Below, one piece after another: positions 1 through 46,977 of a DNA stretch of 46,977 nucleotides. Each line of letters starts with the position of its first letter. Position 1 is the stretch's first letter. The notes below the pieces were generated by a model that worked only from the letters and a program-made list of their open reading frames with translations, searched no databases and had not been told where the DNA came from. The translations under genes and the position numbers were made by a program. The stretch comes from Gammaproteobacteria bacterium. Lineage in GTDB: Bacteria; Pseudomonadota; Gammaproteobacteria; Chromatiales; Chromatiaceae. The stretch is taken from positions 1 through 46,977 of the forward strand of contig JASJCU010000026.1 of NCBI GenBank assembly GCA_030065815.1, in the 5' to 3' direction.

Positions 1-118
1 AGGCCCGAGGCCCGAGGCCCGAGGCCCGAGGCCCGAGGCCCGAGGCCCGAGGCCCGAGGCCCGAGGCCCGAGGCCCGAGGCCCGAGGCCCGAGGCCCTCT
101 GCCCTCTGCCCTCTGCCC
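1..118. repeat. Heptanucleotide tandem array (GAGGCCC)n followed by (TCTGCCC)3
   Basis: Thirteen perfect GAGGCCC units (7-97), preceded by a partial unit at the window edge, run directly into three TCTGCCC units (98-118). The array abuts the stop codon of the rep-like gene (complement of 118-120) and is cut by the window start, so its full length is unknown. Read on the other strand the units are GGGCAGA and GGGCCTC, the same GGGCNNN pattern found between ftsE and ftsY. It is probably an intergenic variable-number repeat. Function is unknown. Confidence 0.95.
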
Positions 119-2136
119 TAACCCTCCAGCAGCGCCTTCAGCCCGGCCAGGCTGGCGCGGCCGCGCGCCTGCTTCTCCTCGGCGGACAGCTTCGCGCCGC
201 GCCCCTCCCAGCGCAGCTCGTCGTCCGGCAGCTCGGCGAGGAAACGGCTCGGCTCGCAGCGCACGCGTTCGCCGCCGCGCCGCCGCCGCTGCGCGCACGT
301 CATGACCAGCGTGCGCTGCGCGCGGGTCAGGCCGACGTAGGCGAGGCGGCGTTCCTCGGCGATGTTGTCCTCCTCGATGCTGCTGCGGTGCGGCAGCAGC
401 TCCTCCTCCATGCCGACCAGGTAGACGTGCGGGAACTCCAGCCCCTTGGCGGCGTGCAGCGTCATCAGCGCGACCCGGTCGTCGCCGGATTCCTCGTCCT
501 GGCGTTCGAGGATATCCATCAGCGCGAGGTGATTGAGCAGCGCGGCCAGGCCGTCGCCGCGACGCTCGTCTTGCTGCAGTTTCTCCAGCCAGGCCCGCAG
601 TTCCTCGACGTTCTGCCAGCGCCGCTCGGCGGCCTTGTCGCTGGCGCTCGTTTGCGCCAGCCAGTCGCGGTAGTCGAGGTCGTCGAGCAGCTGGCGCACG
701 ACCTCGGCCGGCGATTGCGATTCGGCGAGGCGGGCCAGCCCGTCACGCCAGTCGGCGAACTCGCGCAGGCGGCTCATGGCGCGCGCATTCAGGTGCTCGG
801 CGAGCGCCAGTTCGCCGATCGCCGCGTACAGCGGGCACTGGCGGCGGCCGGCATAGGCGGACAGCGCCTCGAGCGTGCCGCTGCCGATCTCGCGCCGCGG
901 TGTGTTGATGATGCGCAGGAAGGCGCTGTCGTCGTCCGGGTTGGCGATCAGGCGCAGGTAGGCCATGACGTCCTTGACCTCGCCGCGGGCGAAGAACGAC
1001 GTCCCGCCGCTGAGGAAATAGGGCACGTTCTGCATGCGCAGCGCCTGCTCGAACAGCCGCGCCTGGTGGTTGCCGCGGTACAGGATCGCGAAGCTGCCAT
1101 ACGGCGCGCCGCTGTTGAAGCGCTGCTGCACGATCTCGCTGACGACGCGTTCGGCCTCGTCCTCCTCGTCGCGGCAGGTCACGACGCGCAGCGGCTCGCC
1201 GGGGCCGAGTTCGCTCCACAGGCGCTTGTCGAACACGTGCTCGTTGTTCGCGATCAGCTGGTTGGCGGCGCGCAGGATGCGCCCGGTCGAGCGGTAGTTC
1301 TGCTCCAGCTTGATCAGCTTGAGCCTGGCGAAGTCGTCGCGCAGGCGCGCGAGGTTCTCGGGTCGGGCGCCGCGCCACGCGTAGATCGACTGGTCGTCGT
1401 CGCCGACCACGGTCAGCGCGCCGCGCACGCCGACCAGCAGGCGCACCATCTCGTACTGTGCGCCGTTGGTGTCCTGGTACTCGTCGACCAGCAGGTAGCG
1501 GATGCGGTTTTGCCAACGTTCGCGCAGCGCCGGGTCGGCGCGCAGCAGGCTCACGGGCAGCAGGATCAGGTCGTCGAAGTCGACCGCGTTGTAGGCGCGC
1601 AGCGCACGCTGGTAGGCCGCGTACAGCGCGGCGAAGAAGGCGTCGAAGTCGTCGTCGGCGGCGGCCATTGCCGCGTCCGGGTCGACCAGGTCGTTCTTCC
1701 ACGCCGAGATCTGCCAGCGTGCGCGCTGTAGCGTGTCCCTGTCGGCGTCGTTCTTCTTCGCCAGCTCGCGCAGCAACTGGTCGACGTCCTGCTCGTCGAA
1801 GATGCTGAAGCCGCGCCGCAGCCCGGCGGCCTTCAGTTCGCGGCGCAGGATGTTCAAGCCGAGCGTGTGGAAGGTCGAGATGTTGACGGCGCTGCCGGCA
1901 TCGCCGTGCAGCAGCCGGCCGACGCGCTCCTTCATCTCGCGTGCGGCCTTGTTGGTGAACGTGACCGCGGTGATGTGTCGCGGCTCGATCCCGGCGACCT
2001 CGATCAGGCGGGCGATCTTCGCGGTGATCACGCGGGTCTTGCCCGAGCCGGCGCCGGCGAGCACCAGCAGCGGACCGTCGACGTAGCGTACGGCCTCGTG
2101 CTGGCGCGGGTTGAGATCTTTCATGCGGTGGCGCAT
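118..2136 (-). CDS. rep: ATP-dependent DNA helicase Rep (UvrD/Rep superfamily 1)
   Basis: A 672-residue superfamily 1A 3'-5' DNA helicase that helps replication forks pass obstacles. Walker A is GAGSGKT near the N terminus (AGAGSGKTRVI). The ISTFHTLGL, DEYQDTN (Walker B), VVGDDDQSIYAWRGA, LEQNYRS, LMTLHAAKGLEF and EERRLAYVGLTRA motifs follow in SF1A order. Length and motif wording (for example NPDDDSAFLRIINTPRREIG) fit E. coli Rep (673 residues) better than UvrD or PcrA. The start was placed at the ATG at 2134-2136 because GGAG lies five bases upstream; an open frame extends 14 codons further, and a second ATG lies four codons downstream. It lies 60 bp downstream of the dehydrogenase gene on the same strand, so the two may be cotranscribed. 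Confidence 0.95.
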   Translation of the reverse strand: MRHRMKDLNPRQHEAVRYVDGPLLVLAGAGSGKTRVITAKIARLIEVAGIEPRHITAVTFTNKAAREMKERVGRLLHGDAGSAVNISTFHTLGLNILRRELKAAGLRRGFSIFDEQDVDQLLRELAKKNDADRDTLQRARWQISAWKNDLVDPDAAMAAADDDFDAFFAALYAAYQRALRAYNAVDFDDLILLPVSLLRADPALRERWQNRIRYLLVDEYQDTNGAQYEMVRLLVGVRGALTVVGDDDQSIYAWRGARPENLARLRDDFARLKLIKLEQNYRSTGRILRAANQLIANNEHVFDKRLWSELGPGEPLRVVTCRDEEDEAERVVSEIVQQRFNSGAPYGSFAILYRGNHQARLFEQALRMQNVPYFLSGGTSFFARGEVKDVMAYLRLIANPDDDSAFLRIINTPRREIGSGTLEALSAYAGRRQCPLYAAIGELALAEHLNARAMSRLREFADWRDGLARLAESQSPAEVVRQLLDDLDYRDWLAQTSASDKAAERRWQNVEELRAWLEKLQQDERRGDGLAALLNHLALMDILERQDEESGDDRVALMTLHAAKGLEFPHVYLVGMEEELLPHRSSIEEDNIAEERRLAYVGLTRAQRTLVMTCAQRRRRGGERVRCEPSRFLAELPDDELRWEGRGAKLSAEEKQARGRASLAGLKALLEG

Positions 2137-2196
2137 TCGGTCTCCGCGTGCCGGTCCGCCGGCGGCGCGGACCGGCACGTGGCGACCGGTCTCGAA

Positions 2197-3069
2197 TCAG
2201 GCGTCGTCGCCGAACAGCGGGCGCTTGACCCGGTACAGCGCCGAGATGTCCTCGTCGCCGTGGCCGTCGGCCATCAGGCGTTCGTAGTGCACCAGCGTCA
2301 TCTCGACCGTCGGCAGCTGCACGTCGTCGGCCGCGAGCATCGTCTGGCAGATCTTCAGATCCTTGTGGTGCAGCGCGACGCGGAAACCGGGAGCGAATGT
2401 GCCGTTGCACATGCTGCGGCCGCGGTGCTCGACGAACCAGTTGCCGGCCGCGCCGCTGCTGACGACGTCGACGACCTTGTCCATGTCGAGTCCCTGGTGC
2501 TGGCCGAATGCCAGCGCCTCGGTGACCGCCTGGTTGATGCCGGCGCACATGATCTGGTTGACCGCCTTGGTCGCCTGGCCACTGCCCACCGGCCCCATGT
2601 GCACGACCTTGCGGCTGATGCTGGCGAGGATCGGCTGGATCTGCTCGAGCACGGCGAGGTCGCCGCCGACCATCATGACCATCGTCGCCTTCTCGGCGCC
2701 TTCCTTGCCGCCGGAGACCGGCGCGTCGAGGAAGTGGATGCCGTGCGCGTCGAGACGCTCGGCGACGCGGCGCGCGCTGTCGATGCTCACCGTCGACGTG
2801 TCGAGGACGATACTGCCGGCGGTCATCGCCGCCGCGATGCGCTCCGTGACCTCGATCAGGTCGCTGTCGGCCGATACCGACGTGATGACGAGGTCGGCCT
2901 GTGCCGTGGCCTGCTCGATGGAGTCGGCCAGCGCGAAGCCATGCTGCGCGGCCGCGGCCTGCGCACGTTCCGGAGATCGGTTCCACGCCTGTGCCAGGTG
3001 GCCGGCGCGAAACAGGTTGCCGGCCATGCCGGCGCCCATGGCGCCGAGACCGATGACGGTGGTTTTCAT
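2197..3069 (-). CDS. NAD(P)-dependent beta-hydroxyacid dehydrogenase (3-hydroxyisobutyrate dehydrogenase family)
   Basis: A 290-residue oxidoreductase of the 3-hydroxyisobutyrate / tartronate semialdehyde reductase family. The N-terminal Rossmann fold starts with GLGAMGAGMAGNL. The substrate motif DAPVSGG lies near residue 120, and the catalytic lysine is in GSGQATKAVNQ near residue 170. The family signature FRVALHHKDL lies in the helical C-terminal domain. The family oxidises 3-hydroxyisobutyrate, glycerate-type or related beta-hydroxyacids; the substrate cannot be fixed from sequence. Neighbours give no pathway clue, since there are no valine or glyoxylate genes nearby. It is transcribed away from the LOG-family gene across a 214-bp gap. 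Confidence 0.88.
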   Translation of the reverse strand: MKTTVIGLGAMGAGMAGNLFRAGHLAQAWNRSPERAQAAAAQHGFALADSIEQATAQADLVITSVSADSDLIEVTERIAAAMTAGSIVLDTSTVSIDSARRVAERLDAHGIHFLDAPVSGGKEGAEKATMVMMVGGDLAVLEQIQPILASISRKVVHMGPVGSGQATKAVNQIMCAGINQAVTEALAFGQHQGLDMDKVVDVVSSGAAGNWFVEHRGRSMCNGTFAPGFRVALHHKDLKICQTMLAADDVQLPTVEMTLVHYERLMADGHGDEDISALYRVKRPLFGDDA

Positions 3070-3283
3070 CTGAGTCGCCTCTGTCGAAAGGATGCGGGGC
3101 TGGCCACGCGAACGGCTACAATCCTACCGGCGGTCGCCGGACCGGCCAAGCCGTCGCGGTTGCCGTGATGCGATAAACCATTGCCTGCCGGCTGCCGCTA
3201 ACAACAGCATGCGCGGCGGCGTGTTCGCCTGCCGCGCCGCCGCGGCGACCTGCCGCGCAACCGATGGGAGGCATCGTTAGCCG

Positions 3284-4003
3284 ATGACAGAGGTGTTCGG
3301 AAAACGCATCGACAAGCGGGTCGCCGACGCGCAGCTGCAGCGCGAATCTTGGCGGATCTTTCAGATCATGGCCGAGTTCGTCGAGGGCTTCGAGAAGCTG
3401 TGCCTGATCCGGCCGTCGATTAGCGTGTTCGGTTCGGCACGCGCAACGCCTGACGACCCGTGGTACGACACCGCCGAACGAACCGCGCGCCTGCTGTCGG
3501 ATGCCGGTTTCTCGGTCGTCAGTGGCGGTGGTCCCGGGATCATGGAGGCGGCGAACAAGGGCGCCCACGCCGGCAAGTCGCCGAGCATCGGCGTCAACAT
3601 CGAGCTGCCGCGCGAGCAGCAGCCCAACCCGTACCAGGACATCTCGCTGCACTTCCGCCATTTCTTTGCGCGCAAGGTCATGTTCGTCAAGTACGCGTCG
3701 GCCTATGTCGTGCTGCCCGGCGGCTTCGGTACGCTCGACGAGCTGGCCGAGATCCTGACCCTGGTACAGACCGGCAAGACGCGTCGCATCCCGATCGTGC
3801 TGGTCGGCTCCGAGTTCTGGTCGGCGTTGTTGGACTGGTTCCGTCAGACGCTGATACCCGGGGGCATGATCGACGCCGCCGATCTCGATCTGCTCCAGGT
3901 CTGCGACGAACCCGAGGAGATCGTGCGCGCGATCTTCGAGCACTACGAGACGCGCAGCCTCGAGCCGTCCGAGGCCGAGCAGGAGATCCTGCTCGAATTG
4001 TGA
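3284..4003 (+). CDS. LOG family protein (TIGR00730 Rossmann-fold nucleotide 5'-monophosphate phosphoribohydrolase-like)
   Basis: A 239-residue member of the LOG (Lonely Guy) / TIGR00730 family. Two family signatures are visible: GGGPGIMEAANKG at residues 81-93 and PGGFGTLDE at 145-153, which form the nucleotide-binding and catalytic site. Family members release the base from nucleoside monophosphates, and some make free cytokinins; this protein's substrate is unknown. It has about 40 extra N-terminal residues compared with minimal LOG proteins. TACAAT at 3117-3122 in the upstream gap could be a -10 element, but I see no good -35. The product is likely cytosolic and soluble. Confidence 0.85.
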   Translation: MTEVFGKRIDKRVADAQLQRESWRIFQIMAEFVEGFEKLCLIRPSISVFGSARATPDDPWYDTAERTARLLSDAGFSVVSGGGPGIMEAANKGAHAGKSPSIGVNIELPREQQPNPYQDISLHFRHFFARKVMFVKYASAYVVLPGGFGTLDELAEILTLVQTGKTRRIPIVLVGSEFWSALLDWFRQTLIPGGMIDAADLDLLQVCDEPEEIVRAIFEHYETRSLEPSEAEQEILLEL

Positions 4004-4095
4004 CGGGAAACGCCGTTGCGCACTCGTCAAGCGGCGCGCCGACGTGGCAGACTGGAAGACGACGTGGAATGCGCAAGACGCAGGGAGTGTGGCCG

Positions 4096-4437
4096 GTGCC
4101 CGAACTCATCAAGCCGTTAGTGAAGCGCCTGTTGGCGGGCGGGCTGCTGCTGGTCGCTGGCGTGGTGGCTGCCGAGGATCAGGTCATCGACGCACCGCCT
4201 CCGCCGCCGCCGCTGACGTCGGGTGAGCCGCTCGAACCCGAGGTGACGATCCGGCGCACGCCGCAGGAGACGGTCTACGAGTACCGGCGCAACGGACAGC
4301 TGTTCCTGGTGCGCGTGCAGCCGCGGGTCGGGCCGCCGTACCATTTCGTCGATGTCGACGGCGACGGTCAGCTCGATTACCGCCCGGGCGAGCCGGCGCC
4401 GAACACGATCAACCAGTGGATCCTGTTCCGCTGGTAA
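4096..4437 (+). CDS. Small exported DUF2782-family protein
   Basis: A small protein with an N-terminal signal sequence (hydrophobic LLAGGLLLVAGVVAA, then AED), a proline run, and a beta-rich C-terminal part. That part contains VYEYRRNGQLFLVRVQP, GPPYHFVDVDGDGQLD and a terminal QWILFRW, which match the DUF2782 family of gammaproteobacteria; the function is unknown. The GTG at 4096 is preferred because AGGGAG (4082-4087) sits eight bases upstream. An in-frame ATG at 4069 would add nine residues. It is convergent with rdgB, only 12 bp away. Confidence 0.75.
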   Translation: MPELIKPLVKRLLAGGLLLVAGVVAAEDQVIDAPPPPPPLTSGEPLEPEVTIRRTPQETVYEYRRNGQLFLVRVQPRVGPPYHFVDVDGDGQLDYRPGEPAPNTINQWILFRW

Positions 4438-4449
4438 GGCGCAGGCGGT

Positions 4450-5037
4450 TCAGCTGAACGCCGCCAACAGGCAGCGCAGCGCCTGGCCGCGGTGGCTGAG
4501 CTGGTTCTTGCGTTCGGCGGTCAGTTCGGCGGCGCTGCAGCCCTCGTCCGGCACGTAGAACAGCGGGTCGTAACCGAAACCGGCGTCACCGCGCTGGCCG
4601 GTCAGGATCCTGCCCTCCCAGGTCCCCTGACAGATGACCGGCGTCGGGTCGTCGGCATGACGCAGGTGGACCAGCACGCACTGGAAGCGCGCCGTGCGCT
4701 GCGCCTCGGGAACGCCGTGCAAGGCGTCGAGCAGCTTGGCGTTGTTGGCCGCGCTGCCGCCATCCCCGGCGTAGCGTGCCGAGTAGATGCCCGGGGCGCC
4801 GTTGAGGAAGTCGACCTCGATGCCGGAGTCGTCGGCGATTGCCGGCATGCCGGTATGCGCGGCGGCATTGCGTGCCTTGATGATCGCGTTCTCGACAAAG
4901 GTCAGACCGTTCTCGTCGGCTTCGGGCACGGCGAAATCGGATTGTGGCACGATCGTCACGTCGTGCGCGGCGAGCAGCTCGCTGAACTCCCTGACCTTGC
5001 CCGGATTGCCGGACGCCAGAACGATGCGTTGCGTCAT
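4450..5037 (-). CDS. rdgB: XTP/dITP diphosphatase (non-canonical purine NTP pyrophosphatase)
   Basis: A 195-residue Ham1/RdgB enzyme that hydrolyses dITP, XTP and related deaminated purine nucleotides to monophosphates, keeping them out of DNA and RNA. It starts with the diagnostic LASGNPGKVREF motif. TFVENAIIKARNAA, AIADDSGIEVD, GAPGIYSARYAG and the terminal SHRGQALR segment follow in family order. The length is normal. It is the last gene of a minus-strand run with rph, 26 bp downstream of rph. The rph-rdgB neighbourhood is a common gammaproteobacterial arrangement. Confidence 0.96.
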   Translation of the reverse strand: MTQRIVLASGNPGKVREFSELLAAHDVTIVPQSDFAVPEADENGLTFVENAIIKARNAAAHTGMPAIADDSGIEVDFLNGAPGIYSARYAGDGGSAANNAKLLDALHGVPEAQRTARFQCVLVHLRHADDPTPVICQGTWEGRILTGQRGDAGFGYDPLFYVPDEGCSAAELTAERKNQLSHRGQALRCLLAAFS

Positions 5038-5063
5038 GCGTGAATCTCCTGGCCGAGGTGTGC

Positions 5064-5783
5064 TCAGGCGCGCACCAGCACCGCGTTCTGTGCGCTGACG
5101 ATCTGATCGATGCCGTTGCGGGCGAGATCGAGCATCGCGTTCATCTCGTCGCTGCTGAACGGCGCACCCTCGGCGGTGCCCTGGACCTCGAGAAAACGGC
5201 CGTGATCGTCCATGACGACGTTCATGTCGGTCTCGGCGCTGGCGTCCTCGGCATAATCCAGGTCGAGGACAGGAACGCCGTCGTAGATGCCGACCGAGAC
5301 CGATGCGACATTGCCGACGATCGGGTCCTGTTCGATGAGCCCGTCGAGGCGCAGCTTCTCGAGCGCCTGACTGAGCGCGACGAAGGCCCCGGAGATCGAA
5401 GCCGTGCGGGTGCCGCCATCGGCCTGGATCACGTCGCAGTCGAGCGTCACGGTGCGCGGGCCGAGCTTTCTCAGGTCGACCGCGGCGCGCAGCGCGCGGC
5501 CGATCAGGCGCTGGATCTCCATCGTGCGCCCGCCCTGTCTGCCGCGCGCCGCTTCGCGGCCCATGCGGCTGTGCGTCGAACGCGGCAACATGCCGTACTC
5601 GGCCGTCACCCAGCCCTGTTCCTCGTCCCTGAGCCAGCGCGGCTGGCGGTCTTCGACCGACGCGGTACAGATCACCTTGGTGTTGCCGAACGCGACCAGG
5701 ACCGATCCTTCCGCGTGCATCGTGTAATCGGGGGTGAAGCTTATCGGTCGCATCTGCTCCGGGTTTCGTCCGCTGGGTCGCAT
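5064..5783 (-). CDS. rph: Ribonuclease PH (tRNA nucleotidyltransferase)
   Basis: A 239-residue phosphorolytic 3'-5' exoribonuclease that trims tRNA precursors. The whole RNase PH fold is present: N-terminal [71 protein letters not shown] and the active-site [15 protein letters not shown] segment. The length is that of the family. It sits between the PP2C phosphatase (20 bp upstream) and rdgB (26 bp downstream), so it is probably cotranscribed with both. No frameshift is seen; the full C-terminal region is present. Confidence 0.97.
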
Positions 5784-5803
5784 GTCAGCCTCGTGTCGGG
5801 TTG

Positions 5804-6658
5804 TCAGTCCTGGGAATTCTTGCCGCTCTTCTTCAATACGCCCTCGAGCTGCTCGATGGCGCGGTCGAGCGCCGGATCGTCGACCAGCTCGGCAATCTCG
5901 CTCGTCGCCACCGCGTCGGCGTCGTCGACCAGCCAGCGCAGTGCCACCGCCGAGATGTTGTCGCTATGGGGTACGGTCGCGGCGAGATCGAGGAGGGCGC
6001 GCAGGCGCTCGTTCATCGCTGCGTCGCACGGGTCGAAGGCGTTGATCAGGGCCTGTTTCGGTACCTGGCCCCACAGGCCGTCGGAGCACAGCAGCAGCGC
6101 GTCGCCGTGCTGCAGGCGAGTCGGTGCGCCGCAGGTCACGGTCGGCGGTTGCGGCAGGCCGCCGAGGCAGCGCGTCAGGCTGGCCTGCGGTCGCGGTATC
6201 TCGGTCGCGCTCTGGCGGACGAAGCGCACCTGGGAGTGGTCGCGGGTCTGCGCGATCACGGCACCGTCGCGGAACAGGTACAGCCGGCTGTCGCCGACGT
6301 GCGCCCAATGCGCGACGCCGTTCTGCACGACCGCGATAACCGCCGTCGTGCGCGGTGCGATCGGCGGTGTCTGGCGCTGGCCGAAGCGCAGGATAGCGTT
6401 GTGCGCCTTGCCGATGCAGTACAGCATGAAGTTCTCGGGATCGGCGAGTGGTTTCGCGGCGCTGCGGAACGCTGCCTCCGACACGTCGAGCAGCAGCTGT
6501 GCGGCGACCTCGCCGCGCGGGTGGCCGCCGAGGCCGTCGGCCAGACACAGCAGCGTGCTGTCTGCGCTGCTGAGGAACAGGCAGCGGTCCTGGTTCTCGG
6601 GGCGGTCGCCGGTGGCGGTCGCCTTGGCGGCCTCGAAGCGTAGCCTGGTGTCGTCCAT
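5804..6658 (-). CDS. PP2C-family serine/threonine protein phosphatase
   Basis: A 284-residue metal-dependent phosphatase of the PPM/PP2C fold. Visible motifs are RPENQD (metal Asp24), LADGLGGH (Asp41, Gly42), [20 protein letters not shown] and the C-terminal [10 protein letters not shown] with the last metal-binding aspartate. There is no membrane segment, so the protein is cytosolic. It lies 8 bp downstream of a Ser/Thr kinase gene on the same strand. The pair therefore looks like a reversible Ser/Thr phosphorylation module sharing an operon with rph and rdgB. The natural substrate is unknown. Confidence 0.92.
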
Positions 6659-6666
6659 GACCGCAC

Positions 6667-7572
6667 CTAGGCCGATGCCGCCTGCGGCTTCGGAATCGGG
6701 ATGCGCCCGAGCAGCGCGTCGCGCATCTGTCCGGCGCTCTGCGGGCGGTTGGCCGAATCGATCTGCATCGCCCAGTCGATCGATTCGAGGACTTCGCGCG
6801 GGTACTTGCCACCGAACGCCTCGATCGCCGGCAGCAGCGTGTCCTGGGCATGCCGTTCTACCGCCGACGGCGGCGGCTTGCCCTCGATGCAGGCGCGCAT
6901 CGTCGAACCGATCGCATAGACGTCGGTGAACGGGCCGACCTTGGCCGACGCGTAGTACTGTTCGATCGGCGAAAAGCCCGGCGTGACCACCTGGGCCTTC
7001 TTGTGGCCGACATCGTCGAGGTGATAAACGGCGCCGAAGTCGAGCAGCAGCGGGTTGCCGCCGGGACGCAGGTGGATATTGCTCGGCTTGATGTCGAGAT
7101 GCAGGTGCTGGCGGCTGTGGATCAGTTCGAGTGCGTCGAGCAGCGGTGGAAACACCGTCATCAGGAAATTGGTGCTGAGCCCGCCCTGGCGCTTCTTGAT
7201 GTAACGGCCGAGGTTCTTGCCCGGCTCGTAGTTCATGACCAGGTACGCGGTGTTGTTGGCGAGGAAGCAGTTGCGCACGTTGACGATGTTGGGATGGCGC
7301 AGCATCGCCAGCACCCGCGCCTCCTGGTAGAACAGGCGCCGTCCGCGCTGGAAGCTCTCGTATTTTTCTTCCTTGATCGCCGACACGGCGAGCCCCTGGG
7401 TGCGCGCGCCGAAGCGTTTCGGCAGGTACTCCTTGATCGCGACCTCGTCGTGGTTGTCCTCGTCTTCGGCGAGGTAGATCAGCGAAAAGCCGCCGCTGCC
7501 GATCAGTCTGGTGACGCGGTAACAGTCGAGTACGGTGCCGATCGGTAGACTGTCACGCGGCTGGGGAGACAT
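6667..7572 (-). CDS. Hanks-type serine/threonine protein kinase (non-RD)
   Basis: A single-domain protein kinase of about 301 residues. In the chosen numbering the glycine loop is G25-S-G-G-F-S, the ATP lysine K47 lies in VAIKEYL, and the helix-C glutamate is E84. The catalytic loop is HLD160-I-K-P-S-N165 and the metal motif is D178-F-G. The usual HRD arginine is leucine, making this a non-RD kinase. No transmembrane or PASTA segment follows. The start was set at ATG 7570-7572; GTG at 7621-7623 would add 17 residues, and neither has a clear ribosome site. It is the first gene of the kinase-PP2C-rph-rdgB run. Confidence 0.9.
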   Translation of the reverse strand: MSPQPRDSLPIGTVLDCYRVTRLIGSGGFSLIYLAEDEDNHDEVAIKEYLPKRFGARTQGLAVSAIKEEKYESFQRGRRLFYQEARVLAMLRHPNIVNVRNCFLANNTAYLVMNYEPGKNLGRYIKKRQGGLSTNFLMTVFPPLLDALELIHSRQHLHLDIKPSNIHLRPGGNPLLLDFGAVYHLDDVGHKKAQVVTPGFSPIEQYYASAKVGPFTDVYAIGSTMRACIEGKPPPSAVERHAQDTLLPAIEAFGGKYPREVLESIDWAMQIDSANRPQSAGQMRDALLGRIPIPKPQAASA

Positions 7573-7670
7573 GGGAGCGTCGGCGTCACGGTGCGCTGGA
7601 GTGCGATGCACCTTATGATACACGCAATATCTGCGATCAATGGGATGCAGATGACTGACCCGGGGACAGC

Positions 7671-8537
7671 ATGATCAGAAGTATGACGGCGTTTGCGCGC
7701 CAGCAGGGACACGGCGAGCACGGCGAACTGACCTGGGAGGTGCGCTCGGTCAACCATCGCTACCTCGAGGCGACGGTGCGCCTGCCCGAAGACCTGCGCG
7801 CGATCGAACCACAGGTGCGCGAGCGCGTGACTGCTCGGCTCGGTCGCGGCAAGGTCGAATGCAACCTGCGCTTCAAGGCCGTGAGCAGCGCGGGTTCGGA
7901 GCTGCAGATCAACACCCGGCTGGTCGACCAGGTACTCGCCGCCGCCGACCAGATGGCCCACCGCCTGCACAGCTCGCACAATCCCAGCGTGATGGACATC
8001 CTGCGCTGGCCCGGGGTGATGGAGACGGCCGAGCAGGACTTCACGCCGGTGCAGGGCGCGGCGTTGGCGCTGTTCGACGAGGCGCTGGACACGCTGGTTG
8101 CAACCCGCGAGCGCGAGGGCGAACGCCTGCGCGGCCTGATCACGCAGCGCGTCGACGCGATGCGCGGACAGGTCGACGTCGCCCGTGAGCGCATGCCCGC
8201 GGTCATCGATGCGGTACGCGAGCGGCTGCGCGCACGCCTGCAGGAGGTCGCCGAGAACCTCGACAGCGATCGCGTCGAACAGGAGATGGCGCTGCTCGCA
8301 CAGCGCCTCGACATCGACGAGGAGATGGATCGCCTGCGCACCCACCTCGACGAGGTCACGCGCGTGCTCGATCAGAACGAGCCGGTCGGACGGCGTCTCG
8401 ACTTCCTGATGCAGGAACTCAACCGCGAGGCCAACACGCTCGGCTCGAAGTCGGCCGACAGCGAGACCACCGCGGTATCGGTCGAGATGAAGGTGCTGAT
8501 CGAGCAGATGCGCGAGCAGGTGCAGAACATCGAGTGA
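7671..8537 (+). CDS. yicC: YicC family endoribonuclease-like protein
   Basis: A 288-residue YicC/YloC protein. It begins with the family signature MIRSMTAFAR and continues with WEVRSVNHRYLE, a central helical region (VQGAALALFDEALDTL), and a C-terminal DUF1732 part (EEMDRLRTHLDEV, GRRLDFLMQELNREANTLGSKSAD). E. coli YicC has been described as an RNase that acts with PNPase on certain small RNAs; that role is known from the family and is not shown here. It is divergent from the kinase gene and 51 bp upstream of gmk, as in many gammaproteobacteria. TATGAT at 7614-7619 could be its -10, but no -35 is obvious. Confidence 0.93.
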   Translation: MIRSMTAFARQQGHGEHGELTWEVRSVNHRYLEATVRLPEDLRAIEPQVRERVTARLGRGKVECNLRFKAVSSAGSELQINTRLVDQVLAAADQMAHRLHSSHNPSVMDILRWPGVMETAEQDFTPVQGAALALFDEALDTLVATREREGERLRGLITQRVDAMRGQVDVARERMPAVIDAVRERLRARLQEVAENLDSDRVEQEMALLAQRLDIDEEMDRLRTHLDEVTRVLDQNEPVGRRLDFLMQELNREANTLGSKSADSETTAVSVEMKVLIEQMREQVQNIE

Positions 8538-9209
<672 letters not shown>

Positions 9210-9213
9210 GTGC

Positions 9214-9242
9214 TTGGCACGGTCTGCCGGAGATCATATAAT
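9214..9242 (+). promoter_or_regulatory. Sigma70 promoter for rpoZ-spoT
   Basis: TTGGCA (9214-9219; five of six to consensus), a 17-bp spacer and a perfect TATAAT (9237-9242). It lies in the 75-bp gap between gmk and rpoZ, so transcription should start near 9249 and give a leader of about 35 nt. This separates rpoZ-spoT from yicC-gmk as its own transcription unit, although read-through is possible. Confidence 0.78.
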
Positions 9243-9284
9243 TCCCCGTTCGCAAACGATTTTTCCCGGAGTGCTTGACCCGCC

Positions 9285-9572
9285 ATGGCCCGTATCACCG
9301 TAGAAGACTGCCTCGCCAACGTCGACAACCGATTCGACCTGGTCCTGCTGGCCGCGCGCCGTGCCCGCCAACTGGTCAACGGCGTCGATCCCCTGGTGCC
9401 GTGGGAAAACGACAAGGCGACCGTGGTCGCGCTGCGCGAGATCGCCGAGGGCCTGATCAGCGAAGAGACCGTCGCCGAGCCCGAGGAGAGCAAGGATTCG
9501 ATCGACGAAGAGCTGGCCGCCGCGCTGGCCGGCGAACTCGGTGTCGTCGACATGGGGAATGAGGACGACTGA
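9285..9572 (+). CDS. rpoZ: DNA-directed RNA polymerase omega subunit
   Basis: A 95-residue omega subunit, which binds the beta' C terminus and aids RNA polymerase assembly and ppGpp responsiveness. The start [20 protein letters not shown] and the following [13 protein letters not shown] are the conserved core that contacts beta'. The C-terminal half is acidic and variable, as in the family. Its stop lies 8 bp before the spoT start, giving the standard rpoZ-spoT operon. Confidence 0.97.
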
Positions 9573-9580
9573 GGGCCGAT

Positions 9581-11779
9581 GTGGATGTGCCGCGTCCAGA
9601 GCCCGCGACCGCGACGCCGTCGACCTCGGTCGCCGACATCGTCGCCCAGGGTGACGGCGGTCACCGCTTCCTGATCAGCGACCTGTGCGGTTACCTCGAG
9701 CGCTATCTCCCGACTGAGCAGGTCAGCGAGGTCTACCGCGCCTACCTGTTCGGGGCCGAGGCCCACGAGGGCCAGAATCGCCTGTCCGGCGAGCCCTACA
9801 TCTATCACCCGGTCGCCGTGGCCCGCATCCTGGCCGGCATGGGCATGGATCACCAGTGCCTGATGGCGGCGATCCTGCACGACGTCATCGAAGACACCGA
9901 GACCGCCAAGGAACAGCTGGAGCAGGAGTTCGGCCCCGAGATCGCCGAGCTGGTCGACGGCGTCAGCAAGCTCACGCAGATCAAGTTCCGTTCGCGCGCC
10001 GAGGCCCAGGCCGAGAACTTCCGCAAGATGATGTTGGCGATGACCAAGGATATCCGGGTCATCATGATCAAGCTCGCCGACCGCCTGCACAACATGCGCA
10101 CGCTCGGTGTCATGGCGCCGGGCAAGGCGCGCCGCATCGCCCGCGAAACGCTCGACATCTATGCGCCGATCGCCAATCGCCTGGGTATCAACAGCATCCG
10201 CCACGAGCTCCAGGAACTCGGCATGGCGGCGCACTGGCCGTGGCGCTACGGCATTCTGCGCGCTGCGCTGCGCCGGCGCCGTGGCAACCGCAAGGAGGTG
10301 GTTCGGAGTATCGAGGAGGTGCTGCGCGGGCGCCTGCAGCAGGAGGGCTTCGACGGCGAGATCTACGGCCGCGAGAAGCACGTCTACAGCATCTACCGCA
10401 AGATGCTCGAGAAGAAACTGTCGCTGACCGAGCTCGCCGACGTCTACGCCTTCCGTATCATCGTCGACTCGGTCGACACCTGTTATCGCGTGCTCGGCGT
10501 CGTCCACAACCTGTACCGCCCGGTGCCGGGCAAGTTCAAGGACTACATCGCGATCCCCAAGGCCAACGGCTACCAGTCGCTGCACACGGTGCTGTTCGGT
10601 CCGCACGGCCTGCCGATCGAGATCCAGATCCGCACCCGCGAGATGCACCGCGTCGCCGAGGAGGGCATCGCGGCGCACTGGCAGTACAAGGATTCCGGCA
10701 GCAACGCCGGCGCGCTGACTCCGGACGCCGCGGCCGACTGGTTGCGCAACCTGCTCGAGGTGCAGAAGGACTCGGGCAACTCGATGGAGTTCCTCGAGCA
10801 CGTCAAGGTCGACCTGTTCCCCGACGAGGTCTACGTGTTCACGCCGCGCGGCCAGATCTTCGTGCTGCCGAAAGGGGCGACCGTGATCGATTTCGCCTAT
10901 GCCGTGCATTCGGACGTCGGCAACCAGTGCGTCGCGGCGCGCGTCGACCGCCGCCTCGCGCCGCTGCGCTCGCAGCTGCGCAACGGCCAGACGGTCGAGA
11001 TCATCACCAAGCCGAACAACCGGCCCAACCCGGCCTGGCTCGACTTCGTCGTCACCGGCAAAGCGCGCGCGACGATCCGCTCGTTCCTCAAGCGCCTCGA
11101 ACACAAGGAGGCGGTCGAACTCGGTCGCCGCCTGCTCGAGCGTGAGATGGAGTCGCTCGGTCGCCCGCTGGGCGACGTCGGCAGCGACGAGCGCAACGCG
11201 CTGCTCGGCGAGATCAACCTCGACAGCTTCGACGCGCTGCTCGAACAGATCGGCCTCGGCAACCGCATGGCCAAGCTGGTCGCGCGCATGCTGCTGGTCC
11301 GCAACGACGAGCCGGCGCCCGACGACGGCGCGGCGGGTTCGCTGACGATCAAGGGTACCGAGGGCATGGTCGTCAGCTTCGCCAAGTGCTGCGGCCCGAT
11401 CCCCGGCGACCCGGTGATCGCGATCTTCAGCCCGGGGCGCGGCCTGGTCGTGCACCATCACGACTGCCCGAACCTCGGCGACTTCCGCCGCCAGGGACAG
11501 AGCTGGCTCGACGTGCAGTGGGCCGACGAGGTCGACGGCGAGTTCTCGACCGCGATCCGGCTCGACGCCGGCAACCAGCGCGGCATGCTGGCGACGATCG
11601 CGTCGCTGATCGCCGAAGAGGGCTCGAACATCGAGGACGTTCGCAGCGAGGAACGCGACGGACTCAGCACCAGCCTGCGCTTCGTCGTCTCGGTGCGCAA
11701 CCGCAAGCACCTCGCCAGCATCATCAGGCGGCTGAAGAACGTGCCGTTCGTGCTGCGCGTGGCACGCGTCATCGGCTGA
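9581..11779 (+). CDS. spoT: Bifunctional (p)ppGpp synthetase/hydrolase SpoT
   Basis: A 732-residue Rel/SpoT homologue. The HD hydrolase domain has YHP (H76), LHDVIEDT (H100, D101, E104, D105) and IKLADRLHNMRTL. The synthetase domain has GREKHVYSIYRKM (263-275) and ADVYAFRIIVDS. PGKFKDYIAIPKANGYQSLHT (starting at 317) carries the positively charged KFKD form typical of bifunctional enzymes, where RelA has ExDD. A TGS domain follows (about 410-475), then a CCGPIPGD segment and a C-terminal ACT domain. Both catalytic halves look intact. GTG at 9581 has GAGGG just upstream and sits 8 bp after rpoZ. Confidence 0.96.
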   Translation: MDVPRPEPATATPSTSVADIVAQGDGGHRFLISDLCGYLERYLPTEQVSEVYRAYLFGAEAHEGQNRLSGEPYIYHPVAVARILAGMGMDHQCLMAAILHDVIEDTETAKEQLEQEFGPEIAELVDGVSKLTQIKFRSRAEAQAENFRKMMLAMTKDIRVIMIKLADRLHNMRTLGVMAPGKARRIARETLDIYAPIANRLGINSIRHELQELGMAAHWPWRYGILRAALRRRRGNRKEVVRSIEEVLRGRLQQEGFDGEIYGREKHVYSIYRKMLEKKLSLTELADVYAFRIIVDSVDTCYRVLGVVHNLYRPVPGKFKDYIAIPKANGYQSLHTVLFGPHGLPIEIQIRTREMHRVAEEGIAAHWQYKDSGSNAGALTPDAAADWLRNLLEVQKDSGNSMEFLEHVKVDLFPDEVYVFTPRGQIFVLPKGATVIDFAYAVHSDVGNQCVAARVDRRLAPLRSQLRNGQTVEIITKPNNRPNPAWLDFVVTGKARATIRSFLKRLEHKEAVELGRRLLEREMESLGRPLGDVGSDERNALLGEINLDSFDALLEQIGLGNRMAKLVARMLLVRNDEPAPDDGAAGSLTIKGTEGMVVSFAKCCGPIPGDPVIAIFSPGRGLVVHHHDCPNLGDFRRQGQSWLDVQWADEVDGEFSTAIRLDAGNQRGMLATIASLIAEEGSNIEDVRSEERDGLSTSLRFVVSVRNRKHLASIIRRLKNVPFVLRVARVIG

Positions 11780-12063
11780 ATATCCGGTTGGCCGCACGGC
11801 GTGCGCGACCGGCGCTCGCCAGACCACGTGCAGACCGCAACCCGGCCGGCGGCCGAGCCGCGATACCGGCCGTGCTGCGAAAGCCACGGCTGCACCGTGA
11901 CCCGTGCGCGACGATGCCCAGCGGGTGTGCGGTTCGCCTGCCGATCGGGTCGACTGCCCGGGTGGCGTCGGACGCGGCAGGCCGTCGGCAGCGACCGCGT
12001 TCGCCGCCGCCGTACCGCGGCCCGCGGTTGCCTGGCCGAGCGACGGCCCGGGCGAATCCGCGA
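11780..12063. other. GC-rich gap between convergent spoT and rnd
   Basis: No gene is supported in these 284 bp; all frames are open only because of GC bias. A 15-bp palindrome (12014-12028, ACCGCGG-C-CCGCGGT) could be part of a terminator for either convergent gene, but there is no T run. Confidence 0.5.
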
Positions 12064-13233
12064 TCAGACGTCGGCGGTCTGCGACTCGATCAACAGCCGC
12101 GGCTGGCCGTCGACGACCGCGAGTCGGCGCCTGCCGTGCATCACGTCGCGCAGGATCTCGCCCGCGACCGAGCGTCGCCAGCCGTCGTCGAGCGCGCCGT
12201 CGGGCTCGCCGCGCACGAGCTGTTCGAGGTCCTTGCGCGACGCGATCGCCAGCGGCGACAGCTGGTGCTCGGCGGCGATCAGGCGCAGCGCCGCGCCGAG
12301 CAGGTCGACCATCGCCTCCTGCGTCGGCGCCAGCGGCTTCGGCCGCGCCTTGTCGTGCGGCCATTGCTCGCGTGGCAGCGCCGCGGCATCGCCGATCAGG
12401 CGGATCAGGGTGTCGCCCTCGCGGCGGATCTGGCCGGGCTCGAGACCGCGGATCTTGGCTAGGCCGGCGACGTCGCGCGGCAGGCGCCGGCTGAGCTCGA
12501 TCAGCGCGTCGTCCTTGAGCACCCACTTGCGCGGCAGATCGCGTTCGCGGGCCTGGCTCTCGCGCCACGCCGCCAGCGCCTGCAGCACTGCGAGCTGGCG
12601 TCCGCGCAGCGCCTGGCGGCCTTTGGTGCGTTGCCACATGCGCTGCGGATCGGGGTAGTAGGTCGCCGGGTCGGCCAGGGTCGCGAAATCCGCGGCCAGC
12701 CACTGCAGGCGTTCGCGGTCGAACAGGCGGCCGCGCATGTGCAGGTACAAGCGCCCTAGGTAGACGACGTCGTCGAGCGCGTAGCGCAGCTGTTGTGCGT
12801 CGAGCGGGCGCTGCGACCAGTCGGTGCGCGACTGGTCTTTCGGCAGGTCGACGTCGAGCAGCAGCTTTACCAGGTTGGCGTAGCCGATCTGGTCGCCGTG
12901 GCCGAGCAGCGCCGCGGCCGGCTGGGTGTCGAACACCGGCATCGGCAGGCGGCCATAGTCGTGCAGGAAGATCTCCAGGTCCTGACGTGCGGCGTGCAGC
13001 ACCTTGAGCGTGCCGCTGTCGTACAGCACGTCGAGCAGCGGGCCGAGGTCGGCGACCTGCAGCGGGTCGATGCAGGCCGCGACCTCGCCGTTGCAGACCT
13101 GGATCAGGCACAGCCGCGGGTAATAGGTCTTCTCGCGAATGAACTCGGTGTCGATCGCGAGCCATTCGCTGCCAGTGAGCAGCGCGCACAGATCGTTGAG
13201 TTGTTGCTGGGTATCGACGTAGCGTTCTTGCAT
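12064..13233 (-). CDS. rnd: Ribonuclease D
   Basis: A 389-residue DEDD-family 3'-5' exoribonuclease for tRNA 3' processing. The DEDDy catalytic set is visible: D28 and E30 in AIDTEF, D85 in HAARQDLEIF, and Y151/D155 in YALDDVVYLGRL. The intervening QIGYANLVKLLLDVDLPK and QSRTDWSQRPL segments are diagnostic. HRDC-type helical domains follow, for example PRKWVLKDDALIELSRRLP. The length is close to E. coli RNase D (375). It is divergent from the membrane-protein gene at 13339 and convergent with spoT. Confidence 0.95.
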   Translation of the reverse strand: MQERYVDTQQQLNDLCALLTGSEWLAIDTEFIREKTYYPRLCLIQVCNGEVAACIDPLQVADLGPLLDVLYDSGTLKVLHAARQDLEIFLHDYGRLPMPVFDTQPAAALLGHGDQIGYANLVKLLLDVDLPKDQSRTDWSQRPLDAQQLRYALDDVVYLGRLYLHMRGRLFDRERLQWLAADFATLADPATYYPDPQRMWQRTKGRQALRGRQLAVLQALAAWRESQARERDLPRKWVLKDDALIELSRRLPRDVAGLAKIRGLEPGQIRREGDTLIRLIGDAAALPREQWPHDKARPKPLAPTQEAMVDLLGAALRLIAAEHQLSPLAIASRKDLEQLVRGEPDGALDDGWRRSVAGEILRDVMHGRRRLAVVDGQPRLLIESQTADV

Positions 13234-13338
13234 CGGGAATTCCGCGCGGACTGCGCAAGCATAGCATCGGCACTGCGTGCGCGGCGCTGCACGCAGGGTA
13301 AACTAGCGCTCCCGGGTCCACGCGGAATTCGCCGTCTC

Positions 13339-13851
13339 ATGCAGGCGCTGTTACTGTTCTTCATCGATCTCGCGCGCCTGCGGCGCGGCCCGCAGGACCT
13401 GCCGGCGTCGACCGCGCTGCTCGCGCTGCTCGCGCTGACCGGCGTCGTCCTCGGCACCGCCAACGGCGTGCAGATGTTCGGCGGTGCCGGCGCCGCGCTC
13501 GGTGCCAACCTGCTCGACCTGCTGCTGACCCTGGTCCTGTTGTTCGTGTTGCTGCGCTTCACCGGTCACGCGGCGCGCTGGTTGCAGACCGCGACCGCGT
13601 TCCTTGGTCTCGGCGTGCTCGCCGGCCTGATCATGCTGCTGGTGCGCGCGCCGGCGCAGGCATTCGGCATCACCGACGTCGCGCTGCTGATCGACCTGGT
13701 ACTGGCGATCTGGTTGCACGTCGCCCTCGGCAACGTGCTGCGTCACGCCCTCGACGTACCGCTGCTCGCCGGTGTGCTGATCGTGCTGAGCTACACGATG
13801 ATCGCGTTCGCCGTGATCGCGCGGATCTTTCCGCTGGTGGGCTCGAACTAG
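13339..13851 (+). CDS. Multi-pass inner-membrane protein of unknown function
   Basis: A 170-residue hydrophobic protein that I do not recognise. About five membrane segments can be seen, roughly at residues 24-44, 52-72, 84-104, 112-132 and 141-163. A short basic loop (ARLRRG) lies near the N terminus, suggesting an N-in topology. No catalytic or ligand motif is evident. ATG at 13339 was chosen because upstream codons in the same frame fall in the rnd leader. It may share the 105-bp divergent promoter region with rnd; TAAACT just upstream is a possible -10. Confidence 0.7.
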   Translation: MQALLLFFIDLARLRRGPQDLPASTALLALLALTGVVLGTANGVQMFGGAGAALGANLLDLLLTLVLLFVLLRFTGHAARWLQTATAFLGLGVLAGLIMLLVRAPAQAFGITDVALLIDLVLAIWLHVALGNVLRHALDVPLLAGVLIVLSYTMIAFAVIARIFPLVGSN

Positions 13852-14134
13852 GGCCTGTTCACACTATATTGAGGCGTAGCGTTGCTGCCGCAGGGTGCGC
13901 CACACCGGGCGCGAGGAGACAGGTTTGGTGGACCCGAATGAATGACCAGCCATGCCGCGTGGTGCATCGTGCGGCGCAACCCGAACGGACCGGGCCGCCA
14001 TCAGTTCAGACAGCGGGCCGGCCAACGGCGTTGCTGTTCGCTCGTACACGGCCGGAAGATTACGTTCGCAGCGCTTTGTTGGCCGACGGATCGGCCAGCG
14101 TCGCGGCGCCGCGTGCGCTGGGAACGGCCCGTAG
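13852..14134. other. Intergenic region, possible degenerate dispersed element
   Basis: No gene is supported. The region begins with GGGCCTGTTCACACTATATTG (13854-13874, with the first bases near the previous stop), which resembles the terminus of dispersed elements in proteobacterial genomes. It carries short open frames in both directions without protein-like composition. No matching inverted terminus was found in the window. The last part must hold the mpl promoter, which I could not place. Confidence 0.3.
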
Positions 14135-15493
14135 ATGAAGATCCATATCCTCGGCATCTGCGGCACCTTCATGGGCGGCCTGGCGCTGATCGCGCGCACG
14201 CTCGGCCATGAAGTCTCGGGTTCCGACGCCAACGTCTACCCGCCGATGAGCACCCAACTGGAGGCGGCCGGGATCACGCTGCGCGAGGGCTATGACGCGG
14301 CACACCTCGACCCCGCGCCGGACCAGGTGGTCGTCGGCAACGCGATGTCGCGCGGCAACCCGGCGATCGAGGCGATGCTCGAACGCGGCCTGCGCTACAC
14401 CTCGGGCCCGCAGTGGCTGGCCGAGAACGTGCTGCAGGATCGCTGGGTGCTCGGCGTGGCCGGGACGCACGGCAAGACCACGACCGCGAGCATGCTGGCT
14501 TGGATACTCGAGCACGCCGGCCTGGCGCCCGGGTTCCTGATCGGCGGCGTGCCGGAGAACTTCGGCGTCTCGGCGCGCGCCGGTGACGCGCCGTTCTTCG
14601 TCGTCGAGGCCGACGAGTACGACACCGCGTTCTTCGACAAGCGCTCGAAGTTCGTGCACTACCGGCCATGCACGCTGGTGTTGAACAACCTCGAGTTCGA
14701 CCATGCCGACATCTTCGACGACCTGGAGGCGATCCAGCGCCAGTTCCACCACCTGGTGCGCACCGTGCCGGGCAATGGGCTGATCATCTCGCCGCTCAAC
14801 GACGGCAACCTGCACGACGTGCTCGATAGGGGTTGCTGGACGCCGCTTGAGCACTTCGACCCCGAGTTCGAGGCCGGCTGGCATGTGCGCAACGCGACCG
14901 CAGACGGCGGCGCCTTCGACGTCGTCTGCGACGGCGAGGTCGCCGGGCGGGTCGAATGGTCGCTGACCGGCACGCACAACGTCAGCAACGCGCTCGCGGC
15001 GCTGGCCGCCGCGCGCCATGCCGGCGTGGCGCCGGCGCTCGGTATCGCGGCGCTGGCCGAGTTCCGCAACGTCAAGCGGCGCATGGAACTGCGCGGCGAG
15101 GTGCGCGGCGTGCGCGTCTACGACGACTTCGCCCACCACCCGACCGCGATCCGCCTGACGCTGGACGGCCTGCGCCAGCACGTCGGCGAACGGCGCATCC
15201 TGGCCGTGCTCGAACCGCGCTCGAACACGATGCGCATGGGCGTGCACGCCGGACTGCTGGCCGCGTCGCTGGCCAAGGCCGACCGGGTCTGGGTGTACGC
15301 GCCGGACGACCTCGGCTGGGACGCGCGCCGCGTGCTGCGTGAACTCGGTCCGCGCCTGGTCGTCAGCACGTCGACGCAGGCGATCGTCGACGATGTCAGC
15401 GCGCTCGCGCAGGCCGACGACCAGGTGCTGGTTATGAGCAACGGCGGCTTTGAGGGCATCCACCAGCGCCTGCTCGACGCGCTGGCGGCATGA
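14135..15493 (+). CDS. mpl: UDP-N-acetylmuramate:L-alanyl-gamma-D-glutamyl-meso-diaminopimelate ligase
   Basis: A 452-residue Mur ligase of the recycling pathway. It joins the murein tripeptide released by cell-wall turnover to UDP-MurNAc, with ATP. Diagnostic are the N terminus MKIHILGICGTFMGGLA with GHEVSGSDANVYPPMS, the ATP loop GVAGTHGKTTTASM, the central VVEADEYDTAFFDKRSKFVHY, LNNLEFDHADIFDDL and the C-terminal YDDFAHHPTAI. The wording and length fit Mpl rather than MurC. GGGAA lies upstream of the ATG. A small exported-protein gene follows 82 bp downstream. Confidence 0.97.
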   Translation: MKIHILGICGTFMGGLALIARTLGHEVSGSDANVYPPMSTQLEAAGITLREGYDAAHLDPAPDQVVVGNAMSRGNPAIEAMLERGLRYTSGPQWLAENVLQDRWVLGVAGTHGKTTTASMLAWILEHAGLAPGFLIGGVPENFGVSARAGDAPFFVVEADEYDTAFFDKRSKFVHYRPCTLVLNNLEFDHADIFDDLEAIQRQFHHLVRTVPGNGLIISPLNDGNLHDVLDRGCWTPLEHFDPEFEAGWHVRNATADGGAFDVVCDGEVAGRVEWSLTGTHNVSNALAALAAARHAGVAPALGIAALAEFRNVKRRMELRGEVRGVRVYDDFAHHPTAIRLTLDGLRQHVGERRILAVLEPRSNTMRMGVHAGLLAASLAKADRVWVYAPDDLGWDARRVLRELGPRLVVSTSTQAIVDDVSALAQADDQVLVMSNGGFEGIHQRLLDALAA

Positions 15494-15575
15494 CCGGCGC
15501 GTTGCGCGACGACGACCGCTGCCGCGATGCCGGCCGCGGACAACCGCGGCCGGCACGTCCGAACGACGACCGACG

Positions 15576-15935
15576 ATGAGGGTCGTGCGCCGCTTCCTGC
15601 TGCTCGTCGCCGTGCTGCTCGCGCCGCTGTACCTGCTGTCCTGGTTCGAGGATGCCGACCCGCCCGCCGCCTGGCAGGCGGTCGACATCGGTGACAGCCA
15701 CGCCCAGGTGCGCGCGCGGCTGCGCGACAGCGGCCTCGCCGATCGCCAGTGCGAGTGGCTGGCGGCACGCCATGCCGTGCGCTGCACGTGGATCGGCCGC
15801 CACCACGCCAGTGGCGTCGAGGTGCGCTTCGACGGTGACGGTGACGATGCGCGGGTCGCGTCGGTGCAGATCCGCGAGCCGGTCTACACCGGGCCGTTTC
15901 ACCTGCACGCGCGCCTGCGTGGCCTGCTGCGCTGA
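15576..15935 (+). CDS. Small membrane-anchored or exported protein of unknown function
   Basis: A 119-residue protein with a basic N terminus (MRVVRRF) and one hydrophobic segment (about residues 7-22, LLLVAVLLAPLYLLSW). An extracytoplasmic part of about 95 residues with two cysteines (Q-C-E, R-C-T) may form a disulphide. I do not recognise the family. It lies between mpl and ubiC on the same strand; the context does not indicate a role. ATG 15576 is the only start preceding the hydrophobic segment that gives a normal signal-anchor. Confidence 0.6.
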   Translation: MRVVRRFLLLVAVLLAPLYLLSWFEDADPPAAWQAVDIGDSHAQVRARLRDSGLADRQCEWLAARHAVRCTWIGRHHASGVEVRFDGDGDDARVASVQIREPVYTGPFHLHARLRGLLR

Positions 15936-15964
15936 CCCGTGCCTGCCGCCGGTGCGGCGGCCCG

Positions 15965-15973
15965 TGCGATAAT
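15965..15973 (+). promoter_or_regulatory. Extended -10 element, likely ubiCA promoter
   Basis: TGCGATAAT at 15965-15973 is an extended -10 (TGn plus GATAAT, five of six), 28 bp before the ubiC start codon. The -35 position is occupied by a GC hairpin (GCCGCC / GGCGGC, 15945-15961), which may end upstream transcripts, and no -35 match is visible. Confidence 0.5.
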
Positions 15974-16001
15974 CGCCGCCCGTCCCAACCCTGTCAGCGA
16001 G

Positions 16002-16583
16002 ATGTTCAGACGTCCCAAGTCCCACCGTAGCGTCGTCCGCGAGCCGCGCTGGACGGCGCTGTCGGCGCGCCGCCTGCCGGGGGCCGATCCGCGCATGCAC
16101 GCCTGGCTCGGTGACAGCGGCTCGCTGACGCGCGCGATGATCGCGAGCTGTCGCAAGCGCTTCCGCGTCGATGTCGTCGCCCAAGGGCGCGCCGATGCGC
16201 TGCCGAGCGAGGCCGCGCTGCTGGCATCCGGGCCGGCGCAGGCGACGTTGGTGCGCGAGGTGCGCCTGCACTGTGGCCGCGAGGTCTGGGTGTTCGCGCG
16301 CACGCTGATACCGCTGTGTCATCTCCGCGGGCCGGCGCGGGCGCTGACCCGGCTCGGTCGCCGCCCGCTCGGCGAGGTGCTGTTCTCCGATCCGACGACG
16401 CGGCGCCTGACCGTCGAGGTCGCGCGGATCACGCCGCGCCACCGCCTGCACGCGCGCGCGACCGCGCACCTCAGGCACGCCCCCGACCTGGTCTGGGGGC
16501 GGAGGACGCTGTTCGACTACGGCGGCCAGCCGATCCTTGTCAACGAACTGTTCCTGCCCGATATCGGGGAGCTCAAGCGGTGA
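16002..16583 (+). CDS. ubiC: Chorismate lyase (chorismate--pyruvate lyase)
   Basis: A 193-residue enzyme that converts chorismate to 4-hydroxybenzoate and pyruvate, the first committed step of ubiquinone synthesis. Family features are [13 protein letters not shown] near the N terminus, the [21 protein letters not shown] strand pair and [13 protein letters not shown]. The C-terminal [16 protein letters not shown] contains the product-contacting glutamate. ATG 16002 gives a normal length; an upstream frame of 21 codons overlaps the promoter element and was rejected. The stop overlaps the ubiA GTG start, so translation is likely coupled. Confidence 0.94.
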
Positions 16584-17482
16584 GCGGGCTGCCGCAGACC
16601 GCGCCGCCAGCGGCGTGGCGGGTCCGCGTCGGCCACTATTGGCGGCTGATCCGCGCCGACCGGCCGATCGGCGTCTACCTGCTGCTGTGGCCGGCGCTGT
16701 GGGCGCTGTGGGTCGCCGCCGACGGGTTGCCGCCGTGGCCGATCCTGCTGGTGTTCGTAGTCGGTACCGCGTTGATGCGCTCGGCCGGCTGCGCGATCAA
16801 CGACTTCGCCGACCGCGCGCTCGACGGCCACGTCGCGCGCACCGCGCAGCGGCCGCTGGCGACCGGCCAGGTGTCGCCGCGCGAGGCGCTCGGCGTGTTC
16901 GTCGTGCTCAGCCTGCTGGCGTTCGCGCTGGTGCTGACACTGAATGCCAAGACCGTCGCGCACGCCTTCGTCGCGGTCGCGCTGGCCGCCGTCTACCCGT
17001 TCATGAAGCGCTACACGCAGGTGCCGCAGCTGGTGCTCGGGATCGCGTTCGGCTGGGCGGTGCCGATGGCGTTCACGGCGGTGCAGAACCAGATCCCGGC
17101 GGTCGCCTGGGTGCTGTTCGCGGCAACCGTGGTCTGGGCGCTGATCTACGACACGATGTACGCGATGGTCGACCGCGACGACGACCTGCGGATCGGCATC
17201 AAGTCGACCGCGATCCTGTTCGGCCGCCATGATCGCGCGGTCATCGGCGTGCTGCAGATCGCGATGCTGGCGCTGCTCTGGCAGGTCGGGCAGATGGCCG
17301 GGCGTGGCGCCGTGTACGGACTGGCGCTGGGCGGTGCCGCGGCATTCTTTGTCTACCAGCAGTGGCTGATCCGTGGGCGCGAGCGCACCGCCTGCTTCGG
17401 CGCATTCCTCAACAACCACTATGTCGGCATGCTGGTGTTCGCCGGACTGTTCGCCGACTACCTGCTGACCGACCCGGCATGA
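16580..17482 (+). CDS. ubiA: 4-hydroxybenzoate octaprenyltransferase
   Basis: A 300-residue polytopic membrane prenyltransferase that attaches the polyprenyl tail to 4-hydroxybenzoate. The first Asp-rich motif is N74-D-F-A-D78-R-A-L-D82, and the second is [35 protein letters not shown] at the start and the FLNNHYVGM segment near the end are typical of UbiA. GTG at 16580 overlaps the ubiC stop (GTGA), with GGGGAG about eight bases upstream. Its own stop overlaps the next gene's ATG. Confidence 0.96.
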
Positions 17483-18978
17483 CCGGCCTGCGCCTGCTGG
17501 TCTGGCCGCTGCTGTTGCTGCCGGGGGCCTGGTTCGGGTGGCAGGCGCTGCACCCGGCGCCGCCGGCGCTGACCCTGGACAACGGCGCCTACCTGGAGTG
17601 GGGCGACTGCTGGTTCGAGACCTCGTGGCTGCGCCCGGTGCACTGTGGGCGCTTCCACACCGCGCCCGAGACCGGTGCCCAGCCCGAGCGGTTCGCGCTG
17701 CCGGTCGTCTACCTGGCGCAGCGACCGTGGCGGCGCGAGCGACCGCCGACCCTGTACATCGCCGGCGGACCGGGCGGCTCATCGTGGCTCGAGGCCGACG
17801 AGGTCGATTTCTGGTTCGACTGGTTCGATGTCGCCGACTGGCCCGGCGACCTGGTGCTGTACGACCAGCGCGGGGTCGGCCTGTCGGATCCGGCGGTCGG
17901 CTGTCCCGAGCTGCAGGCCCTGCGCCGCGCGCTGCTGCCGCTGCCGCTGCCGACCGAGGAGGCCTACCAACGCGTGCGCGACGCTACCCGCGCGTGCCAC
18001 GACCGGCTCCAGGCCGACGGCGTCGACCTGGCGCGCTTCACGACCGCCGACAATGCCGCCGATGCGGCCGACCTGATGCGCACGCTCGACGTCGAGCAAT
18101 GGACGGTCTACGGTGTGTCCTACGGCACCCGCGTCGCGCTGCAGATGATGCGCGATGTGCCGGAACGGCTCGCGGCCGTGGTACTCGACTCGCCGTACCC
18201 GCCGCAGGTCAACCCCGAGCTCGCCGACGCCTGGCTGCTGCAGCGCGCCTTCGGCCTGTTCAGCCGGATCTGCGAACTCGCCGACGACTGTCCGCAGACC
18301 CCGCAGCAGCTCGACGCGCTGCTCGAGCGCGCGTTCGAACGGGTCGCCCGCGAGAAGATCCGCCTGACCGTGCGCGACCCGCTGGACGGCAGCGATCTCG
18401 CCGTGGTCTACGATCACGAGGACCTGGCGTGGCTGCTGTTCGAGGCGCTGTACCAGTGGGACGTGCTGGCGGCGCTGCCCGAGAGCGTACGCGCACTCGG
18501 CGAGGGCCGGCTCGACAGCGCGATGCGCAGCCTGATCCAGGACAGCGTCGACAACCTGCTCGACGACGCGCTCAGCGATGCCGTGGCCAGCTCGGTCGAC
18601 TGCCACGACGCCGGGCCGGTCGCGCAGCATGCCGCCGAACGCCAGCTCGCGTTGCACCCGCGGGTCGCTGCGATCAAGCGCTTCGACTGGGCCTACCACG
18701 CGTGCCGCTACTGGGAATCCGGCGCCGCCCCGGCCAGCTTCCGCACCCCGGTCGCGTCCGACGTGCCGACGCTGCTGCTGGCCGGCGAGTTCGACCCGGT
18801 GACGCCGGCGGAGTGGGCCGAGCTGGCGCTGCGCGACCTGCCCCGCGGTCGCCTGTTCGTGTTCCCGGCGGTCGGTCACGGTGTCCTCGACAGCCATGTC
18901 TGTGCGGCCGACCTGGTGCGCGCCTTCCTGGCCCGTCCGGTCGCGCCTGCCGTGCCCAAATGCCTGGACCGACTGTAG
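17479..18978 (+). CDS. Secreted or membrane-anchored alpha/beta hydrolase (S33 / TAP-like peptidase family)
   Basis: A 499-residue alpha/beta hydrolase. An N-terminal hydrophobic segment ([16 protein letters not shown]) suggests export or a membrane anchor. The oxyanion motif is AGGPGGSS, the nucleophile is S214 in YGVSYGTR, the acid is D439 in AGEFDPVTP and the base is H467 in VGHGVL. This arrangement, with a large cap and a C-terminal TAP-like part, matches the tripeptidyl/prolyl aminopeptidase-like S33 group. Substrate specificity is not predictable. It overlaps ubiA by four bases (ATGA), so it may be cotranscribed with ubiCA, although no ubiquinone role is known. Confidence 0.85.
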
Positions 18979-19018
18979 TTTTTCTGTACAGCCCGGGACG
19001 GCGGATCGCTGCCGGGGC

Positions 19019-19047
19019 TTGATTCCCGGCGCCGGGTAGGCTAAAAA
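19019..19047 (+). promoter_or_regulatory. Candidate dksA promoter
   Basis: TTGATT (19019-19024), a 17-bp spacer and TAAAAA (19042-19047), each four of six to sigma70 consensus, ending 36 bp before the dksA ATG. The spacer contains a perfect 12-bp palindrome, CCCGGCGCCGGG (19025-19036). Assignment rests only on spacing and position. Confidence 0.4.
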
Positions 19048-19083
19048 CCCGCGGCCTTAGCAACTGTTCGGAGTCAGACAGAC

Positions 19084-19503
19084 ATGACAGTGAAACTGCC
19101 GAAGGGCTACGAGCCTAGCCCGGACGAGGACTACATGAATCCTCAGCAGTTGGAGTATTTCCGCCAACAGCTGATTCGCTGGCGTGAGGAGCTGATGACC
19201 GAGGCGCAGGAGACCCTGGACAACCTGCGCGACAAGTCGTACCAGGAGGTCGGCGACGAGGCCGACCGGGCCAACCGCGAGAGCGAGCACGGCCTGGAAC
19301 TGCGCACCCGCGACCGTTACCGCAAGCTGCAGCGCAAGATCGAGCAGGCCCTCGAGCGTATCGAGGACGGCAGCTACGGCTACTGCGAAGACACCGGCGA
19401 ACCGATCGGCGTGGCGCGCCTGAAGGCACGCCCGATCGCGACGCTGACGATCGACGCCCAGGAGCGTCGCGAGATGAAAGAGCGGGTGTTGGCCGACCGC
19501 TGA
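19084..19503 (+). CDS. dksA: DksA-type RNA polymerase-binding regulator with degenerate zinc finger
   Basis: A 139-residue DksA/TraR protein that binds the RNA polymerase secondary channel and works with ppGpp. YMNPQQLEYFRQQLIRWREEL is the start of the coiled coil. The functional tip D58-E-A-D61-R-A63 matches the E. coli DxxDRA. The C-terminal globular part aligns well (YGYCEDTGEPIGVARLKARP), but the four zinc-ligand positions read C101, T104, T122, A125, so only one cysteine remains. Zinc-independent DksA forms of this kind are known in several proteobacteria. No second DksA copy is in the window. A strong hairpin follows the stop. Confidence 0.93.
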   Translation: MTVKLPKGYEPSPDEDYMNPQQLEYFRQQLIRWREELMTEAQETLDNLRDKSYQEVGDEADRANRESEHGLELRTRDRYRKLQRKIEQALERIEDGSYGYCEDTGEPIGVARLKARPIATLTIDAQERREMKERVLADR

Positions 19504-19516
19504 CGCCCGTGTCTCG

Positions 19517-19541
19517 ACCGCCGGCGCCCGGCCGGCGGTTT
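19517..19541 (+). terminator. Rho-independent-like terminator after dksA
   Basis: A perfect 9-bp stem, ACCGCCGGC / GCCGGCGGT, with a 5-nt loop, followed by TT(T)G. It lies 14 bp after the dksA stop and 19 bp before the convergent comF stop, so it can serve both genes. The T run is short, as is common in GC-rich genomes. Confidence 0.75.
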
Positions 19542-19559
19542 GTGATCCGTCGCGGCCCC

Positions 19560-20255
19560 TCAGACCCGGGGGGTCCGCGCCACCGCCCAGACCTCGATGT
19601 CGGCGACGCCGGCAGCGCGCAGCACTCGGCTGATCTCGTCGACCGTCGCGGCGGTCGTGACCACGTCGTCGACCACGGCGACGTGTGCCGGCAGCGTGGC
19701 GGTGCAGGCGAAGGCGCCGCGCAGATTGCGCCGGCGCTGACGGCGGTCGAGTCCGCGCTGGTGATCGGCGTCGCGGACGCGTCGCAGCGCGCCTGTCGAC
19801 CACGCCAGGCCGAGTTGTTCGGCGAGCACGCGCGCCAGCTCGGCGGCCTGGTTGAAGCCGCGTTCGCGCAGGCCGCGCGCGTGCATCGGCACCGGCAGCA
19901 GCAGCGCCGGCAGCGGTGCCGTCCGCTGCCGCAGCACGTCGCCGAGCAATCCCGCGAGCAGCCTCCCGTCGGACAGCCGTGCGTGGTACTTGAACGCCGC
20001 GACCAGGTCGTCGACCGGCGGCTCGTAGCGCAGCGGTGCTATGACGCGCGCGAACGGCGGCGGTCGCCGCTGGCAGTCCGCGCACAGCGTACCGCCCGGC
20101 GTGGCGGCGGCGAGCGGGAGCGCGCAACGCCGGCAGCTCGGCGAATTGCGCGGCAGGGTTTCCCGGCACGCCGCGCACAGGCCGTCACCAGGGCCGTTGC
20201 ACAGCGGGCAGCGGGCGCCGATCAATTGGTCGATAATTGGCCAGATGTTAACCAT
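19560..20255 (-). CDS. comF: ComF family protein (phosphoribosyltransferase-like)
   Basis: A 231-residue ComF protein. The N-terminal zinc-ribbon has paired cysteines ([15 protein letters not shown], then CRRC and CADC). The C-terminal part is a PRTase-like domain with [24 protein letters not shown] and the PRPP-loop-like [14 protein letters not shown]. ComF proteins are linked to DNA uptake in competent bacteria; GntX of E. coli belongs here too. The ATG at 20253-20255 has AGGGA just upstream. This start codon is part of the left half of the BirA-type operator shared with the divergent bio operon. Confidence 0.92.
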
Positions 20256-20277
20256 CGAATTCCCTTTCGGTTGACAG
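20245..20277. promoter_or_regulatory. BirA operator (biotin repressor box)
   Basis: ATGTTAACC (20245-20253), a 15-bp spacer and GGTTGACAG (20269-20277). The inner arms TGTTAACC and GGTTGACA are inverted repeats matching at 7 of 8 positions. They agree with the proteobacterial BirA box (TTGTAAACC, about 14-16 bp, GGTTTACAA). The right arm contains the TTGACA -35 of the bio promoter and the left arm covers the comF start codon, so biotinyl-AMP-bound BirA could repress both directions. Confidence 0.85.
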
Positions 20278-20629
20278 CCGGACGCGTGCGCCTACCATGG
20301 CAGTTTTTGCCGCAACGGGCCGGGCCGACACCGATGGATGCCGACAGCACAGCCGCGACGCGACGCGCTACCGGGCGGCCTTCGCCCTGTGGCGCGATCC
20401 AGACCGGGCCAGCCCAGCATACCAGCGCGCGGCCGCTGCCGCGTTTCGGCGGCCCGGTGCCGCCACGGGTGCCACGCCCTGTCCACCCGGGGCCCGGCAT
20501 CGACCGGCGTGCGCAGCCCGCCGCACACCGTGGCCACGCCGGCGCGGCTGCGGTCGTCCGCGTCCGGCACGTGGCCGGGCCCGACATCGCCGTCGCGGTC
20601 GACGCGACGATATCCGAGGAGTGCCCGTC
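20256..20629. other. Divergent comF/bioB intergenic region with long bioB leader
   Basis: A 374-bp gap. The first 45 bp hold the right part of the BirA box and the bio promoter. From about 20305 to 20629 lies a GC-rich leader of about 325 nt. It is open in all three plus frames; one of them (20334-20633) ends by overlapping the bioB start as ATGA, but I do not call it a gene. GAGGAG (20616-20621) is a good ribosome site for bioB. Confidence 0.6.
20271..20298 (+). promoter_or_regulatory. Sigma70 promoter of the bioBFHCD operon
   Basis: A perfect TTGACA -35 (20271-20276), a 16-bp spacer and TACCAT (20293-20298; four of six). The -35 is embedded in the right half of the BirA operator, the usual repression geometry for biotin genes. 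Confidence 0.65.
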
Positions 20630-21634
20630 ATGAATGGCAAGGCCGGTCCGATTCGCAACGACTGGACGATCGACGAGATCCGTGCGCTGTTCGCACTGCC
20701 GTTCAACGACCTGCTGTTTCGCGCGCAAACGGCGCACCGTGCGAACTTCGAGGCCAATACCGTACAGGTCAGTACGCTGCTGTCGATCAAGACCGGCGCC
20801 TGTGCCGAGGATTGCGCGTACTGCTCGCAGAGCGCCAAGCACGACACCGGGCTGGAGCGCGAGCGCCTGCTGCCGCTCGACGACGTCGTCGCCGCCGCGC
20901 AGGCCGCCAAGGACAAGGGCTCGACGCGTTTCTGCATGGGCGCGGCGTGGCGCAACCCGACCGACAGGAATCTCGACAAGGTCATCGAGATGATCCGCGC
21001 GGTGCGCGATCTCGGCATGCAGACCTGCGTGACCCTGGGCATGCTGACCGAAGCCCAGGCGCTGCGCCTGCGCGACGCCGGTCTCGACTACTACAACCAC
21101 AACCTCGACACCTCGCCGGAGTTCTACGGCAACGTGATCACGACGCGGACCTTCCAGGATCGGCTCGATACGCTGCAGCATGTCCGTGACGCCGGCATCA
21201 ACGTCTGCTCGGGCGGGATCCTCGGCATGGGCGAGAGCGGCGGCGACCGCGCGCGCCTGCTGCAGGAGCTGGCCAACCTGCCGCGTCACCCGGAGTCGGT
21301 GCCGATCAACATGCTGGTCCAGGTCGAGGGCACGCCGCTGCACGGCACCGACAGGCTCGATGCGCTTGAGTTCGTGCGCACGATCGCGGTCGCGCGCATC
21401 CTGATGCCACAGAGCTATGTGCGCCTGTCGGCCGGGCGCACCGACATGAGCGACGAGATGCAGGCGCTGTGCTTCCTCGCCGGTGCCAACTCGGTGTTCT
21501 ACGGCGAGCGCCTGCTGACCACCGACAATCCCGGCGCCGACCACGACCGCGCGCTGTTCGAGCGCCTCGGCATCAACATGGAGCACGCCGAGCTCGGGGC
21601 TGACAGGGCGACGTGTTGCGGGTCGGGTGGTTGA
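20630..21634 (+). CDS. bioB: Biotin synthase
   Basis: A 334-residue radical-SAM enzyme that inserts sulphur into dethiobiotin. The 4Fe-4S motif is C58-A-E-D-C62-A-Y-C65. Other family segments are [62 protein letters not shown] and [28 protein letters not shown], which include the 2Fe-2S ligands. ATG 20630 follows GAGGAG at eight bases. A continuous upstream frame would add 111 Arg/Ala-rich codons and was rejected. First gene of bioBFHCD; 183 bp separate it from bioF. Confidence 0.97.
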
Positions 21635-21643
21635 CGCCTTGTG

Positions 21644-21807
21644 GACGCAGAGCGCGCAGAGGAGCGCAGAGAACGCAGAGGTGGTCAGGGCGACGGGTAG
21701 TCTTACCGTCGATCCGGCGGCAACCTGATCGTTTGGCACCCGGTTGCGGGAATACCAGCACTCAGACAGCTTTGCGCACTCTGCGCCCCTCTGCGAACTC
21801 TGCGTCC
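21644..21807. repeat. Inverted array of CGCAGAG units between bioB and bioF
   Basis: The left arm (21644-21681) carries four units ending in CGCAGAG, spaced 9, 9 and 10 bp. The right arm (about 21771-21807) carries the same series in reverse complement (CTCTGCG units) with the same spacing. About 31 of 37 positions pair, and the loop is about 90 nt. As RNA it would form a long imperfect hairpin ending about 10 nt before the bioF ATG. It could be a mobile or dispersed repeat, or a transcript-processing or attenuation structure. Confidence 0.85.
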
Positions 21808-21817
21808 CAAAAACAAC

Positions 21818-22978
21818 ATGTGGTCACTCCAGCAACAACTCGACAAGCGCCAGGCCGACGGCCTGTACCGCAGCCGGCGCGTGACCGACGGGCCGCAGGG
21901 CCCCGAGCTGCTGGTCGACGGCCGCCGCATGCTGACGTTCTGCTCCAACGACTACCTCGGCCTGGCCGCCGACGCGCGCCTTGCCGACGCGGTCAAGCGC
22001 GCGGTCGTGCGCTACGGCGTCGGTGCCGGCGCGGCGCACCTGATCAGCGGTCACAGCGCGGCCCACGATGCCCTCGAGGAAGAACTCGCCGCGTTCACCG
22101 GGCGCGAACGCGCGCTGCTGTTCTCGACCGGCTACATGGCCAACCTCGGCGTCATCAGCGCACTGACCGGGCGCGGCGACAGCGTGTTCGGCGACCGCCG
22201 CAACCACGCCTCGCTGAACGACGGCTGCCTGTTGACCCGGGCGAGGTTCCGGCGCTATCCGCATGCCGACGTCGCGGCGCTGCGCGCGCAGCTGGCCGTG
22301 GCCAGGGGTAATGCCCTGGTGGTCAGCGACGGCGTGTTCAGCATGGACGGCGATGTCGCGCCGCTAGCTGAACTGGCGGGCGTGGCCGCCGAACACGATG
22401 CCGCGTTGATGATCGATGATGCCCACGGCATCGGCGTGCTCGGCCCGCGCGGCCAGGGCAGCATCGCCGCCGCCGGTCTCGACGCCGCCGCGGTACCGCT
22501 GCTGATGGGTACGCTGGGCAAGGCACTGGGCACCGCCGGCGCGTTCGTCGCCGGTTCGCAGGCGCTGATCGAGACACTGATCCAGCAGGCCCGGCCGTAC
22601 GTGTACACGACCGCGATGCCGCCGGCGATCGCCGAGGCGACGCGCGTCGCGTTGCGCATCGCCACCGACGAGGAGTGGCGCCGCGAGCGCCTGCACGGCC
22701 TGGTGCAGCGCTTTCGCCACGGCGCCCGGCAACTCGGCCTGCGCCTGGGCGACTCGACGACGCCGATCCAGCCGGTAGTGCTCGGCGACACCGCGACCGC
22801 CAACCGCTGGGGCGCGGCGCTGCAGCGCGCCGGCATCCTGGTCGGCACGATTCGGCCGCCGACCGTGGCCGAGGGTACGGCACGCCTGCGCATTACGCTG
22901 TCGGCGGCGCACAGCGCGGCGCACGTCGAGGCGCTGCTCAGCGTGCTCGGCGAGATCGCCGCGGGCGAGGCCGCATGA
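21818..22978 (+). CDS. bioF: 8-amino-7-oxononanoate synthase
   Basis: A 386-residue PLP enzyme of the alpha-oxoamine synthase family that condenses pimeloyl-ACP and alanine. Family motifs are FCSNDYLGLA, GVGAGAAHLISGH, FSTGYMANLGV, NHASLNDGC, DGVFSMDGDVAPL, MIDDAHGIGVLG and the PLP lysine K235 in MGTLGKALGTAGAF. The ATG at 21818 has no recognisable Shine-Dalgarno sequence; it directly follows the inverted CGCAGAG repeat. The stop overlaps the bioH ATG (ATGA). Confidence 0.97.
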   Translation: MWSLQQQLDKRQADGLYRSRRVTDGPQGPELLVDGRRMLTFCSNDYLGLAADARLADAVKRAVVRYGVGAGAAHLISGHSAAHDALEEELAAFTGRERALLFSTGYMANLGVISALTGRGDSVFGDRRNHASLNDGCLLTRARFRRYPHADVAALRAQLAVARGNALVVSDGVFSMDGDVAPLAELAGVAAEHDAALMIDDAHGIGVLGPRGQGSIAAAGLDAAAVPLLMGTLGKALGTAGAFVAGSQALIETLIQQARPYVYTTAMPPAIAEATRVALRIATDEEWRRERLHGLVQRFRHGARQLGLRLGDSTTPIQPVVLGDTATANRWGAALQRAGILVGTIRPPTVAEGTARLRITLSAAHSAAHVEALLSVLGEIAAGEAA

Positions 22979-23742
22979 GCCTGTACAACTACCGCATCGG
23001 CAGCGGCCCCGACCTGGTGCTGCTGCACGGCTGGGGCATGAACGCGGCGGTCTGGGAGCCGCTGCTGCCGGCGCTCGCCGGGCACTTCCGGGTCACCGTC
23101 ATCGAGCTGCCCGGGCATGGCGGCAGCACGCCGGCCGCGGTCGCCGACATCGCCGAGTGGGCGCGCCTGGCGCTCGACGACGCGCCACCGAATGCGTGGT
23201 GGCTGGGCTGGTCGCTCGGTGGGCAGGTCGCACTGCAGGCGGCGCTGGACCGGCCGGGGCGGGTCAACGGCCTGATGCTGGTCGCGGCGACACCGCGCTT
23301 CGTGCAGGCCGACGACTGGCAGTGCGCGATGCCGGTCGCGACCTTCCACGAGTTCGCTGACACGCTCGGCGACGATCCGAATGCGGCGCTGATGCGCTTC
23401 CTCGCGCTGCAGGTGAGCGGCGCCGAGCATGCCCGCGACACGCTGAAGCTGCTGCGCTTCGAGATGCAGCAGCGCCCGCAGGCGAGTGCCAGGGGCCTGG
23501 CACAGGGGCTCGAGCTGTTGCTCGAGACCGATCTGCGCGACCGCCTGGCCGGCCTCGACCGCCCGGTCCACTGGCTGTTCGGCGGCCGCGACACCCTGGT
23601 GCCGGTGCATCTGTGCGACGCGCTGAAGACGCTGCTGCCGGCGTCGACCGTCGACGTCATCGATGGTGCCGGGCATGCGCCGTTCCTGTCGCATCCCAAG
23701 CCCAGCATCGACGTGCTGCTGCGCCGCGTGGGGCAGGCATGA
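22975..23742 (+). CDS. bioH: Pimeloyl-[ACP] methyl ester carboxylesterase
   Basis: A 255-residue alpha/beta hydrolase that removes the methyl group from pimeloyl-ACP methyl ester, ending the disguised fatty-acid cycle. The oxyanion region is LLHGWGMN, the nucleophile S80 lies in LGWSLGGQVA, the acid is D206 in FGGRDTLVP and the base is H234 in GAGHAPF. The BioH-type GW-G-N start and the position inside the bio operon separate it from general esterases. ATGA overlaps join it to bioF upstream and bioC downstream, so translation is probably coupled. Confidence 0.95.
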   Translation: MSLYNYRIGSGPDLVLLHGWGMNAAVWEPLLPALAGHFRVTVIELPGHGGSTPAAVADIAEWARLALDDAPPNAWWLGWSLGGQVALQAALDRPGRVNGLMLVAATPRFVQADDWQCAMPVATFHEFADTLGDDPNAALMRFLALQVSGAEHARDTLKLLRFEMQQRPQASARGLAQGLELLLETDLRDRLAGLDRPVHWLFGGRDTLVPVHLCDALKTLLPASTVDVIDGAGHAPFLSHPKPSIDVLLRRVGQA

Positions 23743-24614
23743 GCGACGCGCCGGCGGCACCGCCGCGCCTCGACAAGGCCAAGGCGCGCCGCGGCTTCGG
23801 CCGCGCCGCCGACGCCTACGACGCCGCCGCGGTGCTGCAGCACGAGATCGGCAGGCGCATGATCGAGCGGCTCGACACGATGCGCATCGCGCCGCGCCGG
23901 ATCCTCGACATCGGCTGCGGTACCGGCGTCGCCACCGACGGCCTGATGAAGCGTTACCCGAAGGCCGAGGTCATCGCGCTCGATTTCGCCCTGCCGATGC
24001 TCGCGCACGCGCGCCGGCGCGGCCGCTGGCTGCGGCGGCCGCGCTGCCTGTGCGCCGATCTCGACGCGCTGCCGCTGGCGGCGCACAGCATCGACCTGGT
24101 GTTTGCCAACGCCGCGCTGCAATGGAGCGCCGACCCGGCGCAGGCGTTCGCCGGCATCGCGCGGGTGCTGCGCCCCGGCGGCCTGGTGCTGTTCAGCAGT
24201 TTCGGGCCGGACACGCTGCGCGAGCTGCGCGCGGCATGGTCCGCGGTCGACGGGCGTGCCCACGTGCACGACTTCGTCGACATGCACGACTACGGCGACA
24301 TGCTGATGCATGCCGGTCTCGCCGACCCGGTCATGGATGTCGAGCGCATGACCCTCACCTACGGCGATGCGCTGCAGCTGATGCGCGAGATCAAGGCGAT
24401 CGGTGCCAGCAACGCGATGGTCGGGCGTCAGCGCGGGCTGCTCGGGCGGCAGCGGCTGGCGGCCGTTTGCGACGCCTACGAGCGCTTCCGCGACCGCGAC
24501 GGCCGCCTGCCGGTCAGCTACGAGGTCGTGCACGGCCACGCCTGGGGCAGTGCGCAGCGGCGGGTCGACGGCGAGACCCGGGTCTCGGTCGACGTGTTGC
24601 GGGGGCAACGGTGA
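23739..24614 (+). CDS. bioC: Malonyl-[ACP] O-methyltransferase
   Basis: A 291-residue SAM-dependent methyltransferase that methylates malonyl-ACP to start pimelate synthesis. The BioC start KAKARRGFGRAADAYDAAAVLQ is characteristic. SAM motif I is ILDIGCGTGVAT (about 56-67). CADLDALPLAAHSIDLVFANAALQW, FAGIARVLRPGGLVLFSSFGPDTL, DMHDYGDMLMHAG and the C-terminal MREIKAIGASN and YEVVHGHAWG segments follow. It overlaps bioH (ATGA) and bioD (GTGA). Confidence 0.96.
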   Translation: MSDAPAAPPRLDKAKARRGFGRAADAYDAAAVLQHEIGRRMIERLDTMRIAPRRILDIGCGTGVATDGLMKRYPKAEVIALDFALPMLAHARRRGRWLRRPRCLCADLDALPLAAHSIDLVFANAALQWSADPAQAFAGIARVLRPGGLVLFSSFGPDTLRELRAAWSAVDGRAHVHDFVDMHDYGDMLMHAGLADPVMDVERMTLTYGDALQLMREIKAIGASNAMVGRQRGLLGRQRLAAVCDAYERFRDRDGRLPVSYEVVHGHAWGSAQRRVDGETRVSVDVLRGQR

Positions 24615-25312
24615 GTGTCGGCCTGTTCGTCACCGGTACCGACACCGATTGCGGCAAGACCCACGTCGCGCGTGCCCTGATCAGGCTGCTCGATGACCAG
24701 GGCATCCGCGTCGTGCCGTTCAAACCGGTGGCCGCCGGCGCGGCGTCAGATGACGGGAATCTGCGCAATGACGATGCCCTGGCGCTGATCGCCGCCTGTG
24801 GTCGCGAGCTGCCCCATGACCTGGTCAACCCGTACTGCTTCGCGCCGCCGATCGCGCCGCACATCGCCGCGGCCGAGGTCGGTGCGGCGATCGACAGCGA
24901 CAGGATTCGCGCCGCCTTTGCCGCGCTCGGCGCCCATGGCGATGTCGTGATTGCCGAGGGGGCCGGCGGTTGGCTGGTGCCGCTGGGTGACGGCTACGAC
25001 ATCGCCGATCTCGCCGCCGACCTCGGTCTGCCGGTACTGCTGGTCGTGGGCTTGCGCCTGGGCTGCCTGAACCATGCGCGGCTGACCGAGCGGGCGATCC
25101 TCGACAGCGGGCTGCCGCTGGCCGGCTGGATCGCGACGCAGGTCGATCCGGCGATGACGCACGTCGACGACAATGTCGCCGCGTTGCGCGAGCGGCTGAC
25201 GTCGCCGTGCCTGGGTGTGCTGCCGGACGACGCGGCGACAGGCCCGCCGGTGATGGTCAAGTCCTTGACAAGTGAAGAGATTATTGCCGCCACGCGGTTG
25301 CGCGAAGGTTGA
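24611..25312 (+). CDS. bioD: ATP-dependent dethiobiotin synthetase
   Basis: A 233-residue enzyme that closes the ureido ring of dethiobiotin from diaminopelargonate, CO2 and ATP. The P-loop is GTDTDCGKT (9-17). FKPVAAGA, the substrate loop NPYCFAPPIAPHIAA and VVIAEGAGGWLVPL follow. The start is GTG 24611, overlapping the bioC stop; translation from it begins directly with VSVGLFVTGTDTD. Last gene of the operon. bioA (the aminotransferase between BioF and BioD) is not in this window and must be elsewhere. Confidence 0.96.
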   Translation: MSVGLFVTGTDTDCGKTHVARALIRLLDDQGIRVVPFKPVAAGAASDDGNLRNDDALALIAACGRELPHDLVNPYCFAPPIAPHIAAAEVGAAIDSDRIRAAFAALGAHGDVVIAEGAGGWLVPLGDGYDIADLAADLGLPVLLVVGLRLGCLNHARLTERAILDSGLPLAGWIATQVDPAMTHVDDNVAALRERLTSPCLGVLPDDAATGPPVMVKSLTSEEIIAATRLREG

Positions 25313-25522
25313 ACGGCGGGGCTGTGCGGGCAGTGCAATATACCAAACTTCGAATATTAGAGAAGTCAAATACCATAAACAGGTTTTTTGCTGATCTGCG
25401 TCAATTCTTTTTGAACCCGGCGCGCGTGCGCGATAACCTCACGCCCGCGGGTGTTAAACGCCCAGTCGACGCGGTCCACGCTGCAGCCTCGTCCGCGTCT
25501 GCCGCCGGGAATTACGAAGCCG
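25313..25522. other. Intergenic region with an AT-rich pocket upstream of the oxidase cluster
   Basis: No gene is supported. About 25336-25420 is markedly AT-rich for this genome (ATATACC, TTCGAATATTAG, AAATACCATAAAC, GGTTTTTTGC, ATTCTTTTTGAAC). It probably carries the promoter for the DUF2244-cox genes, but several weak -10/-35 pairings are possible (for example TTCGAA, 16 bp, TACCAT) and I cannot choose. Confidence 0.45.
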
Positions 25523-26023
25523 ATGGTTACTTCCGAGAACTGCCCTGACCGCAAGCTGCGTCGGGTGGTCATACGGCCGAACCGTTCCCTGAGCTGGCGA
25601 CAGTCGATGATCTTTCTCGGCGCCATTGCGGTGCCGCTGCTGCTGATCTCGACGGCGCTGGCGACCCAGGGCCTGTGGCTGGTGCTGCCGTTCGCCGGGT
25701 TGGAACTGGCGGCCCTGTTCACCGCGCTCTACCTGGTGTCGCATGCCGCGCAGCGCTGCCAGGTGGTCTCGATCGGCGACGCCGTCGTGACCATCGAGAA
25801 GGGGCGCGACCGCGGCAACTGCGGCGACAAGGGCGGACCGGAGGAACGCTTCGAGTTCGCCCGCGGCTGGGTCAAGGTCGAACTGGCCGAGGCCACCGGG
25901 CGCTGGTACCCACCCAAGTTGTGGGTCGGCGCGTCGGGGAGGCGGGTTGAGATTGCCGAGTTCCTCGCCGAGGACGAGAAGGTGGAACTGGCCGCGGAGC
26001 TGCACCGCTTGCTGTCCGCATGA
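25523..26023 (+). CDS. DUF2244 domain membrane protein, oxidase-cluster associated
   Basis: A 166-residue protein. The N terminus has the DUF2244 pattern RRVVIRPNRSLSWRQ. Two close membrane segments follow (about 29-48 and 53-71), then a cytoplasmic beta-rich part with VVTIEKGRDRG, RFEFARGWVKVEL and SGRRVEIAEFL. Family members often occur beside cytochrome c oxidase genes, as here 75 bp upstream of coxB. The function is not established. ATG 25523 was preferred over the open frame from 25451, because the extra residues look unlike the family. Confidence 0.75.
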   Translation: MVTSENCPDRKLRRVVIRPNRSLSWRQSMIFLGAIAVPLLLISTALATQGLWLVLPFAGLELAALFTALYLVSHAAQRCQVVSIGDAVVTIEKGRDRGNCGDKGGPEERFEFARGWVKVELAEATGRWYPPKLWVGASGRRVEIAEFLAEDEKVELAAELHRLLSA

Positions 26024-26098
26024 ATTTGCGCGTGTCGACCGACGGTGCGGCACGCCGACGCGATACATAACGACGAATTTTTCGGGGGGACCGAAGCT

Positions 26099-27244
26099 GT
26101 GAGAAAACTGCGAGAGCTGGCTGGCCTGGCGTCGGCTTTTCTGGGCGCGACCGTGACCACGGCGCAGGCCGACTACGGGCTGCTCAACATGCGTGTAGGC
26201 GTGACCGAGACCAGCAAGAGCGTCTACGAACTGCACATGATCATCTTCTGGGTGTGCTGCGCGATCGGCGTGGTCGTGTTCGGCGCGATGATCTGGTCGA
26301 TGATTCACCACCGGAAATCCAAGGGCGCCGTCGCCGCCCAGTTCCACGAGAGCACGACGATGGAGATCCTGTGGACGGTCGTGCCGATCGTGATCCTGGT
26401 CAGCATGGCGATCCCGGCGACGACGACGCTGCTGGCGATGGAAGACACCAGCAACGCCGACATGACGATCAAGGTCACCGGGCTGCAGTGGAAGTGGAAG
26501 TACGACTACGTCGACGGTGAGGCCGCCGGCGTCTCGTTTGTCAGCTCGTTGCATCCGAAACACAACGAGGCGCGCCTGCTCGGGGCGGATGTCGACCTGT
26601 CGCAGTTCGGCGACCAGTACCTGCTCGACGTCGACAACCCGCTGGTCATCCCGACCGGCCAGAAGGTGCGCTTCCTGCTGACTGCCGCCGACGTCATCCA
26701 CGCCTGGTGGGTACCGGATCTCGGTTGGAAGAAGGATGCGATCCCGGGCTTCGTCAACGAGGCCTGGACCAAGGTCGACGAGCCCGGCGTCTACCGTGGC
26801 CAGTGCGCCGAACTGTGCGGCAAGGACCACGGCTTCATGCCGATCGTCGTGATCGCGAAGGCGCCGGAAGACTACGCGAAGTGGGTGTCCGAACAGCAGG
26901 CCTCGATCGCCGCGGCGAACGCGTCAGCCGACCGCGAATGGACGATGGACGAGCTGATGGCCAAGGGCGAGCAGGTCTACACCACCAGCTGTGCCGCGTG
27001 CCATCAGGCCAACGGCCAGGGCCTCCCGCCGACCTTCCCAGCGATCGCCGGCAGCGCGATCGCGACCGGTGAGCCGGACGCGCACATTGGCCTGGTGCTC
27101 AACGGCAAGGCCGGTACCGCGATGGCCGCGTACCGCGACGTCCTCAACGATGTCGATCTGGCCGCCGTGCTGACCTACCAGCGCAATGCCTTCGGCAACA
27201 GCGCCAGCGCCATCCAACCTGCCGCGGTCAAGGCCGCCCGATAA
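26099..27244 (+). CDS. coxB: Cytochrome c oxidase subunit II with fused cytochrome c domain (caa3 type)
   Basis: A 381-residue subunit II. A signal peptide (to about residue 24) is followed by two membrane segments (about 47-68 and 92-113). The CuA site is complete: H201, C236, E238, C240, H244, M247, and the docking segment GLQWKWKYDY is present. A C-terminal cytochrome c domain carries C298-A-A-C301-H302 and a likely distal M342. The start GTG 26099 follows GGGGGGA; an ATG at 26045 would add 18 residues ahead of the signal peptide. It takes electrons from cytochrome c and passes them to subunit I. Confidence 0.95.
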   Translation: MRKLRELAGLASAFLGATVTTAQADYGLLNMRVGVTETSKSVYELHMIIFWVCCAIGVVVFGAMIWSMIHHRKSKGAVAAQFHESTTMEILWTVVPIVILVSMAIPATTTLLAMEDTSNADMTIKVTGLQWKWKYDYVDGEAAGVSFVSSLHPKHNEARLLGADVDLSQFGDQYLLDVDNPLVIPTGQKVRFLLTAADVIHAWWVPDLGWKKDAIPGFVNEAWTKVDEPGVYRGQCAELCGKDHGFMPIVVIAKAPEDYAKWVSEQQASIAAANASADREWTMDELMAKGEQVYTTSCAACHQANGQGLPPTFPAIAGSAIATGEPDAHIGLVLNGKAGTAMAAYRDVLNDVDLAAVLTYQRNAFGNSASAIQPAAVKAAR

Positions 27245-27271
27245 GTCAAATATCCTGGGAGAGTCTTCACG

Positions 27272-28852
27272 ATGAGTACTGCCACAGCCACTCACGACGA
27301 TCATCACGATCACGGGCCGGCCAAGGGCCTGATGCGCTGGGTCACGACCACCAACCACAAGGACATCGGCACGCTCTACCTGCTGTTCGCGCTGGTGATG
27401 TTCTTCGTCGGCGGTGCGATGGCCATGGTCATCCGCGCCGAGTTGTTCCAGCCAGGCCTGCAGGTCGTCGATCCGCAGTTCTTCAACTCGATGACCACGG
27501 TGCACGCGCTGGTCATGATCTTCGGTGCGGTCATGCCGGCGTTCACCGGTCTGGCCAACTGGCTGATCCCGATGATGATAGGCGCGCCGGACATGGCGCT
27601 GCCGCGCATGAACAATTTTTCGTTCTGGATCCTGCCGTTCGCGTTCTCGCTGCTGCTGTCGACATTTTTCATGGCCGGCGGCGGGCCGGCGGCGGGCTGG
27701 ACACTGTATCCGCCGCTGTCGCTGCAGATGGGTGACGGCTTCCCGTTCATGATCTTCGCGATCCACCTCGCCGGTATCTCGTCGATCATGGGCTCGATCA
27801 ACATCGTCGTCACGATCCTGAACATGCGCGCGCCCGGCATGACGCTGATGAAGATGCCGCTGTTCGTCTGGACCTGGCTGATCACCGCCTACCTGCTGAT
27901 CGCGACCATGCCGGTGCTCGCCGGCGCGGTGACGATGCTGCTGACCGACAAGTTCGCCGGCACCAGCTTCTTCAGCGCCGCCGGTGGTGGTGACCCGGTC
28001 ATGTACCAACACATCTTCTGGTTCTTCGGCCACCCCGAGGTCTACATCCTGATCTTGCCGGCATTCGGCATCATCTCGGCGATCGTGCCGACCTTCGCGC
28101 GCAAGCCGCTGTTCGGCTACAGCTCGATGGTCTACGCGACCGCTTCGATCGCGTTCCTGTCGTTCATCGTCTGGGCCCATCACATGTTCACGGTCGGCAT
28201 GCCGGTGGTCGGCGAGCTGTTCTTCATGTACGCGACGATGATGATCGCGGTGCCGACCGGCGTGAAGGTGTTCAACTGGGTGTCGACGATGTGGAAGGGC
28301 GCGATGACCTTCGAGACCCCGATGCTGTTCGCGGTCGGCTTCATCATGATGTTCACGATCGGTGGCTTCTCCGGCCTGATGCTGGCGATCGCGCCGGCCG
28401 ACTTCCAGTACCACGACACTTACTTCGTCGTCGCGCACTTCCACTATGTCCTGGTGACCGGTGCGATCTACTCGATCATGGCCGCTACCTATTACTGGCT
28501 GCCGAAGTGGACCGGGAACATGTACGACGAGAAGCTCGGCAAGCTGCACTTCTGGATCTCGACGGTCTCGGTCAACGTGCTGTTCTTCCCGCAGCACTTC
28601 CTCGGCCTGGCCGGCATGCCGCGCCGTATCCCGGACTACTCGGTGCAGTTCACCGACTGGAACGTCGTGTCGTCGATCGGTGGCTTCGTGTTCGGCGTCT
28701 CGCAGCTGATGTTCGTGTGGATCATCGTCAAGGCGATCCGCGGTGGTGAGAAGGCGAGCGACCAGGTCTGGGAGGGCGCCGACGGCCTCGAGTGGACGCT
28801 GCCGTCGCCGCCGCCGTACCACACCTTTACCGAAGCGCCGCAGGTCAAGTAA
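27272..28852 (+). CDS. coxA: Cytochrome c oxidase subunit I
   Basis: A 526-residue A1-type haem-copper oxidase catalytic subunit with 12 expected membrane helices. Haem a ligands are H78 and H391, and the haem a3 ligand is H389. CuB ligands are H254, H303 and H304, with Y258 in the HPEVY cross-link motif. D-channel D107 and K-channel K332 are present. The N terminus is His/Asp-rich (HDDHHDH), perhaps metal-binding. It lies 27 bp after coxB with GGGAGAG upstream of the ATG. It reduces oxygen to water and pumps protons at the inner membrane. Confidence 0.97.
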
Positions 28853-28902
28853 GGGCCAACAATGCCGCCTCCGCCGGCGCGGGGGCGGCATGCAGACTCG
28901 CT

Positions 28903-29019
28903 ATGCACAACGCAGACGACAGATCGAAGTCCAACATCCGCCTCGCCATCATCCTCGGCGTAGTGGCGTTTGGTTTCTTCCTGCTCGGCATGTACCTGTC
29001 GACGGGCAAGGGGGACTGA
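28903..29019 (+). CDS. Small cytochrome oxidase assembly protein (single TM)
   Basis: A 38-residue protein: a short charged N terminus (MHNADDRSKSN), one membrane helix (IRLAIILGVVAFGFFLLGMYL) and a short tail. Tiny single-helix proteins at this position, between coxA and ctaG, are annotated as cytochrome oxidase small assembly proteins in related bacteria. The chosen ATG is the last one that keeps the helix. The stop is 4 bp before the ctaG GTG, which supports translation as part of the operon. Confidence 0.7.
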   Translation: MHNADDRSKSNIRLAIILGVVAFGFFLLGMYLSTGKGD

Positions 29020-29023
29020 CGCC

Positions 29024-29563
29024 GTGAGCGCACGCAACGAGCGTTCGTTCCTGCGCATCGCCGCAGTGGCCGTCGCGATGTTCGGCTTCGGCTACCTGCT
29101 CGTGCCTTTGTACGACGTGTTCTGCGAGATCACCGGGCTCAACGGCAAGACCGGTCGGGTCGACGAGGCGGCCGTCGTCGCGCGCTACGAACCTGACACG
29201 TCGCGTACCGTGACCGTGCAGTTCGTTGCCAACAACAACCTCGGCATGCCGTGGCAGTTCGGGCCGGTCGTCGCGAGCATGGACGTGCATCCCGGCAAGG
29301 TCTACCAGACCGCGTTCACGGCCCGCAATCCGACCGCGCAGGACATGGTTGGCCAGGCGGTGCCGAGCGTCGCACCCGGCAAGGCCAGTCGCTACTTCAA
29401 CAAGACGGAATGCTTTTGTTTCGATCAGCAGCCGCTGGCCGCCGGCGAGTCGAAGGACATGCCGATCCGCTTCATCGTCGACCCGAACCTGCCCAAGGAC
29501 GTGACGACCCTGACGCTGGCCTACACCGTCTTCGATGTCACCCAACAGGTGGCGATGAAATAG
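29024..29563 (+). CDS. ctaG: Cytochrome c oxidase assembly protein CtaG/Cox11
   Basis: A 179-residue copper chaperone that delivers Cu to the CuB site of subunit I. A single N-terminal membrane anchor (about 10-30) is followed by LYDVFCEITGLNGKT and a periplasmic beta domain. The copper-binding C130-F-C132 lies in NKTECFCFDQQPL. The family phrases MPWQFGP and MPIRFIVDPNLP are present. GTG 29024 is preceded by GGGGGA at nine bases. It sits in the normal place between coxA and coxC. Confidence 0.96.
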   Translation: MSARNERSFLRIAAVAVAMFGFGYLLVPLYDVFCEITGLNGKTGRVDEAAVVARYEPDTSRTVTVQFVANNNLGMPWQFGPVVASMDVHPGKVYQTAFTARNPTAQDMVGQAVPSVAPGKASRYFNKTECFCFDQQPLAAGESKDMPIRFIVDPNLPKDVTTLTLAYTVFDVTQQVAMK

Positions 29564-29645
29564 GTTTCACGTTGGCGTCGGGCGGTTCCGACGTCGGCAA
29601 ACGAAAGACACACAAGATTTGAAAACGAGTATCTCGGGGGGAGAT

Positions 29646-30506
29646 ATGGCACACACCAACGACCACTATTACGTGCCGCATGGCAGCCATTGGCCGATCG
29701 TCGCCAGCGTCGCGCTGACGGTCGGTGTCGTCGGCGCGGCGAACTGGTTCAACGGCAATGCATCGGGACAGGCGATCCTGTACCTCGGCCTGGCGATGGT
29801 TGCCTTCATGATGTTCGGCTGGTTCGGCACGGTCATCAACGAGAGCCTAAAGGGCATGTACAACGAGCAGGTCGATCGCTCGTTCCGCCAGGGGATGATG
29901 TGGTTCATCTTCTCCGAGGTCATGTTCTTCGCGGCGTTCTTCGGCGCACTGTTCTATGCACGGGTGCTGTCGGTGCCGTGGCTGCTCGGCGAGGACCTGT
30001 CGACCCACCAGACGCTGTGGAGCGCATTCGGCGAGAACTGGCCGACCAACGGACCGGGCAACGTCGGCGGCGACTTCCAGACCATTGGCGCCTGGGGAAT
30101 CCCGGCGATCAACACGCTGCTGCTGTTGACCTCCGGCGTGACGATCACGCTGTCGCACTGGGCGCTGAAGGCCAACGACAAGGGCAAGACCGTGCTGTGG
30201 TTGATCGCGACTGTCGCGCTCGGTTCGGTGTTCCTCGGCTTCCAGGCCTACGAGTACGTGCATGCCTACTCCGATCTGAACCTGACGCTGGAATCGGGAA
30301 TCTACGGTTCGACGTTTTTCATGCTGACCGGTTTCCACGGCATGCACGTGACGCTCGGCACGATAATGCTGATCGTGATCACGATCCGCGCCGCCAAGGG
30401 GCACTTCTCGCCGGAGCAACACTTCGCTTTCGAAGGGGTTGCCTGGTACTGGCACTTCGTCGACGTGGTGTGGTTGGGACTGTTTATCTTCGTCTACGTA
30501 CTCTGA
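29646..30506 (+). CDS. coxC: Cytochrome c oxidase subunit III
   Basis: A 286-residue seven-helix subunit III. Typical segments are YYVPHGSHWPI at the N terminus, FRQGMMWFIFSEVMFFAAFFGALFY, the lipid-pocket region, GSVFLGFQAYEYVHAY and the C-terminal FHGMHVTLGTIML and WYWHFVDVVWLGLFIFVYVL. The ATG at 29646 directly follows GGGGGGAGAT; the frame is open further upstream. A strong hairpin follows the stop, where the convergent DUF2909 gene ends. Confidence 0.97.
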   Translation: MAHTNDHYYVPHGSHWPIVASVALTVGVVGAANWFNGNASGQAILYLGLAMVAFMMFGWFGTVINESLKGMYNEQVDRSFRQGMMWFIFSEVMFFAAFFGALFYARVLSVPWLLGEDLSTHQTLWSAFGENWPTNGPGNVGGDFQTIGAWGIPAINTLLLLTSGVTITLSHWALKANDKGKTVLWLIATVALGSVFLGFQAYEYVHAYSDLNLTLESGIYGSTFFMLTGFHGMHVTLGTIMLIVITIRAAKGHFSPEQHFAFEGVAWYWHFVDVVWLGLFIFVYVL

Positions 30507-30514
30507 TCCGCGGC

Positions 30515-30540
30515 GCCGGGCCCCGGACACGGGGCCCGGC
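30515..30540. terminator. Strong hairpin between convergent coxC and DUF2909 genes
   Basis: A perfect 11-bp stem, GCCGGGCCCCG / CGGGGCCCGGC, with a GACA loop, 8 bp after the coxC stop and 11 bp before the end of the convergent gene. There is no T run, but position and stem strength suggest a bidirectional 3' end signal. Confidence 0.65.
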
Positions 30541-30551
30541 GACCGTCCCGC

Positions 30552-30803
30552 TCAGTCAGACGGCTGGCCGACCGGCGCCGTCTGCGCCGGTCGCTCGGGG
30601 TACAGGCCATGCGGTTTGATGACGCCGAAGCCGACGAGAATCATCAGGAACGCGAACAGGCCTACTGACAGGCCGATCCGCCACGTCAGGGCGCGCAGGG
30701 TGCGACGCGAGTCGCCCTTGTCGTTGACGAGGTAGTAGAGGCCGGATGCGAGACTTGCGACGATGCCAATGAAAATGACGATGATGACGACCTTGATCCA
30801 CAC
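30552..30803 (-). CDS. Twin transmembrane protein (DUF2909 family)
   Basis: An 83-residue protein with two membrane helices (about 3-24 and 42-63) joined by a charged loop (NDKGDSRRTLRALTWR), matching the DUF2909 small twin-TM proteins found inside gammaproteobacterial cox clusters. The function is unknown. The start is GTG (complement of 30801-30803) with GGGG about ten bases upstream. It is the only reverse-strand gene in the oxidase cluster, divergent from SURF1 across 50 bp. Confidence 0.8.
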   Translation of the reverse strand: MWIKVVIIVIFIGIVASLASGLYYLVNDKGDSRRTLRALTWRIGLSVGLFAFLMILVGFGVIKPHGLYPERPAQTAPVGQPSD

Positions 30804-30853
30804 GATGCCGACGACCCCGGGTTGCGCGCACCGAGTATAACAGCGCCATTGCC

Positions 30854-31624
30854 ATGCCGTTTCCCACGCTGAAATTCGGGCCTTATCGCTTTGCGCCGTC
30901 GCCGTGGCCGACGCTCGCGTTCGCGATCGTGTTCCCGATCCTGCTCAGCCTGGGCTACTGGCAGATGGGGCGTGCCGCGGCGAAGCAGGAGCTGGTCGAA
31001 CAGCGTGCCGCGAGCGAGTTGACCGCGCCGCTCGCACTCGCCGGTACCACGTCGCTCGCCGAGGACGATCGTTACCGTCCCGCAATCGTCACCGGACGCT
31101 ACGTCGACGATCAGCAATGGCTGCTCGACAACCGCGTGTACCGGGGCCAGGCCGGTTACCATGTCTTTACGCCGTTTGTCATCGACGGCGAGCGGGCACC
31201 GGCGCTGCTGGTCAACCGCGGCTGGATCGCGGTCGGCGAGAGCCGCGAGTATCTGCCGCGACTGCCGGTGCCCGAGGGCGACGTCACGTTGCGCGGCCGT
31301 CTCGATTCACCGGCCTCTGTCGGGCTCGTCGTCGGCGAGGTGCCGTTGCAGAGCGTCGAGGACCGCGTGCTGGTGCAGGCGCTCGACATCCAGGCGCTCG
31401 CCGCGGCGCGGCAGATGTCGCTGCTGCGCTATGCCCTGGTCATCGACGATGGCCAGCCCGGCGGACTGCAGTACGATTGGTCGCCAATCCCGCAGATGGG
31501 CCCGGAGAAGCACCTTGGTTACGCGGTGCAGTGGTTTGGACTCGCGGTCGCGCTGTTGATCATCTTCATCGGCGTCAACACCCGTCGCAACGGCCGCGGT
31601 GGAGGCAAGCATGTCAACGCCTGA
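30854..31624 (+). CDS. SURF1 family cytochrome oxidase biogenesis protein
   Basis: A 256-residue SURF1/Shy1 protein, needed for haem a insertion into subunit I in other organisms. An N-terminal membrane helix (about 18-37, with GYWQMGRAAAKQ after it) and a C-terminal helix (about 225-244) flank a periplasmic domain. That domain contains YVDDQQWLLDNRVYRGQAGYHVFTP and VNRGWIAVG, both SURF1 hallmarks. It is the first gene of a second plus-strand run (SURF1, SCO-like, ctaA, ctaB). Its 3' end overlaps the next gene by 14 bp. Confidence 0.93.
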   Translation: MPFPTLKFGPYRFAPSPWPTLAFAIVFPILLSLGYWQMGRAAAKQELVEQRAASELTAPLALAGTTSLAEDDRYRPAIVTGRYVDDQQWLLDNRVYRGQAGYHVFTPFVIDGERAPALLVNRGWIAVGESREYLPRLPVPEGDVTLRGRLDSPASVGLVVGEVPLQSVEDRVLVQALDIQALAAARQMSLLRYALVIDDGQPGGLQYDWSPIPQMGPEKHLGYAVQWFGLAVALLIIFIGVNTRRNGRGGGKHVNA

Positions 31625-32222
31625 CGCGCAGGCGCAGCGCAACCGGGTAAAGCTGTTGCTGATCATCGGCCTGTTCCTGCTGCCGCCGATCGCCGCGTGG
31701 CTGACCTGGCAATACGTCGGATCGACCGGCGTCGAGGGGACGACCAACGCCGGCACGCTGGTGTCACCGGCGCGGCCGCTCGACATCGCCGGTCTGTCGG
31801 CGGGCGACGGCCAGCCACTCGGCGACGCCGTGCTGCGCGGTCGCTGGACCTACGTGATGTTCGCGAGCAACGGCTGCGATGCGCGCTGCGCGCAACAGCT
31901 CTACCTGACACGTCAGATTCGCCTCGGCGTCAACAAGGACATGCCGCGTGTGCAGCGCCTGCTGGTGCTCGACGACGCGCCCGCCGCCGATCTCGCGCAG
32001 ACACTCGCCAGCGAGCATGCCGACCTGGTCGTCGCCGTGCGCGGCGACGCGGCCGCCGCGTTGCTCGAGCGCTTCCGCGGCGACGGATTCGCGCCGGACG
32101 GCGCGCAGTGCTTCCTGGTCGATCCGCTCGGCAACCTGATGATGTTCTACGATCCCGGCGTGCCGCCCAAGGGCATGATCAAGGACCTGCGCAAACTGCT
32201 GAAAGTCTCGCAGATCGGGTGA
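31611..32222 (+). CDS. SCO-like membrane-anchored thioredoxin-fold protein
   Basis: A 203-residue protein with one N-terminal membrane helix (about 14-33) and a periplasmic domain resembling SCO/thioredoxin folds. The segment TYVMFASNGCDARCAQQLYLTRQIR holds C89-x3-C93, the spacing used by SCO copper chaperones, and FLVDPLGNLMMFYDP matches the SCO strand after the copper histidine. That histidine is not visible; the segment reads DGAQCF, with a third cysteine. GGAGG precedes the ATG. Its place between SURF1 and ctaA implies a role in oxidase maturation. Function is inferred only. Confidence 0.72.
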   Translation: MSTPDAQAQRNRVKLLLIIGLFLLPPIAAWLTWQYVGSTGVEGTTNAGTLVSPARPLDIAGLSAGDGQPLGDAVLRGRWTYVMFASNGCDARCAQQLYLTRQIRLGVNKDMPRVQRLLVLDDAPAADLAQTLASEHADLVVAVRGDAAAALLERFRGDGFAPDGAQCFLVDPLGNLMMFYDPGVPPKGMIKDLRKLLKVSQIG

Positions 32223-32229
32223 TCCGGAC

Positions 32230-33210
32230 ATGGCCTACCATCGCTTCATCGTCGCCACCTGTGTCCTCGCATTCGCCGTGATTCTGCTCGGTGCCTACAC
32301 GCGGCTCGCCGATGCCGGTCTCGGTTGCCCGGACTGGCCGGGCTGCTACGGTCAGCTGACGGTGCCGGCCAACGAGGCCGCGGTCACCAACAAGGCCTAC
32401 CTCGAGCAGCGGCCGCTCGAAGTCGCCAAGGGCTGGAAGGAGATGGTGCACCGCTACTTCGCCGGTGCCCTGGGGCTCGCGATCCTCGCGATCACCGTGT
32501 GGTCGTGGCTGCGCCGGCGCGATGATCCGGACCAGCCTGTGGGCCTGCCGACCTTCCTGCTCGCGCTGGTGATCTTCCAGGCGGCGCTGGGCATGTGGAC
32601 GGTCACGCTGTTGCTCAAGCCGGTTGTCGTGATGGGTCATCTGCTCGGCGGCTTCGCGACATTCAGCCTGCTGGTGCTGCTCGCGCTGCGCAGCGCGCCG
32701 AAGCGGCCGCTGCTGGTGCGCAACAACTGGCAGACCGCCGGCATGATCGGCATCGTGATCCTGATCGCGCAGATCGCGCTCGGCGGCTGGACCAGCTCGA
32801 ACTACGCCGCGCTGGCGTGCCTCGACTTCCCGACCTGCCAGGGCAGCTGGGTGCCGGAGATGGACTTCGACGAGGCGTTCGTGATGTGGCGCGGACTCGG
32901 TGTCAATTACGAGTACGGCGTGCTCGAGCATCCGGCGCGCACGGCGATCCACGTGACCCACCGCATCGGCGCCGTCGTCACGTTCGCCTACCTCGCCTGG
33001 CTCGTGATCGCGATCATGCGCGCGTCCGGCGCGCTGGCCGGTGCCGCGCTGCTGGTCGGCGTGCTGCTGCTGGTACAGGTCGCACTCGGCATCGGCAACG
33101 TACTGCTGCATCTTCCTCTGGGCGTGGCAACGGCGCACAATGGCGTCGCAGCGCTGCTGCTCGTTTCACTGATCTACCTGAACTACCGACTATGGCAACG
33201 ACCGCACTGA
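32230..33210 (+). CDS. ctaA: Haem A synthase
   Basis: A 326-residue CtaA/Cox15 protein that oxidises haem O to haem A. Eight membrane helices are expected. The conserved histidines are in [26 protein letters not shown] and TAHNGVA. Two extracytoplasmic cysteine pairs are visible ([10 protein letters not shown] and CLDFPTCQG), as is the family segment [19 protein letters not shown]. It starts 7 bp after the SCO-like gene, and its 3' end overlaps the ctaB start by 19 bp. Confidence 0.96.
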
Positions 33211-34100
33211 AAACCACACAGGCCGGCTGGCGCGACTACCTCGAGCTGTGCAAGCCGAATGTCGTCCTGCTGATCGTCTTTACCGCGATCGTCGGCATGC
33301 TGCTCGCGGCACCGGGCATGGTGCCGCTGGACGCCTTGGTCTTCGGCACGCTGGGAATCGGCATGGCCGCGGGATCGGCGGCGGCGATCAACCATGTCGT
33401 CGACCGCAAGATCGACGCGATCATGGGGCGCACCCGGGGCCGGCCGCTGCCGCAGGGCGCGGTCAGCAGTCGCGACGCCCTGACCTTCGCGTTACTGGTC
33501 GGTGCGATCGCGATGGCGCTGCTGTGGCTGTTCGTCAATCCGCTGACGGCCGTGCTGACCTTCCTGTCGCTGATCGGCTACGCCGTGGTCTACACGATGT
33601 ACTTGAAACGTGCGACGCCGCAGAACATCGTCATCGGCGGTGCGGCCGGTGCCGCACCGCCGGTACTCGGCTGGACGGCGGTGACGGGCAGCGTCGACCC
33701 GGGTGCGCTGCTGCTGTTCCTGATCATCTTCACGTGGACGCCGCCACATTTCTGGGCGCTGGCGATCCACCGCGCCGAGGAGTATCGCAAGGTCGACATG
33801 CCGATGTTGCCGGTCACCCACGGCAATGACTTCACGCGCCTGCAGATCCTGCTGTACACGGTACTGCTGCTGGTCGTCACGCTGCTGCCGTACGGTTACG
33901 GCATGAGCGGCGGCCTTTACCTCGGCGGTGCGATGGTGCTCGGTCTCGGCTTCCTGTATTACGCGGTGCGGCTCTACCGTAACGACGACGAGCGCATGCC
34001 GATGCGCACGTTCGGCTTCTCGATCATCTACCTGATGGCGCTGTTCGCGCTGCTCCTGGTCGACCACTATGTGCCGTACCTGATGCTGCTGATTGGCTGA
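33192..34100 (+). CDS. ctaB: Protohaem IX farnesyltransferase (haem O synthase)
   Basis: A 302-residue UbiA-superfamily prenyltransferase that makes haem O, the substrate of CtaA. The Asp motif is N67-H-V-V-D71-R-K-I-D75, followed by [31 protein letters not shown] and the [23 protein letters not shown] loop are diagnostic for CyoE/CtaB. ATG 33192 lies inside the ctaA 3' end, which suggests coupled translation. A 25-nt GC hairpin follows in the gap before ccoI. Confidence 0.96.
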
Positions 34101-34163
34101 TCCCTCCCAGGGGCCGGCGCTGATCGTCGCAGTCTTCACGCTGGTCGTCTCGACCACCACCGT

Positions 34164-34188
34164 GCCCCGCGGCGTCGCCGCGCGGGGC
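34164..34188 (+). terminator. GC-rich hairpin between ctaB and ccoI
   Basis: GCCCCGCG / CGCGGGGC form an 8-bp stem around a 9-nt loop, 63 bp after the ctaB stop and 17 bp before the ccoI start. No T run follows, so it could be a weak terminator or an mRNA-processing structure separating ccoIS from the cta genes. Confidence 0.4.
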
Positions 34189-34205
34189 AAAGGCGGCCTG
34201 CTCGC

Positions 34206-36653
34206 GTGCCGACGGCCGGGGCCGGCGTCGTGAGTGCGGCGCACAGCTGCTACCACTGCGGCCTGCCGGTCCCGCCGGACGCCGATTACCCTGTCGACAT
34301 CGACGGCCAGCCGCGCGACATGTGCTGTCACGGCTGCCAGGCCGTCGCGCAGGCGATCGTCGACGGTGGCCTGACGTCGTTCTACCGCCACCGCGAGACG
34401 CCGTCGCGCAAGCCCGAGGACCTGGTCCCCGAGGCGCTGCGGCGGTTCGAGCTGTACGACCAGCCGGCGCTGCAGCAGAGCTTCGTGCAGGCAGACGACG
34501 CCGAACACAAGACCGCGTCGCTGATCCTCGAGGGCATTACCTGTGCCGCCTGCGTATGGCTCAACGAGCGCCACGTCAACGCGCTGCCCGGGGTCGTCGA
34601 TTTCTCGGTCAACTACAGCACCCACCGCGCGCGCGTGACCTGGGACGACAAGCAGCTGCACCTGTCCGACATCCTCAAGGCGATCACCGAGATCGGCTAT
34701 GTCGCGCACCCGTTCGACCCGGGCCGCCAGGAGGCCGTGCACAAGCAGGAGAAGTCGAAGGCGCTGCGCCGCCTTGCGGTCGCCGGTCTCGGTGCGATGC
34801 AGGTCATGATGCTCGCGGTCGCGATGTACGCCGGCGACTACTACGGCATGGACGACCAGCTGCGGACCTTCATGCGCTGGGTCAGCCTGCTGCTGACGCT
34901 GCCGGTCGTGCTGTACTCGGCGAGCAGCTTCTTCGTCACCGCGTGGCGCGACCTCAAGCGCCGGCAGCTGAGCATGGAGGTGCCGGTATCGATCGCGATC
35001 GGCGGCGCGTTCGGCGCCAGCATCTGGTCGACCGTAACCGGCGGCGCCGAGGTCTATTTCGACTCGGTATGCATGTTCGCGTTCTTCCTGCTGTCCAGTC
35101 GCTACCTCGAGATGGGCGCCCGCCACCGCGCCGGCGAGGCCGCCGAGGAGCTGGTCAAGCTGCTGCCGGCGACCGCGACCCGGCTCGACGACACCGGCGA
35201 GCAGGTCGTCGCGGTGTCCGAGCTGGCGCCGGGCGACCGCGTGCTGGTGCGCCCGGGCGAGACCGTCCCGGCCGACGGCAGCGTGCTCGACGGCCGCAGC
35301 TCGGTCGACGAGTCGCTGCTGACCGGCGAGAGCCTGCCGCGGCCGCGCGCGGCCGGCGACGACGTGGTCGGCGGCAGCGTCAACGTCGAGAGCCCGCTGA
35401 CGATGCGCGTCGACAAGGTCGGCGAGGACACCCTGGTGTCGGCGACCGTGCGCCTGCTCGATCGCGCGCAGGCCGAGAAACCGAGCGTCGCACGGCTCGC
35501 CGACCGGATCGCCGGCTGGTTCGTCGCCGTGCAGCTGCTGATCGCGACCGGCGTCGCGCTGTGGTGGATGGGTCATGCGCCCGAGCACGCGTTCGCGGTG
35601 ACGCTGGCGGTGCTGGTCGTGACCTGCCCGTGCGCGCTGTCGCTGGCGACCCCGACCGCGGTCACCGCGGCGTCCGGTGCGCTGACCAGGATGGGCCTGC
35701 TGACGACCCGCGGCCATGCGCTGGAGACGCTGGCCCAGGTCAGCCACGTGCTGTTCGACAAGACCGGCACGCTGACCCGCGGCATGCTGCAGCTGTCGGA
35801 CACGACGGTGCTGGCCCCCGGGCGCGTCGACGCGGCGCGCTGCCACGCCCTGGCCGCGGCGCTCGAGAGCGGCTCGGAGCATCCGGTGGCCAAGGCGCTG
35901 ACCGCGCACGCCGAACGCGGCGCCGGTGCGGTCGAAGGGCTGACCGCGCTGCCCGGCCACGGCATGCAGGGCGAGATCGACGGGCGGCGATACCGCATCG
36001 GCAACCCGGCTTACGCCGCCGACCTGGCCGGCGTGACGCCGCCGCTCGACGGGCACGACGACGCGACCATCGTGATGCTCGCCGACGAGGACGGCCTGCT
36101 GGCGCGCTTCGCGCTGCGTGACGAATTGCGCGCCGACGCCGACGTCGCGATCGCCCGGTTGCGCGACCTCGGCCTGGTGATCGAGATGCTCAGCGGTGAT
36201 GCCGACGGCCCGGTACGCCGGGTCGCCGACCAGCTCGGCATCGTGCACGCGCGCTCGGGCATGCGCCCGGACGACAAGCTGGCGCGGGTGCGCGAGCTGC
36301 AGGCCGCCGGCCACCACGTCGCGATGATCGGCGACGGCGTCAACGATGCGCCGGTGCTGGCCGGCGCCGACGTGTCGATCGCGATGGGCCAGGGCGCGCA
36401 GCTGGCGCACGCGTCGGCCGACATGGTGGTGCTGTCAGAGCGCCTCGCGGTGCTCCCGGCGGGGGTCCGCAAGGCGCGCGCAACCCGTTCTGTCATAAAG
36501 CAAAATCTGAGCTGGGCGATCCTGTACAATGTATCGGCCGTACCGCTCGCGGCGGCCGGGCTCGTGGCGCCGTGGATGGCCGCGATCGGCATGTCGGCGA
36601 GCTCGCTGGTGGTCGTGTTCAACGCGCTGCGGCTCAAGGGTGACGGCGACTGA
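34206..36653 (+). CDS. ccoI: Copper-translocating P1B-type ATPase for oxidase assembly (CcoI/FixI type)
   Basis: An 815-residue heavy-metal ATPase. The N-terminal metal-binding extension has C15-x2-C18 and C40-C41-H-G-C44. It is followed by an HMA domain with C113-A-A-C116, eight expected membrane helices, the C474-P-C476 transport motif, phosphorylation site D518-K-T-G-T, the SEHPVAKAL nucleotide motif and [15 protein letters not shown]. The long Cys-rich N terminus and the adjacent ccoS place it with CcoI/FixI. These export copper for cbb3 oxidase maturation. The start is GTG 34206; GTG 34230 is also possible. Confidence 0.93.
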
Positions 36654-36666
36654 GAGGCGTTTGGCG

Positions 36667-36885
36667 ATGTCGATCCTGTACCTGCTGATCCCGCTGGCCG
36701 TCGGCCTGATGGCCGTCGCGATCGTGTTCTTCCTGTGGACCGTGCGTTCGGGTCAATACGACGATCTCGAGGGTCCGGCGCACCGCATCCTGATGGACGA
36801 CGACGATCCGATGATCCCGCGCAACGCGCGACCCAAGGCCGACACCGACGACCCGCCGGAGAAGCCGGCCGACAAGTCCGACTGA
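36667..36885 (+). CDS. ccoS: Cbb3-type oxidase assembly protein CcoS
   Basis: A 72-residue single-pass membrane protein. The helix ILYLLIPLAVGLMAVAIVFFLWTV is followed by the CcoS signature SGQYDDLEGPAHRILMDDD and a charged tail. CcoS is needed for cofactor insertion into cbb3 oxidase in other bacteria. It starts 13 bp after ccoI with GAGAGGCG upstream. The cbb3 structural genes (ccoNOP) are not in the window. Confidence 0.92.
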   Translation: MSILYLLIPLAVGLMAVAIVFFLWTVRSGQYDDLEGPAHRILMDDDDPMIPRNARPKADTDDPPEKPADKSD

Positions 36886-37046
36886 CGCTGGCGGCGCTGC
36901 AGCCGCTGGCAGAGGCGATCGATATCCCGGGGTGACACCGCCGCGATGCCAATCGCGGTCACGCCCGCGTCGCCGGGCTGTCGGTCGGTGATCCGATCCC
37001 GGTCGACGGGGCGGTGGTCGCCGCGGCGCCGGGCCCAGACAGCGAA

Positions 37047-37067
37047 GAGCCCGCACACGGCGGGCTC
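37047..37067 (-). terminator. Hairpin downstream of rpoH
   Basis: GAGCCCGC / GCGGGCTC form an 8-bp stem with a 5-nt loop, 25 bp after the rpoH stop on the minus strand and followed there by TTCG. It is also 3' of the convergent ccoS. It is probably the rpoH transcript end. Confidence 0.6.
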
Positions 37068-37092
37068 GATCGCAGCGTCCGAATGGCGATGC

Positions 37093-37944
<852 letters not shown>

Positions 37945-37977
37945 GAAGCCTGTTCCAATCCTTTTCTAGCCGTCAAT

Positions 37978-38004
37978 TTAGCACTCGGACAGGTCGACTG
38001 CCAA
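37978..38004 (-). promoter_or_regulatory. CIRCE-like HrcA operator, rpoH-proximal copy
   Basis: On the minus strand: TTGGCAGTC, a 9-bp spacer and GAGTGCTAA. The right arm is a perfect CIRCE arm, the left matches TTAGCACTC at seven of nine positions, and the spacing is the canonical 9 bp. It ends 33 bp before the rpoH ATG. Confidence 0.8.
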
Positions 38005-38011
38005 GGTGCGT

Positions 38012-38038
38012 CTAGCAGTCGCGAATTGAGAGTGCTAA
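38012..38038 (-). promoter_or_regulatory. CIRCE-like HrcA operator, rpoH-distal copy
   Basis: On the minus strand: TTAGCACTC, a 9-bp spacer and GACTGCTAG. The left arm is a perfect CIRCE arm and the right matches GAGTGCTAA at seven of nine. It lies 7 bp upstream of the proximal copy; together they form a 61-bp symmetric structure whose outer arms are perfect and inner arms degenerate. Confidence 0.82.
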
Positions 38039-38555
38039 TGCTGTTCGGAAGTTCCCGAATACCGAAAAACCTCTGAAAATCAAGCAAAAAAGAACGGGAT
38101 TCCGGGCGCCCGCAGGGTGATCGGCCGGGGCCGCCGTCGACGTGGGTTGACGGACGGCCGTCACAGAACTTGAGTCGAGGCCTGATTGCGCGCCGGTCGT
38201 GCGACGCCGGTCGCGTGACCATCGGCGGCGGCGACGCCTCGCCCGGTTGCCGTCGATTCGCCGCAAGCCGCGGCCGGAAGCCGGCCGGTCTGGTTCGGCA
38301 CACCGCGGTCGCGGGCCCGCCGCGGCCAAGTCGACCGTCGGGTGACGACGGCGCCGATCACCCGGTCCGGTGCGTCGCTGTGCCCGACCCCGGGCGTCCG
38401 GCGTCGCGCGGGGCGCATCGCTGCGGCGCCCTGGTCGCGCTGCGCCACGTGGATCGGCCGACCCGTGCGACTGGCAGCGTGATTGCGGCGGCCACAGCCA
38501 GGCGGGAGCCGTTCCGGCAGCGACCGCCGCGCGGCGCGCCGTCACTGTAGGCCGG

Positions 38556-39449
38556 TCAGCGCGGTGGCGCGATCAGCGCGGCGAGGATCCGTTCGAGGTA
38601 GCGCACGAGCAGTGAGAAATGCCCTTCACCGGCGATGAAGTGGGCGTCGACATCGGGCAGCAGCGCCGCATGGCGCCGGCCCATCGCGACCGGCACCGTG
38701 TGATCGTCGTCGCCATGCCACAGCTGCACCGGCACGCGGACCGCGCTCGGGTCGATGTCCCACGGCTGCGTGAACAGGCCGAGCTCCTGGGCCGGCCCGT
38801 CGCCGCCGCCTTGGAACGCCTCGCGAAACGATGCCGTGACCGCGTCGCGCACCTGCGGGTCGGCGAGCACGTCGCGATCCGCGGCGCCCGCGACGCCGAC
38901 CAGGATGCGCAGGATATGCTCGGGAAAGCGCCCGAGCAGCGGGCCGATGGCGCGCGCATAGGCGCGCCGTGCGAGCGCCGGTGCGTGCAGGTAGAAGCGC
39001 ACGCCGGCCGCCGCCGCGGCATTCATGCCTTGAGTAGCGCCGGGCGTGTCGAGGCGGCCCAGGCCACACGCGATCGCGATCCGGCCGATGCGGTCACCGA
39101 GGTGTTCGCCGGCCGCGAGCGCGTACGGCCCGCCGCCGGAGACGCCGAGCAGTTCGAACCCGTCGATACCGAGCCGGTCGGCGAAACGCGCGAGGTCGTG
39201 CGGCCAGTCGCCGAGCCGCCGCCGCGGCTGCAGCGGTGAGCGGCCGAACCCGGGCCGGTCGGGCGCGATCAGGCGGATGCCGAGGCGCGTGGCCGCGTCG
39301 TCGGCGAGCCGCGCCTCGAGCCGCGAACCGGGGAAGCCGTGGCAATACAGTACCGGTCGGCCGTCGCTCGCACCCCATTCGGTGTAGGCGAGCGTGCGCC
39401 CGTCGCCGAGCTCGCAATGCCGGCACGGGCGCGATCCGGCGTCGCTCAT
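38556..39449 (-). CDS. Alpha/beta hydrolase
   Basis: A 297-residue alpha/beta-fold hydrolase. The oxyanion motif is CHGFPGSR, followed by APDRPGFGRS; the nucleophile is S104 in LGVSGGGPYAL. The likely acid and base are the aspartate in HGDDDHTVP and the histidine in AGEGHFSLL. The substrate is unknown. Its ATG overlaps the stop of the upstream methyltransferase gene (ATGA), so the two are translated together. This pair separates ftsX from rpoH, which are adjacent in E. coli. There is no signal peptide. Confidence 0.85.
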   Translation of the reverse strand: MSDAGSRPCRHCELGDGRTLAYTEWGASDGRPVLYCHGFPGSRLEARLADDAATRLGIRLIAPDRPGFGRSPLQPRRRLGDWPHDLARFADRLGIDGFELLGVSGGGPYALAAGEHLGDRIGRIAIACGLGRLDTPGATQGMNAAAAAGVRFYLHAPALARRAYARAIGPLLGRFPEHILRILVGVAGAADRDVLADPQVRDAVTASFREAFQGGGDGPAQELGLFTQPWDIDPSAVRVPVQLWHGDDDHTVPVAMGRRHAALLPDVDAHFIAGEGHFSLLVRYLERILAALIAPPR

Positions 39450-40120
39450 CGCTTGCGGAAGCGCAGGAAGTACTGCGTGCGCATGAAGTCGAGACGCTCG
39501 ACGAGCTCGAACCCGGCGGCCTCGATCTCCGCGGTCACGACCGCCTCGCCGGCGCGCACGTGGCCGAGCACCCACGGGTGGGTGACACCCGGGATGCGCT
39601 TGAAATCGATGACGACCAGCTCGCCGTCCGGTCGCAGCGCCGCGTGGATGCTGCGCAACGTCGACTGTGGGTACTCGAAATGATGGTAGGTATCGCTGGT
39701 GAACGCGACGTCGATGCTGGCCTCGGCAAGGCGCACGCTGTGCGCATCGTTGACGACGCCGATGACGTTTTCGAGGCCGCGGTCGCGGGCGCGTTGCACG
39801 CTGGCGTCGACGAAGTTGCGCGCGATGTCGACGGCGTAGACGCGGCCGCCCGGTTGCACCGCGCGCGCGAACAGGGTCGCGAAGAAGCCGGTGCCGGCAC
39901 CGATGTCGGCGACGACCTGGCCGGGGCGCAGGCGCAGGTGGCGCAGGATGTCGTCGCGGCGGTCCCAGACCTCGCGGCCGTCGCGCTCGAACACGCCACG
40001 CCAGCGCCTGACGTCCGGGTTGACGTAGCCGTCGTTGATGCCCGGGTTGACGTTCTGCTCGGCCGCCAGCGGCGCGACCCACAGCGCGGTGGCGAGCAGC
40101 AGGCACAGGCAACGGATCAT
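39446..40120 (-). CDS. Exported class I SAM-dependent methyltransferase-like protein
   Basis: A 224-residue protein with a clear signal peptide (MIRCLCLLLATALWVAPLAA, then EQN) and a Rossmann methyltransferase domain. SAM motif I is VADIGAGTGFFA (starting at residue 71), and VYAVDIARNFVDASV, SIDVAFTSDTYHHFEYPQ and LRPDGELVVIDFKR follow. ATG at 40118-40120 has GGGGTC upstream; a frame open to 40186 would add 22 residues. A periplasmic methyltransferase is odd because SAM is cytoplasmic. The target is unknown. It overlaps the downstream hydrolase gene and lies 109 bp after ftsX. Confidence 0.8.
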   Translation of the reverse strand: MIRCLCLLLATALWVAPLAAEQNVNPGINDGYVNPDVRRWRGVFERDGREVWDRRDDILRHLRLRPGQVVADIGAGTGFFATLFARAVQPGGRVYAVDIARNFVDASVQRARDRGLENVIGVVNDAHSVRLAEASIDVAFTSDTYHHFEYPQSTLRSIHAALRPDGELVVIDFKRIPGVTHPWVLGHVRAGEAVVTAEIEAAGFELVERLDFMRTQYFLRFRKR

Positions 40121-40229
40121 CGGCACGACCCCGCGGGTGTCAAACCTGCGCCAATGGTAGAGGTGATTGCGCGCGGCCGCGTTCACGACAGCTGCCGGCG
40201 GCGGCCCCGCGACGGAGACGCGCGTCGGC

Positions 40230-41188
40230 TCACTCCGGCTGGACCTGCGCGAGGTGACGGCCGACCGCGAGCCAGGCGCCGGCCAGGCCGAGCGCCGGTC
40301 CGCCGATCAGCATGCCGAACAGGCTGATCGGGTCGAGCACGTCGAGCGAGAACGTCGACTGGTACAGCCCGGCGAGGCGCTCGACGGGTCCGTCGAGCAG
40401 GTACAGCGCGGTCAGCACCAGGGTCAGCGCGATCGCGGCGCCGAGCAGCCCGTACCACAGGCCCTCGTACAGGAACGGCCGGCGGATGAACGCGTCGGTA
40501 CCGCCGACCAGCTTGACGATCTCGATCTCGCTGTGGCGGTTCTGGATCTCGAGGCGCACCGTGTTGCCGACGATCAGCAGCACCGCGCCGGCCAGCAGCA
40601 CCGCGAGGATCAGCACCGCGCGCTCGATCGCGCCGGTGATCGCGCCGAGCCGCTCGACCCACTGCAGGTCGACCTGGGCGAGCTCGATCTCGCGGTAGTT
40701 CTGCAGCTCGGCGGCCATGCGGCCGACCGCGTCGGCGTCCTGCACCGTCGGCGCCGGCCGCACCAGCACGACCGCGGGCAACGGGTTGTGGTCGAGCAGC
40801 TCGATGGCCTGGCCGAAGCCGGACAGACGGCGGAACTCGTCGAGTGCGGCGCTGCGGCTGATCAGCTGTGCCTCGGCGACGTCGGGTCGGCGTGCGACCT
40901 GCTCGCGCACCGTCGCGGCCTGCTCATCGCTGACCGCGTCGGCGAGGAACAGCGAGATGCTGGCACTGCCGTCCCAGCTGCTGCTCAGCTGGCGGACGTT
41001 GTCGACCAGCAGGTGCAGGCCGCTCGGCAGCGCCAGCGCGATGCCGATCACGGCCGCGGTCATCAGCGTGCTGACCGGGCTGCGGCTCAGGCGACCGAGC
41101 GACGCCAGCGACATCTGCGCGTGGCGCAGCAGCCACGTGACCGGGTTGCGGTTGCGCCTGAAACCGGGCTGGCGTGCACGCCGCGCCA

Positions 41189-41189
<1 letters not shown>
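40230..41189 (-). CDS. ftsX: Cell division protein FtsX (ABC transporter-like permease)
   Basis: A 319-residue FtsX. The cytoplasmic N terminus contains LLRHAQMSLASLGRLSRSPVSTLMTAAVIGIALALP, in which the first helix begins. A periplasmic loop (about 70-180) is followed by three C-terminal helices with AVLLAGAVLLIVGNTVRLEIQNRHSEIEIVKLVGGTDAFIRRPFLYEG, the FtsX hallmark. With FtsE it links division-ring assembly to activation of murein hydrolases. Its ATG shares one base with the ftsE stop (TGATG). Confidence 0.95.
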
Positions 41190-41860
<671 letters not shown>

Positions 41861-41877
41861 GGCTTCACCGTGATCAA

Positions 41878-42010
41878 GGGCCGAGGGCCAGGGGCAGAGG
41901 GCAGAGGTTGATGGTGCGCCGACCTCGCGTGCAAGGCAGTCCCAGTTGCAACGGGGTTCGGGGGCGGGCGCCGGGCCGCCTGGGCCCTTCGCCCTCTGCC
42001 CTCTGCCCTG
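41878..42010. repeat. Inverted GGGCNNN heptamer repeats between ftsE and ftsY
   Basis: The left arm (41878-41907) reads as heptamers GGGCCGA, GGGCCAG, GGGCAGA, GGGCAGA, then GG. The right arm (41982-42010) carries GCCCTCT units in the opposite sense, so the two arms share a 16-base inverted match around a spacer of about 75 bp. The unit is the same as in the array at 1-118. It occupies most of the ftsE-ftsY gap. Confidence 0.88.
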
Positions 42011-42035
42011 CGAATAGCGCCAAAGGCGCTATTCG
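42011..42035 (-). other. Stem-loop spanning the ftsY stop codon
   Basis: A perfect 11-bp stem, CGAATAGCGCC / GGCGCTATTCG, with an AAA loop (TTT on the transcript). The ftsY TAG stop (complement of 42029-42031) is inside the stem. There is no T run, so it may be an RNA-stability or coupling structure rather than a terminator. Confidence 0.6.
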
Positions 42036-43009
42036 AACAGTGCTTTGACGAACTCGTCTGCATCGAATGGCCGCAGGTCCTCGATCCCTTCGCCGACGCC
42101 GATGAAGCGGATCGGCACGCCCAGGCGCTCGGCGATCGCGAAGATGATGCCGCCCTTGGCGGTGCCGTCGAGCTTGGTCAGCGCGATGCCGGTCAGGCCG
42201 ACCGCGTTGTCGAACTCGACCGCCTGGTTCAGCGCGTTCTGCCCGGTGCCGGCGTCGACGACGAGCAGCACCTCGTGCGGTGCGTCGGGGTCGATCTTCT
42301 TCATGACCCGGGTGATCTTGGCCAGCTCGTCCATCAGGTTGGACTTGGTGTGCAGGCGGCCGGCGGTGTCGGCGATCAGCACGTCGACGTTGCGGGCGCT
42401 CGCCGCCTCGAGCGCATCGTAGATCACCGATGCGGCATCGGCGCCGGTCGCCTGCGCGACCACCGGGATGGCGTTGCGCTCGCCCCAGGTCTGCAGCTGC
42501 TCGACCGCGGCGGCGCGGAAGGTGTCGCCGGCGGCCAGCATCACGCTGTTGCCGTCGTCCTTGAAGCGGCGCGCGAGCTTGCCGATCGTGGTCGTCTTGC
42601 CGGCGCCGTTGATGCCGACCATCAGGATCACCAGCGGCCGGCCCGGCGCCGACTCGACGGCCGGCCGGTCGACCCGGCGCAGGATCTCGGCGAGCTGGCC
42701 GCGCAGCCGCTGACCCAGCGCGTCGGGGTCCGACAGCTCCTTGCGGCGCACCTGCGCGGTCAGCTCGTCGATGATCCGCCGGGTCGCGTCGACGCCGACG
42801 TCGGCGGTCAGCAGCAGCGTCTCGATGTCGTCGAGCAGGTCGTCGTCGATCTGCCGGCGGCCGCTGAGCAGGTCGCCGAGGGCGTCGCCGAGATTGGCCC
42901 GGGTCCGCGCCAGCCCGGCCTTGAGGCGGGCGAACAGCCCCTGGGGTTTCGCGGTTTCTTCGGCGACCGCTGCTGCCGGCGCCTGCTTGCTCTTGCCGAA
43001 TCCGAACAT
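42029..43009 (-). CDS. ftsY: Signal recognition particle receptor FtsY
   Basis: A 326-residue SRP GTPase that docks ribosome-SRP complexes at the inner membrane. The N domain runs from about residue 25 (LFARLKAGLARTRANLGDALGDLL). The G domain has GINGAGKTTT (132-141), the DTFRAAAVEQL insertion box, VLIADTAGRLHTKSNLM, VDAGTGQNALNQ, TKLDGTAKGG and GVGEGIEDLRPFDADEFVKALF. The acidic A domain is reduced to about 20 residues, much shorter than in E. coli but common elsewhere. The ATG at 43007-43009 begins with the usual MFGFGK. It is divergent from the M16 peptidase genes. Confidence 0.97.
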   Translation of the reverse strand: MFGFGKSKQAPAAAVAEETAKPQGLFARLKAGLARTRANLGDALGDLLSGRRQIDDDLLDDIETLLLTADVGVDATRRIIDELTAQVRRKELSDPDALGQRLRGQLAEILRRVDRPAVESAPGRPLVILMVGINGAGKTTTIGKLARRFKDDGNSVMLAAGDTFRAAAVEQLQTWGERNAIPVVAQATGADAASVIYDALEAASARNVDVLIADTAGRLHTKSNLMDELAKITRVMKKIDPDAPHEVLLVVDAGTGQNALNQAVEFDNAVGLTGIALTKLDGTAKGGIIFAIAERLGVPIRFIGVGEGIEDLRPFDADEFVKALFE

Positions 43010-43186
43010 GCCCTGTGTCTGCGGGAACTGTCGATGGCGTCGCCGGTCATTTAGCCAAACCAGCGTCCGCCGGGTGGTTGATGACCCCGGGCCGAGTTGC
43101 CAGAATCGGCCCCCGGTCGACGCACTATAGCCATTGTGACGGCGTGTCGAAACACCCGCCGTCGCCCAACCGCAGCCGGGGTAAGC

Positions 43187-44560
43187 ATGCCAGGATTCAA
43201 ACCGCTCATTTCCTACGTCACCGGGCTGTTGCTGCTCGCCGGGTCCGCGGCCGCCGCGGTCAGCGAGCACGAACTCGGCAACGGCATGAAGGTCATCGTC
43301 AAGGTCGACAGCCGCGCCCCGGTCGTCGTGACCCAGGTCTGGTACAAGGTCGGCTCCAGCTACGAGCCCGACGGCATCACCGGGATCTCGCACGCGCTCG
43401 AACACATGATGTTCAAGGGCACGCGCGACGTCGCTCCGGGCGAGTTCTCGCGGCGTATCGCGGCGCTCGGCGGCAACCAGAACGCCTTTACCGGCCGCGA
43501 CTACACCGCGTACTTCGAGACTCTCGCCGCCGAACACCTCGATACCGCGCTCGAACTCGAGGCCGACCGCATGCGCAACCTGGTGCTCGACGCCGACGAG
43601 TTCGCCAAGGAGATCGAGGTGGTCAAGGAAGAGCGCCGCCTGCGCACCGAGGACCGTCCCAGCGGCATGGTCTACGAGCAGTTCAACGCCGTCGCGTGGC
43701 GCGCATCGCCGTACCGCAACCCGGTGATCGGCTGGATGAACGACCTCGACAACATGACCATCGACGACCTCGCCGACTGGTACCGGCGCTGGTACGCACC
43801 GAACAACGCGACGCTGGTCGTCGTCGGCGACGTCGATCCCGCCGAGGTCAAGCGTCTCGCCGACAAGTACTTTGGCGCGTTCGAGCGCGAAGACCTGACG
43901 CCGCCGAAGCCCGCCGCCGAGCCGAAGCAGACCGGCGAGACGCGGGTCGAGGTGCGGGTGCCGGCCAAACAGCCGTACCTGGTGATGGGCTTCAAGACAC
44001 CCAAGATCGGCTGGGCCGAGCAGGAATGGGAGCCCTATGCGCTGTACGTCGCGTCGAGCGTGCTCGACGGCGGCAGCAGTGCCCGCCTGGCGCGCAAGCT
44101 GGTACGCGGCAGCGGCATCGCCGCGTCGGCCGGTGCCAGCTACGGCGCCTACGGCCGGCTGCCCGGCATGTTCCTGCTCGACGGCACGCCTACCGACGAG
44201 CACAGCGTCGCCGAGGTCGAACAGGCGCTGCGCAGCGAGGTCGAGCGCCTGCGTACCGAGCTGATCGACGAGGCCGAGCTCAAGCGCGTCGTGACCCAGG
44301 CGGTCGCGAGCAAGGTCTACGAGGCCGACTCGCTGTTCAACCAGGCGATGGAGATCGGCGTTCTCGAGACCGTCGGCCTCGACTGGCGCCTGATTGAGAA
44401 AGAGATCGACGCGCTCAAGGCGGTCACGCCGGAGCAGGTGCGTGACGTCGCGCAGCGCTACCTGATCAACGAGAACCTGACGGTCGCCACGCTGGTGCCG
44501 TTACCGATGGATCAGAAGGCGCCGCGCGCCGCCGTCACCGGAGGCCGCCATGGCAGCTAA
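43187..44560 (+). CDS. M16 family zinc metallopeptidase, catalytic subunit
   Basis: A 457-residue exported insulinase-type peptidase. A signal peptide (to about residue 24, LLLLAGSAAAA) is followed by the inverted zinc motif H69-A-L-E72-H73 and a downstream glutamate (E149/E150 in VVKEERR) as third ligand. LGGNQNAFTGRDYTAYFE and PVIGWMNDLDNMTIDDLADWYRRWYAPNNATLVVVGD are family segments. ATG 43187 has GGGG seven bases upstream. It overlaps the second M16 gene by 11 bp. A periplasmic heterodimer with that partner is the likely form; the substrate is unknown. Confidence 0.92.
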   Translation: MPGFKPLISYVTGLLLLAGSAAAAVSEHELGNGMKVIVKVDSRAPVVVTQVWYKVGSSYEPDGITGISHALEHMMFKGTRDVAPGEFSRRIAALGGNQNAFTGRDYTAYFETLAAEHLDTALELEADRMRNLVLDADEFAKEIEVVKEERRLRTEDRPSGMVYEQFNAVAWRASPYRNPVIGWMNDLDNMTIDDLADWYRRWYAPNNATLVVVGDVDPAEVKRLADKYFGAFEREDLTPPKPAAEPKQTGETRVEVRVPAKQPYLVMGFKTPKIGWAEQEWEPYALYVASSVLDGGSSARLARKLVRGSGIAASAGASYGAYGRLPGMFLLDGTPTDEHSVAEVEQALRSEVERLRTELIDEAELKRVVTQAVASKVYEADSLFNQAMEIGVLETVGLDWRLIEKEIDALKAVTPEQVRDVAQRYLINENLTVATLVPLPMDQKAPRAAVTGGRHGS

Positions 44561-45893
44561 TTCGATCAAACACCTGTTCGCGCCCGCCGTCGCGGCCGTC
44601 GCGCTGCTCGCACTCGGCGCGGCCGCCGTCGCCGGGCCGAAAGTGGATTCGTGGCAGACCGGCGGAGGCGCCAAGGTCATGTATGTGCACGCACCGGACC
44701 TGCCGATGGTCGACGTGCGTGTCGTCGTCGACGCCGGCAGCGCGCGCGACGGCGAGCTCGCGGGCCTGGCGCGCTTCACCAGCGCGATGCTCAGCGAGGG
44801 CGCCGGTGACTGGGATGCCGACACGCTGGCCGAGCGCCTGGAGTCGCGCGGCATCGAGCTCGGCAGCAGCTCGCTGCGCGACATGGCCTGGGTCAGCGTG
44901 CGCAGCCTGGTCGAGCCCGACGTGCTCGACGTCGCGCTGGATACGCTGCGCACCGTGCTCGCGGCACCGCGCTTCGACGCCGCCGCGATCGAGCGCGTCC
45001 GCCAGCAGATGCAGATCGGGCTGCGCCGCGCGCTGCAGTCCCCGGGCAGCGTCGCCCAGCGGCGTTTCTACCGCACGCTGTATGCCGGCCACCCGTACGC
45101 GCATCCGCCGGGCGGTGAGCAGGCGTCGCTGGCCGCGATCGGCGTCGACGACCTGCGGCGCTTCCATGCCACGCACTATGTCGCCGCCAACGCCGTCGTC
45201 GCGATCGTCGGCGCGGTCGATCGCGCTGCGGCCGAGCGCATCGCCGAGCAGGTGACCGGCGGCCTCGCGGTCGGCCAGAAGGCGCCGCCGCTGCCGCCGG
45301 TGCCGACCGCGAGCGGTGCCGAGCTGCGCGAGTCGTTCCCGTCTTCGCAGACCCACATCTATGTCGGCCAGGCCGGCATGTCGCGCCACGACCCCGACTA
45401 CTACCCGCTGTACGTCGGCAACCACGTGCTCGGCGGCGGTGGCCTGGTGTCGACGCTCGGCGACGAGGTGCGCGAAAAGCGCGGCCTGTCGTACTCGGTG
45501 TACAGCTACTTCAGCCCGATGCGCGTCGATGGTCCGTTCCTGATGGTCGCGCAGACCAAGAACGAACAGGCCGACAAGGCGCTGCAGGTGATGCGTGAGA
45601 CGCTGCAACGCTTCGTTGAACAGGGCCCGGGCGACAAGGAGCTCGAGGACGCCAAGCAGAACCTGATCGGCGGTTTCCCGCTGCGCATCGCGAGCAACGG
45701 CAAGATCGTCGAGTACCTGGCGATGATGGGCTTCTACGACTACCCGCTCGATCATCTCGACACGCTGCCGGGCAAACTGGCCGCGGTCACGGCCGAGCAG
45801 GTGCGCGATGCGTTCAGCCGGCGCATCGTCGACGCGGCCGGGATCGCCGTGATCGTCGGAGGCGCCGCCACGGGCGACGACAGCAGCGGCTGA
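44550..45893 (+). CDS. M16 family peptidase, non-catalytic partner subunit
   Basis: A 447-residue M16 homologue with a signal peptide (to about residue 28). Where the active subunit has HxxEH, this one reads LARFT (about 73-77), so zinc binding is lost. The C-terminal REKRGLSYSVYSYF retains the Arg/Tyr pair that holds the substrate backbone in inactive M16 subunits. HPYAHPPGG and GNHVLGGGGLVSTLGDEV are other family segments. It overlaps the catalytic gene by 11 bp, which suggests coupled synthesis of a 1:1 complex. rsmD starts 3 bp after its stop. Confidence 0.92.
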   Translation: MAANSIKHLFAPAVAAVALLALGAAAVAGPKVDSWQTGGGAKVMYVHAPDLPMVDVRVVVDAGSARDGELAGLARFTSAMLSEGAGDWDADTLAERLESRGIELGSSSLRDMAWVSVRSLVEPDVLDVALDTLRTVLAAPRFDAAAIERVRQQMQIGLRRALQSPGSVAQRRFYRTLYAGHPYAHPPGGEQASLAAIGVDDLRRFHATHYVAANAVVAIVGAVDRAAAERIAEQVTGGLAVGQKAPPLPPVPTASGAELRESFPSSQTHIYVGQAGMSRHDPDYYPLYVGNHVLGGGGLVSTLGDEVREKRGLSYSVYSYFSPMRVDGPFLMVAQTKNEQADKALQVMRETLQRFVEQGPGDKELEDAKQNLIGGFPLRIASNGKIVEYLAMMGFYDYPLDHLDTLPGKLAAVTAEQVRDAFSRRIVDAAGIAVIVGGAATGDDSSG

Positions 45894-45896
45894 CGT

Positions 45897-46472
45897 TTGC
45901 CGTCCGGCGCCAACCAGGTCCGCATCATCGGCGGCCGCCATCGCGGTCGCCGCCTGCCGTTCGTCCCGGTCCGCGGCCTGCGACCGACCCCCGACCGGGT
46001 GCGGGAGACCCTGTTCAACTGGCTGCGCGCCGATGTCGCCGGCGCGCGCTGTCTCGACCTGTTCGCCGGCAGTGGTGCGATCGGCCTCGAGGCGCTGTCG
46101 CGCGGTGCCGCGGCGCTGACGCTGGTCGAGCGCCACCGCGCTGTCGCCGAGCGGTTGCGTGCCAATGTCGCGCTGTTACACGAGGAGGCCGCGCTCGAGG
46201 TCATACAAGCCGACGCGCTGCGCTGGCTGGCGACCGCGACGGCGCGCCGCTACGACATCGTCTTCGTCGACCCGCCGTTCGCCACCGATCTGATGGCTGC
46301 GGCGTGCGCGCGCCTGGAGACGCGCGGCTGGCTGGCCGACGACGCCGTGGTCTATCTTGAGCAGGATGCGCACCGGGCCTGGCCGGCGCTGCCGCCGAGC
46401 TGGACCCTGTACCGCGAGGGCCGCGCCGGGCAGTCGGCGCAGCGTTTGTTGCGCCGCAGCAAGCTGCGTTAG
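45897..46472 (+). CDS. rsmD: 16S rRNA (guanine-966-N2)-methyltransferase
   Basis: A 191-residue RsmD. The N terminus QVRIIGGRHRGRRLPFV, the RPTPDRVRETLFNWL segment, SAM motif LDLFAGSGAIGLEALSRGA, the active-site VDPPF (in IVFVDPPFATD) and GWLADDAVVYLEQ are diagnostic. The start must be TTG at 45897, because the preceding in-frame triplet pair reaches the M16 stop and no ATG or GTG occurs before the conserved region. It shares the usual rsmD-ftsY divergent neighbourhood, here with the M16 pair inserted. Confidence 0.95.
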   Translation: MPSGANQVRIIGGRHRGRRLPFVPVRGLRPTPDRVRETLFNWLRADVAGARCLDLFAGSGAIGLEALSRGAAALTLVERHRAVAERLRANVALLHEEAALEVIQADALRWLATATARRYDIVFVDPPFATDLMAAACARLETRGWLADDAVVYLEQDAHRAWPALPPSWTLYREGRAGQSAQRLLRRSKLR

Positions 46473-46528
46473 TATGACAGGTCCACGACAGCCGGAGCCA
46501 GGGCGCCGACCGCGTCCTGAACACGTAA

Positions 46529-46977
<449 letters not shown>

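Follow-up and report, generated by a model that had tools for sequence, protein, structure and literature searches.

What role do two predicted operators of the repressor HrcA have directly before rpoH, the gene for the heat-shock sigma factor sigma-32? Heat-shock control in gammaproteobacteria is known mostly from Escherichia coli, which is without HrcA. The pair discussed here lies in a stretch of 46,977 nucleotides from a member of the Chromatiaceae, which we call the window. Sequence and comparison show its operator sites, their overlap with promoter sequences and their near-fixed geometry in relatives, and they show that hrcA and rpoE are both encoded in the genome. Very probably, the 61 bp of this element form two HrcA operators superimposed on a sigma-E and a sigma-70-type promoter of rpoH, where HrcA would repress both promoters and so join the responses to envelope and cytosolic stress. 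Genomes and loci are referred to by G and L numbers.

Two predicted HrcA operators precede rpoH

The rpoH gene of the window was identified with TIGR02392 (400.1 bits; cut-off 323.1). Upstream of it, CIRCE-1 reads on the minus strand as 38038-TTAGCACTC-TCAATTCGC-GACTGCTAG-38012 and CIRCE-2 as 38004-TTGGCAGTC-GACCTGTCC-GAGTGCTAA-37978, with TCAATTCGC and GACCTGTCC as the spacers (Table 1). Each matches the CIRCE inverted repeat, TTAGCACTC-N9-GAGTGCTAA, at 16 of 18 arm positions around a spacer of exactly 9 bp, and in each the outer 9-bp arm is perfect while the inner one matches at 7/9 positions. This is precisely the structure given in the preliminary description of the locus. The symmetry of the whole that it also reported is only approximate, the two inner arms being mutually reverse-complementary at 7/9 positions. 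The operators are 34 bp apart, start to start, and 33 bases separate the element from the rpoH start codon. A scan of the full window at up to three mismatches returned CIRCE-1 and CIRCE-2 only. In 100 shuffles of the window the mean was 0.01 CIRCE (sd 0.10), and no shuffle contained two.

The ftsX and ftsE genes are located farther upstream of rpoH in the window. Between ftsX and rpoH (38559-40186, minus strand) lie a methyltransferase-like and an alpha/beta-hydrolase-like gene with weak family matches, unlike in E. coli K-12 (L165), where ftsX directly adjoins rpoH upstream.

Table 1. Features of the rpoH upstream region, in the order in which they are read on the minus strand
Feature	Position	Strand	Basis or remark
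Sigma-E -35 element GGAACTT (predicted)	38049..38055	minus	Motif in PMC8103513, PMC4890791
CIRCE-1, predicted HrcA operator, TTAGCACTC-N9-GACTGCTAG, 2 mismatches	38012..38038	minus	Farther from the start codon
Sigma-E -10 element TCTCA (predicted)	38027..38031	minus	Two bases from the end of CIRCE-1 arm 1 plus three of the spacer
Linker ACGCACC, 7 bp, between CIRCE-1 and CIRCE-2	38005..38011	minus	Sequence
CIRCE-2, predicted HrcA operator, TTGGCAGTC-N9-GAGTGCTAA, 2 mismatches	37978..38004	minus	Nearer the start codon
Sigma-70-type -35 element TTGGCA	37999..38004	minus	Positions 1-6 of CIRCE-2 arm 1
Sigma-70-type -10 element TAAATT with TG extension	37975..37980	minus	Overlaps the end of CIRCE-2 arm 2
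rpoH leader with candidate ribosome-binding site AAAAGGA (37959-37965)	37945..37974	minus	Sequence; inference
rpoH, heat-shock sigma factor sigma-32, 283 aa	37093..37944	minus	NCBIfam TIGR02392

Each operator overlaps a predicted promoter

Both operators share bases with a predicted promoter, and both promoters had been overlooked in the preliminary description. The predicted sigma-E promoter, GGAACTT-N17-TCTCA (38055-38027), has its -10 element in CIRCE-1 and fits a -35 element GGAACTT, a -10 element TCNNA and a spacer of 15-17. Sigma-E motifs on record in the literature include GGAACTT and TCAAA (PMC4890791, PMC8103513, PMC2893595). Inside CIRCE-2 lies a predicted sigma-70-type promoter, TTGGCA-18-TAAATT, which matches 9 of 12 consensus bases and carries a TG extension. 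It was found by a promoter scanner that works without any CIRCE information, and it was the single sigma-70-type site in the 661 bases scanned (37900-38560), where shuffles gave a mean of 0.0. That the outer arms double as promoter elements may be the better reason why they are perfect and the inner arms are not.

The genome encodes both regulators

The source assembly comprises 3.9 Mb in 172 contigs and is 98.9% complete. It contains hrcA, whose presence the preliminary description had presupposed, as a single copy (C80:12664-13680, E 6e-98, 328.6 bits against a cut-off of 197.2); the gene that follows was identified by eye as grpE. One rpoE gene scored above its curated cut-off (C128:24363-24929, 320 bits against 236.15, E 1.1e-95). 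As for the CIRCE sites that might be expected before groES and dnaK, a third CIRCE lies 69 bp before the groES match and is the only one in the assembly at up to three mismatches besides the rpoH pair.

CIRCE is conserved before rpoH in relatives

The rpoH upstream regions of 50 of the 56 relatives were compared, with G021, G022, G029, G040, G047 and G052 left out. A CIRCE was called at up to three mismatches within about 300 bp of the rpoH start. By this measure the operator is kept in 36/50 relatives (22/32 in the family and 14/18 outside it) and in all nine genomes of the genus. With hrcA present and the operator conserved, the earlier proposal of HrcA control over rpoH holds in these two respects, and the interpretation built on it is partly supported. 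The implied oddity of a CIRCE at this gene does not hold, as 25 of the 33 near-complete relatives with hrcA have one.

Ten of the 32 family genomes match hrcA (in G017 through a fragment) and yet gave no CIRCE at rpoH. Several of these loci (L024, L025, L027-L034) retain, by eye, a sequence resembling GTGCTA as a remnant of the last arm, a possible extended -10 element. L021 (G016) has its CIRCE, together with a weaker second site of four mismatches, some 200-230 bp upstream of rpoH, against the usual distance of about 60-95, as if sequence had been inserted between operator and gene. Another feature of the family is a leader motif, GGTATT or GGTATC, located at the rpoH start or within the 70 bases leading up to it in 13/32 family genomes and 0/18 outside. 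Examples are L015 (G011), L014 (G024) and L031 (G012); the motif is absent from the window.

Named rpoH loci from GTDB genomes extend the comparison. Of 80 such loci one was too short, and 40 of the 79 usable ones have a CIRCE at up to three mismatches. They include Thiohalobacter, Thiohalomonas, Alcanivorax, Methylomonas, Methylococcus, Pseudoxanthomonas, Plasticicumulans, Thiodiazotropha and Sedimenticola. At the same threshold, no CIRCE was found among the 79 in the Colwellia, Halomonas, Acinetobacter and Idiomarina loci, and three enterobacterial loci (Enterobacillus, Rouxiella and Rahnella) are also without one.

Operator and predicted sigma-E promoter overlap in many genomes of the class

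When the upstream regions were read together, the spacing between GGAACTT and CIRCE arm 1 proved almost constant in many of them. A strict sigma-E match was present in 20 of the 36 relatives with CIRCE, and in 16 its -10 element lay inside the operator; the strict test failed altogether in the 16 relatives beyond these 20. It also failed in 22 of the 40 CIRCE-bearing named loci, so the overlap is not universal, and 13 of the 79 named loci pass it with CIRCE and a sigma-E promoter at 15-17 bp. These strict counts are likely too low because the strict expression (GNAACTT) missed P3 of E. coli rpoH (TGAACTT), which a looser expression found.

A pattern joining the sigma-E -35 element to the first arm, GGAACTT-N8-11-TTRGCASTC, was searched in 369 gammaproteobacterial genomes. 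It gave 65 hits in 64 genomes, against three genomes of the 369 for the reversed pattern (our own reading of the table). An rpoH orthologue was located in 63 of the 64 matching genomes (E up to 1e-50), and 62 of the 65 hits sit 47-221 bp before rpoH on the same strand. The gap between GGAACTT and arm 1 is N9 in 51 hits, N10 in 11, N8 in two and N11 in one, with N9 and N10 equivalent to sigma-E spacers of 16 and 17.

Since the pattern demanded nothing of arm 2 or the spacer, both serve as independent tests. The second arm was present at up to two mismatches in 61/62 rpoH hits and 0/3 other hits, and it was perfect in 45 of all 65. For comparison we used 40 groES operators of relatives, taken in two batches and a subset of those found. 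Spacer position 3, which completes TCNNA, is A in 58/61 rpoH operators and 5/40 groES operators (p 3e-18). Three bases beyond arm 2, the base is T in 56/61 against 2/40 (p 7e-20), and the hexamer at the place of the sigma-70 -10 element has at least four TATAAT matches in 54/61 against 1/40. GGAACTT is absent from the 20 bases before the groES operator in 40/40.

From this comparison, the A at spacer position 3 and the T after arm 2 are marks of embedded, predicted -10 elements. TCNNA is completed in the rpoH operators and rarely in those of groES; therefore, the rpoH CIRCE of this class-wide set contain a predicted sigma-E -10 element. Judged by these marks, an overlay of operator and putative promoter similar to that in the window is present in other gammaproteobacteria.

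Tandem operators occur in part of the family

In the genus, seven of the nine genomes have a second site at up to three mismatches and an offset of 33 or 34. A good second site is wanting in the remaining two, with none in G001 and one of six mismatches in G003. CIRCE-1 lies close behind GAACT in 15/32 family genomes, and nine of these have a second site at up to five mismatches, always at an offset of 33 or 34; in 1000 single-base shuffles the mean for such a site was 0.02 and the maximum 1. Over nine tandem genomes (81 bases per arm), the four arms in order have 1, 12, 23 and 1 mismatches, and here perfect outer arms were not required.

A search of 210 family genomes for GGAACTT, arm 1, 30-60 bases and GAGTGCTAA found the tandem in 11, which belong to 5/61 genera and include 7/9 genomes of the genus; no match to the reversed pattern was noticed in the 210. 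The offset is 33 in six genomes, 34 in four and 32 in one. The arms of these 11 tandems have 2, 14, 27 and 0 mismatches, the low outer counts being partly built into the pattern. In tandem relatives the linker is 5-7 bp long and variable in sequence. The tandem is thus found mainly in part of the family, and both class-wide hits of 65 with a second site at up to four mismatches (G000 and G287) are family members. Outside the family, G044 has two sites 32 bp apart, without a sigma-E match.

The rpoH operators also differ from those of groES in the arms themselves. A change of C to G at arm position 7 (CAGTC/GACTG) occurs in 11/122 rpoH arms of the class set and 0/80 groES arms, where arm 1 was left free at this position by the search pattern and groES arms had been chosen at up to three mismatches. 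Arm 2, which was unconstrained, has the variant in 7/61. This suggests a weaker HrcA site at rpoH. The variant is confined to one arm in seven of the nine operators that bear it. Position 7 is changed in both arms in L044 (G046), L230 (G307), L151 and L153, where CAGTC is combined with GACTG (GATTG in L044). In G046 the rpoH operator is the sole CIRCE of the genome at up to three mismatches, and none lies at groES.

The element co-occurs with hrcA and rpoE

In a sample of the class, hrcA was found in 39/40 genomes with the composite element and 26/40 without it (p 3e-4), one match in each group being a fragment below the curated cut-off, and the pattern-negative genomes may still hold CIRCE sites with other -35 forms. 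The exception is G340 (L210), in which no hrcA was found. Its CIRCE is decayed, the spacer measuring 8 bases and arm 2 beginning with a different base (TAGTG), and the promoter elements GGAACTT and TCTCA (sigma-E) and TGCTAAAAT (extended -10) are kept. Similarly, G036, with no hrcA found, keeps GGAACTT-N16-TCTCA and has no CIRCE. Among the 40 near-complete relatives, hrcA and a CIRCE at rpoH were not significantly linked (25/33 against 3/7, p 0.17). Three genomes at least 94% complete (G007, G019 and G050) have a CIRCE at rpoH and no hrcA found, perhaps due to assembly gaps, and the operator is likewise kept in three less complete genomes with no hrcA found (G005, G013 and G039). A strict sigma-E promoter precedes rpoH in 19/33 relatives with rpoE over the cut-off and in 0/7 without (p 0.009).

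Alternative explanations

Other readings of the repeats differ widely in probability. That they arose by chance and have no role is hardly credible given the shuffle expectation of 0.01, their conservation in relatives and the class-wide and tandem searches. We also think it very improbable that they work through hairpins in RNA or DNA, such as a thermosensor in the rpoH leader, instead of as protein-binding DNA. Inverted repeats can fold, and the inner arms also pair across the 7-bp linker, but the arms fit the CIRCE consensus, the position-7 variant hits only one arm in seven of nine operators and so breaks the pair, and CIRCE-1 overlaps a -10 element, so that much of it would be untranscribed from that promoter. 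An Rfam search of 37900-38600 gave no family at its gathering score and one weak match (M23, 18.8 bits against 41.2, E 0.7). We set the RNA-element reading aside on this sub-threshold match and the broken pairing. It is improbable, too, that only the outer arms now matter, as sigma-E and sigma-70 -10 elements, and that the inner arms are left over from HrcA control that has since disappeared. The outer arms of the nine tandem genomes do have only 1 + 1 mismatches against 12 + 23 in the inner ones, and G340 and G036, with no hrcA found, retain promoter elements without an intact CIRCE. However, 12 and 23 mismatches of 81 compare with about 61 expected at random (our own arithmetic), hrcA is present in 39 of the 40 tested genomes with the composite element, and a perfect second arm persists in 45/65 class-wide hits.

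The remaining alternative concerns the purpose of the tandem. Cooperative binding of two HrcA dimers was raised in the preliminary description. We regard it as possible but rather doubtful that the tandem serves this end and that the weak inner arms tune the operator, so that rpoH would be released before groESL. An offset of 32-34 recurs in 11/210 family genomes even though the search let the outer arms lie 30-60 bases apart, this offset is about three helical turns, and the CAGTC variant distinguishes rpoH arms from groES arms (11/122 against 0/80). On the other hand, 33-34 bp correspond to 3.1-3.2 turns at 10.5 bp per turn, which would set the dimers some 50-85 degrees out of line (our own arithmetic). 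The spacing could equally reflect the distance between two promoters, and a second site at up to four mismatches occurs in only 2/65 class-wide hits. The near-fixed spacing of 32-34 bp is therefore compatible with cooperative binding and no proof of it.

Relation to known systems

Parts of this arrangement are already known. In Geobacter sulfurreducens, a CIRCE TTAGCACTC-N9-GAGTGCTAA was predicted before rpoH at position -51 in 2004, and others at groESL and hrcA-grpE-dnaKJ (PMC545781). A predicted CIRCE before rpoH is thus common to this bacterium and the window, whereas G. sulfurreducens is a deltaproteobacterium with one perfect site, and the available excerpt of that paper mentions neither a sigma-E overlap nor a tandem. 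Sigma-E control of rpoH is also established, P3 of E. coli rpoH being a sigma-E promoter (PMC8103513). In K-12 it reads GAACTT-N16-TCTGA (L165), with the same spacing as in 51/65 class-wide hits, whereas no part of L165 (501 bases) comes closer to CIRCE than seven mismatches. E. coli, one of 14 control genomes, gave no hrcA match.

The operators of groESL offer the closest comparison within the relatives. The 40 examined share the palindrome, the arms and the N9 spacer with those of rpoH. They differ in that 34/40 directly follow a sigma-32-like promoter (TTGAnn-N10-15-Cn(n)CTA; the sigma-32 consensus is given in PMC545781), in that the embedded -10 marks are rare (5/40 and 2/40), and in that CAGTC is found in 0/80 arms.

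An overlap of HrcA and sigma-E elements at rpoH is not described among the literature matches listed, which consisted of titles and abstract starts, and part of it may already be in print. Within those matches, what appears to be new is that predicted HrcA operators and sigma-E promoters of rpoH are fused at a single place, that this fusion extends across gammaproteobacteria, and that it has a two-operator form. The most relevant older paper is that of Permina and Gelfand from 2003, which may already contain part of these findings.

A proposed circuit for sigma-32 control

For rpoH, we infer HrcA binding, repression, the gate logic and feedback from the arrangement of sites. HrcA activity depends on GroE according to the titration model (PMC6032397). 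In unstressed cells GroE would keep HrcA active, and HrcA would cover both sites and hold rpoH off. Misfolded protein would divert GroE, so that HrcA would release the operators. The sigma-70-type promoter would then open, and the sigma-E promoter would fire if envelope stress had also freed sigma-E. Because the predicted sigma-E -10 element lies inside the operator, sigma-E would raise sigma-32 only once HrcA is gone. Sigma-32 would in turn drive the chaperones, including groESL, and fresh GroE would re-arm HrcA as feedback. In such a circuit HrcA would repress both groESL and rpoH, and sigma-32 would activate groESL. The element would probably be a compact switch that ties sigma-32 production to envelope stress and chaperone shortage.

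For the class as a whole, the balance tips slightly towards a common design in which one 27-bp palindrome would serve as HrcA operator, sigma-E -10 element and sigma-70 promoter. Under its combined logic, rpoH would respond either to free sigma-E together with released HrcA or to released HrcA by itself. This design would be old and widespread in gammaproteobacteria that keep HrcA, and in part of the Chromatiales it would have been split into two operators, one per promoter. The genomes G340 and G036, with no hrcA found, retained the promoter and not the palindrome, which makes the idea further testable by comparison. If it is true, gammaproteobacteria other than E. coli put their sigma-32 gene under HrcA, and do so at the very bases that sigma-E needs. 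The HrcA and sigma-E stress systems would then form one circuit, and envelope stress alone would be unable to raise sigma-32 unless chaperones were short.
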